Shown piece by piece: positions 1 through 37,573 of a stretch of 37,573 nt of DNA. Both the position numbers and the translations under genes were made by a program. The notes beneath the pieces are model-generated. The model was not told the DNA's origin, ran no database searches, and was given only the letters and a program-made list of their open reading frames with translations. Position 1 is the first letter of the stretch. The number at the start of each line of letters is the position of its first letter. Where the stretch lies: positions 1-37,573 of the IMG/VR virus record IMGVR_UViG_3300025159_000336, one strand, 5' to 3'. The stretch is from a virus.

Positions 1-1602
1 CAGTGGAAGCCAAACAAGAAGCAATCTATATTCTTGTCACTTCCTACTTCTATAAAAGAAGGTTTCTATGGAGGCGGTGCGGGTTCTGGGAAAAGTGAAG
101 TATTGCTTGTTTATCCATTGATTCACGGATGGCATAATAATCCTAAATTTAAGCAGGTATTTCAACGTAGGACTTATCCAGAATTAAGAAATGAAATTGT
201 ACCACGTAGTAGAGAATTTTACTTGAAGTTTGGTGCTTTATTTAATAAACAGGAAATGAGCTGGACATTTCCTAGAGAAGATCAGTTTGGTTCAGGATTT
301 AGACCGAATGGCGCAGTTATTCATTTAGGTCACTGTGAAAATGAAGATGATGTTCATCAATACGATTCAATGGAAATAAACCTTTATACTCCTGATGAGC
401 TAACTTCGTTTACTGAGTATATTTATTTATACATTGGATTTACGCGCGTTCGTACTTCTGACCCATTACTTCCAGCTATTATACGCGCAGCTGGTATGCC
501 TGGTGGTGTAGGACATGGATGGACTAAAAAGAGATTTGTTGATTTTGCACCAAAAGGTAGCAAAATTCTAGTAGGTAAAGGTGGTAATAAACGTATTTAT
601 ATTCATTCCACTTTAGCGGATAATCCTAACATCGATCCTGCATATGCACAATCATTAGAAGCCTTACCTAAAGCGGAACTCGAAGCGAAGAAGTATGGTT
701 CCTGGGATGCTTATCTTGGTCAGGTATTTGATGAATTTCGTGATAAGAAGTATCCTGATGAACCGGATAATGCTATTCATGTAGTTGATTCATTTGATAT
801 TCCTAGTTGGTGGCCTAAAATAGTTTCTATGGATTGGGGATATGCACCACCAGCTATGACTTGGATAGGATATGGTGCTATTTCTCCAGAGAAACGTCTC
901 TATATTTATAGGGAACAATGGTATCAAAAAGTTCGAATCGAAGAATGGTGCGCAGAAATTAAACCATATATTCACATGGAAAGTATTCGTCTTGTAAAAC
1001 TTTGTAAATCCGCAGGACAAGATAGAGGACAGGAGCATACTATTCAGCAACAAATTAGTGCCGCTATTGATTTTCCGGTTCAGTTGACAAGTAATCAACC
1101 AGGTAGTAGGGTTGCTGGTAAAATGCTGCTCCATGAATATTTAAGGTGGAAACCTAAATATCAGCACAATGTAGAGCGTGGATCATTTAATCAGGACTTA
1201 TCTGAATGGTTGTTACGCAATAAGGGGTTAGATGCTTACAATGAGTATCTTCAATCTTTCGTTGCTCCTGAACCGGAAACTAATTTACCTAAGTTACAAA
1301 TATTCAATACCTGTCCAAAATTGATTGAAGCAATTCATGCTTGTATTTATGACAAAACTAATCCACAGGATGTAGCTGAATTTCCTGGTGATGACCCTTA
1401 TGATGGAATTCGTTATCTTGTTGATACTGCTGATCGCTTTTTTGGTGAAGCTACGGATGAATCGTTGAAACTGCAACAACGTGAATATCTTACTAAGAAA
1501 TTAGCAGAAACACAGGATTGGACTAGTTTTTATAGAAATGCGCGTCACCTTGAACGAGAGCAGAATACTAATCCGATTAGGAGATATCATCGTGCTCATT
1601 GA
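1..1602 (+). CDS. terL: Terminase large subunit, 5' end truncated by window edge
   Basis: This is the ATP-driven packaging motor and nuclease that cuts and loads phage DNA into the prohead. The frame is open from base 1, so the true start lies outside the window; a TTG at 34 is only the first possible start codon inside it. A Walker A motif, GGGAGSGKS, lies near the visible N-terminus, followed by a Walker B-like LYTPDELT and a coupling-like GFTRVR. The C-terminal RNase H-like nuclease shows SMDWGY and a late acidic motif, GDDPYDGIRYLVDT. The 533 visible residues are close to a full-length terminase, so probably only a few tens of residues are missing. Portal, scaffold and coat genes follow in the classical order. 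The family is confident; the exact subfamily was not assigned. Confidence 0.93.
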   Translation, partial: QWKPNKKQSIFLSLPTSIKEGFYGGGAGSGKSEVLLVYPLIHGWHNNPKFKQVFQRRTYPELRNEIVPRSREFYLKFGALFNKQEMSWTFPREDQFGSGFRPNGAVIHLGHCENEDDVHQYDSMEINLYTPDELTSFTEYIYLYIGFTRVRTSDPLLPAIIRAAGMPGGVGHGWTKKRFVDFAPKGSKILVGKGGNKRIYIHSTLADNPNIDPAYAQSLEALPKAELEAKKYGSWDAYLGQVFDEFRDKKYPDEPDNAIHVVDSFDIPSWWPKIVSMDWGYAPPAMTWIGYGAISPEKRLYIYREQWYQKVRIEEWCAEIKPYIHMESIRLVKLCKSAGQDRGQEHTIQQQISAAIDFPVQLTSNQPGSRVAGKMLLHEYLRWKPKYQHNVERGSFNQDLSEWLLRNKGLDAYNEYLQSFVAPEPETNLPKLQIFNTCPKLIEAIHACIYDKTNPQDVAEFPGDDPYDGIRYLVDTADRFFGEATDESLKLQQREYLTKKLAETQDWTSFYRNARHLEREQNTNPIRRYHRAH

Positions 1603-1912
1603 TTGGCTTCATCATTTATTTAATCCTCATTGTGGGCTTTGTGGCTGTAAAAATTGTGAAGTTCTCAAACAACTTCTTGAAACAGAGAAGTATGAGAACA
1701 AACAACTACTTCAATGGATTCTTGATTTGAACAAACCTAATGAAAATGTTTCTATTCCCTTAGAAATGCCCGTTGAGATAAAGCCGAAGAATATTCCTTG
1801 GTCTGTTAGACAAAACATGCTAGAAGCTGAAGATAGAAAACGCGCACAAATTCTTCGTGATAGAAAACCAATTGAGGAATTAGAGAAGGAGGTGTTAGAT
1901 GCCGGGGCTTAA
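1592..1912 (+). CDS. Small Cys-rich protein after terminase, unknown function
   Basis: Predicted product of 106 residues with no recognised function. I chose the GTG at 1592 because TAGGAG stands eight bases upstream, and it overlaps the end of the terminase gene by 11 bases; an ATG at 1538 in the same frame lacks such a site. Near the N-terminus HCGLCGCKNCEVL contains four cysteines and a histidine that could bind zinc. It is followed by a charged, probably helical region. Its place between terminase and portal suggests a packaging or head-assembly accessory role, but that is inference from position only. Confidence 0.7.
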   Translation: MLIDWLHHLFNPHCGLCGCKNCEVLKQLLETEKYENKQLLQWILDLNKPNENVSIPLEMPVEIKPKNIPWSVRQNMLEAEDRKRAQILRDRKPIEELEKEVLDAGA

Positions 1913-2093
1913 ATATGTAGGTGAGCAAATGGCTAATCAAATGGGCAATAGAATGAGAGCTGGTATGCAGCCGGAGCAAATGAGAAATAGATTTCGCGAA
2001 AAAATGATGTCTCGCGGAATTGCTAAAGGCACACCACGTTTCGAGAAAAAGAAGGCTAAACTCAGATCATTGATGCCAACTAAGAGTTTCTAA
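1899..2093 (+). CDS. Small basic Met/Arg-rich protein, unknown function
   Basis: A 64-residue, strongly basic product rich in Met, Arg and Lys, with a C-terminal FEKKKAKLRSLMPTKSF. An excellent ribosome binding site (GGAGG) precedes the ATG. The gene overlaps the preceding one by 14 bases and shares one base (TAATG) with the portal gene, so it is translationally coupled inside the packaging/head operon. The function is not recognised; a nucleic-acid-binding or head-assembly helper would fit the charge and position but is unproven. Confidence 0.7.
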   Translation: MPGLKYVGEQMANQMGNRMRAGMQPEQMRNRFREKMMSRGIAKGTPRFEKKKAKLRSLMPTKSF

Positions 2094-4363
2094 TGAAACT
2101 GACTGAGAAACAAAAGAAGCTTCTTAAGCAAGTCTGCGATCATTTCGATCAAGAAGATCGAGCTGTGCGCGAACGTCAAATTCGTACATGGAAGAAGCTT
2201 AAGTATTATTGGAATGGATTTCAAAGAGTTTGGTGGAGTGAAGTCGCGCATGATTGGCGTATTGCAGATTTTGAATCTAGTTCTCAATCAAATGATGCTG
2301 CTGCTTATGATAAGCCAATCAATATTTTTCGCGCCTATCTTGAATCTATCATAGCAGCTCTTTCAGTTACAGTTCCACCAATTAAGTGTTTTCCAGATGA
2401 TGCTGAAAATAATCTTGACTTGGAAACAGCAAAAGCAGGAGATAGAATTGCTAAGTTAGTTTTCAAACATAATGATGCACCACTTCTCTGGGTTCACGCG
2501 CTATTCATTTTCTGTACGGAAGGAATGATAGCAGCTTATAATTATGCAAAGGAAGATAAATCTTATGGAACTGTGGAAGAAAAGCAATATAAGGACGAAG
2601 AACGCGAAATAGATGTTCCTTATTGCGGTGTATGTGGTTCTAAGTTAGGACCAAATGCTGATGAGCAACAAGATGAATATGCACCAGATGATGAAGATAT
2701 GAATCTTCAAAATTTGGTCCAGAATGAAAATAAATTACTTTGCCCTAACTGTTTAGCTCAAGTTGAACCGCAAATTGTAAAGGAAAAAATATTAGTAACT
2801 AAATTAACTGGAGTAACTTCTAAACCTAAAACTAGACAATGCATTGAAGTTTATGGTGGATTATTTGTTAAAGTAGCTAATTACGCGCAACGTCAATCTG
2901 ATACACCTTATTTAATTTGGGCTTATGAAACTCATTACTCAAATGTACTTGAAAGATATCCCGAGCTTAAAGATAATATTGGTGGTAATTTAGGTAAGAT
3001 TACTTCTGGTGGAATGTACGATCCTTATGAAAGATGGGGTAGACTTTCCACACAGTATGCAGGAGAATATCCTCTTAATACAGTTACGGTCCGTAATTGC
3101 TGGTTACGACCTAGTTCATTCCATGTATTGCCGAATGAGGATGATGTAGATGATTTGAAGAAATTATTTCCGAATGGCGCGAAAGTAGTTCTCGTTAATG
3201 ATCAATTTGCTGATTCTGAAAATGAAGCATTAGATGATTCTTGGACTTTAACTTATAATCCATTATCAGATTATTTACAACATGATCCTCTTGGATTGCT
3301 TCTAGTTTCGGTACAGGATATTACTAATGACTTAAACAACTTAGTTCTTCAAACTATTGAACATGGTATACCACAAACTTTTGCTGATCCAGTAACGCTT
3401 AATTTTGATCAGTATAGACAAACTGAAGCTACACCAGGAATGATATTTCCTGCTAAAACTCCTACTGGAAAATCTCTTGGTGAAAGTTTTTATGAAGTAC
3501 GCACCGCGTCACTTAGCGCAGAAGTACAACCATTTGCAACACGTATAAATGAAGCAGCACAACTTGTATCAGGTGCATTACCTAGTTTATTTGGTGGCGC
3601 GCAATCTTCAGGTGGTAAAACTGCTGCTCAATATTCGATGTCGCGCGCACAGGCTTTACAACGCCTTCAAACGCCTTGGAAGGTTCTTACTTATTGGTGG
3701 AAAAACATATTCTCTAAAGTTATTCCATCGTACATTAAAACTGTGGTTGATGATGAAAGATTTGTTGAGAAATCCCCAAATGGTAATTTTATTAACACCT
3801 TTATTCGTAGAGCGGAACTTCAAGGCAAAATTGGTTCCGTAGAATTAGAAGCTAATGAAAACTTACCAATCAATTGGACTCAACAGAGAGAAGTTATGAT
3901 GCAACTTCTTCAGGGATCTAATCCTGAAGTAATGGATGCATTAACCTCACCTGAAAATATTCCATTAATTTCGCGCGCACTCGGTCTCGATGAATTTGTA
4001 ATTCCTGGTGAATCAGATAGGCAGAAGCAATATGAAGAAATTCGTATTCTTCTTGAGTCTGAACCAACAGTAATTCCAATTCAGAGCCCACAAGGAACGA
4101 TGCAACAGGAAGTACCTTCTGTAGACATTGAGCCTCTTGTTGATCATCATCCAATTCATATTGAGATTGCTAAATCTTTCCTAGTTTCATCTGAAGGGAG
4201 ATTGCTTAAAATAGAAAATCCAACTGGCTATAGAAATATTCTTCTACACTTACAAAGGCATGTTCAGTATATGCAGGCGATGGCTCAGCCTAATCAAGAG
4301 AAGCCTAAACAACAAAAGCCTATGTTGGCACAGGTGAAGAAAAATGTCGGAACTCAATCCTGA
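2093..4363 (+). CDS. Portal protein
   Basis: Portal proteins form the dodecameric ring at the head vertex through which DNA is packaged and ejected. The call rests on position directly after terminase and before scaffold and coat, on the size (756 residues, within the range of the large portals of podoviruses such as P22 and N4), and on the wing/stem-like sequence, for example DITNDLNNLVLQTIEHGIP and the region around SLFGGAQSSGGKTAAQYSMSR. Unusually, there is a CxxC...CxxC pair (YCGVCGSKL at about residue 178 and LLCPNCLAQ at about 216) separated by an acidic linker, which looks like a zinc ribbon inserted in the portal. The C-terminal tail is rich in Gln, Lys and Pro. The stop lies 20 bases inside the next gene. 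Confidence 0.87.
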   Translation: MKLTEKQKKLLKQVCDHFDQEDRAVRERQIRTWKKLKYYWNGFQRVWWSEVAHDWRIADFESSSQSNDAAAYDKPINIFRAYLESIIAALSVTVPPIKCFPDDAENNLDLETAKAGDRIAKLVFKHNDAPLLWVHALFIFCTEGMIAAYNYAKEDKSYGTVEEKQYKDEEREIDVPYCGVCGSKLGPNADEQQDEYAPDDEDMNLQNLVQNENKLLCPNCLAQVEPQIVKEKILVTKLTGVTSKPKTRQCIEVYGGLFVKVANYAQRQSDTPYLIWAYETHYSNVLERYPELKDNIGGNLGKITSGGMYDPYERWGRLSTQYAGEYPLNTVTVRNCWLRPSSFHVLPNEDDVDDLKKLFPNGAKVVLVNDQFADSENEALDDSWTLTYNPLSDYLQHDPLGLLLVSVQDITNDLNNLVLQTIEHGIPQTFADPVTLNFDQYRQTEATPGMIFPAKTPTGKSLGESFYEVRTASLSAEVQPFATRINEAAQLVSGALPSLFGGAQSSGGKTAAQYSMSRAQALQRLQTPWKVLTYWWKNIFSKVIPSYIKTVVDDERFVEKSPNGNFINTFIRRAELQGKIGSVELEANENLPINWTQQREVMMQLLQGSNPEVMDALTSPENIPLISRALGLDEFVIPGESDRQKQYEEIRILLESEPTVIPIQSPQGTMQQEVPSVDIEPLVDHHPIHIEIAKSFLVSSEGRLLKIENPTGYRNILLHLQRHVQYMQAMAQPNQEKPKQQKPMLAQVKKNVGTQS

Positions 4364-5522
4364 ATTAAGTCGTGATGATATTCTGGATGTTCTTAATGCT
4401 CCAGATGAACCAGTAAAAGAAGATTTGCTTAAAAAGGAAGTTGAAGAACCAGTAAAGAAAACTTCTGAAGAAGAAGAAGAAAAAGTAACTGAACCAGAAG
4501 AAGAAGTTAAGATAGAAGAAGTTGAACCTGAACCAGAAATTATTACGCACGCGCGACGAAAGGAAATTCTAGCTAAGTATCCAACTATTTTTAAGGATTT
4601 TCCCTTTCTCGAAAAGTCTTACTTTAGAGAACAAAAGTATGCAGAACTTTTACCTACGTTAGATGATGCGCGCGAAGCTGTTGAACGTAGTGAGACTCTA
4701 AAGAAATTTGAAGGTGATTTGCTTAATGGTAACTCTGAATCAGTACTTCAATCAGTCTTAGCACAGGATAAGGAATCATTTGCTAAAATTGTTGATAATT
4801 ACTTACCTACCTTGGCAAGAGTAGACTCGAATGCTTATTATCATGTTATTGGTAACGTTATTAAGAATACGATTGTGGCAATGGCGCAGGAATCGCAACG
4901 CCTACAGAATGAGCAGTTGAAAGATGCTGCTATTCTTCTTAATCAATTTATATTTGGCAATTCTCAATTTACTCCACCAACTACATTTGGTAAACCTGGT
5001 AGTTCTGAACCAAATGAACTTCAGCAAGAACGTGCTAAGTTTAATCAAGAAAGATTTGAAGCTGCTCGTGGTGATTTATCAACGCGCGTTACTAACTTAA
5101 TCAAGTCAACCATCGATACTAATATTGATCCAAAGGAATTGATGAGTTCTTATATTAAGAAGAATGCGGTGCGCGATTGCTTCGAGGAAGTTGATAAAGT
5201 TCTTGCTGATGACAAACGATTTCGTTCCATAATGGATCGGTTATGGAAACAGGCGAGTGAAAGCAATTACTCACAGGGATCGATCGAAAAGATAAGGTCA
5301 GCTTGGTTAAGTGCAGCTAAAACAGTATTACCTCAGTTAATTCAGAAATCCCGAAATGATGCCTTAAAGGGATTAGGCAAGAGGACAACTACTGTTGAGG
5401 ATGAAGAAGGACCAAGAAAAGGACCAATTACACCGGGGCGCGCGACTACCCCAAGAAGTAGTCCTAAAGAAATTCCAAAAGGAATGAAAACATTAGACTT
5501 TTTGATGGCAGGAGATGACTAA
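4344..5522 (+). CDS. Probable capsid scaffolding protein
   Basis: Predicted 392-residue product with a very acidic N-terminal third (runs of Glu with Lys, Pro and Val between about residues 20 and 68), a helical middle, and a basic, Pro/Thr-rich C-terminus ending KGMKTLDFLMAGDD. Highly charged helical proteins between portal and major coat are typically scaffolds that guide prohead assembly and then leave. No protease motif was seen, so a protease-scaffold fusion is not supported. It overlaps the portal gene by 20 bases and touches the next start (TAATG). The assignment is by position and composition. Confidence 0.7.
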   Translation: MSELNPELSRDDILDVLNAPDEPVKEDLLKKEVEEPVKKTSEEEEEKVTEPEEEVKIEEVEPEPEIITHARRKEILAKYPTIFKDFPFLEKSYFREQKYAELLPTLDDAREAVERSETLKKFEGDLLNGNSESVLQSVLAQDKESFAKIVDNYLPTLARVDSNAYYHVIGNVIKNTIVAMAQESQRLQNEQLKDAAILLNQFIFGNSQFTPPTTFGKPGSSEPNELQQERAKFNQERFEAARGDLSTRVTNLIKSTIDTNIDPKELMSSYIKKNAVRDCFEEVDKVLADDKRFRSIMDRLWKQASESNYSQGSIEKIRSAWLSAAKTVLPQLIQKSRNDALKGLGKRTTTVEDEEGPRKGPITPGRATTPRSSPKEIPKGMKTLDFLMAGDD

Positions 5523-5875
5523 TGGCGGTAAGTTCAGTACGACGCATTCTCCATGAGTTAACTGGCGATTTCATTGGACAATACGATGTAGTTGCCGCAA
5601 CTAATGGTGTTAGTCCTGGTAAAGTAGATGTTATTTCTTTAGCTAGTGGAAATAACACTATAACACCGCCAAGTGGAGGTACAACTCCTAAAGCTATCAC
5701 TATAGTTCCACCTGCGGGTAATGCTGTTCTAATTATCTTAAAGGGTGTAAATGGTGATACTGGAATTGAACTTCACAAAACAGATCCTACATCTATTGGT
5801 CTGAATTCACCAACAAATACATTGGTCTTAAATGCCGCTTCTGCTCTTGACGGCGTTAGACTTATATGGAGTTAA
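5522..5875 (+). CDS. Small Gly/Thr-rich head protein (decoration-like)
   Basis: Predicted 117-residue beta-rich product (for example ISLASGNNTITPPSG and LILKGVNGDTGIELHKTDPT) lying between the scaffold-like gene and the coat gene. The composition and the later motif LNSPTNTLVLNAASALDGVRLIW resemble small head decoration or fibre proteins that have a beta-sandwich fold and bind the outside of the capsid. A similar small beta-rich gene lies directly after the coat gene. I recognise no specific family; the role is inferred from neighbours and composition. Confidence 0.6.
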   Translation: MAVSSVRRILHELTGDFIGQYDVVAATNGVSPGKVDVISLASGNNTITPPSGGTTPKAITIVPPAGNAVLIILKGVNGDTGIELHKTDPTSIGLNSPTNTLVLNAASALDGVRLIWS

Positions 5876-5876
5876 A

Positions 5877-7124
5877 ATGGCTTTAGTTGAAGCTCAGGTT
5901 CAAGGCTTAGAACTCGAAAGAGTTATTCCTAAGCTGCGTACCGTATTCGAGCGTGATGATAAGTTCTTCGCGCATATCAAAAAGCGTGATGTCGAGAAAA
6001 TTAGTAATCGACAAATGCGCGTACCACTCGAATTACGTCCAGGTGGTTCATTTCAGTATTTCAATGCTGACGGCGGCGACTTAGGTCGTGGTGGTGGTCC
6101 AACGTTCGACAAGGCTGTATTAACAGCAGTTTTCATGTCAGAAAACATTGAGTATACAAAGCTTTCTCAGTGGGCAACTGATGATGAAAGAAAAGCAATT
6201 GTTAATTCAGTTCGTCGATTGACCGCTACTGCACTTGATGAGCTTCGTCGTCAGATTGATGCTCAAATGATGCAGTCTGGTAATGGCGTAATTGGTACGG
6301 TAACAAGTGATACGCCTGCTGGTGGTGCTAATGTTATTGTATGCACAACTGATGGATTTGGTGTGCGTTTAATGCGTTATGGACAGACCGTGCAGGTTTT
6401 TGACACTACATTAGCAACATTGCGGGGTTCAGGTGTAATTACAAATTGGGATGTTGAAGGTAATTCAGTCTCAATTACTCCGCAAATTGCTGGTGTTATT
6501 GCAACGGATCTAATTGTTACCAACGGTATTTCCTCTCCAACTGCCCTTCCTGGGTTATTTGGCGTTCCCTATCATCATTCTAACGCCTCTACAGGGACTT
6601 GGCTTGGATTTAGCCGTTCAACTACACCAGAAATTCGTTCTAATCGTGTTAATGGTGGAGCAAGTGCATTAACATTGCCGCTTCCTCGTCTTGCCATTAA
6701 CAAGATTGGAAATCGTTCTGGAATTGATAACAATTTCAATCCGAATGCTTGGACACATCCTTGCCAGAAGTCTGCTTATGAAGAAATTGGACAACTTGTA
6801 TCAATTATTCAGAAGCAAAGCAAGGAAGAAGCACTCGATCTGTATTTTGATTCCATGCAAATGGCTGGAGCGCCGCTCAAGACTAGCTTCAATTGGGATA
6901 AAAAGCGGGTCGATTTCGTGGTAGATGACACTTGGGGCCGTGGTGAAATTCTTCCTCTAGGGTTCTACACAACTGATGGTAGGAAGATTTTCGAGATTCG
7001 CGGCGCTTCTGGTGGTGTTGCTACAGCCGATATTTTCTATATGGTTGTGGGTATGCAGACATTCGTAAGCAATCCTGCTGCTACAGCTTATATCGATAAT
7101 TTGGCTGTTCCTTCTGGTTATTAA
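5877..7124 (+). CDS. Major capsid (coat) protein
   Basis: Predicted 415-residue coat protein. I chose the ATG at 5877 because it is preceded by GGAG and gives MALVEAQVQ; the same frame extends further left to 5832 but without a good ribosome site and inside the previous gene. The size, the position after the scaffold-like gene and the basic N-terminal helix region with RMRVPLELRPGGSF fit a HK97-fold coat protein of a podovirus. A beta-rich stretch at about residues 150-220 could be an inserted domain like the P22 coat I-domain; that comparison is by eye only. The strong RBS of the gene after it (AAGGAG) suggests co-expression of a small head protein. Confidence 0.85.
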   Translation: MALVEAQVQGLELERVIPKLRTVFERDDKFFAHIKKRDVEKISNRQMRVPLELRPGGSFQYFNADGGDLGRGGGPTFDKAVLTAVFMSENIEYTKLSQWATDDERKAIVNSVRRLTATALDELRRQIDAQMMQSGNGVIGTVTSDTPAGGANVIVCTTDGFGVRLMRYGQTVQVFDTTLATLRGSGVITNWDVEGNSVSITPQIAGVIATDLIVTNGISSPTALPGLFGVPYHHSNASTGTWLGFSRSTTPEIRSNRVNGGASALTLPLPRLAINKIGNRSGIDNNFNPNAWTHPCQKSAYEEIGQLVSIIQKQSKEEALDLYFDSMQMAGAPLKTSFNWDKKRVDFVVDDTWGRGEILPLGFYTTDGRKIFEIRGASGGVATADIFYMVVGMQTFVSNPAATAYIDNLAVPSGY

Positions 7125-7135
7125 GGAGAATTAAA

Positions 7136-7450
7136 ATGAGCGATCTTAATCACCAGAACATTGCACCAACACAGAGCAGCCAACAGCCTCAACCTGTCAC
7201 GCTTGCTTCTGCTGCTACAATTGCCCCTACTACATTCATGACATTTGTTACTGGAACTGTGCAGGTTGCTACAATTACTGCTCCAGTTACCGGCACTCAT
7301 ATGTTGTGTTTGATATTTACTAATGCTTCACCAGGCGCGTTTCTTACAAGTGGTAATATCATCACGGGATATACACCAGTTCAGAATCGCCCTGTGTTTC
7401 TAGTGTACGATCCGATTAGTGCCAAGTATTACGTAATGGCTGTATCATAG
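7136..7450 (+). CDS. Small beta-rich head protein after coat, possible decoration protein
   Basis: A 104-residue product with a Gln/Pro/Ser-rich N-terminus and then beta-strand-like, Thr-rich sequence (TFVTGTVQVATITAPVTGTH). It starts 11 bases after the coat gene with a very strong AAGGAG site, which points to high expression. The late VFLVYDPISAKYYVMAV motif resembles the end of small beta-sandwich proteins that decorate capsids. It may be functionally paired with the similar small protein encoded before the coat gene. No family was recognised with certainty. Confidence 0.6.
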   Translation: MSDLNHQNIAPTQSSQQPQPVTLASAATIAPTTFMTFVTGTVQVATITAPVTGTHMLCLIFTNASPGAFLTSGNIITGYTPVQNRPVFLVYDPISAKYYVMAVS

Positions 7451-7493
7451 GAAAAAACAGGGGGCGCGCATCTGATAAAACACGCGCAATTTT

Positions 7494-8054
7494 ATGATAT
7501 TCATTGACGAAATTAATAGAAAGTTATCTGATCACTTTGGATTATTCGAGAGTACTTATCCGAATTACCGAATTGTTTGGTCAGAAGATCAATTTGAGAA
7601 AAGATTAGGAACTTATGAGGATAGAACTCCAGAAGGAGTATTTATTAGAGAAGTAACTGAAGTTCGTCTTGTTCCTAAATATAGGCAATGGATTCATAAT
7701 AAGTACATTCTTGAGAAATTATTTCCTATAGAAGGAATTAACGAAAAGCTTCTTACAGTTGAAAAATTATCTTATGAACCTATTTGGACTTTTGAAGATA
7801 AGTTTGGTAATGCTATTCAACCAAATTGGATAGCAGCTAAGTTTATTGTTGATACTATTCATGCTAACATAAGAACTAAAGGTTATAAGAAATATAAGGA
7901 ACCTACTAAAGAAGAAGCTGTTCATATTAGAATGGAAAGAATTAACCAAATTGAACAGAGTTTATTTGGTAACGAAACTGATTTGGGTGATGCTTTGGCC
8001 CATAAACAAGCAATAATCGTGCCGAATGGAGTTAACAATGAGTCTAGTAGGTAA
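7494..8054 (+). CDS. Conserved-looking structural-region protein, unknown function
   Basis: A 186-residue, charged, mixed alpha/beta product that begins MIFIDEINRKLSDHFG and contains several Trp and Tyr residues (for example PNYRIVWSEDQFEKRLGTYEDRTPEG). The gene overlaps the next one by 17 bases. It lies in the head-to-tail part of the operon, so a head-completion or packaging role is possible, but I do not recognise the family. The 43 bases before it contain a weak GC-rich inverted repeat. Confidence 0.6.
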   Translation: MIFIDEINRKLSDHFGLFESTYPNYRIVWSEDQFEKRLGTYEDRTPEGVFIREVTEVRLVPKYRQWIHNKYILEKLFPIEGINEKLLTVEKLSYEPIWTFEDKFGNAIQPNWIAAKFIVDTIHANIRTKGYKKYKEPTKEEAVHIRMERINQIEQSLFGNETDLGDALAHKQAIIVPNGVNNESSR

Positions 8055-8733
8055 TTTTCCTGGTTTAGGTGCGTTAGCTAGGCGCGTAATTCGCGCACCA
8101 ATAAATCCACTTGATCGCTCTACAGTAATATCAATTTATCCAAAGGATATTGTTGAAGTTAAACATACTATTCAACCTGGTATTTTCAAAATTCCTAAAG
8201 GATCTTACAAGGTTCCTAGTATTACAGTTATTGGTCCTAGTAGTTGGTGGCGTGAACTTGATGACTCACAACCATTACTTGAAATTCCTGTATCTTCGGT
8301 GCAAGTTGCTGATTCAATAGTTAAAGATTATTGTAATGGATTGTTAGCCAGTAACATGAGCGATTCAATGCCTGGAATTTTCTTTGTTCCTGGAGAATAT
8401 GATTTAACAGGTATTTTATCCAAGCACCGAACTGAATTAGAAACTGCCAAAAATAGACAACAGAATTGGTTTGCTAATCTTGTTAAAATTGGTGATACAC
8501 TTTGGTCACGTTCTAATGGTAATCCATTAGCAATTTCTGATGATATGCGTTTAGCTGCACAGGAATTAGGACTAAAGGATAAACCTTGGCTGCAAGATTT
8601 TTCAACTATTGAATTATCTAATTGTCCAGCTTGTGGTACATTAAGAAATGGACTTTATCCAGTTTGTCAAACTTGTCGCGCGATTATTGATGTTAAGAAG
8701 GCAACAGAATTAGGACTTAAATTCGCGGTGTGA
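8038..8733 (+). CDS. Structural-region protein with C-terminal zinc ribbon, unknown function
   Basis: A 231-residue product. I chose the ATG at 8038 because GGAG stands six bases before it; an in-frame ATG at 8026 is the one that contains this site. The C-terminal 30 residues hold NCPACGTLRNGLYPVCQTCR, a four-Cys zinc-ribbon-like knot, and the middle is mixed alpha/beta. Zinc-binding tails occur in several proteins of this phage, including the portal. The function is not recognised; position suggests a head-tail joining or virion accessory protein. Confidence 0.6.
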   Translation: MSLVGNFPGLGALARRVIRAPINPLDRSTVISIYPKDIVEVKHTIQPGIFKIPKGSYKVPSITVIGPSSWWRELDDSQPLLEIPVSSVQVADSIVKDYCNGLLASNMSDSMPGIFFVPGEYDLTGILSKHRTELETAKNRQQNWFANLVKIGDTLWSRSNGNPLAISDDMRLAAQELGLKDKPWLQDFSTIELSNCPACGTLRNGLYPVCQTCRAIIDVKKATELGLKFAV

Positions 8734-8735
8734 TT

Positions 8736-9410
8736 ATGTTAGCTAAAGAAGTAATGGATCGCTCGGCTTCTCTACTCAATGATACTGCGCGTTCCATATT
8801 TACTTATGTAGCTCAAATACCATACCTTAATATGGCTATGGATGAGCTTCAGGAATTGATGGAGCAAAATAATGTTCCTGTGACTGAGGAAACATCTACT
8901 TCAATAAACATATCTCTTGGCACAACTTCTCTGAGTTTTACTACTAATCCCGCGCTTCCTAGCAATCTCATTGAAATACAAAGGTTATGGGAGCGTTTGC
9001 AGGGTAGTACTGAAGACTGGCAGCCAATGAATAGGAAGGATTATCTTCCTAGCTTAGTAACTCAAACAGCTTCATTAGTTAATTGGATTTGGCAAAATCA
9101 GCAAATTGAATTTATTGGAGCTACAACTAATCGTAATTTACGAATTGATTACATAGCTTCTAGACTACCTGTAATTGAAACAGAGAATACGGTTATTGAA
9201 TTGATAAATGCCAGATCGTTTCTTGCTTATAGAAATGCTGGATTGTGCGCCCAGTTTATTGGTGAAAATTCAGAACGCGCGGAAGCTCTTAATACAATGG
9301 CCATTTTATCGTTCGATAGATTTGTTGTAATCAATACGAAAGGAAGGCAATCTAATCCGGTACGTCGTAGACCATTTATGGCTAACTATCGTTCACGCTC
9401 TGTGCTCTAA
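8736..9410 (+). CDS. Head-tail connector/adaptor-like protein
   Basis: A 224-residue product with an N-terminal helical layout (MLAKEVMDRSASLLNDTARS then LNMAMDELQELMEQNNVPVTEE) that resembles the adaptor proteins which sit under the portal ring in podoviruses. Such adaptors typically begin with a helix bearing SLLND and continue with a beta strand pair, here SINISLGTTSLSFTTNPALP. The C-terminus is Arg-rich. I prefer the ATG at 8736 with a GGTG-type site; a GTG at 8730 overlaps the previous stop. Its place just before the spike and tail genes supports the role. The family resemblance is by eye. Confidence 0.6.
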   Translation: MLAKEVMDRSASLLNDTARSIFTYVAQIPYLNMAMDELQELMEQNNVPVTEETSTSINISLGTTSLSFTTNPALPSNLIEIQRLWERLQGSTEDWQPMNRKDYLPSLVTQTASLVNWIWQNQQIEFIGATTNRNLRIDYIASRLPVIETENTVIELINARSFLAYRNAGLCAQFIGENSERAEALNTMAILSFDRFVVINTKGRQSNPVRRRPFMANYRSRSVL

Positions 9411-9438
9411 ATGAGCATGTCCTAAAGGATGGAGTATC

Positions 9439-10290
9439 ATGGATAATATCTGGGGTCAAGTTAAGCAAGCTGCTGCTAGCGGTGTATTGATGAGTGGATA
9501 TTCGTTCGCGCGCAATTTTTGGTACGTAGGAGAAAATGCTCCACGTATGGCGAAACGCGCGGATACAATTAGTGCAATGTTAGCACTAATGTCTCCTGGT
9601 GATGTTGGAGTTATTGGTCCTCAACGTCATGCAGAAGGAAATCTGATTATTCCAGCTACTCTTTCTAACATTACGTTAATTGGTGCTGGAGGTCGCGGCG
9701 CGTGTTATATTGAACCATCTGCTGCTGGTGACGAAGGTCTACAAGTGTTAGCTAGTGATGTAACTCTTATTAACGTTGGTGTAGCAGGCGGTTCTTCTAG
9801 TAGCTACGCTCTAAATATATCAGCATGTGCGCGCTTTAGAGCGTATGAATGCAAATTTGAAGGTCCAACAGGAACATGTGTTCTTCTTAGTGGTTCTGCT
9901 ACGGATCAAGCTGCTGATGTTCTTTTCAGTGATTGTGAATTTGCATGGTGTGGTTCTGCTATACTTCTTGACGATTCCGGCTATGGTTATCCAACATCAA
10001 TTCGCATTAGAAATAGTTGGTTCCATAATTATACTGCCGTTGGTGTAGGATTAGCTGCTGGTGGTGGAACTGCTAATCTTGAAATTAGAGATTGTGTATT
10101 CGATAATTTGGAAGATGGTACAGCACCAACTGATTATATCAAGGTTGATAGATCAGGTGATACTGGTACTATTAGTGGTTGCAGATTTGCTACTGCTACT
10201 AATGCTACAGGAGTGCTTACTATTGCTGCTGGTATTATGTGGATGGCAAACGCTACGGAAGCTGGTTGGTCTACTGCACGACCTGCGTAA
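9439..10290 (+). CDS. Right-handed beta-helix tail spike/fibre-like protein
   Basis: A 283-residue product with the repeating pattern of a right-handed beta-helix (pectate-lyase-like) fold from about residue 60 onward: NITLIGAGGRGACYIEPS, VTLINVGVAGG, FRAYECKFEG, VLFSDCEFAW, IRIRNSWFHN, LEIRDCVFDN, GTISGCRFAT. Each rung carries a hydrophobic-X-hydrophobic-polar ladder. Proteins of this kind are virion spikes that bind or cleave host surface polysaccharide. No catalytic residues could be assigned, and it is short for a full tailspike, so it may be a base-mounted accessory spike. The ATG has GGAG nine bases upstream. Confidence 0.75.
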   Translation: MDNIWGQVKQAAASGVLMSGYSFARNFWYVGENAPRMAKRADTISAMLALMSPGDVGVIGPQRHAEGNLIIPATLSNITLIGAGGRGACYIEPSAAGDEGLQVLASDVTLINVGVAGGSSSSYALNISACARFRAYECKFEGPTGTCVLLSGSATDQAADVLFSDCEFAWCGSAILLDDSGYGYPTSIRIRNSWFHNYTAVGVGLAAGGGTANLEIRDCVFDNLEDGTAPTDYIKVDRSGDTGTISGCRFATATNATGVLTIAAGIMWMANATEAGWSTARPA

Positions 10291-10307
10291 TTAACTAATA
10301 AGGTTTC

Positions 10308-10339
10308 TGTGCATCTTTCCTTAAAAAATAAGATGCACA
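10308..10339 (+). other. Intergenic RNA hairpin, 10-bp perfect stem
   Basis: The 59 bases between the beta-helix gene and the next start contain a perfect 10-base inverted repeat, TGTGCATCTT (10308-10317) and AAGATGCACA (10330-10339), with a 12-base AT-rich loop. No T-run follows on the plus strand, so it does not look like a classical intrinsic terminator. Possible roles are mRNA stabilisation or processing between highly and weakly expressed virion genes, or a partial terminator. Confidence 0.6.
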
Positions 10340-10349
10340 TTGAGGCTTT

Positions 10350-10490
10350 ATGAAACTGAAAGCCTATTGGGTTCCACAAAATGAAATTCAGGATTGGTTA
10401 GATAAGTATCAGGAGAAAATTAAATTTATTTTTCAGTGTAATACTGCTACGGGCAATCAACAGGTTATCATTGTTATTGACGATGCGTAA
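10350..10490 (+). CDS. Small 46-residue protein, unknown function
   Basis: A short gene starting at ATG 10350 with GAGG five bases upstream and ending at TAA 10488-10490, which lies inside the first codons of the next gene (ATGCGTAA). The product begins MKLKAYWVPQNEIQDWLDKY and ends with a hydrophobic strand followed by two acidic residues. The tight overlap and good ribosome site make it likely to be real. No family was recognised. Confidence 0.6.
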   Translation: MKLKAYWVPQNEIQDWLDKYQEKIKFIFQCNTATGNQQVIIVIDDA

Positions 10491-12009
10491 TCATTCTCCG
10501 GTTCTGATAGAAGAATTTAATGGTCTTTGGAGACGTGGTGATCCTGAATCTACGCCTATGGATCATTTCTCGGATTGTAATAATTTACAATTTATTCAGT
10601 CCGGGTTCAGAACTAGAGATGGTATTGATGTTGTAAATGTTGGTGGGAAAACTATTTCTGATGTTGTTCGGATGTACATGTATGTGCATCAGAATGATGA
10701 GGGATTATTAGTTCTTGATTCTCATGGTAATATTTATCATACTAAATCTCCAACTCCATTAGTTCCTATATTATCCGTTACTGGTATGACAGATTTTGCG
10801 TTTGTCAACATTAGCGGGCGTGCATATATTTCACCTCATGACGGAGCAATAGGATTACAGGATGAATTCGTATATATGTACGATGGAGAGGGTAATCCAG
10901 CTAGAGCAGCCGCTGGCAATAAACCTGTAGATGCTGATGGTGCATTAGCAGCAGCTAATAGTGCTACTGTTGGTAATGTAGAGGCTGGAATACATATCTT
11001 TGGTGTGGTATACGAAACTGATTCAGGATTTCTGAGTTCATTTGGTCCTGATACATTACCAACAGTAACTACACCTGGTAATAAGAAAGTAGATTTAAGT
11101 AATATACCTATCAGCCCAAGTTCTTCAGTAACCGCGCGTCGTGTTGTTGCTAGTAAGCTAATTCAAACTGCTAATTATACAGGAAATACGCGCGGTTATC
11201 AGTTGTACTTCGTTCCTAATGGAAGAATTGCTGATAATACAACAACTACATTACCAGTTAACTTCTATGATGCTGAACTTCTCGAAGATGCTTCACATTT
11301 AGAGGATTTATTTGAAGCAATACCTGCTGGTGCGGTTATGGGAATTTTCCACAATCGTATGATTGTTGGTTCAGTATTTGGCGCATTTAACAACGATCCT
11401 AGTTTAGATGAATCAGGATTGAATTCAACAGCTTATCTTTCTTTTCCAGGTGAACCAGAAGCTATTGATCAAGTTGATGGACTTATTGTTGCTCCATTAG
11501 ATAGTAAACCATTAACAAATGCACAAGAATATAGGGATGTTCTCTACATATTCAAACAAACGCGCACTTTAGCTTATACCGATAATGGAGATAATCCTAC
11601 TAGTTGGCCTTTGATTGCTATAGATCAAGGCGTAGGTGCTTCAATTCATGGAATAGCAACTGTATTAGATTCAGGTGGAATTAACGTAGATTACTTACTT
11701 GTAACTAGTTTAGATGGGATTATGTTATTTAATGGAGCTTATAATAGACCCGAACTAACCTGGAAAATTAAAGACTTTTGGGCAGAGTTAGATAGGGATA
11801 ATTTTAAGTACATTCAATTAGTTAATGATTCGGTTGATCAAAAGATTTATATGTGTTTGCCTGATAGAAAGATGTTATATGCAGATTATTCCAATGGATT
11901 AGCTGCTGATAAAATTAGATGGTGTCCTTGGGAATTTCGAGCGCGCATAACTACTATTACATTGATAAATATTAATGCACTTGTTGTTGGATCTGATGGG
12001 GAACTATAA
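10483..12009 (+). CDS. Large tail protein, nozzle/tail-tubular-like
   Basis: A 508-residue product beginning MRNHSPVLIEEFNGLWRRGD. This opening, an FNGLWRRGDPE...NNLQF...GFRTRDG pattern, resembles the start of podovirus tail nozzle or stabilisation proteins, where the N-terminal strand threads through neighbouring subunits. The rest is beta-rich with repeated Asp/Gly turns and could form a propeller-like barrel. I place the start at ATG 10483, overlapping the previous stop; an in-frame TTG at 10471 is less likely. The role is inferred from position, size and fold appearance. Confidence 0.6.
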   Translation: MRNHSPVLIEEFNGLWRRGDPESTPMDHFSDCNNLQFIQSGFRTRDGIDVVNVGGKTISDVVRMYMYVHQNDEGLLVLDSHGNIYHTKSPTPLVPILSVTGMTDFAFVNISGRAYISPHDGAIGLQDEFVYMYDGEGNPARAAAGNKPVDADGALAAANSATVGNVEAGIHIFGVVYETDSGFLSSFGPDTLPTVTTPGNKKVDLSNIPISPSSSVTARRVVASKLIQTANYTGNTRGYQLYFVPNGRIADNTTTTLPVNFYDAELLEDASHLEDLFEAIPAGAVMGIFHNRMIVGSVFGAFNNDPSLDESGLNSTAYLSFPGEPEAIDQVDGLIVAPLDSKPLTNAQEYRDVLYIFKQTRTLAYTDNGDNPTSWPLIAIDQGVGASIHGIATVLDSGGINVDYLLVTSLDGIMLFNGAYNRPELTWKIKDFWAELDRDNFKYIQLVNDSVDQKIYMCLPDRKMLYADYSNGLAADKIRWCPWEFRARITTITLININALVVGSDGEL

Positions 12010-12011
12010 GC

Positions 12012-13832
12012 GTGTTATCAAATCCATATCAAACTAATACTCCTTTATTGGTTTGCCCAACTGCCACTGATGGAGCAACTATTACTCCATCAGGAGTTGC
12101 TGATACAAATAGCAATTGGGCAGTATTAACGGCAAGTGCAAATGCTGATTGGCGTTTGGCTAGCGTTATTGTACGTCCTGGATCATTTGCTGATGGTAAT
12201 TTCTACGAAGTAGATATTGGTGTTGGTGCTATTGGTGCAGAAGTTGTTATTGCTAGTGTTAGAGGTTATTCTGGTAATAATTCAGGTGGTAGTGCCGAAT
12301 TAGGTAGTGTTTTTCATCTTTCGGCTCCGTGTAATGTAATTTCAAGTGGAGATCGTGTTGTAGCACGTTTACGACAGGTTTCAACAAATACCTCAACATG
12401 GGCAGTAGCAATACAATATTGGCGATTACCATTAAGTGGCTCAAAAAATGTAATGCCAGTTTCTACTATTGGTCCTGTTTGTATTCCGAGTGGATCACGT
12501 ATAACTGTAACTACTCACGCAACAATCAATACTTATGGTAGTTGGGTAGAATTAACGCCAAGTACTGATACTGATTGGATAATTACTGATTTAGTAATGG
12601 TTGGGGGAAATTTTTTAACTTGGGATGTTCAAATTGGCATTGGTTCTGCGGGTAATGAGGTTCCCTTATGGACAGTAAGTACTTTAGCATCATGGTTTGC
12701 ATCTAGTAACGCTTGGCAAGGAGGTCCGTGGACAATACCTTTTAATCCTCCTTTTGGCCCAATTCCTACTGGAACTCGCGTAGCTGTTCGCGCAAAATGC
12801 CAAAATTCTGCGGGTGCAAAATCGTTTGGTACAGGTTTTGTTGTTTTGAAAAAGGTAATTGCAGGATTAGCAACAAATGACAAGATGTTATTCGAACCTT
12901 ATCAATTGTTAACAGTTTCCGGAGCTGGTGGCTGGACTAATTATTCTGGTTGGTATGAATTTATTGCAAATACTTCAAAAGATATTGTTATTGTTCAGTT
13001 ATCAGGGTCTAAAGACAATACAGGATTAACTCAATATGATATTGGAGTAGGTAGTGCTGGTAATGAAATTCCAATATCTAGTATTATTGCTCATCATGGT
13101 GTAGGATTTGGAGGTGGTAGGTTTAATATAACTTGGCCTTATGGACGGTTGATTCCAGCAGGTTCCCGCGTATCTATGCGCCTTAAGAATCAGGGAACTA
13201 GTGCCGGTTTAGGACATGATGCTACCTTCGGTTATATTGAAGTTTCAGGAATAACTCCTGATTTTGAGAATTGGACGGAAGATTATATTATAGGAGAATT
13301 AGTTTATGATAATCTTCCTACTACGTTGCAAATGGGAGTTTTTACTGGAGCAAGTGCTTGGCAAAATGGATCATGGGTTGAACTTGATGCTAGCGCGGGA
13401 AAAGAATACGTAGTTCTCGGAATGACAATGAATGGAGTATCAGTTCCAGCTGAAGCTGAGTTTGACTTAGGATTTGGTGCAGCAGGATTCGAACAAGTCG
13501 CGCATACTATTCGTTGGGATGCTACTGATACGGTATCAGGAACATCGTTTGTTTGGACTCGTTTTAATATTCCTTTAATTATTCCAATATCGACTCGACT
13601 TAGCTTTCGCGCACGTTGCTCACTTGCAACTCCACGAACTTATAATTTTAATTTGATATTAGCAGAACGTCCAATTGCAGAACCTTTTGTTGCTACTATA
13701 TTAAGTGGTTTATATGAATTGATACCTAATAAGACGGCTGATACATTAGTTTCTGCATACGAACCATTTGACGAAAATGATTATAAAAAGCCAGATCCCT
13801 CTTTCCAAACTGCTGTAATCGAGGATAAGTAA
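12012..13832 (+). CDS. Tail protein made of four tandem beta-sandwich-like repeats
   Basis: A 606-residue product starting at GTG 12012, two bases after the previous stop. It consists of four repeats of about 140 residues. Each has an aromatic start (NSNWAVL, GSWVEL, SGWYEF, GSWVEL at about residues 34, 175, 312 and 452) and a signature about 32 residues later (VDIGVGAIGAE, VQIGIGSAGNE, YDIGVGSAGNE, FDLGFGAAGFE at about 66, 206, 342 and 482). Each repeat then has a basic strand (RVVARLRQ, RVAVRAKC, RVSMRLKN, RLSFRARC). Repeated beta domains in the tail region suggest a fibre or a receptor-binding appendage. No named family was recognised. Confidence 0.7.
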   Translation: MLSNPYQTNTPLLVCPTATDGATITPSGVADTNSNWAVLTASANADWRLASVIVRPGSFADGNFYEVDIGVGAIGAEVVIASVRGYSGNNSGGSAELGSVFHLSAPCNVISSGDRVVARLRQVSTNTSTWAVAIQYWRLPLSGSKNVMPVSTIGPVCIPSGSRITVTTHATINTYGSWVELTPSTDTDWIITDLVMVGGNFLTWDVQIGIGSAGNEVPLWTVSTLASWFASSNAWQGGPWTIPFNPPFGPIPTGTRVAVRAKCQNSAGAKSFGTGFVVLKKVIAGLATNDKMLFEPYQLLTVSGAGGWTNYSGWYEFIANTSKDIVIVQLSGSKDNTGLTQYDIGVGSAGNEIPISSIIAHHGVGFGGGRFNITWPYGRLIPAGSRVSMRLKNQGTSAGLGHDATFGYIEVSGITPDFENWTEDYIIGELVYDNLPTTLQMGVFTGASAWQNGSWVELDASAGKEYVVLGMTMNGVSVPAEAEFDLGFGAAGFEQVAHTIRWDATDTVSGTSFVWTRFNIPLIIPISTRLSFRARCSLATPRTYNFNLILAERPIAEPFVATILSGLYELIPNKTADTLVSAYEPFDENDYKKPDPSFQTAVIEDK

Positions 13833-14110
13833 TGCCTGGCAATTCTATTGTTCATTACGGTGCGGTTAGAATGGATTTGAAGGGTTCAGGTAAACTTCAT
13901 TTGGTATTCTATGACTTTGAAAAGATTAATTCACAAATTTTAACAGAAATAGTTATGACTGATCCAGCTCCAAGATTTCCAACTAGATTATCTAATTTTA
14001 TTACTCAGGGAGCTATGTTAAAAGGATATACAGATGCAATAAATGAAACAATGCGCGTTAATTCAATTACAATTTTCGTTAGGTCGATTTACGCTGAATA
14101 TCCATCATGA
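13832..14110 (+). CDS. Small tail-region protein, unknown function
   Basis: A 92-residue product with a beta-rich first half (GAVRMDLKGSGKLHLVFYDF) and a helical second half ending SITIFVRSIYAEYPS. It starts inside the previous stop (TAATG) and overlaps the next start (ATGA). The tight coupling in the fibre region suggests a small structural or assembly component. The family is not recognised. Confidence 0.6.
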   Translation: MPGNSIVHYGAVRMDLKGSGKLHLVFYDFEKINSQILTEIVMTDPAPRFPTRLSNFITQGAMLKGYTDAINETMRVNSITIFVRSIYAEYPS

Positions 14111-14646
14111 GTAATGGAACTGGACCAGATTACGCGCGAATCAAGGCAGCATTAGCCAATTCGCGCGTCCAAACTTCTAATAACGCGCTCTATCAGTGTA
14201 TCTATAATTTAATAGATGGAGTTAAGAAGTTCCAGGATCTTGTTCTAAATATGTTTGCGGGTACAGCATTTGGAGATTTGATTCAGAATATTGTAGCAGC
14301 AATCGATAATATAGAATTAACTGGTGACGTTACAGGTGGTCCATCTCCCTCACCAGTAGCAACAGTTATTAGTAATGATGCAGTAACTACTCCTAAAATT
14401 ATTAACGATGCTGTTACCTACGCAAAAATGCAAGATGTTTCAGCAGCTTCGCGCCTTCTTGGTAGAGGTAGTGCAGCAGGAGCAGGAGATGTACAGGAAA
14501 TAACACTTGGTACGGGATTAACAATGTCTGGTACATCATTAAGTAGTTTAGCCGTGGATTTCGTTGTGATGAGTGATGGTGCTAATCCTGCTAATCCTCT
14601 TAATGATGGTAACGGTAACTTTATTTATACACCTTATACACCATGA
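14107..14646 (+). CDS. Tail fibre subunit with collagen-free repeat signature
   Basis: A 179-residue product whose second half carries the phrase NDAVTTPKIINDAVTYAKMQ followed by SAASRLLGRGSAAGAGDVQE and ITLGTGLTMSGTSLS. These are typical of phage tail-fibre shaft segments, where NDAVTxxKi and LLGRGSAGxG repeats form trimeric beta structures. The N-terminal half is helical. It overlaps the previous gene by four bases and the next by four. It probably forms a fibre shaft joined to the lectin-like protein encoded next. Confidence 0.75.
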   Translation: MSNGTGPDYARIKAALANSRVQTSNNALYQCIYNLIDGVKKFQDLVLNMFAGTAFGDLIQNIVAAIDNIELTGDVTGGPSPSPVATVISNDAVTTPKIINDAVTYAKMQDVSAASRLLGRGSAAGAGDVQEITLGTGLTMSGTSLSSLAVDFVVMSDGANPANPLNDGNGNFIYTPYTP

Positions 14647-15590
14647 GCGATACATCTTACGCTGTTTATCAACATTACGGAACTGCTGCTCAACGTGCGG
14701 CGTTTACTCCTGTTCCACCTAGTAGTGGACAACCAATTTATATTTGGTATGAAACTGATACGGGCAATACGTATCTTTATGATTCTTCGTGGCATGCGAT
14801 TTCTTCTGGTGCTGGTGCTCCTACTAATGCTGAATATTTAGTTGAAGCGGCTCATGCAGGATTGTCTGCTGAAGTAGTTACAGGAACTACGTATCTAACT
14901 ACTGCTGCTTACGCTGCAAGACAAGCTGCTGCTAAAGCTGGTAGAATATTTCTTCCTAATGATGGATTTTACGCGGAGCGCGATACAGGTAGTGCGTGGG
15001 CGCCTTGGGGACCAATATTTCCGTTTACTGTGCCTGTAGATGGAGATTTCAGTTGGGTTAATCAAGGTGGTGCTTCTGTAGATACAACAAATGGAGGTAT
15101 TCATCTAATAGCTCCTGCTGGCGCTGGCGAAAATGTAAGAGCGCGCATTAAATCTGCACCAGCTACTCCGTATACAATTACAGCAGCATTTCTTCAAATG
15201 CGACCAGAAGTAGATTTTGCTGCTTGTGGTCTACTTTTTAGGCAAAGTTCTGATGGAAAATTAGTAACAGGGGCTCTTATTTGGGATTCTACCTTAACAG
15301 GTTCAGGTGATAGTGCAATTAGAGCTGTTAAGTATACTAATCCCACTACATTTTCAGCTAATTACACAAACACATTACCAGTTTCACCTGGCAATTTAGT
15401 TTTTATTAGAATTGCTGATGATGGTGTGAATCGTATTACAAGTTATTCCGCTGATGGTCAGCATTGGACAACAGTTCATTCAGTAGGACGAACAGATTTC
15501 CTTACAGCAGATCAAGTAGGATTTTTCTGTAATGCTGTTCAAGCTACTTGGCCCGTAGCAATGACACTTCTTAGTTGGAAACAAGCATGA
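14643..15590 (+). CDS. Tail fibre/adhesin with concanavalin-like domain
   Basis: A 315-residue product. The first 70 residues contain PIYIWYETDTGNTYLYDSSW, a motif common in tail-fibre heads. The C-terminal 180 residues have the pattern of a concanavalin A-like jelly roll of the DUF1349 type: FSWVNQGGASVDTTNGGIHL, CGLLFRQSSDGKLVTGAL, FIRIADDGVNRITSYSADGQ and a closing strand, VAMTLLSWKQA. Such domains bind sugars, so this is a good candidate for host recognition. It ends with ATGA shared with the lysin gene. The family name is a by-eye assignment. Confidence 0.7.
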   Translation: MSDTSYAVYQHYGTAAQRAAFTPVPPSSGQPIYIWYETDTGNTYLYDSSWHAISSGAGAPTNAEYLVEAAHAGLSAEVVTGTTYLTTAAYAARQAAAKAGRIFLPNDGFYAERDTGSAWAPWGPIFPFTVPVDGDFSWVNQGGASVDTTNGGIHLIAPAGAGENVRARIKSAPATPYTITAAFLQMRPEVDFAACGLLFRQSSDGKLVTGALIWDSTLTGSGDSAIRAVKYTNPTTFSANYTNTLPVSPGNLVFIRIADDGVNRITSYSADGQHWTTVHSVGRTDFLTADQVGFFCNAVQATWPVAMTLLSWKQA

Positions 15591-15958
15591 GCCGCGCGCT
15601 TAATGATCTTGACAAAAGATTTAGACCTATTGCGATTGAGCTAATCGCGCGTCTCGTTGAAGCAGGCATTCCTATACTTGTAGTTGATACCTTGCGAACA
15701 TATGCGGAACATTCAATCAATTTAGTGAATGGAGTTAGTTGGACTACACATAGTAAACATCTTGATGGATTAGCTATAGATATATGTCCATTTGATGAAT
15801 ATAGATTGAATGGTCCTGATAAACTTATGTGGAGTTCATCTGATCCCATTTGGCAACGAATTGGTAAAATTGGTAAAGCTGTAGATGTTAGGTTAATTTG
15901 GGGTGGTGATTGGGATAAGAAAGATATGGGGCATTTTGAATTGGATGTTGATGCATGA
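15587..15958 (+). CDS. M15-family peptidoglycan peptidase (endolysin or virion lysin)
   Basis: A 123-residue zinc peptidase of the M15 (VanY/L-Ala-D-Glu endopeptidase) type that cleaves cell-wall peptides. The active-site signature is visible: THSKHLDGLAIDI (SxHxxGxAxD), WGGDW and the terminal GHFEL, which together supply the His/Asp/His zinc ligands and catalytic residues. The start at ATG 15587 overlaps the previous TGA; a TTG twelve bases earlier in frame is less likely. With no separate cell-wall-binding domain or signal peptide, it could act as the lysis enzyme with a holin that I could not identify, or as a virion enzyme near the fibres. Confidence 0.85.
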   Translation: MSRALNDLDKRFRPIAIELIARLVEAGIPILVVDTLRTYAEHSINLVNGVSWTTHSKHLDGLAIDICPFDEYRLNGPDKLMWSSSDPIWQRIGKIGKAVDVRLIWGGDWDKKDMGHFELDVDA

Positions 15959-16335
15959 TAATTCGCGCGCTTCAACCGTCAGATATTGATAAACTACGAG
16001 AAATTCATACTAAATTCTATGAAACTGAATTTCTATTCCCCAATTTTTTAGAGAAATTTATTGGTAGTTTTGTAGTTGTTGATGATAATGAAAATGTAAT
16101 TTCTGGTGGTGGTGTTAAGTCTATTGCTGAATCCATTATTATTACTAATAGAGACTATTCACCACATGAGAGAAAAAGTGCCCTTTTACAAATTCTTCAA
16201 GCTTCTATCTTTGTAGCTAATAGAAATGGATTTGAGCAGTTACATGCCTTCGTTCAAGATGATAAGTGGCATGGAATTCTTAAAAAGTATGGATTTCAGG
16301 ATTGCAAAGGAAATGCACTTTTTCTAGAGGTTTAA
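15955..16335 (+). CDS. GNAT-like acetyltransferase-fold protein
   Basis: A 126-residue product with the layout of a GNAT domain: MIIRALQPSDIDKLREIHTK at the start, a strand FVVVDDNENVISGGGVKSIAE, then a helix ALLQILQASIFVANRNGFEQ, and a final KWHGILKKYGFQDCKGNALF that matches the end of many phage GNAT-like proteins. GNAT enzymes transfer acyl groups from acyl-CoA to amines, but the usual Q/RxxGxG/A CoA-binding loop is not clear here (YSPHERKSALL sits in its place), so activity is doubtful. It overlaps the lysin stop (ATGA). Related genes beside lysins and internal virion proteins are common in podoviruses. Confidence 0.65.
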   Translation: MIIRALQPSDIDKLREIHTKFYETEFLFPNFLEKFIGSFVVVDDNENVISGGGVKSIAESIIITNRDYSPHERKSALLQILQASIFVANRNGFEQLHAFVQDDKWHGILKKYGFQDCKGNALFLEV

Positions 16336-16337
16336 TC

Positions 16338-17486
16338 ATGGCTAAGGGTGATCATAAGAGAATGGAAAACGAAATCAATGCCCAAAGATCGGGCATGATG
16401 GGTGGTCAAGAGAGACTAGAAAACTCTCTCTATGGAACTCAAGGCGCCATGATGAATAATTATAATCAGGGCGCTGGTATGAATTTGGGCTCTTATAATC
16501 AAATTATGCAGGGCTACCAAAACATGTATGATAAACCTTTTGGTGAAGGTGGTATGCCTGGGGTTGGTTATAGTGATCCTTTTGGTTCTGAATATGGTAT
16601 GTATTCTGGATTAGCCCAACAAGGCGGTGGTTATGGTTGGGATCCAGAATGGCGTGGTGCTGTAAGCGGTGCTATTGGTGGATATGGTGATTTTGCTAAA
16701 ACAGGTGGATTTAGTGAAGCTGATTTACAAAACATAAGAGCACGGTCTATTGCACCGACGCGCGCTATTTATTCTAATGCTATGGACCAAGCAGCGCGCG
16801 GTCGTTCTTTACAACAATTCTCACCTAACTATAATGCTGCATTATCTAGAATGGCGCGCGAATCTGGTTATGCTATTGGAGACATCAATACTAATGCTAA
16901 TGCTGGTATTGCCCAAATGGTACAGCAAGGTAAACTAGCTGGATTAGCAGGATTAAGTGGTACAGGATTAGGTGCGCAAGGTAGATCAACTGATATTGAT
17001 AGTCTTAACGCGCAAATGAAGTTGGCTGGTCTAGCTGGCATGACAGGTATTGATCAATCAAGACTTGGTGCTGATTTAAGTGCTTCTGCTGCTAATGCTG
17101 GTAATGTTCAGGATGAAGCGCGTATGAGAATGGCTGCATTAGGTGGAATGACTGATCTCTATGGAACTAATCCTGCATTAGCTAATGTATTCGGTTCACA
17201 AGCATTAGGAGCTGGTCAGAATCTATTAGGTGGTCAGGAATTACGTAATCAAATGGGATTAGGACTAATAGGTTCGCGTTATAACAACGCGCAATTACCT
17301 GGCAATTTCCAATCTGCTATGGGTAATATTGGTTCTGCTATGGGTGTTGGTGGTAGATTTGTTGGTGGATTGATTGGATTAGGAGGTTTAACTGGATTAG
17401 GAGATTATGGTAAGAAAATACTTGGTATTGGTGGTGGTAAAAGTAATCCTCTTGGTGGTTATAATCCTGGTGGGTACAGTTCATAG
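16338..17486 (+). CDS. Gly/Ala/Met-rich putative internal virion (ejection) protein
   Basis: A 382-residue product starting at ATG 16338 behind AGAGG; the longer in-frame start at 16302 lies in the previous gene. It is rich in Gly, Ala, Met, Asn and Gln with segments such as GLAGLSGTGLGAQGR and a Gly-rich C-terminus (GGLIGLGGLTGLG). Proteins with this composition next to two larger helical proteins usually form the ejected trans-envelope channel of short-tailed phages. The hydrophobic glycine-rich tail could span a membrane after ejection. The role is inferred from order and composition. Confidence 0.65.
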   Translation: MAKGDHKRMENEINAQRSGMMGGQERLENSLYGTQGAMMNNYNQGAGMNLGSYNQIMQGYQNMYDKPFGEGGMPGVGYSDPFGSEYGMYSGLAQQGGGYGWDPEWRGAVSGAIGGYGDFAKTGGFSEADLQNIRARSIAPTRAIYSNAMDQAARGRSLQQFSPNYNAALSRMARESGYAIGDINTNANAGIAQMVQQGKLAGLAGLSGTGLGAQGRSTDIDSLNAQMKLAGLAGMTGIDQSRLGADLSASAANAGNVQDEARMRMAALGGMTDLYGTNPALANVFGSQALGAGQNLLGGQELRNQMGLGLIGSRYNNAQLPGNFQSAMGNIGSAMGVGGRFVGGLIGLGGLTGLGDYGKKILGIGGGKSNPLGGYNPGGYSS

Positions 17487-17493
17487 GTGATTT

Positions 17494-18543
17494 ATGGCTA
17501 TTCAGGACATTCAGTTACTTAGTCGCCTAAATAACATATTCAATCCAACACCATTTAATCAAGCTTCATTGCCTGGTAGAGTTAATCCTATGCTTCAGGC
17601 TCCATCTTTTCAGCAACCAGAAATAAATATGGCTGATAGATGGAGTCAGCTTTATCAGCCTGATTTACGTGGTCAGAACATGCTTTACGGAGCATTAGAG
17701 AATTTTCCTCAAAGAGATCAATATAAACCATCTACCTTGAGGAAAATTGGTGCTGCAATTTACGGAATGAGTCAGGAGGATCCTGCTAAAGCTTCTGACC
17801 AATTTCTGAATTATCATTACTATAATGCTCTTAATGATTGGATGAATAGAACTAAACCAATTCAGGAAGCAGCAGGTCTTGAGCGGGAATATAATACTAA
17901 TCAAAGAATGATGGCTGATCAAATAATTCGTAGAGAGCAAGAAGATAGAAGATTAGCTGAAATGGAAAGAAGAAATAAAGAATCTGAAGAACTAAGAGGT
18001 AGACAATTAGGTGAAACTGAAAGAAAGAATCAAGCTACTGAGGAGTTGAATAGAAAAAAACTCGGTTTAGCACAACTTAAAGCTAATAATTATGATTTAG
18101 TAATTGATGATAACACCGGGCTTGTTGTTGGAGTTAACAAAATTGACCCAACTGATGTAGTTCAAACTGGAGTTAAATCTATAGAACTAAGTGATTTAGA
18201 TAAAGCTAATTATGGATTGAGAAATAGATTGCAAGTTGTTGGAGCACAAGGGACGCAAACTAGGCAGAATATTGCTGCTCAAGGTGAACAAACTAGGCAA
18301 AATATTCAACAGAGAGCTATTACACCATCTAGACCAACTACAGGGCCAACAACCCAAACAGAAATTGTTTATGATTCTGAAGGTAATCCTACCGGTACCA
18401 GAATTGTACAAAGAAGTCCAACTACAACCTCTAGTGGTCAACCGCTAATGGTAAGGATGATTGGGCCTGACAATAATGTTTATGAAGTTCCTGTTGATAA
18501 AGTTTCAGATGCTATGAAGAGCGGTATGAAAGTGGTGAAGTAA
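17494..18543 (+). CDS. Putative internal virion protein with coiled coil
   Basis: A 349-residue product with a Pro/Gln-rich N-terminal third and a strongly predicted coiled coil at about residues 130-200 (REQEDRRLAEMERRNKESEE and RGRQLGETERKNQATEEL). Near residues 245-275 there is a short repeat, AQGTQTRQNI / AQGEQTRQNI. The C-terminal third is Thr/Pro-rich. It lies between the Gly-rich protein and the large polyvalent protein and shares its stop with the next start (TAATG). A virion-internal structural role in DNA ejection is likely from context. Confidence 0.6.
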   Translation: MAIQDIQLLSRLNNIFNPTPFNQASLPGRVNPMLQAPSFQQPEINMADRWSQLYQPDLRGQNMLYGALENFPQRDQYKPSTLRKIGAAIYGMSQEDPAKASDQFLNYHYYNALNDWMNRTKPIQEAAGLEREYNTNQRMMADQIIRREQEDRRLAEMERRNKESEELRGRQLGETERKNQATEELNRKKLGLAQLKANNYDLVIDDNTGLVVGVNKIDPTDVVQTGVKSIELSDLDKANYGLRNRLQVVGAQGTQTRQNIAAQGEQTRQNIQQRAITPSRPTTGPTTQTEIVYDSEGNPTGTRIVQRSPTTTSSGQPLMVRMIGPDNNVYEVPVDKVSDAMKSGMKVVK

Positions 18544-21500
18544 TGGCTCAGTGGAAACCACCTGACTACGCGCAACCTATTGGTTCAACATGGAAACCAC
18601 CTAGCTTTGCGCGTTTAGTTGAACAAGCTCCATTACCACAAAAATCACTGTGGGAACGCGCTATTACTCCACTAACTACATTGCCTTCAAGAGCAATAAA
18701 TCCGCTTGCTGAGTCCTTAATGCAAAAAGGAGAATCTGGACAGGGTTTTCTTGGTCAAACCTTACCTCTTTATGGCGGAGCCTATTTACAATCTTTGGGG
18801 AATGTTGTCAGTGGATTGAGCAGTCCATTAAACTTAGCTTTAACTGGAGCTTTTGGAGGTGCTAATTTAGCGACTGGAGCGGGTTTACCAGGATTAAGCT
18901 CTGCATTATCAACTACTGGGCGCGCGTTGTCCATTCCTGTTACAGCTTCAGGTGCTTATCATGCTTACACTGGTGAAACTATTCCTGAAAAATTATTAGG
19001 TGGAATAGAAATGGTTGGTGGTGGATTGGGAATGCGTGCCCCACGTTCAATTTTACCACCATCTCAAGTGCCACCTAAAGCACCTCAAATGCCTGTTCAG
19101 AATTTGAAACTCGGTGTTCCTGAAATTAATCAACCTAGAGGATTATCCTCATCAGAATTTGGATTACCAATTCAACAAGTTGCTCCTGTTTGGAAACCAC
19201 CATCTTACGCTGAACCAATAGCGGCGCGTACTCCTGAAGGTGTTAAGATTGGAGCTGATATAACTTCTCTGGGTAAGATTCTTGGCTCTAGTCTTTATGC
19301 TGGTGATATTGGTAGAATTGCTACTAAGGAACTAATTCAAAATTCTTTCGATGCTGTTAAGAATCTTGGTAAGTATGGTGAAATTAAGGTTTATTTGGAT
19401 AGACCAGGAAAATTTATTGAAGTTAGTGATAATGGATCAGGGTTAACTCTTAATGAGATTAGTACAGTATTTACGGACCTTGGTTCTAGTGGAAAAAGAG
19501 CTGATCCTACTGCTGCTGGTGGGTTTGGACTAGCTAAAGCTGCTCCTTTGCTTGGAGGAAAGAAAGTTGAAGTAACTAGTATTGCTGATGAAATCATTGC
19601 TCAAGGAGTTAAACGTAGAGTTGAATATAAATTTAGCGGAACTCCTGAAGAATTGCTTTCTGGCGTAAAAATTAGGAGCAAGTATGTAGGTTCTGACAAA
19701 CCTACAGGACTAACTGTTAGAACTTATTTGCCTGGTGAGGATATTCCTTTCTATAATATTAGCAGTTATGTTCGGGAATTAGCGGAGAATTCTGTTGGAT
19801 TACAAGGTAAGATAAAATTTATGGATAAAGCCTATGAGGGATGGCTTGATTGGCTTGATGATTCAAAGGAATTTAGATCGCCCTCTTTAAGAGGTGCTAA
19901 TATAGAAACTCTAGAAACTCCAGCATCGTTAATCGATATTATTATTCCAGAAGGAACCAAATATGGTGAATCAACTGGAGTTCCTTATAAAATACTAAAT
20001 AATGGATTGTATCAGGGTGGTGGAAGAGTAGGATGGGATAAGCTACCGGGAATTCCAGAAAATATTATTGTCAACATTAGATCGAAAGTTCCTGAAGGTC
20101 ATCCAGATTATCCATTTACCGCTAACAGAGAATCAATTAGAGGAGTAACGCTAGATAATTTGGGAAAATTTATTAATGATGCTATTATTAAACCATCAAT
20201 AGGCAAAAGAGTTGGGGAATTAAAAGCAATTTATGAAACTATGCCAGAAATGATCTTACCAACTGGCAAAAAATTTTATGTTTATAACACTGGTAATAGA
20301 TTTAATCCAGAAGAATTAGAAATTATTAAAACTAGTCCGGATATGATTAAGTTATCTACTGATATTTCTGAAATAACCGAAAATGCAAAGTTAGCTCTAC
20401 AAAATATTGAATCATTAGAAATTTCAAAATTAGAAAAAATTGGAATAATATTTGAAGATTCTCTTTATGGAATTCATATTCCAGCTCCGGGCGAAGGTAA
20501 GTCAGCCATTTTAATAAATCCTTTCACTATTATAAAAGATAACACACCAGAACAAGCATCAGCAGGATTTCTACATACAATTTTGCACGAAGTAGCTCAT
20601 TTACCTGGTGGTGGTCATGACCAAGGATTTACTACTAGATTAGCTGAAGTTTATTCAAAGTATGGAGCCAGCAATGCTACAGCAGCTCAAAAACGATTCT
20701 TCCAGTCCATTACAAAAGACGGACGAAGTTACACTCCAGAATTACAGACGTTATTACAGCGATATCAAGAATCTCAAGGGAGAAAGTCACTTGGCGATGA
20801 TCCTCTCTTGGGAACGGGAATTAAGCAAAAAGCTCCAGGAACCGGAAAGGAGCAAATTCCTGGCGGTAATCAACCAGATGGAACAGGAATTGCTGTTCGC
20901 AAGCTCATAGAAGTAATTAAAACTGCGCGTCCTATTCGTCAAGTTCAAGAACAACTTTATAGCACTGAAAGAGGTAAAAGAATAGCAGCCAGTAAAGGAG
21001 TAAAGGAAGAAGGAGAAGCAGGCTTTTACAAAGAACTTGGACTAATGAAAGGAGAATTACCTAAAACCGGATTTGAATCAGTTAGAGAAAAATTTGAACA
21101 AATAGATATAGATAATTTATTTAAGGCTATAAGATATTCAGATAAACTAAATGATTTTCAGAAGTTACATGCACGCACCGGATTAGCTAAGTTATTTGGT
21201 GAATATGGCGGAGAAGTTCCTCAAAGAAGTGAACTAGTTCTACTAGAAAAAGTATTTGGTTCTGAACTATCTCAAGTAATTGAAATGCACGGAGGACTAG
21301 GAGTTATTCCTGGTAATATAAGAGAACATATTGGTCAGGCTATAAACGTTCCTAAAGCCATCATGGCTTCGATGGATTTTTCTGCTCCATTAAGGCAGGG
21401 ATTACCATTGATTGCTAAAAAGCAATACTGGAAATCTTTTTCAAATATGTTTAGTTTGTGGAAATCCGAGAAAGCCTTTCAATCGCTTCAACAATCATTA

Positions 21501-22463
21501 CATCAAAGACCATTGTATGAATTTGGGGAACGTGCTGGATTAAAGCTTACTGATATCGGTCAAGGATTGAAAAACAGAGAAGAAGCATTTCTTAGTCAGT
21601 GGGCTGAGCAAATTCCTTTAGCTGGCATTGGAATAAGAGCTTCTGAAAGGGCCTATGTTGGATTTCTTAACAAACTAAGAGCTGATGTATTTGATGATTT
21701 AGTTAAACAAGCATTGAATTTGAACCTCAATATTTTAGAGGAAGCTCCTCAAATTGCTAAATTCGTAAATAATTCTACTGGTAGGGGTTCACTTGGCAGA
21801 TTAGAAAAGATTGGAACAGAATTAAATTGGGGATTCTTTTCTCCTAGACTTATTACTAGTAGATTAACAATATTGAATCCAAGTTACTATATTAAGGCTA
21901 CTCCATTTGTCAGAAAAGAAGCTCTCAAAGCTTTGTTTTCAATAGTTGGGGTTGGCTTAACGGTAAATTCGTTAGCTAAATTGAGCGGTATTAAAGTTGG
22001 AACTGAGCCTACTAGTTCAGATTTGGGTAAGATAATATTTGGAAATACACGTCTTGATCCTTGGGGGGGATTCCAACAGTATATTGCAGCAGCCATGAAA
22101 TTAATTTCCGGTAAATCAACTAGCACAATTTCAGGTAGAGAATCTAAATTTGGAGAATCCTATGTAGCTCCTACAAGACTTAGTGTTATTACCCAATTAG
22201 GTGAAAGCAAACTTAGTCCTATAGCTTCATTTGCAGTAGACATGTTAAGAGGAAAAGATTTTACTGGTAAACCTATAAGTCCGTCAGCAGAAGTGGCTAG
22301 CTTATTTACTCCTATCATTATTAGAGATACAATCGATTTAGCTAAGGAAGATCCAAATTTACTTCCTTTAATAATTCCAGCAGCATTTGGAATGAGTGTT
22401 AATACTTATGAACGAAGGGTACCAAAAATAAGTCCAGGTAGAATGTTGCAAATTCCGAGATAA
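18543..22463 (+). CDS. Large polyvalent virion protein: GHKL ATPase domain plus metzincin-like peptidase
   Basis: A 1306-residue product, the largest in the window. The N-terminal 225 residues contain three copies of a WKPPxYAxPI-like motif. Residues about 255-395 form a Hsp90/MutL-type GHKL ATPase: KELIQNSFDA (N-box), SDNGSGL (G1), SSGKR and GGFGLAKA (lid), and GLTVRTYLP (G2-like). At residues 681-691 stands HEVAHLPGGGH, an exact HExxHxxGxxH metzincin zinc site. The C-terminal 400 residues are helical, with NNSTGRGSLGR and hydrophobic stretches like the large polyvalent-protein associated domains. Such multi-enzyme proteins are packaged and injected with phage DNA, where they may act on host defence or host chaperones; here this is inference. 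It ends the virion operon together with one small gene. Confidence 0.85.
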   Translation: MAQWKPPDYAQPIGSTWKPPSFARLVEQAPLPQKSLWERAITPLTTLPSRAINPLAESLMQKGESGQGFLGQTLPLYGGAYLQSLGNVVSGLSSPLNLALTGAFGGANLATGAGLPGLSSALSTTGRALSIPVTASGAYHAYTGETIPEKLLGGIEMVGGGLGMRAPRSILPPSQVPPKAPQMPVQNLKLGVPEINQPRGLSSSEFGLPIQQVAPVWKPPSYAEPIAARTPEGVKIGADITSLGKILGSSLYAGDIGRIATKELIQNSFDAVKNLGKYGEIKVYLDRPGKFIEVSDNGSGLTLNEISTVFTDLGSSGKRADPTAAGGFGLAKAAPLLGGKKVEVTSIADEIIAQGVKRRVEYKFSGTPEELLSGVKIRSKYVGSDKPTGLTVRTYLPGEDIPFYNISSYVRELAENSVGLQGKIKFMDKAYEGWLDWLDDSKEFRSPSLRGANIETLETPASLIDIIIPEGTKYGESTGVPYKILNNGLYQGGGRVGWDKLPGIPENIIVNIRSKVPEGHPDYPFTANRESIRGVTLDNLGKFINDAIIKPSIGKRVGELKAIYETMPEMILPTGKKFYVYNTGNRFNPEELEIIKTSPDMIKLSTDISEITENAKLALQNIESLEISKLEKIGIIFEDSLYGIHIPAPGEGKSAILINPFTIIKDNTPEQASAGFLHTILHEVAHLPGGGHDQGFTTRLAEVYSKYGASNATAAQKRFFQSITKDGRSYTPELQTLLQRYQESQGRKSLGDDPLLGTGIKQKAPGTGKEQIPGGNQPDGTGIAVRKLIEVIKTARPIRQVQEQLYSTERGKRIAASKGVKEEGEAGFYKELGLMKGELPKTGFESVREKFEQIDIDNLFKAIRYSDKLNDFQKLHARTGLAKLFGEYGGEVPQRSELVLLEKVFGSELSQVIEMHGGLGVIPGNIREHIGQAINVPKAIMASMDFSAPLRQGLPLIAKKQYWKSFSNMFSLWKSEKAFQSLQQSLHQRPLYEFGERAGLKLTDIGQGLKNREEAFLSQWAEQIPLAGIGIRASERAYVGFLNKLRADVFDDLVKQALNLNLNILEEAPQIAKFVNNSTGRGSLGRLEKIGTELNWGFFSPRLITSRLTILNPSYYIKATPFVRKEALKALFSIVGVGLTVNSLAKLSGIKVGTEPTSSDLGKIIFGNTRLDPWGGFQQYIAAAMKLISGKSTSTISGRESKFGESYVAPTRLSVITQLGESKLSPIASFAVDMLRGKDFTGKPISPSAEVASLFTPIIIRDTIDLAKEDPNLLPLIIPAAFGMSVNTYERRVPKISPGRMLQIPR

Positions 22464-22465
22464 TT

Positions 22466-22621
22466 ATGCCGATCAAAAGCGCGCGTCAGTTTCGTCTAAT
22501 GCAAGCGGCGGCACATGGCAAATTACGTTCTATTGGTCCTAGTAAAGAAGTAGCGCGTGAATTTCTAAGTAAAACTAGTCATAGAAAGAAATCTAAATTC
22601 GCAAAACAGATTGTAAAATAA
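22466..22621 (+). CDS. Small basic protein ending the virion operon (DUF3008-like)
   Basis: A 51-residue basic product, beginning MPIKSARQFRLMQAAAHGK and continuing GPSKEVAREFLSKTSHRKKS. The start MPxKSxxQxRxMxAAxHG with PSxEVAREFxxKT is a pattern I associate with small phage and bacterial proteins of the DUF3008 type, whose function is unknown. The ATG is preceded by GAGAT and starts two bases after the polyvalent gene stop. Its own stop at 22619-22621 lies two bases from the stop of the oppositely oriented gene at 22624, so it is the convergent end of the rightward unit. Confidence 0.7.
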   Translation: MPIKSARQFRLMQAAAHGKLRSIGPSKEVAREFLSKTSHRKKSKFAKQIVK

Positions 22622-22623
22622 TA

Positions 22624-22794
22624 CTATTTTCTGTTTTCCAATTCTAAAATATACATTCTAGCTTCTGCTAGAGTGCGATATAACATTAGAAGCATAATTC
22701 TAGGAACTTCTTCTGTTTCATCACTATCCAAAATATTTTCCAAGCTTTTAATAAGCTTTTCTAGTTCAGGAACTAAAGCTGGATAATCTTCCAT
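22624..22794 (-). CDS. Small acidic helical protein, unknown function
   Basis: A 56-residue product beginning MEDYPALVPELEKLIKSLEN, almost entirely helical and acidic. I chose the ATG at 22794 because GGAGA stands seven bases before it; a GTG at 22824 would begin inside the tRNA gene. It is the last gene of the leftward unit and follows the tRNA immediately. The function is not recognised; a small adaptor or inhibitor would be possible. Confidence 0.65.
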   Translation of the reverse strand: MEDYPALVPELEKLIKSLENILDSDETEEVPRIMLLMLYRTLAEARMYILELENRK

Positions 22795-22815
22795 TATTTT
22801 ATCTCCTATAAGAAG

Positions 22816-22892
22816 TGGTGCCACAGATGAGATTCGAACTCATACTATTCAGATTTTAAGTCTGTTGCCTCTACCAGTTGGGCTACTGTGGC
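22816..22892 (-). tRNA. tRNA-Leu (anticodon UAA), CCA encoded
   Basis: The minus strand reads GCCACAG...CTGTGGC, a perfect 7-bp acceptor stem, followed by discriminator A and an encoded CCA. A D-arm with GG in the loop, an anticodon arm with stem CAGA/TCTG and loop CTTAAAA, and a T-arm ATGAG-TTCGAAT-CTCAT complete the cloverleaf. The anticodon is UAA, reading UUA (Leu), a codon that is abundant in this AT-rich phage. The variable loop is short (5 bases), unlike the long arm of most bacterial tRNA-Leu, and the top pair of the anticodon stem is an A-A mismatch. It overlaps the 3' end of the DHH gene by 48 bases, so the C-terminal residues of that protein are encoded by tRNA sequence. Confidence 0.9.
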
Positions 22893-23687
22893 AATGAATC
22901 CTGCTGAATTTTTATGTCCACCTCCTCCATATTTCTTAGCCACTTCACTTACATCAAAATCCCCAATAGATCGCAATCCCCATTGTCTTTTGCCATCATT
23001 TCTATCAAAGTAATAAGCTGAAAACAATCCTAAATTTCTTTTACAGAGTTCATTTCCAACTTCACTAAATAGTATTGAAGCATTAACAACAGGAACAGAA
23101 TAACCACCTATATCTTTCATAATAAAAGTATTACACATATCCTTAACTAATTTATCCATATAACGAAGAATACCATGTCCAATAATTTTTGCATCTTTAA
23201 TATCATTTTCTAAGCGTGAATATAAATAATTATAAATTTCAATATTCATTTCATAGGATTGAATATAGGCATTTATTGCTCTTGATTCATTTTCTTTGAA
23301 TAACCACAAATCTCTATCCTTGATATATCTAACTAGAAAAGGAATATCTAAATCAGGAAAGAACCATTTCCAGGCTAAAGAAGCGCCGCTTTCGTTCATA
23401 TCAAATATTGCATATGAAGCATCTTTTAGAGAAGTTTCGGCGGTTTTGTGATGATCTAAAACTACTAATTTATTCACTTTGGAATAAAGTAAATCCATCA
23501 AATTTCGTGGTAAACTGAAATCTACGAAATAAATATCATCATTTCTGTTACAATTTTCTATAATCGATTCGTAAGGCTCTCCATAGTTTATTGGTATATA
23601 ATCAGCATGTTTACTGAATTCTCTCCAAGCTACCCATGCACTACAGATGCCATCAAAACAATTTTTGTGATAATAAATTTTAATCAC
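22845..23687 (-). CDS. DHH-family phosphoesterase
   Basis: A 280-residue product of the DHH/DHHA1 superfamily (NrnA/RecJ relatives), metal-dependent enzymes that hydrolyse short oligonucleotides or related phosphodiesters. Visible motifs are YYHKNCFDGICSAW (motif I Asp), IYFVDFSLPR (motif II Asp), VLDHHKTAE (the DHH motif), DMNESGASLAW and a C-terminal YGGGGHKNSAGF (DHHA1 substrate-binding loop). I chose the GTG at 23687 because GAAGGGAAAG precedes it. A single DHH-DHHA1 unit of this size fits nanoRNase or cyclic-dinucleotide phosphodiesterase relatives rather than RecJ. The last 16 residues after NSAGF are encoded by the tRNA gene and look like an added tail. Possible jobs are recycling of pNpN from nucleic acid breakdown or removal of host signalling nucleotides. 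Confidence 0.88.
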   Translation of the reverse strand: MIKIYYHKNCFDGICSAWVAWREFSKHADYIPINYGEPYESIIENCNRNDDIYFVDFSLPRNLMDLLYSKVNKLVVLDHHKTAETSLKDASYAIFDMNESGASLAWKWFFPDLDIPFLVRYIKDRDLWLFKENESRAINAYIQSYEMNIEIYNYLYSRLENDIKDAKIIGHGILRYMDKLVKDMCNTFIMKDIGGYSVPVVNASILFSEVGNELCKRNLGLFSAYYFDRNDGKRQWGLRSIGDFDVSEVAKKYGGGGHKNSAGFIATVAQLVEATDLKSE

Positions 23688-23689
23688 GA

Positions 23690-24889
23690 TTACTTTCCCT
23701 TCAAATGATTTGTCCAATCAGTTACTTGTTGAATAGGCATTCTATACACAATTTGATTACCTACTGACTCAACTATAATTACTCCTGCTACTTGAAGTGA
23801 TTCCATGATCTCATCCCATTCCTGAGATGACGCGCGCATCCAATACTTCCTATTTAATTGTTGGCGCGTAATCATATGGTTGGAACGGTTTATCAATTCA
23901 TTTATAACTAAAGCTTTTTCTTGTGTGCTTACTGATTTACCACTACTCATTGTAGTCTTTCTTACATTACCTATAAGGAATTCACATCTACTAATAGCTT
24001 GCTCCATTGAAAGAAGATTTATAGTTAATTTAGGAGAACTAGACAATGAAATCAACATAGCTACTTTCATTACTGATTCAGAAAGCCTATTAAGAGTTCC
24101 TGTTGGATCTTTAACATCTTGTTCTTCCATTTTATGAATAAAATCATGATACCATTCTTCATATAAATTACCAGCAGGTGTATTCTCTAAATCAGCAAAA
24201 GCTCCATGAATTTTAGCTAATTCTTTTAAGTATATAACTAAATGTTCATAATTAGGAATTACATCAGGTTTACGAATTAAAGGATTTATTTTGTTTCTTT
24301 TGCTTTCATGAATAATGAAGGAACGCGCGATGTATCCACCTTGTATATCTTTTCTAGTGAATAATGCTTCGGCATGAGCCTCATTTAATCCACCTAATAA
24401 AGTGATAGTTGGATCTTTCAGAGAAAATACTTCCATTTTGAGAAGTGATTTATATTCACCGGTATTGTATGAACGATCATACAAATCCGTAAGAATATCT
24501 AAAGCTGCTTTATCTTCTACAATTGATGCGCTCAGTTCTGATGAACATATGAATGCTGCTGATCTAGTGTCAATCTTACCACCCGGTTTAGTTTCTGCTG
24601 TTCCAAGCTCTTTAAGAATTCCTTGAATTGAACTTCTACCAGAAATTATTTTAGTGGCATTAGTAGCGCGTACCAGTTGTTTGGCGACATTTATAGGTGG
24701 TCCTTTCTTTAATCCAGAATCGGCATAAAGAAGTACATATATATTTGGGTATGATTTATAGAGGTATCGATTAACCCATACGTTATCTCTTACTACTGCA
24801 CTGATAATAGTTAATGCTGCCCAATACCAGAAATTAACTGGCGATTCAAATTCTTCATGTTGAGCTAAGAATTCTTCAAGCCATGTCAT
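23690..24889 (-). CDS. DUF3987-like P-loop ATPase, possible helicase/primase partner
   Basis: A 399-residue product resembling DUF3987-type phage and mobile-element ATPases: SPVNFWYWAALTIISAVVRDNVWV at the start, a P-loop-like YADSGLKKGPPINVAK at about residue 55, TRSAAFICSSELS (Walker B-like), and LLGGLNEAHAEALFTRKDIQ followed by GGYIARSFIIHES. The C-terminal 80 residues look like a winged helix (TRQQLNRKYWMRASSQEWDE). Such proteins are thought to help DNA replication as helicase relatives. The Walker A lysine is kept, but the usual following Ser/Thr is Gly, so ATPase activity is uncertain. It shares one base with the upstream gene's stop. The position next to DNA polymerase genes fits a replication role. 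Confidence 0.65.
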   Translation of the reverse strand: MTWLEEFLAQHEEFESPVNFWYWAALTIISAVVRDNVWVNRYLYKSYPNIYVLLYADSGLKKGPPINVAKQLVRATNATKIISGRSSIQGILKELGTAETKPGGKIDTRSAAFICSSELSASIVEDKAALDILTDLYDRSYNTGEYKSLLKMEVFSLKDPTITLLGGLNEAHAEALFTRKDIQGGYIARSFIIHESKRNKINPLIRKPDVIPNYEHLVIYLKELAKIHGAFADLENTPAGNLYEEWYHDFIHKMEEQDVKDPTGTLNRLSESVMKVAMLISLSSSPKLTINLLSMEQAISRCEFLIGNVRKTTMSSGKSVSTQEKALVINELINRSNHMITRQQLNRKYWMRASSQEWDEIMESLQVAGVIIVESVGNQIVYRMPIQQVTDWTNHLKGK

Positions 24890-25101
24890 TATGTTATTTC
24901 AAAACTGTATGTAAATCTGACAGGAATTATTTCTATATCTGTTAATTCAAGATTATTTATGCATTCAATTGCAACTTCTCTATCTGGAAAGATGTAAACT
25001 AATCTTCTATTAGCATCAAAACACCAATCATCAAGACAATTCATAGTAAAATAAAGTTCGCCTCTTTTAGATTTAATTACATAACCAGTTAGAATTATCA
25101 T
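24889..25101 (-). CDS. Small protein, unknown function
   Basis: A 70-residue mixed alpha/beta product (MIILTGYVIKSKRGELYFTM, then WCFDANRRLVYIFPDREVAI). Its stop overlaps the next start (TAATG) and its start overlaps the upstream stop (ATGA-type overlap), as for most genes of this operon. No family recognised. Confidence 0.6.
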   Translation of the reverse strand: MIILTGYVIKSKRGELYFTMNCLDDWCFDANRRLVYIFPDREVAIECINNLELTDIEIIPVRFTYSFEIT

Positions 25102-25382
25102 TGCTCACTCCACCTAATCATATTGCGAACTATTTTAACTGCTAATTCATTATCATAATCTATGTATGAATATTTCAATTCTTTGAGCAGGGCTAATACT
25201 TCATCTTTATTGAGAACGAATTCATCACTTGCGGTCAGATTAATAATGCCAACATTTACAGGAGCAATACGCGCTACTACTAGCAAAAATTGAGCTAATA
25301 ACTCCGTTAATGAATCAGCTTCAATTTTTTCATAAGCATTGAAGCTTTCATCATGAATTAGCAACTCCAATCTGTAATTCAT
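25098..25382 (-). CDS. Small protein, unknown function
   Basis: A 94-residue product beginning MNYRLELLIHDESFNAYEKI, with a beta-helix-beta outline and an acidic second half. It overlaps both neighbours by four bases, so it is translationally coupled. No family recognised. It lies between the polymerase fusion and the DUF3987-like gene, so a role in replication is possible but unsupported. Confidence 0.6.
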   Translation of the reverse strand: MNYRLELLIHDESFNAYEKIEADSLTELLAQFLLVVARIAPVNVGIINLTASDEFVLNKDEVLALLKELKYSYIDYDNELAVKIVRNMIRWSEQ

Positions 25383-25561
25383 GGTGTTTTATCCGTATAG
25401 ATTCGTTCAACAATATCTACTTGTTTATCACTTAATCTTCTATACAATTCGAACTGCTCGGTTATTGATTCCATAAAATCTAATTCCCACTTAGTCAAGT
25501 TAACTCCATGTTCGTTAATATAATTTATCCATTCCTCAACTAATTTGGGATCTTTATCCAT
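25379..25561 (-). CDS. Small helical protein, unknown function
   Basis: A 60-residue product, MDKDPKLVEEWINYINEHG with KWELDFMESITEQFELYRRL and SDKQVDIVERIYTDKTP. The last segment, LSDKQVDIVERIY, resembles the ends of small phage replication-associated proteins, but the match is short. It overlaps the polymerase gene stop by one base (TAATG type). Confidence 0.6.
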   Translation of the reverse strand: MDKDPKLVEEWINYINEHGVNLTKWELDFMESITEQFELYRRLSDKQVDIVERIYTDKTP

Positions 25562-28047
25562 TATTTCACCAATTCCATAAAATTAAATTTACTTAAATCT
25601 TTATAATTCATTCCTTCCTCAATATCACAAGGAATGATTAGTTCTCCACGCGATAAACTACATCTCTCGAAATTTATAGGTCGTTCAAATTCTTCCTTAA
25701 GAATACTAGCAGCATCATACCTTCGTAATATAGGTACACTAGTAAGCAAAGCATCGTGAGATTCCACCAATATTTTAATCCACGGCGCGCGCTTCCTAAT
25801 ACGTAAAGCTGCTGCTTTCGTATTCTCACTGACAGTACGTTGAGGAAGGTAACTAAATGCTTGGCGAAATAATTCCTCATTCCATCTTTCAAAGAATGTT
25901 CTAATTCCACCAATTTCAGCATCAATTCCATGAGGTACTGGAGCTACTAGCCTACGGTTTCTTTCAAGACATTTTCTTATCTGATTATGGTATACCTGCT
26001 GAATCTTGGGTTGTCTATTGTGAAAAATCCGTAGTGCATTTTCTGCTTGAGATTCTGAGATAGTGAGCGGTATTTTATACTTTCTAGCTTGAGTATTAAC
26101 TTCAGTGGCAGCTCTGCGTTTACCTGCTCCAAGATGGCCGGCATGACGCAATGTTTTACCTGCAAAGCGAATCGGGTGCTCATATCCCAGTACTTTCTTA
26201 GAATAATCAAGTTCAGTACCACCGAAGAACCAAGAAGCAGTAAGAGCATGATAATCATGTTCGTCTATATCCTTTAAGGCTTGATAATCTTCTGCTAATA
26301 GGAAAATAACGCGCGCCTCAGCTTGACTACTATCTGCTTGAAGAAAAACTTCGCCATCATCAGGAATAAACATAGTTCGTATATCAGCACCAATATCACC
26401 ATGTTTGGTGATAGTTTGAAATGCCATTCCTCGTGCAATTTTTCTTTTAACTTTTTTGCCATCTTCGATCAATGTTGTTTCAATAGAAGGTCGAATAGGT
26501 GGTTCCTGTTGTTGTGTAGCTGAGCGGCCAGTCTCCAAACAAATGTAGTACGAAGTTCGCATTCTACCATCAAAATCAGGAGGTGAATATAAATATGAAG
26601 ATAAAGTTTTCTTAACACGTCTATCTTCAAGAATTAATTCAATTGCGCGCTTTTGATTTTCTTTCTTAACCGCACCATTTAATAATTGTGTTAAAACTTC
26701 TTCACCTACTCCACTACGAGGAGGTATATGTAGTTTTTCATAAAGCAAATCAGATACTTGTTTGGGAGATGACGTATTAATGTATTCACCAGTTATTTTA
26801 AATAATTCATATCTAACCTTTTCATCCCATTCTATGTATTTATGAATAAGTTTCTTACGAAGATTTTCATCAATTCTAAATCCTACTTGTTCAATAGCTG
26901 TATCTGATTCATTAAAGAAATACAATTCATGCAGAGGAAGTAAAAAATTTTCGTAATAAGCGCGCGTTCCTAATTCATCCATGTCGGAATCTAATGCTTC
27001 ATCTATTTCCTTCGTTATGCACGCATCTCGCGCGCATCCTATAAGTAAATCTTCTACTTTTCCTTCATACATTCCTTCATCTTTGTAATAAGGTTCTTCA
27101 GTATATATAGAGGTAAGAAAGGATAAATTTTTGGGTAGTTCTGGATTGATAGCAAATGCTTTGAGCATTGTATCTGAATGCAGTTTTTTAATAATAAATC
27201 CTAATCGTTTGATTTTATCACGATCATAACCAAAATTTTGACCAACTATTTCGCGAATAGATAGGAACTCAGATAACATATTCCACATAACTATTAAATC
27301 TGAATCTGGTATATCCGAAATATTCCATATATTCCACAAAGGTATAGTTATTCCTTCTCGTTTATCAAATGAAATTCCTACGCAAATTGGAATACACTTC
27401 ATAGCCTCAATATCAATTGAAGGATACTTATAATTTTTATAACGTTGTGTGAAATCGTGAAATTGTGCAGAATTTTTGCATATTTGTAGAGTACGTTGTG
27501 GCAGGTGTATTTCTTTGAACAGGGATTGGCGCGCGGCGCGCTTCAAATCTAAACTAACTATAGCTTTATTCCAATATCCTTTAACCTCACCTTCCTGATG
27601 AAGAATATGGGCGGGATGATATGTTGGTATTACCTTATAACCCATTCCCTGTAGAATACTACCACGAAACTTCTGAATATTACTTTTGCCTGTAAGAGCC
27701 CATAAAGCTGTAGCACCTAAAGCTATGATTACGTTAGGCTGAAGCGCATGAAGTTCTTTACGAAGTTCATCAAACTGCTGAACTAAATCTATTCCTACTG
27801 ATTGTGCGCGTATTTTGAACGGAATTTTCTTATCAACTGGTGATGGGGGAACAAGATATTTACACGCATTAGTCACCCAACAGGAATTCCTATCTATTCC
27901 AACTTCAGAAAGTAACTGATTAAGAAATCTACCTGATGGTCCTACAAACGGCTCTAATGCTTGAACTTCCTCATAAGATGGAGCTTCACCTACAATGACA
28001 ATACGAGGAGTTAATGGACCCTTGCCGGGTACGTAGGGGGAAAGCAT
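25561..28047 (-). CDS. Family A DNA polymerase fused to N-terminal uracil-DNA glycosylase-like domain
   Basis: An 828-residue replicative polymerase. Residues about 1-180 are a uracil-DNA glycosylase-superfamily domain (VGEAPSYEEVQALEPFVGPS, VIALGATALWALTGKSN, TYHPAHIL), the arrangement seen in SPO1-type phage polymerases. A 3'-5' exonuclease domain follows (SIDIEAMK at about 210, VGQNFGYDRDK, SDTMLKAFA). The family A palm shows motif A ADSSQAEARV (about 571), motif B RFAGKTLRHAGHLGAGKRRA, and motif C VESHDALL (H764-D-A766). Motif C is normally HDE, so the last catalytic-site residue is Ala instead of Glu. The gene shares its start with the upstream stop (TAATG). Confident as phage DNA polymerase; the UDG-domain activity is uncertain because catalytic details cannot be checked. 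Confidence 0.92.
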   Translation of the reverse strand: MLSPYVPGKGPLTPRIVIVGEAPSYEEVQALEPFVGPSGRFLNQLLSEVGIDRNSCWVTNACKYLVPPSPVDKKIPFKIRAQSVGIDLVQQFDELRKELHALQPNVIIALGATALWALTGKSNIQKFRGSILQGMGYKVIPTYHPAHILHQEGEVKGYWNKAIVSLDLKRAARQSLFKEIHLPQRTLQICKNSAQFHDFTQRYKNYKYPSIDIEAMKCIPICVGISFDKREGITIPLWNIWNISDIPDSDLIVMWNMLSEFLSIREIVGQNFGYDRDKIKRLGFIIKKLHSDTMLKAFAINPELPKNLSFLTSIYTEEPYYKDEGMYEGKVEDLLIGCARDACITKEIDEALDSDMDELGTRAYYENFLLPLHELYFFNESDTAIEQVGFRIDENLRKKLIHKYIEWDEKVRYELFKITGEYINTSSPKQVSDLLYEKLHIPPRSGVGEEVLTQLLNGAVKKENQKRAIELILEDRRVKKTLSSYLYSPPDFDGRMRTSYYICLETGRSATQQQEPPIRPSIETTLIEDGKKVKRKIARGMAFQTITKHGDIGADIRTMFIPDDGEVFLQADSSQAEARVIFLLAEDYQALKDIDEHDYHALTASWFFGGTELDYSKKVLGYEHPIRFAGKTLRHAGHLGAGKRRAATEVNTQARKYKIPLTISESQAENALRIFHNRQPKIQQVYHNQIRKCLERNRRLVAPVPHGIDAEIGGIRTFFERWNEELFRQAFSYLPQRTVSENTKAAALRIRKRAPWIKILVESHDALLTSVPILRRYDAASILKEEFERPINFERCSLSRGELIIPCDIEEGMNYKDLSKFNFMELVK

Positions 28048-28247
28048 TATCCTTCCAATTTACGGATTTTATATTTTAAGTCATCTATGGTTTCTTCTAA
28101 CTTATCAATTTCTGTTTCTAACTTAGAAATTTTATTATCACTACCTTCAAACTCATCTATAAGAGATTCGATTATTTTTGATGTTCGAGGAGAAAATTTT
28201 AGTTCCTTAAGTTCTTCCTCCAAGAATTCAATATCATCCTTTGTCAT
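28047..28247 (-). CDS. Small coiled-coil protein, unknown function
   Basis: A 66-residue product, almost all heptad-like coiled coil (SKIIESLIDEFEGSDNKISK then LETEIDKLEETIDDLKYKIR). It overlaps the polymerase start by one base. A polymerase-associated clamp or oligomerisation partner would be possible. No family recognised. Confidence 0.65.
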   Translation of the reverse strand: MTKDDIEFLEEELKELKFSPRTSKIIESLIDEFEGSDNKISKLETEIDKLEETIDDLKYKIRKLEG

Positions 28248-28249
28248 AT

Positions 28250-28492
28250 CTATTCCTTTCTTATAAAGTATAAGGCATCTTTTCTGGTTTTAAAATTTCT
28301 TAGTTTATAGTCCATTTTTTCAGCTAATTTTAGATTTTCACTTGTAAGACCTACTGACACACCGAAGTATTTAGCTACAGCTCTTACTGAAAAATAACCT
28401 TTTCTATGATTCATCAATCGAAAGTAAAGATTCATAACTAACACTTTCGAGTGCCATGTTTTGCAGCTATAATACTTCTGTTTGTAGGTCAT
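28250..28492 (-). CDS. Helix-turn-helix-like small protein
   Basis: An 80-residue basic product whose middle, GYFSVRAVAKYFGVSVGLTS followed by ENLKLAEKMD, reads as a helix-turn-helix: turn near FGVSV, recognition helix GLTSENLKLA. Phages often carry small HTH proteins of this shape in replication operons. It begins with a string of aromatic and basic residues (MTYKQKYYSCKTWHSK). It overlaps the next upstream gene by four bases and ends two bases before the coiled-coil gene. Confidence 0.65.
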   Translation of the reverse strand: MTYKQKYYSCKTWHSKVLVMNLYFRLMNHRKGYFSVRAVAKYFGVSVGLTSENLKLAEKMDYKLRNFKTRKDALYFIRKE

Positions 28493-28701
28493 TTATTCCT
28501 AGCTATTCTTCTAATATGCTTCATCACTCTCTTTTTATTTTCTGGTCTTTGAGTCCAATGTAATTTCTTTTTCTTTGAAATAATTGCAGTTCGGACGTTT
28601 TCAGTTCTATCAGGATTTAGTATACTTATAGTCGTTCTAATTGACCGCGCGATGTTCTCGTGTTCCATAGCTAAAATTTCGAGCTTTTCTGTCAGTTTCA
28701 T
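28489..28701 (-). CDS. Small basic protein with Lys/Arg-rich tail, unknown function
   Basis: A 70-residue product, helical at the start (MKLTEKLEILAMEHENIARS) and basic at the end (KKKKLHWTQRPENKKRVMKH). The ATG at 28701 has AGAGG eight bases upstream and lies inside the end of the ribbon-helix-helix gene, giving a 65-base overlap in another frame. That is long for this operon, where overlaps are usually 1-14 bases. No family recognised; DNA or RNA binding would fit the charge. Confidence 0.6.
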   Translation of the reverse strand: MKLTEKLEILAMEHENIARSIRTTISILNPDRTENVRTAIISKKKKLHWTQRPENKKRVMKHIRRIARNK

Positions 28702-28873
28702 GATAGTCCTCTTGAGTTTTAATATTAAATGCTTCAGCTAATGCTGTTGCAATAACAAATGATTTAGATACTCCATAATGCCTTGAAATAGATTCTACCC
28801 GTGCGCGAATTTCTTTCAACACGCACGATGATAATTGTTTCCTTCCACCTTTCACGGGACGTTGATGAATCAT
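28637..28873 (-). CDS. Ribbon-helix-helix-like DNA-binding protein
   Basis: A 78-residue product. The start at ATG 28873 overlaps the cold-shock gene stop (ATGA). The middle, RKQLSSCVLKEIRARVESIS followed by RHYGVSKSFVIATALAEAFN, has the strand-helix-turn-helix layout of CopG/Arc-type ribbon-helix-helix repressors (KQLSSCVLKEIRARVE strand plus first helix, then GVSKSFVIATALAEAF as second helix). Such proteins bind short palindromic operators as dimers. The last 20 residues are in the 65-base overlap with the next gene. It could regulate the phage's own control region. Confidence 0.7.
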   Translation of the reverse strand: MIHQRPVKGGRKQLSSCVLKEIRARVESISRHYGVSKSFVIATALAEAFNIKTQEDYHETDRKARNFSYGTREHRAVN

Positions 28874-29121
28874 TTTTCTATTACTCCAATTCGAAATGCA
28901 CGCCATCCCTTATCTTTGTAATCTACTAATTCAAATTCTACTGACATTCCAGTGGTTAATTCCTTAAAGTTTTTAGTTGTTGGTAAAAGACCGGACCAAT
29001 GAAAGAAAATTCGTGTAAAGGGTTTAGCGCGCGAACTAATAAATCCCCAACCGGATGGAGATATTTTAATTATTCTACCAGTAATACGTCCATTTAACGG
29101 AATAACTTCAGCTTCCTGCAT
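28870..29121 (-). CDS. Cold-shock domain protein
   Basis: An 83-residue product with a cold-shock (OB-fold) nucleic-acid-binding domain: GRIIKISPSGWGFISSRAK matches RNP1 (KxGxGFI-like, here SGWGFI) and RIFFHWSGLL matches RNP2 (VFVHFS-like, here RIFFHWS). Such proteins bind single-stranded RNA or DNA and can melt RNA structure. The ATG has TAGGAA about eleven bases upstream. It is preceded by a 127-base gap with a strongly structured RNA leader, an unusual gap in this compact operon, so autoregulation through the leader is a reasonable guess. Confidence 0.8.
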   Translation of the reverse strand: MQEAEVIPLNGRITGRIIKISPSGWGFISSRAKPFTRIFFHWSGLLPTTKNFKELTTGMSVEFELVDYKDKGWRAFRIGVIEK

Positions 29122-29147
29122 AATATTTTGTTCCTAATGAAAAGTGA

Positions 29148-29208
29148 GCGCGCGGCCTTTCATATGTCTGTCCTTAGTAGGACGTTAATCATATAATTAA
29201 CCGCGCGC
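29148..29208 (-). promoter_or_regulatory. Structured RNA leader (three-stem junction) of the cold-shock gene
   Basis: On the minus strand the 127-base gap (29122-29248) can fold into a compact three-way junction. The basal stem is GCGCGCGG/CCGCGCGC (29208-29201 with 29155-29148, 8 bp). The second stem is TTAAT/ATTAA (29200-29196 with 29189-29185, 6-base loop). The third is GTCCT/AGGAC (29183-29179 with 29174-29170, 4-base loop). A 14-base strand joins it back to the base stem. GGACG at 29220-29216 can instead pair with CGTCC at 29184-29180, which would break the third stem. The structure lies about 27-90 bases before the cold-shock start. It matches no RNA family I recognise. Confidence 0.55.
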
Positions 29209-29248
29209 CCATATCCGTCCGTTTAGCTAACAGGATTCAGAACAGAGC

Positions 29249-29401
29249 CTATTCAGATGGCATAATAGGTTGTTCGTCATCATCCTCATCGTCGTCGGAC
29301 GGAATTTCTTCATTTTCTTCATCTTCATCATCGTCCTTGAGTAAATCTTCTGGAAATTCTTCCTCTTTTTCAGGAGGAATTTCTTGAAATTTGTAATTCA
29401 T
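29249..29401 (-). CDS. Small extremely acidic protein, unknown function
   Basis: A 50-residue product beginning MNYKFQEIPPEKEEEFPEDL; more than half of its residues are Asp or Glu, with a run of Asp and Glu to the end. The ATG at 29401 follows AGGT six bases upstream and only four bases after the SSB-like gene stop. Its position right after the SSB-like gene and its composition suggest an acidic tail supplied as a separate polypeptide, or a DNA mimic. No homologue recognised. Confidence 0.7.
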   Translation of the reverse strand: MNYKFQEIPPEKEEEFPEDLLKDDDEDEENEEIPSDDDEDDDEQPIMPSE

Positions 29402-29405
29402 AGAT

Positions 29406-29792
29406 TTACCTCACAGCACGATATTTGTGATTGATACGATTTACCATGCGGTTTTCGTACATTTCATTCTCGACAAACACGTCGAGTTCTCGGCCTTCTG
29501 CATTTTTGAAATCGACGCGCGTTCCTGGCAAAATTTCAACACCTAACGAGGCAAAAAATCCAACCATAAATCCTTTAGCCTTGCTGTTGAAATTCCAATA
29601 TGGAGAGGGAACATTCTCAAATTCCTTATCTCCAGTATCAGCATCATGAAGCACTTTTCCTTCTAGAATCCAATTCGTGGAATCTCCATTTTTGGAAAGA
29701 GCTTCAGTTACTTTGTTAATGCGAACCCGATACCACGCGGGCTTGATGATTTTGGAGCGGAGAATGTCTTCCTGTGAGAATTCTACTAACAT
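29406..29792 (-). CDS. Single-strand DNA-binding-like protein (OB-fold, DUF669-like)
   Basis: A 128-residue product with the layout of a phage OB-fold ssDNA-binding protein: AWYRVRINKVTEALSKNGDS followed by NWILEGKVL (strands 1-3), VPSPYWNFNSKAKGFMVGFF (helix), then LPGTRVDFKNAEGRELDVFV (last strands). It sits in the standard place between the recombination ATPase and DNA polymerase genes. SSB proteins usually have an acidic C-terminus; this one ends NRINHKYRAVR, and the next gene encodes a separate acidic polypeptide. The ATG follows GGGAG (11-base spacing). Confidence 0.7.
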   Translation of the reverse strand: MLVEFSQEDILRSKIIKPAWYRVRINKVTEALSKNGDSTNWILEGKVLHDADTGDKEFENVPSPYWNFNSKAKGFMVGFFASLGVEILPGTRVDFKNAEGRELDVFVENEMYENRMVNRINHKYRAVR

Positions 29793-29799
29793 TGTTTGG

Positions 29800-29967
29800 T
29801 TACTCCCTTTTGTATGCCTTTAATTCAGCTTTGTATTGTTCTATTTCAAGATTTCTTTCTTTCTTAGCTTTAATTACATTTTCTTCTGTTCTCTTTTCAT
29901 TTACGCATTGTTTTAGTTGCATAAAAGAATGTTCTTCTATTTGAAAGGAGCACATTGGACATGTCAT
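29800..29967 (-). CDS. Small zinc-finger coiled-coil protein
   Basis: A 55-residue product beginning MTCPMCSFQIEEHSFMQLKQ, with C3, C6, H13 and C21 forming a CxxC...H...C zinc knuckle, then a long charged helix ending YKAELKAYKRE. It was found by reading the gap between its neighbours; the start lies four bases after the ATPase stop, and its own stop is seven bases before the SSB-like start. A small nucleic-acid-binding or complex-bridging protein is likely. The function is not recognised. Confidence 0.65.
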   Translation of the reverse strand: MTCPMCSFQIEEHSFMQLKQCVNEKRTEENVIKAKKERNLEIEQYKAELKAYKRE

Positions 29968-29971
29968 ATGA

Positions 29972-30775
29972 TTAAAATTTGGTTACTGGTTTTTCATCTT
30001 TTAGTTGCTGCATAGCTGGTTTAATCCATCGTTCGTACAAAGGTTCATTATTGAAAACTATTGAAGCTGGTAATGGTAAGCTAGTTCGCGCGAAATCATC
30101 ACCAGTATGCACAGTTTTCAGTCCATATGAGCCTTCCTTACTTGTGTCAATAGCGCCTTCTACATTGAAATGATATACCTCCTCGCAATAAGCAGGAATC
30201 TTTGCGGAAATAATCTTGCCACCTGTAACTATGATGCGCGCGAAATGTGTACGTGAATCAGGTATATTCCTGTCACCAATTACGTGAGCAATAAGAATTA
30301 CATTAGTTTTATGAAACTGATTGATGTCTTTGAGTAAAGCTAACATTTCGCTGAATGCACTAGCTTCTGCTTTGTAATCTTCCAGTGTGTTAACTGGTAT
30401 ACCCGCAACGCGCATACCTTTTTCTTCCCCAGATTTAGTAGTAGTACCAGTTTTAAACTTCATTGTTTGGCGATTAACCGCATCTCCAATAGAAGTTATT
30501 GAATCCATTATCAAAGTTTTATAGGGACAACTAACTTGTAATTTTTCGAGTTTAACTCTAATTGAATTCCAGTCAGTGTATCTATCAAATTCTACGTCCT
30601 TGAAGTTAATTCCCCATCTCTTACCAGGAAGTAGCATAGCCTTTATCTTTTGGTCTACATCAAACCAGTATTGTGGTGTAGGAAAAGATAAAGCTGCCGT
30701 AGATTTGCGCGTTCCGGGTTCACCCTTAAACATTCCAAAAAATGTATCAGGTGTTACAACATCTAATGTTGGCAT
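29972..30775 (-). CDS. Sak4-like RecA-type ATPase (recombination)
   Basis: A 267-residue product with a P-loop KGEPGTRKSTAALSF (GxxGxxKS, residues about 17-25), a Walker B hydrophobic strand ending in Asp (KTLIMDSITSI), and a later TNVILIAHVIGD typical of RecA/Sak4-like single-domain ATPases (sensor strand before the DNA-binding loop). Phage Sak4 proteins promote single-strand annealing and recombination together with an SSB, which here is encoded two genes downstream. A PD-(D/E)XK nuclease gene upstream completes a recombination set. RBS AGGA precedes the ATG. Confidence 0.78.
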   Translation of the reverse strand: MPTLDVVTPDTFFGMFKGEPGTRKSTAALSFPTPQYWFDVDQKIKAMLLPGKRWGINFKDVEFDRYTDWNSIRVKLEKLQVSCPYKTLIMDSITSIGDAVNRQTMKFKTGTTTKSGEEKGMRVAGIPVNTLEDYKAEASAFSEMLALLKDINQFHKTNVILIAHVIGDRNIPDSRTHFARIIVTGGKIISAKIPAYCEEVYHFNVEGAIDTSKEGSYGLKTVHTGDDFARTSLPLPASIVFNNEPLYERWIKPAMQQLKDEKPVTKF

Positions 30776-30778
30776 TAG

Positions 30779-30904
30779 TTAATTCCTGTGGAATTTTCTT
30801 TTCAAATTAACAATTCGTTTATATTCCAACATAGCTCTCTTATACAAACGCCATCTTATTCTTTTAGTATTTCCATAACCATGAGGAACTTTAATGAAGG
30901 ACAT
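30779..30904 (-). CDS. Small basic protein, unknown function
   Basis: A 41-residue, strongly basic product beginning MSFIKVPHGYGNTKRIRWRL and ending KRKFHRN. It overlaps the upstream gene's stop by 14 bases and ends three bases before the ATPase gene. It was found by reading the gap between the flanking genes. Small basic proteins in such operons usually bind nucleic acid, but this one is unrecognised. Confidence 0.55.
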   Translation of the reverse strand: MSFIKVPHGYGNTKRIRWRLYKRAMLEYKRIVNLKRKFHRN

Positions 30905-31073
30905 TAGGTGGTCCTGCTAAGAATGTTACTGCTGCTTGTTTAGCTAATAAAAGATTATTTGTTTCATAGTTACAATCTTTGCAAATAAGAATCATTTGTC
31001 CATCTTCAATTAGACACCAGAAATGTTTATGTAAGCAAACAACTGATTCTAAGTTAACAGTTACTTTATTCAT
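30891..31073 (-). CDS. Small His/Cys-containing protein, unknown function
   Basis: A 60-residue product with CLHKHFWC and CKDCNYE, so four cysteines with neighbouring histidines that could hold zinc (residues about 13-20 and 31-34). It overlaps the upstream gene by four bases. It belongs to a run of tiny Cys-rich genes in this operon. No family recognised. Confidence 0.6.
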   Translation of the reverse strand: MNKVTVNLESVVCLHKHFWCLIEDGQMILICKDCNYETNNLLLAKQAAVTFLAGPPNVLH

Positions 31074-31261
31074 TGGTTTATTTCCTTTGCATAAGTATCT
31101 GTGTTTTTCCTACATATTTCTAAAACAGTTACACAATCAATACTAGTAAAGCCCTGTCCTGCTAGTATTTTTATTGCATCTATTAAATCAATCTGAAGCT
31201 GAAATAAAGAACTACGAGCAGCTCCCTCAAGTTTCGTTAGTTTCTCCCATTCATTTGTCAT
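31070..31261 (-). CDS. Small helical protein, unknown function
   Basis: A 63-residue product beginning MTNEWEKLTKLEGAARSSLF and continuing LIDAIKILAGQGFTSIDCVT, all helical. It is coupled to both neighbours by four-base overlaps. Nothing in the sequence points to a function. Confidence 0.6.
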   Translation of the reverse strand: MTNEWEKLTKLEGAARSSLFQLQIDLIDAIKILAGQGFTSIDCVTVLEICRKNTDTYAKEINQ

Positions 31262-31521
31262 ATTTTACCTACTAACTCGGCTAGTTTATCTATTATTGTT
31301 TGATTAGATGACTGTTTGCAGTTTATGCAACGTGGTCGGGTTAATTTCATGTTTTCTTTATCAAGAAAGAATACATTTCCGCATCGATAACAAAGTGATT
31401 CGCGTCCAATTGCTAATTCTTCTCGAATATGATGAGGACATCCAGGTATTGAGCACTTGTATTCAATACGTTGATTCCTACCTATCTTTATCCGAACGTA
31501 CCTGTGAATGTGCTTAGTCAT
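31258..31521 (-). CDS. Zinc-ribbon protein, unknown function
   Basis: An 87-residue product with three Cys-pair motifs: KCSIPGCPHH (residues about 23-30), CYRCG and RCINCKQ. These could form one or two zinc ribbons of the transcription/RNA-polymerase-binding type. The N-terminus is basic ([20 protein letters not shown]). Zinc-ribbon proteins in phage early operons often bind nucleic acid or redirect host RNA polymerase; that is inference here. Confidence 0.65.
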   Translation of the reverse strand: MTKHIHRYVRIKIGRNQRIEYKCSIPGCPHHIREELAIGRESLCYRCGNVFFLDKENMKLTRPRCINCKQSSNQTIIDKLAELVGKI

Positions 31522-32369
31522 TAGTCGTTATTGATATCCCATGCCTTGCCTACTTCAAAGTTAACTTTTAGTACTTCGTCGCGCATATTTCTATCTGATT
31601 CACAAACCTCTCTAAAATTACAGTATCCATATTTGTTTTCGCAGTGTGTATAATTAGGTGGAAAATAGTTCGCTTCATTATACGCAACTAACATGCGCGC
31701 GTAATGTGGAACTGTTTCGTTAACCCATTCGGCTAATCTATCAGCGGAATAACTAACTAATACACGTTGAAATTTTTCATGTGGTTCCAAAGTAGTTTGG
31801 AATCCAATTTTATTTATGCATACGTTGCGTGCTTTAAGAAGGATGCACTGTCCTATGAATTGGTTATTAAGTGACAGTACATCCCTTCTTTGTTTGCTCG
31901 TTTTATGGTCAACGGATATAAATCCTTGATTAGTATCTGCTATGAGGTCAAACTTAGCTTTCCAAAAAACGCGCAACTCACTATCTTCATAAACAATCTC
32001 GCCGCGCACTTCTTCTACTGCAATAGGAGTCCAACTATCGTTCTTATGAAACTCAAAATATTTTTCCATCGTAATCAGAACGTGTTTCCATCCAGTTCTA
32101 TTTCTATCATTATCTTCTGGTGTATTAACTAAACCATTTATGTATTCCTTACCAGCTATGAACCCTTGTGATATGGATTCATCTCTATTTTTCCCAGTGA
32201 TTAAGGTTTTGTAATATGTTTCTAGAATTGTGTGAACTAATGAGCCGCACTCTAGGCTATTAGATTTACCGCCAAGCTGATTCAAATTTCTATTGAAACG
32301 AAAATCGGCTAATCTAGGGCAGGATTGTAGAGTAGACAAGAGTTGAGAATCCATTGATATGTTAGTCAT
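31521..32369 (-). CDS. PD-(D/E)XK nuclease of the RecB/Cas4 type with C-terminal Cys cluster
   Basis: A 282-residue product with the PDDEXK_1 core: [12 protein letters not shown] (alpha-1 with His), [11 protein letters not shown] (acidic Asp), SVDHKTSKQ (Glu-X-Lys replaced by Asp-His-Lys pattern), then [11 protein letters not shown]. At the C-terminus [15 protein letters not shown] provides cysteines that, with an N-terminal Cys (SCPRLADF), could bind an Fe-S cluster as in Cas4 and AddB. These nucleases trim ends for recombination. Immediately downstream in the same operon are zinc-ribbon genes and the Sak4-like ATPase, which fits a recombination pathway. Overlap with the next gene is one base. 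Confidence 0.78.
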
Positions 32370-32566
32370 TTTAATAAGTCTTCTATGTCTATTTCACTAA
32401 CGGTTTCTAAGTTTATTTGCGCGAGTTCTTTTTCTAAACGCGCGCGGCATTCATCACACATATTTCTATCTTCATCATTACTTATGGTTGGGCATACCCA
32501 ATTCTGTAAATCACAGAGGTATTGTGCTCTGCAGTATTTACAGCCATGAAATTTCTGATAACACAT
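32366..32566 (-). CDS. Small Cys-rich zinc-binding protein
   Basis: A 66-residue product with many cysteines in a regular pattern: [18 protein letters not shown] near the start and [11 protein letters not shown] in the middle, followed by an acidic helix ending IDIEDLLK. It probably folds around two zinc ions. It overlaps both neighbours by one or four bases, so it is coupled to the nuclease gene downstream. Function unknown. Confidence 0.65.
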
Positions 32567-32757
32567 TATATTTCATCTTTCCCAGGAATTAAACATATAA
32601 ATTTACCATATTCTACTATTTCAATTATGGGTACAGATTTGCCCATGTTGTATTGAATTCCATCCCCATCATCTACAAAATTATCAACAGTAACCACAAC
32701 CTCTGCTTCAGTCTTACCTATGGCTTTCAAGAGTTCTATTAGTTGGTTAATTGTCAT
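32566..32757 (-). CDS. Small phage protein of the MTxxxLIxxLKxxxxxAEVVV type
   Basis: A 63-residue product beginning MTINQLIELLKAIGKTEAEV followed by VVTVDN, a start common to many small phage proteins of unknown function. The second half is beta-rich (KSVPIIEIVEYGKFICLIPG). It overlaps the downstream start by one base. The function is not known for the family. Confidence 0.65.
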   Translation of the reverse strand: MTINQLIELLKAIGKTEAEVVVTVDNFVDDGDGIQYNMGKSVPIIEIVEYGKFICLIPGKDEI

Positions 32758-32762
32758 TTTTG

Positions 32763-32927
32763 TTAACCTTCAATATATGTGTAATCGTTCAAGGGAAATT
32801 CCTCGAAGGGAATATCACTCAGTATATATTCTGTAATATTTTCCTCATGAATATATCTAACTGCACGATGTAGTGTGGAAAACGAAAAAATATCACAGTC
32901 ATTATGAGCTACTTTTAGATAAACCAT
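32763..32927 (-). CDS. Small protein, unknown function
   Basis: A 54-residue product beginning MVYLKVAHNDCDIFSFSTLH. The ATG at 32927 has a GGGAG site nine bases before it; a longer in-frame start at 32945 would overlap the preceding membrane-peptide gene. The C-terminus is acidic (PFEEFPLNDYTYIEG). No family recognised. Confidence 0.55.
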   Translation of the reverse strand: MVYLKVAHNDCDIFSFSTLHRAVRYIHEENITEYILSDIPFEEFPLNDYTYIEG

Positions 32928-32932
32928 TTTAG

Positions 32933-33037
32933 TTACTCCCACCAATCATATCCAGCATTGAATAATTCAATTATTCCAATAAATATCATAACCAACGAAA
33001 TAAATATGGCTATCATAGATATTAGAAAAGTTATCAT
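32933..33037 (-). CDS. 34-residue single-pass membrane peptide
   Basis: A very short gene starting at ATG 33037 and ending at TAA 32933-32935, with the next gene starting five bases later. The product begins MITFLISMIAIFISLVMIFI and continues GIIELFN, giving one strongly hydrophobic segment of about 24 residues and an acidic C-terminus (GYDWWE). It fits a single-pass membrane peptide such as a small host-envelope or lysis-associated protein. The ribosome site is weak (AAGAAG), so translation may be coupled to the preceding gene. Confidence 0.5.
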   Translation of the reverse strand: MITFLISMIAIFISLVMIFIGIIELFNAGYDWWE

Positions 33038-33039
33038 TT

Positions 33040-33168
33040 CTACTTCTTTACTGAAAAACTTTTGGAGCAAACCACGCATAAACAGTATAATTCCAAAACT
33101 GTTTGCCAGATAATCTCTATGAGAGATTTATCTTCGTTCTTACAAAATGGGCAAATTAGTTTATTCAC
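33040..33168 (-). CDS. Small zinc-ribbon peptide
   Basis: A 42-residue product read from GTG 33168 overlapping the previous stop, with CPFCKNED near the start and CLCVVCSK near the end, giving a CxxC...CxC..C zinc-ribbon candidate, and a basic end (FSVKK). GGAG stands 12 bases before the GTG, a long spacing, so the start is uncertain. It is one of several tiny Cys-rich genes of the operon. Function unknown. Confidence 0.5.
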   Translation of the reverse strand: MNKLICPFCKNEDKSLIEIIWQTVLELYCLCVVCSKSFSVKK

Positions 33169-33661
33169 TTGGAATTGATTCTCCAAATTGAAAAGGAATT
33201 GTTTTTACATTTAGATGGGAAGCTGTTTTCTCTACTAGGGAATTAAAACTTTCTAGAAAGTTTTTGTCACAATGATTTTTTAAGGTAAACAGGGCTATTA
33301 TTTTTATTTTTTCTGCCCTATATCCTAAATCATGTTTTACTACTTTACCAAACGATTTAGTAATTCCAACGACAATGTAATAATAACTATAATAATTATC
33401 ATAATAATAATTATTATAGTTATAGTTATAACTATAATAACTATTATAGTTATTATAGTTATTATAATTACAACTATAAAAACCTAAATCTCCTTCTAAA
33501 TCTGGAATAGGACCAGAAACTTTGTTAGAGGCATACACAAAATTTTGGTAAAGAGAAGTAAGCAATCCTCCTCTTTTTAATTTCCAGAAGCGATTACCCA
33601 GTAAGGCTTCGTCTTCAGAAATATCAATTAAAACTGAATCTTTATGGGAAAATTCGCACAT
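33161..33661 (-). CDS. Protein with Tyr/Asn-rich low-complexity segment, unknown function
   Basis: A 166-residue product starting at ATG 33661 behind a strong AGGAG. The first 60 residues are mixed (MCEFSHKDSVLIDISEDEAL). Residues about 62-95 are almost only Tyr, Asn and Ser (for example YNNYNNYNSYYSYNYNYNNY), encoded by an AT-only repeat. The last 70 residues are ordinary again (VVGITKSFGKVVKHDLGYRA) with a hydrophobic core. YN-rich segments can self-associate like prion domains. No family recognised. Confidence 0.6.
   Translation of the reverse strand: MCEFSHKDSVLIDISEDEALLGNRFWKLKRGGLLTSLYQNFVYASNKVSGPIPDLEGDLGFYSCNYNNYNNYNSYYSYNYNYNNYYYDNYYSYYYIVVGITKSFGKVVKHDLGYRAEKIKIIALFTLKNHCDKNFLESFNSLVEKTASHLNVKTIPFQFGESIPSE
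33376..33479 (-). repeat. AT-only short tandem repeat inside a gene
   Basis: About 100 bases made of ATA, ATT, GTT and ACT triplets in irregular order (for example TATAGTTATAGTTATAACTA on the plus strand), encoding the Tyr/Asn-rich segment. The tract contains many self-complementary pieces and could form hairpins or slip during replication, so its length may vary between phages. Confidence 0.75.
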
Positions 33662-33673
33662 TTTATTTACTCC

Positions 33674-33829
33674 TTATTTGAGAAATATTTCATAATCTTC
33701 CCAATCAAGTGATATATAGCCCTTGTCTACTGCATTTTCAAATACTTCATTTGTTATCTGTCGAGCTATTTTGCTTGCTTTTTTTTTCTTTTTCTTTATC
33801 TTCTTAAACTTCTTAATTGGTTTATTCAT
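33674..33829 (-). CDS. Small Lys-rich protein, unknown function
   Basis: A 51-residue product beginning MNKPIKKFKKIKKKKKKASK and ending with the acidic YISLDWEDYEIFLK. The ATG at 33829 overlaps the helicase gene stop by ATGA. The basic N-terminus probably binds nucleic acid; the acidic end may contact a partner. It is the gene directly after the SNF2 fusion and was found by reading the gap between the flanking genes. Confidence 0.6.
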   Translation of the reverse strand: MNKPIKKFKKIKKKKKKASKIARQITNEVFENAVDKGYISLDWEDYEIFLK

Positions 33830-35826
33830 TTTTGACTCGCAATAGCAGCAGCTAATTCTTTAATTATAGATTTTTCATTCCATCCTGTTAATGAACCTTT
33901 ATTCATTGTGTTGTGAAACTCTATACGCTTCCCTTCTACAATTCCATCAAGTATTGTATCTACGGTGCTATCGCCTAATACATAGATAGAATTAACCTGC
34001 TCTGCTGTTTGGCCTATGCGAATGAAACGACCTTCTGCTTGTTCTTCATTAGCAGGATTCCATTGTCTTTCGTGCAATATGCAATCAGAGCATGTTTGTA
34101 AGTTCAATCCTTCTCCTGAAGCTAATGTGGAAGCGATAAGTAATCTGTAGTTGGGACTATTAAACTTTTCTTGAACAGAAAATCTTTCATCAGGCGATAA
34201 ATCAGCGGTAAGAACCAAAGGTTCCTGTAAATTGTTTTCTTTACAGTAATTCCTCATTTGTTCGCTGATTAGTTCCCCACATTTCTTGTGATGAACAAAG
34301 CAAGCAATTTTTCTGTCTGTATCTTCTAGAAATTCCTGGAGATATTCTACTGTTGTAGGAACTTTAGCTATTCCTACAATTTGGCGCATGATTATTAGAG
34401 ATTGCATGATTGATGCATTTGTTTTGAAACTATCTTCTTCTCCCGAGAGAACTGCATCATTCCATATAGCTTTAATTTTATCACGCTCCTCGTTATATAC
34501 TTTGCGCGCGTGGTCGGGTACTTCACAGTACAAACGTGTTCTATTAACTAATGGTAACTCTGGCATTACTTCCTTACGCTCGCGCCGAATAGCTATATGC
34601 TTTATCTGTTCGCGGAACTTTTCTGGATTTTTAATTCCACCTTCACAATATTTATTGCCATTCCAATAATTAGAAACATAGCGGTATTGAAAATCTTTGT
34701 AAGACCAAAACATCTTCGGGTCTAACATGTTTAGAACTACAAAGAATTCCGAACCGCGATTTTTCCAAGGTGTTCCTGATAGTGGGATAATCTTCGTAAT
34801 CTCGCGTACTACTTTTCTTACTGCTTGCGTTCTATTACTGTCTGGATTTTTGATAGCTTGACATTCATCTAGAACTACTGTTTGTATTCCTGCATCTACA
34901 AACATTTGTAAATCTAATCTACGGAATAAATCATAACTAATTAGATAGCCTTTCATTCCTGGAATAAGAAAATCACTACCTTTCTGAAGAATTTGTGGAA
35001 AGTATTCGTTGCCTAACACGCGAATAATTTCTTTTGCGTGCTGATATTTTATTCCTGCTTTTGTTACCCACAAATAGGGGAAGCATTCGGAGTTATACTT
35101 TAGATAAGCAAGGGCTTGAATGGTTTTGCCTAAACCCATTTCATCGAAAATAGCGAGACGACCGTTCGCTTTTTCGAGAGAACGCGCGCCTTCTATCTGA
35201 TATTTATATAGACGCTTCGCATTACAATTTCTACAAATAGTCTTATCCCAATTATGAATACATGTTTTGTTACCGTCAAATACTAAATCTTCAAACCGCG
35301 ATTTAGAATCTGACCGCCTGAGAATAACGTGTAGACATTCTAGAGTTATTACTACAAATCCTGGAACTTCTACACGTTCTTTTTCTTTCGCTACTTTGCC
35401 ACAGATTTCGCATTTATCTTGCAGACGTGTTACGGTGTATTTAGGTGTGCGAATTATTTGTTCTTCAAAATCTACTTTGAGTTCCGCGCCGGAGCGTATT
35501 GCATCAACGGCGTCATCAGATAATGTGTAGTTCGCGCAAGGCATTGTGTTATCGCAACCTAATTCGCGCGCCTTATCTGCCCATACACTATCGTGCTTAT
35601 GGTGTGGAGTTAACGCATGAGCTACTTCATGTAGAATTGTATTACGTACTTCTGGTGTAGGATGCGTATCTATGTGATGCGCGTTGAGAATTATGCACTT
35701 ATCTTTGTAACTACACAATCCTAGAAATGGTTTGGAAAAATCTGTAGTTAGTCTAATGTGCCAATCGCGTAATTCATTGGCATCTAAAGTATCACGAAGT
35801 AGTTTGGTAGCATCGGTTCTAGTCAT
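33826..35826 (-). CDS. SprT-like zinc peptidase fused to SNF2-family helicase
   Basis: A 666-residue fusion. Residues about 1-90 are a SprT/SPARTAN-type metalloprotease: ILHEVAHALTPHHKHDSVWA (HExxH at 66-70 and a third His near 76-78, as in SprT). Cys-rich segments follow (CEICGK at about 137 and CIHNWDKTICRNCN at about 190-205). Then comes a SNF2 helicase: DEMGLGKT (Walker A, about 225), VVLDECQAIKNP (DExx box, about 316), SGTPWKN (about 348), and the second RecA lobe with ASGEGLNLQ and EQAEGRFIRIGQT. SNF2 proteins remodel or strip proteins from DNA; SPARTAN cleaves proteins crosslinked to DNA. A fusion would combine both in one protein. It overlaps the downstream start by ATGA and is the second gene of the leftward unit. 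Confidence 0.85.
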   Translation of the reverse strand: MTRTDATKLLRDTLDANELRDWHIRLTTDFSKPFLGLCSYKDKCIILNAHHIDTHPTPEVRNTILHEVAHALTPHHKHDSVWADKARELGCDNTMPCANYTLSDDAVDAIRSGAELKVDFEEQIIRTPKYTVTRLQDKCEICGKVAKEKERVEVPGFVVITLECLHVILRRSDSKSRFEDLVFDGNKTCIHNWDKTICRNCNAKRLYKYQIEGARSLEKANGRLAIFDEMGLGKTIQALAYLKYNSECFPYLWVTKAGIKYQHAKEIIRVLGNEYFPQILQKGSDFLIPGMKGYLISYDLFRRLDLQMFVDAGIQTVVLDECQAIKNPDSNRTQAVRKVVREITKIIPLSGTPWKNRGSEFFVVLNMLDPKMFWSYKDFQYRYVSNYWNGNKYCEGGIKNPEKFREQIKHIAIRRERKEVMPELPLVNRTRLYCEVPDHARKVYNEERDKIKAIWNDAVLSGEEDSFKTNASIMQSLIIMRQIVGIAKVPTTVEYLQEFLEDTDRKIACFVHHKKCGELISEQMRNYCKENNLQEPLVLTADLSPDERFSVQEKFNSPNYRLLIASTLASGEGLNLQTCSDCILHERQWNPANEEQAEGRFIRIGQTAEQVNSIYVLGDSTVDTILDGIVEGKRIEFHNTMNKGSLTGWNEKSIIKELAAAIASQK

Positions 35827-36524
35827 TGCTTCATTCCCTTTTCCAGCAATGTTTTAGCTGCTTCCAAACTGCAATTATTGGCAATAGCTAATGCTTCTAC
35901 CATTCGGTCAAATGGTGATTTAGTTATTTTAGCTACTTTTGGTTTAACTACTTTGTAGGGTGGATTGTAGTTCGCGTCGTTTTGTCTTATCTGCTCGCGT
36001 ATTTCCGCGCGCAAATTATTACCAAAATCTCTCAGCGTTTTGCTAATAGCTAACTGCTCTACTTTCAAGTCTTGCTTTTGAATCATTAGTTCGTGTTCGG
36101 TATTTTCTAGATTACTAATGATTTCTTTAAGATGCGTGAATCGCTCGGCTAGCGCGCGTTGAAATGCGAAGTTTTTTTCGTGTTCGGGAATTGATTCATC
36201 GGCGCGAAACGCGCGTCTTAATTCTTCTATCGCTACTGTCTTTGCATTGAAGATATCGCCGCTATATCTAATGCTACTATCTATTTTCTTTGCTTCCTCT
36301 ATTACTTCTCTATTACCACTCATTACTAATTCTAGTTTTCTGTGATTTTTGACTACTTCGTCATTACGGCAATCAAAGCATTTCAATACGTCATCATAAA
36401 TATCGCACTTCGATATCTTCTGACATACTTCGCATCGTGCTGCTGGCGTATGTGCGAGAAAATCGCGCGCGCAAATGAAACAAACGCGCGTATTATTCTC
36501 GTTTGGAGTCCATTTGTGATTCAT
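35823..36524 (-). CDS. Zinc-finger coiled-coil protein, first gene of the leftward unit
   Basis: A 233-residue product. The N-terminal 55 residues hold three Cys pairs (VCFICARD, CEVCQKISKC, CFDC) that could form a double zinc finger. The middle is a long charged coiled coil (HLKEIISNLENTEHELMIQK). The C-terminal 40 residues (SPFDRMVEALAIANNCSLEA) read like a small three-helix (UBA-like) domain. The ATG at 36524 follows AGGAA nine bases earlier and lies 14 bases after one copy of the 89-bp control element. It might bind that element or the SNF2 fusion; not proved. Confidence 0.7.
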   Translation of the reverse strand: MNHKWTPNENNTRVCFICARDFLAHTPAARCEVCQKISKCDIYDDVLKCFDCRNDEVVKNHRKLELVMSGNREVIEEAKKIDSSIRYSGDIFNAKTVAIEELRRAFRADESIPEHEKNFAFQRALAERFTHLKEIISNLENTEHELMIQKQDLKVEQLAISKTLRDFGNNLRAEIREQIRQNDANYNPPYKVVKPKVAKITKSPFDRMVEALAIANNCSLEAAKTLLEKGMKQ

Positions 36525-36537
36525 CTTATAATTTCCT

Positions 36538-36626
36538 ATAAGTTACTCAAGAGATTCCGGGGCTGTTTCTGGGCTGACTCCGCTACCAGTTCCGTGGGTG
36601 TTTCTGGGGCTGTTCAGTCGCCGTAA
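36538..36626 (-). repeat. 89-bp control element, left copy (leftward orientation)
   Basis: Read on the minus strand, this copy begins TTACGGCGACTGAACA (36626-36611) and ends TTGAGTAACTTAT (36550-36538), 14 bases before the leftward operon start. The right copy at 36862-36950 reads the same way on the plus strand: 16-base opening box with one mismatch, exact 13-base closing box, identical 89-base length, and (A/G)GAAAC-containing boxes at the same internal offsets. Within this copy a unit CAGCCC(C)AGAAACA occurs twice, 36 bases apart. The pairing and spacing suggest binding sites for a phage protein or a shared leader RNA. Confidence 0.8.
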
Positions 36627-36675
36627 CCTGTTGGGAACAAAGGACTTGGCTGCTAGGCAGTCGGCGCACACGAAC

Positions 36676-36704
36676 AGCGTAACACGACCCCAGGTAGCTG
36701 TCAA
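36676..36704 (-). promoter_or_regulatory. Sigma70-like promoter for the leftward operon
   Basis: On the minus strand TTGACA (36704-36699) is followed by a 17-base spacer ending TGT and by TACGCT (36681-36676), an extended -10 type with a 4/6 hexamer. Transcription would start near 36669 and run through the left 89-bp element into the zinc-finger gene. The -35 is perfect but the -10 is imperfect, so strength is uncertain. Confidence 0.5.
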
Positions 36705-36740
36705 CGTCAAAGATTTGACACTTATGGTATTTATTATAGT

Positions 36741-36793
36741 AAAAAAAACAAAAAAAAAAATAAGAACCACCCGGAAGCCCCGCGACGGCGGGG
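36741..36793 (+). other. A-tract next to GC hairpin in the control region
   Basis: Two A runs (8 bases at 36741-36748 and 11 at 36750-36760, split by a C) stand 17 bases left of a perfect 6-bp hairpin, CCCCGC-GACG-GCGGGG (36778-36793). Read on the minus strand the order is hairpin, 17 bases, then T-run, too far apart for a standard intrinsic terminator. Alternative pairing of CACCC with GGGTG would bring a stem close to the T-run. The A-tract could also ease DNA opening as in replication origins. Confidence 0.55.
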
Positions 36794-36806
36794 TGCCTAG
36801 TGCTCC

Positions 36807-36863
36807 AAGTGACTTGACGCGCGACGGGTCCGGTTCCGCTAAGTCTTCTAGCCGCAGTCACTT
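36807..36863 (+). repeat. Perfect 8-bp inverted repeat before right control element
   Basis: AAGTGACT (36807-36814) and AGTCACTT (36856-36863) are perfect inverted copies 41 bases apart; the second overlaps the start of the right 89-bp element. They could be an operator pair or the base of an RNA stem-loop in rightward transcripts. Confidence 0.5.
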
Positions 36864-36950
36864 ACGCCGACTGAACACCCTTGGAAACACCTGAGGAGCA
36901 CCCCAAGGAACTCCGCAGGAAACGACCCTGGTAGCGGTTGAGTAACTTAT
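36862..36950 (+). repeat. 89-bp control element, right copy (rightward orientation)
   Basis: Begins TTACGCCGACTGAACA (36862-36877) and ends TTGAGTAACTTAT (36938-36950). It matches the left copy in inverted orientation, by my hand alignment at about 53 of 83 positions over the part from the CGACTGAACA box to the end, with both end boxes nearly or fully identical and no length difference. GGAAAC boxes occur at 36883 and about 36918, 35 bases apart. It lies just upstream of the rightward promoter at 36967-36995. Confidence 0.8.
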
Positions 36951-36966
36951 GCCCGTCGCTTTTCGC

Positions 36967-36995
36967 TTGACGCGTTTCCAGACCTGTGCTATACT
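36967..36995 (+). promoter_or_regulatory. Strong sigma70-like promoter, extended -10
   Basis: TTGACG (36967-36972), an exact 17-base spacer ending TGC, and TATACT (36990-36995) form a near-consensus extended -10 promoter facing right. Transcription should begin near 37002, giving a leader of about 37 bases before the gene at 37039. A CTTGACGCG segment at 36813-36821 resembles its -35 region but lacks a -10. Confidence 0.8.
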
Positions 36996-37038
36996 TTCCT
37001 TGTAAGTCGGTTCTTTGACAACCTAACAGGAGCAACCC

Positions 37039-37386
37039 ATGAGAACAAGTCCGTTTTCGGGCAGTGTCGATACCTATCAGGGTCAGCCAGTCTCGCCGGT
37101 CATTGCTTATTCGGGGGAGGCCGAGCAATACGAAAATCTCACCGAAGCGAAGCAAAGCGAAGACTGGCCCGGTGACAACGAAATCCTCAAGTGGATTAAC
37201 ACTCGTTCTCTCACGGCGGCGAAGGCAAAGAAATATCAGGAAGTGACAAAGACGCTGAAAGAGAACTATGAAAAGTCGCCCGCGTATCTCCGCAAACAGT
37301 TTGTGGACGCGGCGCTACTTGCGGGAATGCAGCACGACGCTGCTAACGCGCTTGCAGATTCAATGCCGAATCTGAGAGTTTCGTAA
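37039..37386 (+). CDS. GC-rich small protein under its own promoter, unknown function
   Basis: A 115-residue product beginning MRTSPFSGSVDTYQGQPVSP, hydrophilic, with a helical middle (EILKWINTRSLTAAKAKKYQ) and end (AALLAGMQHDAANALADSMP). The ATG follows AGGAG eight bases earlier. It has its own extended -10 promoter and is followed by a strong terminator, so it is a single-gene unit. Its base composition is clearly richer in G+C than the rest of the window, which suggests a different origin or strong selection. No family recognised; such small early genes often modify the host. Confidence 0.75.
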   Translation: MRTSPFSGSVDTYQGQPVSPVIAYSGEAEQYENLTEAKQSEDWPGDNEILKWINTRSLTAAKAKKYQEVTKTLKENYEKSPAYLRKQFVDAALLAGMQHDAANALADSMPNLRVS

Positions 37387-37412
37387 ACCGCGCTAAAATA
37401 AGTAGGCGGATG

Positions 37413-37451
37413 GGCGCTAGTGAGAGAAATCTTGCTAGCGCCTTTTTTTTT
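37413..37451 (+). terminator. Intrinsic terminator
   Basis: Stem GGCGCTAG (37413-37420) with CTAGCGCC (37435-37442), with an inner AGA/TCT pairing and GAAA loop, followed directly by nine T (37443-37451). It ends the rightward unit of the gene at 37039, 27 bases after its stop. Confidence 0.92.
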
Positions 37452-37466
37452 CTAAGTAGGTGTGCT

Positions 37467-37573
37467 ATGCAGATAGGCGCGGTAGTTAAGGGAACTGAGC
37501 GGAATTGGTCGCAAGCAATCGACGCTGCTACGCTAATTCTCGCAAGCGTAAAACTCGGATACATCATCAAGCG
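37467..37573 (+). CDS. Gene truncated by right window edge, unknown function
   Basis: Starts at ATG 37467 with a weak site (TAGGTG) and runs open to the end, giving 35 codons that begin MQIGAVVKGTERNWSQAIDA. No stop lies inside the window. The start follows the terminator by 15 bases, so it needs its own promoter or read-through. No family can be assigned from the fragment. Confidence 0.6.
   Translation, partial: MQIGAVVKGTERNWSQAIDAATLILASVKLGYIIK

Follow-up and report, generated by a model that had tools for sequence, protein, structure and literature searches.

Very large multidomain proteins of phages and plasmids, the polyvalent proteins, carry swappable effector domains together with a conserved uncharacterised helical domain (Iyer et al., 2017; PMC5512222). 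Zincins are the most common cargo described there for phage polyvalent proteins, and they have been proposed to process the proteins that contain them (Iyer et al., 2017; PMC5512222). A second related group is the RIIA proteins of phages such as T4 and N4, in which a GHKL domain precedes variable C-termini and for which a role in counter-defence is suspected (PMC7824862). RIIA genes are paired with RIIB genes.

GHKL clamps drive topoisomerases, mismatch-repair nucleases, chaperones and kinases. Binding of ATP makes the GHKL N-domains dimerise, and the transducer domain supplies a basic residue (Arg380 in yeast Hsp90) that contacts the gamma-phosphate. In MutL and gyrase, movement of the clamp is relayed to a nuclease or a DNA gate. 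Among zinc peptidases, metzincins are defined by a fixed HExxHxxGxxH/D motif and a Met-turn past the third ligand, and the cellular SprT/WLM proteases act on DNA-bound proteins.

The viral DNA analysed here, termed the window, is the whole stretch of 37,573 nucleotides. An uninterrupted open reading frame at positions 18543-22463 on the plus strand encodes a protein of 1306 amino acids, which almost certainly combines two predicted catalytic domains, a GHKL ATPase and a zinc-protease domain (Table 1). The initial annotation had named four motifs in this protein, and all are found in the order given: KELIQNSFDA from K262, SDNGSGL from S295, GGFGLAKA from G326 and HEVAHLPGGGH from H682, the HExxH zinc site lying 356 residues beyond the G-loop. 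Its residue numbers N266 and E682 are one too low: N267 is the Asn that binds Mg, E683 is the catalytic Glu, and H682 is the first His. In 20,000 shuffles of the window protein, HExxHxxxxxH did not appear at all and HExxH alone appeared 124 times.

Table 1. Features of the 1306-amino-acid protein and of the genes immediately upstream; nucleotide positions are those of the window.
Feature	Residues	Positions	Strand	Evidence or remark
394-aa protein		16302..17486	+	neighbour kept in most syntenic contigs
349-aa protein		17494..18543	+	immediately upstream, with translational coupling; the neighbour is conserved
WKPPDYA, linker motif copy 1	4-10	18552..18572	+	
WKPPSFA, linker motif copy 2	17-23	18591..18611	+	
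WKPPSYA, linker motif copy 3	217-223	19191..19211	+	about 10 residues ahead of the ATPase
GHKL ATPase domain	231-432	19233..19838	+	Pfam, profile search, invariance 28/28
Transducer (middle) domain; R529 invariant; long helix at its exit	451-565	19893..20237	+	AlphaFold2 model, VIA
SprT/WLM-like zincin domain	599-723	20337..20711	+	AlphaFold2 topology, conservation in alignment A8
Zinc site H682-E683-xx-H686-xxxxx-H692		20586..20618	+	HExxH 27/27
All-helical C-terminal constant domain	785-1300	20895..22442	+	24-sequence alignment, AlphaFold2 pLDDT 85

The N-terminal half of the pair is readily recognised. The Pfam family HATPase_c_3 covers residues 259-352 above its curated cut-off (E 7.5e-9), and the Bergerat residues E263, N267, D270, D296, G298, G300, G326 and G329 supply the Glu base, the Asn, the DxGxG motif and the G-loop, such that the GHKL signature is complete, as had been claimed. 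A search of the PDB with a single module sequence produced no informative match; the profile of alignment A6 retrieved the N-domains of GRP94, TRAP1 and HtpG (E 1.5e-16 for GRP94). Structure prediction, which had been proposed as a check, was carried out with AlphaFold2 on alignment A6 (14 sequences; mean pLDDT 80) and yields an Hsp90/topoisomerase-VI-B-type N+M fold followed by a zincin topology. Model residues 4-327 (protein residues 231-554) align with the N-domain plus transducer of Hsp90, TRAP1, topoisomerase VI-B, GyrB and MORC2 at VIA Z scores of 18-20 (19-20 for Hsp90, topoisomerase VI-B and GyrB), one example being 8eob_B (Z 19.5, rmsd 3.6, 276 aligned residues). R529 lies in an NRE motif that corresponds to the catalytic transducer Arg, and a helix of 32 residues (534-565) exits the transducer. 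A few whole-chain VIA alignments extend past the transducer into the zincin-like fold, to model residues 472-487, with rmsd of 9-11. In BFVD, the viral protein model A0A516L4L2 aligns along the whole module (E 1e-23, TMq 0.65, 20% identity), followed in the list by a viral Hsp83 and then by RIIA proteins. PADLOC gave weak GHKL-level matches only (TmtA, 6e-5 to 2e-3).

The protein thus resembles Hsp90, HtpG, TRAP1 and topoisomerase VI-B in having a GHKL N-domain and an S5-like transducer with a catalytic Arg, but differs in that, in the model, a zincin-like fold follows where Hsp90 would have its C-terminal dimerisation domain and the topoisomerase its partner. As in MutL, a single chain couples a GHKL clamp to a hydrolase; the hydrolase of MutL, however, is an endonuclease and that of the window module a predicted protease. 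Of the earlier designation Hsp90/MutL-type, the GHKL part stands, and the type is better put as Hsp90/RIIA/topoisomerase-VI-B.

The second domain has the order of a zincin in the AlphaFold2 model: a helix, three strands, the HExxH helix and a second helix, with pLDDT of about 82-96. An [IL]NP strand followed by HExxH-x(5+)-H-xxx-[FWY] is present, in an order that matches SprT, WLM/Wss1 and YgjP, with which it is shared in the form HELAH-x5+-H-xxx-[FW]. Family scores are weak. Pfam WLM on residues 678-732 reaches E 0.033 and 14.7 bits against a cut-off of 26, and the E values of WLM for the zincin range from 0.016 to 0.033; the top PDB match of the profile of alignment A8 is Wss1, at E 0.11. 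Probabilities from hhalign are 69 for a phage SprT-like set, 33 for YgjP and 4 for SprT (single sequences), and 0.1-0.4 for two unrelated controls. The domain is called SprT/WLM-like here with scores below the family cut-offs, its nearest relatives appearing to be of the SprT/WLM/YgjP type and the assignment to a family being provisional. It departs from these families also in its fusion to a GHKL ATPase and in the third ligand (aligned position 692), which is His in 18 of 27 proteins and Glu in the other 9.

The zinc site had been described as a metzincin site. The zincin-like character is upheld; metzincin identity is rejected. The window protein itself fits HExxHxxGxxH, but among its relatives the Gly varies and the spacing is 5-7 residues, with one long insert (variants include HEMAHIEPERAGH, HELAHVDPSGRMGH and HEILHDTYKGH), and no Met is found within 100 residues past H692 of the window protein, where a Met-turn was looked for. 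The resemblance to SprT, WLM and YgjP is also the better one. The zincins of the described polyvalent proteins have as third ligand a Glu in the next helix, as opposed to a His (or Glu) at least five residues after HExxH in the window module (PMC5512222).

Other phages were searched for the same domain pair. The window protein alone as query retrieved relatives of its C-terminal part only, and a direct scan of IMG/VR with its GHKL-zincin stretch retrieved none. A2, a GHKL alignment that includes RIIA sequences, led to five close relatives; in two of them a clear HExxHxxxxxH occupies the corresponding position, and in two others the spacing is slightly longer; alignments A4 and A6 enlarged the set. 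It now comprises 28 distinct phage proteins, the window protein included: 25 that are alignable after de-duplication and three that were reached via the C-terminal domain. E263, N267, D270, D296, G298, G300, G326, G329 and R529 are identical in all 28, and H682, E683 and H686 in all 27 that reach the zincin. Most members were found by DNA patterns on KEL.QN, FTDLG and GGxGxAK, such that conservation at those places is partly selected. A pattern containing NRE was used in one scan only, and no member was contributed solely by that scan. Conservation of HExxH and R529 is not a selection effect, since both are absent from the scan patterns by which members were found. The three proteins reached via the C-terminal domain also keep all the listed GHKL residues, R529 and HExxH.

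Taken singly, each motif is short, and chance motifs in an unrelated structural protein could be envisaged. This reading is refuted by the conservation across 28 relatives and by the confident AlphaFold2 model, and its probability is negligible: with GHKL, transducer and zincin kept as one unit in these proteins, their pairing cannot be put down to chance. Divergence of the GHKL-transducer part is correlated with that of the zincin (r 0.72 for 24 proteins, reached in 0 of 2000 permutations), a correlation to which shared phylogeny contributes. Among the best 80 of 362 relatives of the C-terminal domain, HExxH is found in 7 of 7 proteins with GHKL, two of them near-identical, versus 1 of 73 without it. 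Judged from these alignments, the GHKL-transducer-zincin module is inherited as a unit with both active sites conserved.

The module occurs together with a C-terminal domain of the window type in some relatives, and also in unrelated large proteins that lack this domain (L105, L112, L113, L114, L138 and L149). It is also found nearly or fully on its own, in L161 (490 amino acids, with little else) and in L159 (812 amino acids). As L161 is hardly more than the module, the module is self-sufficient. When 84,980 genomes were scanned, alignment A4 retrieved nothing and A6 a single contig, L138. This contig belongs to a MAG of Acidobacteria, and a phage DNA polymerase is encoded next to the module. 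The module protein of L113 (3939-14948) is a phage protein of 3669 amino acids that displays a further HExxH site at residue 1061.

The pairing of a GHKL ATPase with a zincin seems to be undescribed, although zincins in polyvalent proteins and the GHKL domain of RIIA are each already known. By tblastn, the transducer-zincin stretch found nothing in plasmids and, among isolated phages, a single match at chance level (E 3), the stand-alone form of L161 had no match in isolated phages or plasmids, and L112 and L114 gave GHKL-type matches only (RIIA, HtpG and unannotated proteins). Neither a GHKL/Hsp90-zincin pairing nor, more generally, a GHKL clamp coupled to a protease was found in the literature searched, in keeping with the initial annotation, to which such a pairing in a podovirus ejection-protein position was not a familiar one, and the term GHKL/Hsp90 is absent from the main text of the survey of polyvalent proteins (PMC5512222).

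The C-terminal domain is encoded at 362 places in IMG/VR. Among the best 80 of these, the sequence ahead of it varies from 0 to 1556 amino acids. A histidine-phosphatase domain was recognised as cargo in relatives, as were, by weak matches, ParB-like and HNH-like segments. As one constant domain carries such widely varying N-terminal cargo, the protein is considered polyvalent: several unrelated enzymatic domains are swapped on a common domain. The proposal made from the sequence is supported in so far as a GHKL ATPase and a zinc-peptidase domain are paired in one polyvalent-type protein at the end of a structural operon. The likeness to the published polyvalent proteins extends to their large size, multidomain build, swappable effectors, zincin and conserved helical domain (PMC5512222); in contrast to those systems, the C-terminal domain of the window protein matches no Pfam family. 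Neither Pfam nor PHROGs offers a convincing family for it, and its predicted fold has no match in the PDB (lowest Foldseek E 0.18, highest VIA Z 5.1). It is a candidate general cargo carrier.

Other cargo was seen by eye. L007 and L008 have a YRG-type, ADP-ribosyltransferase-like segment ahead of a C-terminal domain of the window type. L103, L108 and L009 have in common a GNAT-like segment with the pattern GGxGHPE...GxPGLSVE...AxAKIVxDxxGKNxVxDLA after the linker motif; this segment occurs in proteins that have the GHKL module and in others that lack it.

This linker motif, W-x-PP-x-[YF]-A, appears in two copies near the N-terminus and in more copies further in, before cargo domains. It is carried by the window protein, L009, L101, L103, L108 and, as the sixth, L237. 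A first count gave 17 copies in five proteins and none in the rest of 1006 open reading frame records, some contigs being double-counted. At the DNA level the three window copies share TGGAAACCACC. The motif may possibly serve as a docking, processing or recombination point.

Its location at domain boundaries in the window protein and five relatives is what a maturation protease would call for. The zincin would then cut its own polyvalent protein, for example at W-x-PP-x-[YF]-A, and free an RIIA-like ATPase effector, in line with the proposal by Iyer et al. (2017; PMC5512222) that such zincins process the polyvalent proteins to which they belong. This is unlikely. The 490-amino-acid L161 has nothing else to release, and the module is found also in the 812-amino-acid L159; L009/L231 and L237 carry the linker motif but lack HExxH, and many module proteins are without the motif. 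Self-processing also leaves the constant pairing of ATPase and zincin unexplained. As a stand-alone form exists, a target in trans is favoured over self-processing alone.

The gene is the last rightward late (structural) gene. Its start overlaps the stop of the preceding gene at 18543, and replication genes follow on the opposite strand. The same slot in syntenic contigs is occupied by other cargo (L008, L009, L018) or by the module (L101-L104, L106-L110). The operon of the module gene in L159 also encodes, a few genes further upstream, a PHROG 'internal virion protein' (2.9e-57), and in MW202497 a relative of the C-terminal domain is two genes past an annotated 'phage stabilization protein'. 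These locations are compatible with a slot for ejection proteins. Solved structures gave no identity for the 512-amino-acid neighbour or for a 756-amino-acid protein that is a possible portal, so a podovirus morphology is only proposed, from gene order. At the switch from late to replication genes, a tRNA-Leu(taa) gene (22816-22892, minus strand) overlaps the 3′ end of an open reading frame for a DHH phosphoesterase (22845-23717, minus strand).

Because the gene is last in the late operon, ejection with the DNA is suggested, and delivery of the protein by this route is, with gene position as the basis, slightly favoured. This position bears as well on whether the protein is an RIIA-type factor, synthesised during infection for membrane protection or exclusion and not ejected. 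The GHKL part matches PHROG RIIA lysis inhibitor (6e-10), tblastn finds N4-type RIIA, and identity with the GHKL N-domain of the T4 and N4 proteins is about 25-30%. RIIA of N4, however, has no HExxH and adjoins RIIB, whereas the window gene ends a structural operon and the proteins flanking it have no RIIB match in Pfam or PHROGs. An RIIA-type role is accordingly very unlikely.

The explanation preferred for the whole, to which about even odds are given, is a virion-anchored polyvalent protein whose cargo, an ATP-gated zinc protease, enters with the DNA. The constant helical C-terminal domain, perhaps together with the W-x-PP-x-[YF]-A linkers, would anchor the protein in the virion. The cargo would be a two-domain enzyme consisting of an Hsp90/TopoVI-B-type GHKL domain and transducer, a long helix and an SprT/WLM-like zinc protease, the latter probably occupying the position of the Hsp90 C-terminal dimerisation domain. 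By comparison with relatives, ATP binding would shut the GHKL clamp, and R529 in the transducer would sense the gamma-phosphate. Closure of the clamp, by analogy with MutL and gyrase, might position or unlock the zincin on a captured protein. That the cargo is an ATP-gated metalloprotease of this kind is an evenly balanced proposition. The position of the gene suggests that the protein could enter the cell alongside the DNA and act early on host proteins.

Ejection proteins unfold to traverse a narrow portal, and an Hsp90-type N+M fold might suit a chaperone-like factor that assists in assembling or unfolding the ejection apparatus, with a zincin fold that binds and does not cut. Retention of the HExxH general-base Glu and zinc ligands in 27 of 27 proteins is unexpected for a binding-only fold. 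Moreover, the module is missing from the majority of proteins that share the C-terminal domain, and must therefore be dispensable for assembly. A chaperone-like role is quite improbable, though a little less so than the RIIA-type one.

As for the target of an ATP-gated protease, the SprT/WLM relatives act on DNA-bound proteins, and the best guess, a speculative one, is therefore a protein of the host or of a defence system that is bound to DNA. Counter-defence as the function is doubtful at present. Only tentatively, and with marginally better prospects, can the module be regarded as a new class of ATP-gated protease that is carried in the particle, injected, and dismantles host complexes, whether DNA-bound or belonging to defence, as infection begins.

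The module may be a protease under the control of ATP that is brought into the host by the phage. If ATP closure does control the zincin, it would represent a new mode of gating proteolysis. The stand-alone form of 490 amino acids is small enough for purification and direct test. Of further interest is that an RIIA-like ATPase, the function of which has long been open, is here set beside an enzymatic output that can be read. Phages may also have a general handle for bringing protein cargo into cells in the constant C-terminal domain, for which 362 relatives were found and no fold is known.

The same phage encodes a second zinc-protease-like domain. An SNF2-type helicase of 666 amino acids (33826-35826, minus strand) has an N-terminal SprT-like zincin (TILHEVAHALTPHHKHDSVW; 35440-35826) that is followed by Cys pairs, and its relatives are found in 14 contigs.
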